Assembly: GCA_007131465.1 (NCBI GenBank)
Contig: SLQN01000572.1
Span: 1 to 7,957 of the forward strand
Length of the DNA: 7,957 nt
DNA from: Paracoccaceae bacterium
GTDB lineage: Bacteria > Pseudomonadota > Alphaproteobacteria > Rhodobacterales > Rhodobacteraceae
Direction of reading: 5' to 3'
Position 1 is the stretch's first letter. Each line of letters starts with the position of its first letter. Both the position numbers and the translations under genes were made by a program. This document shows positions 1 through 7,957 of the stretch, one piece after another. The notes under the pieces were generated by a model. The model ran no database searches. It was not told the DNA's origin and saw only the letters and a program-made list of their open reading frames with translations.

Positions 1-70
1 CATGTTGCCCCGTTCCTCCTCCCTCGGGGCACATGATGGGACTGACAGGCCGTCCTCCTCCCTGGTCTGG
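1..70 (+). ncRNA. CcsR/cuckoo-type sRNA unit A (5' end may lie outside window)
   Basis: Two consecutive hairpins are visible. The first pairs 1-12 with 25-35 (CATGTTGCCCCG against CGGGGCACATG, 11 bp with one bulged T) around a 12-nt loop at 13-24. The second pairs 46-51 with 64-69 (CAGGCC against GGTCTG, one G-U pair) around a 12-nt loop at 52-63. Both loops end in TCCTCCTCCCT. Two adjacent stem-loops exposing CCUCCUCCC are the defining architecture of the R. sphaeroides CcsR1-4 RNAs, which belong to the wider 'cuckoo' family. There they are stress-induced, co-transcribed with a DUF1127 gene and cut from a precursor. No promoter is visible because the unit starts at the window edge, so the 5' end is unknown. 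The strand is set by unit B's terminator. Family assignment is from recalled knowledge; the hairpins are seen directly. Confidence 0.8.
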
Positions 71-169
71 AAGTTCCTGGAATAGCGGCCTACGGGCTGT
101 GACATTGTAAAGGCCCGGTCCTCCTCCCTTGGGTCTTGCAAAATCGGCGGTAGTCCCCTCCTCCTCCCT
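14..169 (+). repeat. Four copies of TCCTCCTCCCT, each inside a hairpin loop
   Basis: Identical 11-mers lie at 14-24, 53-63, 119-129 and 159-169, with start-to-start distances of 39, 66 and 40 bp. The short-long-short spacing groups them as two pairs, matching the two sRNA units. The flanking sequence differs between copies but is self-complementary around each one, so selection appears to act on the loop sequence and on the presence of a stem. CCUCC within the motif equals the anti-Shine-Dalgarno core of 16S rRNA. Confidence 0.9.
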
Positions 170-192
170 GGGACTACCGCCTTTCCTTTTTT
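108..192 (+). ncRNA. CcsR/cuckoo-type sRNA unit B, ending in its own terminator
   Basis: This is the second tandem two-hairpin unit. Hairpin 3 pairs 110-117 with 130-137 (AAGGCCCG against TGGGTCTT, 8 bp with two G-U pairs) around the 12-nt loop 118-129. Hairpin 4 pairs 146-157 with 170-181 (12 perfect base pairs) around the 12-nt loop 158-169, followed by a T-tract. Both loops contain TCCTCCTCCCT, as in unit A, while the stems are unrelated in sequence. The 40-nt spacer before the unit (about 70-109) is AT-richer near 101-111 and could hold an RNase E processing site, which is inference. The expected product is an RNA of about 75-85 nt with two C-rich loops able to pair with G-rich Shine-Dalgarno regions. 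The exact 5' end cannot be fixed from sequence. Confidence 0.82.
146..192 (+). terminator. Rho-independent terminator of the sRNA array
   Basis: A 12-bp perfect inverted repeat (GGCGGTAGTCCC at 146-157, GGGACTACCGCC at 170-181) has a 12-nt loop carrying the CCTCCTCCC motif. It is followed by TTTCCTTTTTT at 182-192. On the opposite strand the same stem is followed by GATTTTGC, so it may also weakly terminate the convergent helicase transcript, whose stop codon is 14 bp beyond the T-tract. There is essentially no other room for a terminator between the two transcription units. Confidence 0.9.
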
Positions 193-205
193 GAAAAGCT
201 GAATG

Positions 206-2587
<2,382 letters not shown>

Positions 2588-2629
2588 CGGGGCAAGCCTA
2601 GCGCGATGCGCGCAGGAGGGGAAGTGAAT

Positions 2630-2644
2630 GTTCTGCAAAAGTTC
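2630..2644. promoter_or_regulatory. LexA (SOS) box GTTC-N7-GTTC upstream of uvrD
   Basis: GTTC at 2630-2633 and GTTC at 2641-2644 are separated by exactly seven bases (TGCAAAA). This is the direct-repeat LexA operator of Alphaproteobacteria, originally defined in R. sphaeroides and unlike the E. coli palindrome. It lies 43-57 bp upstream of the uvrD ATG and overlaps the predicted transcription start, a sensible position for repression. uvrD is an SOS gene in many bacteria. The match is exact at all eight specified positions; function is inferred. Confidence 0.75.
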
Positions 2645-2647
2645 TGA

Positions 2648-2675
2648 ATAATCCACAACAATTTTGCGATGTCAG
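2648..2675 (-). promoter_or_regulatory. Putative sigma-70-type promoter of uvrD
   Basis: On the minus strand, CTGACA (2675-2670, 5 of 6 matches to TTGACA) is followed after 16 bp by GATTAT (2653-2648, 4 of 6 matches to TATAAT). Transcription would start near 2641, inside the LexA box, giving a leader of about 55 nt. The -35 hexamer overlaps the stop codon of the upstream small gene, so uvrD could have its own promoter as well as receive read-through. The call rests only on consensus matching and position. Confidence 0.45.
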
Positions 2676-3136
2676 AATATCTTCCCCCTGTCAGCCCCAA
2701 GGACACTCAGGTCACAGGTGGCACCCATCGCGCCCAGTTGTGGCAGATCGTCGTCACCGGGGCCTTGTCGCGTGCCACGCAGCGCGGCAGTTGCCGCCCA
2801 TCTTAGGATCGCGTCTTGCGAACAGCGTGCGTAGACAACCCCTGCGGCAGCCGTGACATGGCGCATCTCGTATTCGAACCGTCCGATATAGCCGTCACGA
2901 TCGATCATCACCACAGCAGGGTCCTTCCCGGTCAGGAAAGCCGCGAACAACGCCTGATGGACGCTGTCGCGCGCCGACGCCTTGCCATCAAGTGCGATCT
3001 CGATGACATGGCGATCCGTCTCGCAATCCACCCGAACATGGCGCTTCATCTCGTAAGTATCGAAGTAATGGCGGGTTTCCGTTTCGCTGCCGCCAAGAAA
3101 TGCGCACAGAAGGGCCGCAAGTTCCACTTCACGCAT
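2672..3136 (-). CDS. Conserved-looking hypothetical protein, possible degenerate PD-(D/E)xK-like fold
   Basis: The gene encodes 154 aa from the ATG at 3136. A TTG at 3160 would add eight residues but sits in the GTTAAC repeats, so I do not prefer it; no strong Shine-Dalgarno is seen for either. I do not recognise a named family. The core VRVDCETDRHVIEIALDGK (about 34-52) followed by a helix-like ARDSVHQALFAAFLTG and a strand AVVMID near 74-79 has the strand-strand-helix-strand order of the PD-(D/E)xK nuclease fold, with D37, E46, D50 and K52 as possible acidic/lysine positions. The spacing is not canonical, so this is a guess. There is no signal peptide or membrane segment. The C-terminal third (about 120-154) looks poorly ordered (GTRQGPGDDD). 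Codon use looks coding (GC-rich third positions). The gene lies 84 bp upstream of uvrD on the same strand and could share its transcript. Confidence 0.75.
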   Translation of the reverse strand: MREVELAALLCAFLGGSETETRHYFDTYEMKRHVRVDCETDRHVIEIALDGKASARDSVHQALFAAFLTGKDPAVVMIDRDGYIGRFEYEMRHVTAAAGVVYARCSQDAILRWAATAALRGTRQGPGDDDLPQLGAMGATCDLSVLGADRGKIF

Positions 3137-3152
3137 CTTGACCAACACCCGC

Positions 3153-3179
3153 GTTAACAAAGGTTAACAAATGGTTAAC
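3153..3179. promoter_or_regulatory. Triple GTTAAC array, candidate CtrA binding sites
   Basis: GTTAAC occurs at 3153-3158, 3163-3168 and 3174-3179, spaced 10 and 11 bp, so all three lie on one face of the helix. The right pair reads TTAA-N7-TTAAC (3164-3179), the CtrA box of Alphaproteobacteria; the left pair is TTAA-N6-TTAA. The array sits between two divergent genes, 17-43 bp upstream of the small minus-strand gene's ATG and about 80 bp upstream of the dehydrogenase ATG. CtrA is the obvious candidate regulator, but another dimeric factor could bind such half-sites. Confidence 0.5.
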
Positions 3180-3221
3180 ACGCCGGCCTGCACCGTTCAA
3201 GCCGCGCGGTGCTGCCACTTC

Positions 3222-3253
3222 TGGACATTCCTGGTGACGACCCGTCATATACT
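3222..3253 (+). promoter_or_regulatory. Weak candidate promoter for the hydroxy-acid dehydrogenase gene, possibly leaderless
   Basis: TGGACA at 3222-3227 (5 of 6 to TTGACA) and TATACT at 3248-3253 (5 of 6 to TATAAT) are separated by 20 bp, longer than ideal; CATATA at 3246-3251 would give 18 bp. The -10 ends only four bases before the ATG at 3258, so transcription would begin at or next to the start codon and yield a leaderless mRNA. That fits the absence of a Shine-Dalgarno there. This is inference from consensus alone. Confidence 0.3.
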
Positions 3254-3257
3254 GCCA

Positions 3258-4421
3258 ATGGACCCGTTGATGCGATACCCCGCCCTGTCAGACCTGAAAC
3301 GTGCCTGCAAACGGCGCGTGCCCTGGTTTGTCTGGGAATATCTGGACAGCGCCACAGGCAGCGAATCCGTCAAGCCGCGCAACCGCGCCGCATTGGAAGA
3401 CGTGTTGTTTCGCCCCGCGATCCTGCGCGGCCCGATCACGCCCGATCTGACGACCCGTCTGCTGGGGCAGGACCATGCGTTGCCGGTGGGTGTCGCGCCT
3501 GTCGGCATGTCGGGGCTGATCTGGCCCGGCGCAGAGGCCGCCCTCGCGGCCATGGCCGCGAAAACCCGCCTGCCCTATTGTCTGAGCACAGTCGCCACCC
3601 GCCTGCCTGAGGAGATCGGCCCGATTGCAGGCGATATGGGCTGGTTCCAGCTATATCCGCCCAAGGACCCCGACATCCGCGCCGATATCCTGCGGCGCGC
3701 CAGACAGGCAGGCTTCGGGACGCTGGTGCTGACCGTCGATCTGCCCGGCCCCTCGCGGCGCGAGCGCCAGTTGCGCGCCCAACTCGCGATTCCGCCAAGA
3801 CTGACACCCGCGATGCTGTGGCAGATTGCACAGCGCCCGGCATGGGCGCTTGGCACGCTGCGCCACGGCCAGCCGCGCCTGCGCCTGATGGAAGACTACC
3901 TCAAGCTCGACGGCAACGCGCCCTCGACCGCGCATCCCGGCTATCTGCTGCGCGCCGCCCCCGACTGGGACTACCTGCATCAGGTGCGCGCCATTTGGGA
4001 CGGACCGCTGGTCATCAAGGGCGTGCTGGACCCGGAGGATGCGCTGCGCCTGCGCGATGCGGGCGCGGATGCGATCTGGGTTTCGAACCATGGCGGGCGG
4101 CAATTCGACGCCGCGCCTGCCGCGCTGAACGCGCTGCGCGATATCCGCCACAAGCTGGGACCGGAGATACCACTTATCTACGATGGCGGCGTGGAATCCG
4201 GCCTTGATGTTCTGCGCGCGCTTGCCCTCGGGGCGGATTTCACCATGCTCGGGCGCGGCTGGCATTACGCGCTGGGGGCACTGGGGCCGGCGGGCGCGGG
4301 GCATCTGGCCGAAATCCTGCGCGCCGATCTGGTGGCGAACATGATGCAGATGGGCATCACCCGCCCACAGGAGGCGGCAAGCCGCCTTTGCCACGACCTT
4401 GATCGCGACCGTGACCCGTGA
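3258..4421 (+). CDS. FMN-dependent alpha-hydroxy-acid dehydrogenase (LldD/glycolate oxidase family)
   Basis: A 387-aa protein of the usual family length, expected to be an FMN TIM barrel oxidising an L-2-hydroxyacid (lactate, glycolate or similar) to the 2-oxoacid. Family landmarks in order: WEYLD with Tyr28 near the substrate carboxylate; QLY with Tyr133; TVD with Asp161; VIKGV with the FMN-contacting Lys254; and SNHGGRQFD, which holds the catalytic base His278 and the substrate-binding Arg281. The FMN-phosphate region follows as DGGVESGLD (309-317) and LGRG with Arg333. The usual Arg after DGGV is Glu313 here, and LGRP is LGRG. The start at 3258 is chosen because the family homology begins there. 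An ATG at 3171 has an AAAGG at 3159-3163 but adds 29 residues unlike the family and overlaps the GTTAAC array; an ATG at 3270 is also possible. Substrate cannot be fixed from sequence; the pyc neighbour favours lactate. Confidence 0.9.
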   Translation: MDPLMRYPALSDLKRACKRRVPWFVWEYLDSATGSESVKPRNRAALEDVLFRPAILRGPITPDLTTRLLGQDHALPVGVAPVGMSGLIWPGAEAALAAMAAKTRLPYCLSTVATRLPEEIGPIAGDMGWFQLYPPKDPDIRADILRRARQAGFGTLVLTVDLPGPSRRERQLRAQLAIPPRLTPAMLWQIAQRPAWALGTLRHGQPRLRLMEDYLKLDGNAPSTAHPGYLLRAAPDWDYLHQVRAIWDGPLVIKGVLDPEDALRLRDAGADAIWVSNHGGRQFDAAPAALNALRDIRHKLGPEIPLIYDGGVESGLDVLRALALGADFTMLGRGWHYALGALGPAGAGHLAEILRADLVANMMQMGITRPQEAASRLCHDLDRDRDP

Positions 4422-4438
4422 CCCGATCCAACAAGACC

Positions 4439-4468
4439 TTTACTGCACCGCAGAAATCGGCCTAGAAA
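4439..4468 (+). promoter_or_regulatory. Weak candidate pyc promoter
   Basis: TTTACT (4439-4444) and TAGAAA (4463-4468) lie 18 bp apart, each matching four of six consensus positions. The start would be near 4475, which is the left arm of the inverted repeat. An 87-bp gap between the dehydrogenase stop and the pyc ATG leaves room for a promoter, but read-through from the upstream gene is equally possible. Confidence 0.2.
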
Positions 4469-4474
4469 TCTGAC

Positions 4475-4491
4475 AAGACAGGCGCTGTCTT
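4475..4491. promoter_or_regulatory. 7-bp inverted repeat in the pyc leader (operator or mRNA hairpin)
   Basis: AAGACAG (4475-4481) and CTGTCTT (4485-4491) are perfect inverted repeats around GCG. The element ends six bases before the pyc Shine-Dalgarno. It could be an operator for a dimeric repressor or a small 5'-leader hairpin. It is not a convincing terminator because only three T residues follow the stem core. No regulator is identifiable from the sequence. Confidence 0.4.
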
Positions 4492-4496
4492 TGCCA

Positions 4497-4504
4497 AAGG
4501 GGGG
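4497..4504 (+). promoter_or_regulatory. Strong Shine-Dalgarno of pyc that decides the start
   Basis: AAGGGGGG at 4497-4504 lies four bases before the ATG at 4509; taking AAGGGG as the core, the spacing is six. It places translation start at 4509 instead of an in-frame TTG at 4491, which would put this sequence inside the gene. The unusually long G-run is also a potential pairing partner of the C-rich loops of the sRNAs at 1-192. Confidence 0.75.
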
Positions 4505-4508
4505 CCAT

Positions 4509-7500
4509 ATGGCCGAGTTCAAGAAGATCCTCATCGCCAACCGCGGCGAAATTGCGATCCGTGTCATGCGTGCTGCCAATGAACTGGGCAAACGCACAGT
4601 TGCGGTCTATGCCGAGGAAGACAAGCTGGGCCTGCACCGGTTCAAGGCCGATGAAGCCTACCGCATCGGCGAGGGGCTGGGACCCGTCGCGGCCTATCTC
4701 TCGATTGACGAGGTCATTCGCGTGGCCAAGGCGTCGGGTGCGGATGCGATCCATCCGGGCTATGGCCTGTTGTCGGAAAACCCCGATCTGATCGATGCCT
4801 GCGTGGCCAACGGGATCACTTTCATCGGGCCGCGCGCGGACACCATGCGCGCACTGGGCGACAAGGCCAGCGCCCGGCAAGTGGCGATCAAGGCGGGCGT
4901 GCCCGTGATCCCCGCGACCGAAGTTCTGGACGATGACATGGACAAGATCCGCGCGATGGCGCGCGAGGTCGGCTATCCGCTGATGCTCAAGGCCAGTCAT
5001 GGCGGGGGCGGGCGCGGCATGCGCCCGATCCTGTCCGAGGACGAGGTCGAGGCGAAGGTCCGCGAAGGCCGACGCGAGGCTGAAGCCGCCTTCGGCAATG
5101 GCGAGGGCTATCTGGAAAAGATGATCGAGCGCGCCCGCCATGTCGAGGTGCAGTTGCTGGGCGACACGCATGGCAATCTCTATCATCTGTATGAACGCGA
5201 CTGCACGGTCCAGCGGCGCAACCAGAAAGTGGTCGAGCGCGCCCCTGCCCCCTATCTGAGCGATGATCAGCGCGCCGCCATCTGTGAAGAAGCGCTGAAG
5301 ATCGGGCGCGCCGTCGGCTACCAGAACGCCGGAACCGTCGAATTCCTGATGGATATGGATGACGAGAAGTTCTACTTCATCGAAGTGAACCCGCGGGTGC
5401 AGGTGGAACATACGGTCACCGAGGAAGTGACCGGCATCGACATCGTCAAGGCCCAGATCCGCATCGCCGAAGGCGCGACCCTGTCAGAGGCCACCGGCAC
5501 ACCGTCGCAGGGCGATGTCACGCTGTCGGGCCATGCCCTGCAATGCCGCGTGACGACCGAGGACCCGCTGAACAATTTCATCCCCGATTACGGGCGCCTG
5601 ACCGCCTATCGCAGCGCCACGGGCATGGGCATCCGGCTTGATGGCGGCACGGCCTATGCCGGGGGGGTCATCACACGGTATTACGATTCGCTTCTGGTCA
5701 AGGTCACGGCCTGGGCCCCCACCCCGACCGAGGCCATCGCCCGGATGGACCGCGCGCTGCGCGAATTCCGCATTCGCGGGGTCAGCACCAATATCGCCTT
5801 TGTCGAGAACCTGCTCAAACACCCGACCTTCGTGGACATGAGCTATACCACCAAGTTCATCGACACCACCGAAGACCTGTTCAGTTTCCGCAAGCGCCGC
5901 GACCGGGCCACGAAGATCCTGACCTATGTCGCCGACATTACCGTGAACGGCCACCCCGAAACCGCAGGCCGCGCCCTGCCACCTGCCGGGATCCGCACAC
6001 CAGTCGCGCCCAAGGTCAGCGGCGAACCGCCGCGTGGCGCGAAACAGATCCTCGATGAACAGGGGCCACAGGCCGTGGCCGACTGGATGGCGGCAGAAAA
6101 ACGCCTGCTTCTGACCGACACGACCATGCGCGACGCCCATCAGTCTTTGCTGGCAACCCGCATGCGTTCGATCGACATGATCCGCGTGGCCCCCGCCTAT
6201 GCCCATATGCTGCCGCAGCTTTTCTCGGTCGAATGCTGGGGCGGCGCCACGTTCGATGTGGCCTACCGGTTCTTGCAGGAATGCCCCTGGCAGCGCCTGC
6301 GCGACCTGCGCGCGCGCATGCCCAACCTGATGACGCAGATGCTGCTGCGGGCCTCGAACGGGGTCGGTTATACCAATTACCCGGACAATGTGGTGCAGTT
6401 CTTCGTCAAACAGGCCGCCGAAACCGGGGTGGACGTGTTTCGCGTCTTCGACAGCCTGAACTGGGTCGAGAACATGCGCGTCGCGATGGACGCGGTGATT
6501 GAACAGAACAAGGTTTGCGAGGGCACGATCTGCTACACGGGCGATATCCTGAACCCCGAGCGGGCGAAATATGACCTGAAATACTATGTCAGGATGGGCA
6601 AGGATCTGCGCGATGCAGGCGCGCATGTGCTGGGGCTGAAGGACATGGCGGGGCTTCTGAAACCCGCCTCGGCCCGGTTGCTGATCCGCGCGCTGAAGGA
6701 AGAGGTCGGGCTGCCGATCCATTTCCACACGCATGACACGGGCGGGATTGCAGGCGCGACGATCCTGGCTGCCGCCGAAGCCGGGGTGGATGCCGCAGAC
6801 GCGGCGATGGATGCGCTGTCGGGCAATACCTCGCAGCCGACCCTCGGCTCGATCGTCGAGGCGCTGCGCTTTACCGAGCGCGATACGGGTCTGGACATGG
6901 CGGCCATCCGCAAGATTTCGGATTACTGGGAAGAAGTGCGCGCGCATTATGCCGCGTTTGAATCCGCGCAGCAGGCGCCGTCGTCCGAGGTCTATCTGCA
7001 CGAAATGCCGGGCGGGCAGTTCACCAACCTCAAGGCACAGGCGCGATCCATGGGGCTGGAAGACCGCTGGCCGGAAATCGCGCGCACCTATGCCGATGTG
7101 AACATGATGTTCGGCGATATCGTGAAGGTCACGCCTTCGTCCAAGGTGGTGGGCGACATGGCGCTGATGATGGTCAGCCAGGGGCTGACGCGCGCCGATG
7201 TCGAGAACCCCGACCGCGATGTCAGCTTCCCCGATTCCGTCATCGACATGCTGCGCGGCAATCTGGGCCAGCCCCCCGGTGGATGGCCTGCGGCAATCTT
7301 GCGCAAGGTCCTCAAGGACGACACGCCGCTGAGCGACCGGCCCGGAAAGCACCTGCCACCGGTCGATCTGGAAGCCGAGCGCGAAAAGCTGATCGCCGAT
7401 CTGGATGGCTACAATATCGATGACGAGGATCTGAACGGCTATCTGATGTATCCCAAGGTCTATCTGGATTACATGGGCCGCCATCGCAGCTATGGACCCG

Positions 7501-7952
7501 TGCGCACGCTGCCCACGCGGACCTTTTTCTACGGGATGGAACCGGGCGAGGAGATTTCGGCGGAAATCGACCCCGGCAAGACCCTGGAGATCCGGCTGAT
7601 CACTGTGGGCGAGACGGCGGATGATGGCGATGTGAAAGTGTTTTTCGAACTGAACGGCCAGCCCCGCACGATCCGCGTGCCCAACCGCGAGGTGAAGGCC
7701 AAGACCGCCCAGCGGATGAAGGCCGAGCCGGGCAATTCCGATCATGTCGGCGCGCCGATGCCGGGGTCTGTCGCCTCGGTGGCGGTCAGTGTCGGAACGA
7801 AGGTGAAGCCGGGGGATCTGCTGCTGACGATCGAAGCGATGAAGATGGAAACGGGCCTTCATGCTGACCGGGACGCGACAGTGAAAGCGGTGCATGTGCA
7901 GCCCGGCACCCAGATCGAAGCGAAAGACCTGTTGATCGAATTGGAAGGGTAA
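4509..7952 (+). CDS. pyc: Pyruvate carboxylase (biotin-dependent, single-chain alpha4 type)
   Basis: A complete 1147-aa enzyme, the usual length, converting pyruvate, bicarbonate and ATP to oxaloacetate in the cytoplasm for anaplerosis and gluconeogenesis. Domain order (1147-aa numbering): biotin carboxylase about 1-450, opening with KILIANRGEIAIRVMRA. It holds the ATP-grasp loop KASHGGGGRGM near 161-171, the ERDCTVQRRNQK segment near 229-240 and the active-site EVNPRVQVEH 292-301. The carboxyltransferase domain begins near 530 with LLTDTTMRDAHQS (metal ligand Asp537). It also holds the carbamylated-lysine motif GLKDMAG (Lys711) and the metal-binding HFHTHD (His740 and His742). The biotin carrier domain ends the protein with EAMKMET, biotinyl Lys1112. 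All key residues are present and there is no frameshift. The region joining the two catalytic domains (about 450-530) is the allosteric/tetramerisation part. The stop TAA is five bases from the window end, so a downstream terminator cannot be seen. It lies 87 bp after the dehydrogenase gene on the same strand. Confidence 0.98.
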   Translation: MAEFKKILIANRGEIAIRVMRAANELGKRTVAVYAEEDKLGLHRFKADEAYRIGEGLGPVAAYLSIDEVIRVAKASGADAIHPGYGLLSENPDLIDACVANGITFIGPRADTMRALGDKASARQVAIKAGVPVIPATEVLDDDMDKIRAMAREVGYPLMLKASHGGGGRGMRPILSEDEVEAKVREGRREAEAAFGNGEGYLEKMIERARHVEVQLLGDTHGNLYHLYERDCTVQRRNQKVVERAPAPYLSDDQRAAICEEALKIGRAVGYQNAGTVEFLMDMDDEKFYFIEVNPRVQVEHTVTEEVTGIDIVKAQIRIAEGATLSEATGTPSQGDVTLSGHALQCRVTTEDPLNNFIPDYGRLTAYRSATGMGIRLDGGTAYAGGVITRYYDSLLVKVTAWAPTPTEAIARMDRALREFRIRGVSTNIAFVENLLKHPTFVDMSYTTKFIDTTEDLFSFRKRRDRATKILTYVADITVNGHPETAGRALPPAGIRTPVAPKVSGEPPRGAKQILDEQGPQAVADWMAAEKRLLLTDTTMRDAHQSLLATRMRSIDMIRVAPAYAHMLPQLFSVECWGGATFDVAYRFLQECPWQRLRDLRARMPNLMTQMLLRASNGVGYTNYPDNVVQFFVKQAAETGVDVFRVFDSLNWVENMRVAMDAVIEQNKVCEGTICYTGDILNPERAKYDLKYYVRMGKDLRDAGAHVLGLKDMAGLLKPASARLLIRALKEEVGLPIHFHTHDTGGIAGATILAAAEAGVDAADAAMDALSGNTSQPTLGSIVEALRFTERDTGLDMAAIRKISDYWEEVRAHYAAFESAQQAPSSEVYLHEMPGGQFTNLKAQARSMGLEDRWPEIARTYADVNMMFGDIVKVTPSSKVVGDMALMMVSQGLTRADVENPDRDVSFPDSVIDMLRGNLGQPPGGWPAAILRKVLKDDTPLSDRPGKHLPPVDLEAEREKLIADLDGYNIDDEDLNGYLMYPKVYLDYMGRHRSYGPVRTLPTRTFFYGMEPGEEISAEIDPGKTLEIRLITVGETADDGDVKVFFELNGQPRTIRVPNREVKAKTAQRMKAEPGNSDHVGAPMPGSVASVAVSVGTKVKPGDLLLTIEAMKMETGLHADRDATVKAVHVQPGTQIEAKDLLIELEG

Positions 7953-7957
7953 ACCAA

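Follow-up and report, generated by a model that had tools for sequence, protein, structure and literature searches.

The array and its neighbour at the left end of the window

The window, by which we mean the whole stretch of DNA analysed here, is an entire contig, C401, with a length of 7957 bases; the assembly to which it belongs comprises 581 contigs and 3.03 Mb and is 75% complete. Its left end (positions 1-192) holds four hairpins, each with CCUCCUCCC in the loop, and a pcrA gene converges on them from the right. The extended motif TCCTCCTCCCT occurs four times, at 14-24, 53-63, 119-129 and 159-169, always on the + strand, against a chance expectation of 0.01, and none of 200 shuffled sequences carried four copies. 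CCTCCTCCC is likewise found four times in the window, every time inside the left-end array, where 0.10 occurrences would be expected. The features are as follows.

1..35, + strand: window hairpin 1, which opens unit 2 of a putative three-unit array; loop TCCTCCTCCCT (fold; partial CcsR1 match)
38..77, + strand: window hairpin 2, which completes unit 2 and contains an internal loop (fold; alignment with 17 relatives)
78..105, + strand: linker between units 2 and 3, containing GGAATAG; predicted RNase E processing region (GAATA-like stretch in the alignment; putative cleavage)
106..140, + strand: window hairpin 3, which opens unit 3 (CcsR1 match, covariation)
146..181, + strand: window hairpin 4, which completes unit 3 and has a 12-bp stem; likely intrinsic terminator stem (fold; covariation)
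182..192, + strand: T-rich terminator tail TTTCCTTTTTT (sequence)
206..2656, - strand: pcrA/uvrD helicase gene, convergent with the array (PF00580 297 bits, PF13361 215 bits)

A 162-residue frame on the - strand at 2672-3160 has no Pfam match at 1e-5.

The 195-nt stretch folds at -87.4 kcal/mol, compared with a shuffle mean of -63.6 kcal/mol (z -5.7). Folded singly, hairpin 1 (span 1-35; -16.4 kcal/mol, z -5.1) and hairpin 4 (span 144-185; -24.7 kcal/mol, z -6.7) are clearly more stable than shuffles. Hairpin 2 (span 37-77; -18.0 kcal/mol, z -1.8) was equalled by 9 of 200 shuffles, and hairpin 3 (span 104-140; z -1.5), the weakest single fold of the four, by 16 of 200; with a further z of -0.7, three of the six hairpins of the putative array are not clearly above shuffles. 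Tandem hairpins exposing CCUCCUCCC in the loop, a feature of the ccaF1-CcsR (CIN1) type, are present, and under a strict definition, with the motif wholly within a closed hairpin loop, three of the four window hairpins qualify, while hairpin 3 leaves 7 of its 9 motif bases unpaired. The last hairpin has the form of an intrinsic terminator, a G+C-rich stem (12 bp, 146-181) followed by a U run (TTTCCTTTTTT). A simple terminator scan of positions 1-400 returned no match; it permits loops of 3-8, and the loop here is 12. The tail that follows unit 3 in the alignment of relatives is T-rich and often interrupted. A sequence-only reading of this stretch had described four same-loop hairpins closed by a terminator, and the repeated motif, the fold of the stretch and the terminator-like last stem confirm that description.

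Seen from the pcrA side, the terminator stem (- strand, 141-193) is a hairpin whose loop, GGGAGGAGG, is complementary to the CcsR loops, so a read-through RNA of pcrA could pair with them. The linker at 78-105 carries a GAATA-like stretch that is repeated in many rows of the unit-2 alignment, and the cited part of PMC6238624 describes a preference of RNase E for AU-rich single strands.

Comparison with Rfam models and definition of the unit

The Rfam CcsR1 model (RF02791) covers 83 positions and two hairpins, each with its loop, and has a gathering cut-off of 65.3 bits. Window positions 99-185 (unit 3) match it with 43.2 bits (E 3.8e-8), and positions 1-79 (unit 2, truncated at the edge) with 21.6 bits (E 0.092). 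Across the whole genome, three CcsR1 matches are prominent (E <=4.7e-7): unit 3, a unit on contig C424 (36.0 bits, E 4.7e-7) and a site on contig C15 (44.2 bits); the next begin at E 0.049. The score of unit 2 alone is noise-like (E 0.085-0.092, among about a dozen weak genome matches), and its assignment is based on its loops, its position and its relatives. Some CcsR1 match at E up to 10 was found in 12 of 14 control genomes, none of them above the cut-off. Covariance-model support expected for a CcsR array was therefore obtained in the form of a significant match to unit 3, but one below the curated score. Because that score is not reached, we file the locus as of the ccaF1-CcsR (CIN1) type and not as a formal RF02791 member.

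The Rfam ar14 model (RF02344; gathering cut-off 58.8 bits) matches window positions 100-192 with 41.7 bits (E 3.2e-5) and the C15 site with 48.5 bits, so RF02344 membership is not reached either, and no match in this genome attains the gathering score of CcsR1 or ar14. In bits, ar14 exceeds CcsR1 at the C15 site and at locus L108 of Roseinatronobacter thiooxidans ALG1 (52.6 vs 46.7). The C15 site (C15:3743-3825, L061) is a solitary CcsR1/ar14-like pair; visual inspection of the frames listed around it showed none resembling DUF1127.

Since the Rfam CcsR1 unit consists of two hairpins, the four window hairpins make up two units. The sequence-only reading had set the four hairpins beside the four units of the known array; the hairpins are real, but four separate CcsR units are ruled out, as the Rfam unit has two hairpins and the four units of Rhodobacter sp. 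SW2 hold eight loops.

A DUF1127 gene and a further unit on contig C424

The start of the window exactly at the base of a hairpin, which had been pointed out, is simply the start of contig C401. This contig has no upstream flank, and the gene upstream of its units is therefore inferred from elsewhere in the genome. This genome carries the 9-base motif at 21 places, and motif pairs 20-45 bases apart occur four times: two in the window, one on C15 and one on C424. The C424 pair lies at 7119 and 7156, near the end of the 7218-base contig, where the gene order is Mrp, HIT, DUF1127 and then one two-hairpin unit. The DUF1127 frame starts with an ATG at 6888, encodes 70 residues and matches PF06568 with 48.4 bits (cut-off 23.3); it lies directly upstream of this unit (unit 1) on the same strand.

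The ends of C424 and C401 share no exact overlap, and their linkage therefore rests on gene order and spacing. If the two contigs abut, the spacing between hairpins 2 and 3 of the array is 77, and it is 73-82 in relatives with both loops exact. We infer from these sequence features that C424 and C401 abut. Because the usual order in the genus is Mrp, (HIT), DUF1127, three units and convergent pcrA, the locus likely consists of a ccaF1-like DUF1127 gene and three units broken up by assembly. The earlier suspicion of a larger copy number holds to the extent of one more unit on the likely neighbour C424, but the array of the genus has three units (six hairpins), and it is the four-unit array of SW2 that has eight. 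Likewise, the upstream hairpins and the DUF1127 gene that the sequence-only reading had predicted are found, but on C424, the putative neighbour of the window contig.

The array is interrupted by contig ends in three genomes, here at the base of hairpin 3 of six and in L207 and L208 at AGTTGCAAAGG, the base of hairpin 5. Such breaks within the array suggest that assemblies tend to break at the hairpins.

Conservation of the locus in the genus

We searched for pcrA in 40 genomes including this one, 23 of which are other genomes of the same genus. The array lies beside a convergent pcrA in 18 of these 23; it is complete in 17 and cut by a contig edge in G003. A DUF1127-like frame precedes the six hairpins in all 17 complete loci (two such proteins, one from a relative and that of C424, were run against Pfam, and eight were aligned). 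All six loops are exact in 15 of the 17, and one loop is substituted in G008 and in G020. No array was seen in the examined pcrA flank of G018, G014 and G007, yet three exact pairs occur elsewhere in each of these genomes. G015 has a truncated pcrA and G019 gave no full pcrA match; neither genome has a motif pair. Arrays of more than three units at this locus are ruled out, as the examined flanks of the 17 complete loci contain no additional exact loops.

By pattern search, 35 of 37 genus genomes (this one included) have a motif pair, the exceptions being G015 and G019. Three exact tandem pairs are present in 28 of the 36 other genus genomes (hand count), which bears out the predicted conservation of the hairpins in related genomes; in G008, G020, G192 and G198 one loop of the six hairpins is altered, and G003 and G197 have a single pair at a contig edge. 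Additional solitary pairs elsewhere were found in 4 of the 37 genomes, including this one (C15:3761-3809). Together with the CcsR1 match and the DUF1127 gene on C424, conservation across the genus supports the identification of the hairpins as a CcsR/cuckoo array. A literature search on small RNAs and CcsR in Rhodobacteraceae and Roseinatronobacter returned nothing on this genus.

Covariation, loop exposure and identity of the units

The unit-3 alignment covers 19 genomes; 99.4% of its cells pair and 8 of 18 pairs show changes on both sides, values that relatedness of the genomes can inflate. None of 500 shuffles reached the paired fraction, the both-side count or the covariation score, and 54 of 500 reached the pair-types measure; this comparison of pair counts with shuffles covers unit 3. 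Within the same 19 genomes, hairpin 4 has both-side changes in 5 of 12 pairs and 100% of cells paired. RNAalifold recovered partial structures for units 1 and 2, with both-side changes in 4 and 7 of 12 pairs, because MAFFT shifted the stems.

The 18 genus loci examined contain 102 exact sites, and at 101 of them a closed hairpin loop encloses the whole motif; the corresponding figures are 1 of 13 for motif sites elsewhere in this genome and 63 of 510 for shuffled flanks. We also compared 54 units, taken from 18 genomes, after masking the loop and trimming each unit to its first 70 letters. For every one of the 54, the best match is the unit at the same position in another genome. Mean scores are 68.7 for same-position units, 28.0 for units within a genome and 27.9 for different units of different genomes. 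The three units therefore look old and separately kept, since they match by position and are no more alike within a genome than the background.

Because each unit keeps its own stems by position throughout the genus while the loop is common to all, each might be a separate regulator, its stem or linker adding target or processing specificity to the common anti-Shine-Dalgarno loop; we consider this reading tentative and rather unlikely.

A promoter-like element and candidate targets

Upstream of DUF1127, in 17 relatives and on C424, there is TTGTGC followed after 15 bases by a -10-like hexamer. TTGTGC is present in 18 of 18 sequences; the hexamer is CTATCT in 14 of 18, with TATCT in 17 of 18, and this genome has CTACAT, a weaker -10. 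RpoH promoters of R. sphaeroides are described, in the cited part of PMC3441632, as having TTG in the -35 region and a T at -9. The element agrees with that description on both points, at a level at which the sigma factor is not distinguishable from sequence, and we call it RpoH-like. The RpoH-type promoter anticipated by the sequence-only reading may have a counterpart in this conserved element. Two more conserved blocks lie upstream of the promoter-like element at about 6740-6815 of L060, near TTACCTAGCGTAAACATGC and GCGCATAGCCGCATTGCAGCAT; both are possible regulator sites, and the one near TTACCTAGCGTAAACATGC is poorly kept in this genome.

Candidate targets were sought among the 13 motif sites outside the three loci, as the perfect complement GGGAGGAGG before the ATG of a long frame. 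The complement lies 6 and 8 nt before the ATG at two sites and 14 nt before it at one, and these are leads only, listed without a control. The products of the frames at 6 and 8 nt are a carboxymuconolactone-decarboxylase-family protein and a histidine kinase.

DUF1127 loci beyond the genus

A DUF1127 profile found 248 encoding stretches, and the best 80 of the 248 were taken as named loci; records of Roseinatronobacter, Natronohydrobacter and Roseibaca are among the nearest. The named-locus and genus sets are not independent, because some records are the same genomes. Within 2 kb downstream, 66 of these best 80 have at least two exact loops, 4 have one and 10 have none. Within 900 bases the number of exact loops ranges from none to 13, with six the commonest (29 of the best 80 loci), and 369 of the 383 loops in this range lie in closed hairpin loops. 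Mrp is present in the examined flank of 51 of the best 80 (hand count).

Rhodobacter sp. SW2 (L132) has four CcsR1 units with eight exact loops, scoring 104.1, 65.6, 65.3 and 64.3 bits, that is, two above the cut-off of 65.3, one at it and one just below. Like the locus studied here, SW2 has Mrp and DUF1127 upstream of the array and pcrA downstream, but its pcrA match (59% identity) starts about 1.3 kb past the array, whereas pcrA is directly adjacent in the window. Of the ten loci with no exact loop, five were inspected. In four of them, L147, L162, L164 and L173, DUF1127 and pcrA are separated by 40-96 bases with no array between them. Two of these four genomes have no exact pair; each of the other two, among them Amylibacter cionae m18 (L173), has one elsewhere, and the array has likely been lost in all four loci. 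The fifth, in Rhodobacteraceae bacterium HIMB11 (L135, downstream of 3207), has hairpins behind DUF1127 with loops shortened to CTCCTCCC or less, which exact-motif searches therefore miss.

Of 149 genomes of the family (a draw from a larger group, this one included), 106 have at least one pattern match and the maximum is 15. Four genomes (G045, G089, G146 and G057) reach 13 to 15 matches, all on a single strand. Such counts are not unit counts, because neighbouring units in crowded arrays also match the pattern.

Discussion

We conclude, with a probability of about 0.88, that the window hairpins are the 3' two of three units of a ccaF1-CcsR (CIN1) locus whose DUF1127 gene and unit 1 lie on C424, and whose RNA would be transcribed under stress, cut by RNase E and mask ribosome-binding sites. 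The cited parts of the R. sphaeroides literature (PMC8625941, PMC10253847, PMC8307010, PMC7866481) describe CcsR1-4 as cut from the ccaF1 3' UTR by RNase E and destabilised by PNPase, with an RpoHI/RpoHII promoter, Hfq interaction, flhR mRNA as a target and a maturation affected by the DUF1127 protein CcaF1. The locus shares with ccaF1-CcsR1-4 a 70-aa DUF1127 gene followed by tandem units of two hairpins with CCUCCUCCC loops, a terminator-like end and an RpoH-like element before DUF1127. It differs in having three units instead of four, in stems that have diverged so far from Rfam CcsR1 that scores fall under the cut-off, and in the HIT gene that separates Mrp from DUF1127 in most loci of the genus. 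Its units are also strongly unlike each other. At the sequence level the comparison is with Rfam CcsR1 and Rhodobacter sp. SW2.

By analogy, the locus most likely works as in R. sphaeroides, with three units. Stress, through RpoH control, would give one RNA carrying DUF1127 and the three units; RNase E and PNPase, influenced by the DUF1127 protein, would process it to small RNAs; these may be bound by Hfq; and their anti-Shine-Dalgarno loops would pair with G-rich ribosome-binding sites and so mask target mRNAs.

The hairpins might instead serve only as terminators or 3'-UTR stabilisers for the DUF1127 mRNA and for convergent pcrA, with no trans-acting small RNAs. The terminator-like final hairpin with its T-rich tail fits this, as do the minus strand, which reads as a hairpin followed by GATTTTG for pcrA, and the four named loci in which a short spacer without an array is all that separates DUF1127 from pcrA. 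However, terminators need no fixed loop, and here the 9-nt loop stays constant while the unit-3 stems change with compensation; six hairpins are present where one would suffice, and the related RNAs of R. sphaeroides are, in the cited sources, processed and regulatory. We therefore regard this explanation as improbable. A mobile or repetitive palindromic (REP-like) element that came to lie beside pcrA by chance is disfavoured. Solitary extra pairs in a few genus genomes and the up to 15 pattern matches of some family genomes are what such an element might leave, but the match of every unit to its own position, within-genome likeness at the cross-genome level and the conserved place behind DUF1127 make it extremely improbable.

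An RNA of the alphaproteobacterial ar14/NfeR1 type would have its own promoter and would not be processed from a 3' UTR. The cited part of PMC10746234 describes the loop of NfeR1, which is the same as that found here, as an anti-Shine-Dalgarno motif, and like ar14/NfeR1 (RF02344, Rhizobiales) the array has CCUCCUCCC loops in several hairpins. The ar14 match to window positions 100-192 and the higher ar14 scores at L108 and C15 also speak for this type. However, the ar14 cut-off is not passed, and for window unit 3 CcsR1 is better in both score and E-value. In contrast to NfeR1, with its own RpoD-type promoter (PMC10746234), a DUF1127 gene precedes the array, directly so in relatives. No sigma-70-like promoter was found in positions 1-400, which is weak evidence since only 0.1 would be expected. 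On balance this origin appears very improbable, and the ccaF1-CcsR reading is preferred. SmelA075 and SmelA099 of Sinorhizobium, with three and four hairpins, the CCUCCUCCC loop and variable stems (as given in the cited part of PMC3927594), belong to a different bacterial order and resemble the array in hairpins and loop.

The array is likely a well-conserved, ordinary addition to a known type of small-RNA array. With it, a CcsR-type array is placed in the salt- and alkali-loving Roseinatronobacter/Roseibaca group, and the unit is corrected to two hairpins. The four DUF1127 loci that have no array offer natural tests of the function of the protein when it lacks adjacent small RNAs.
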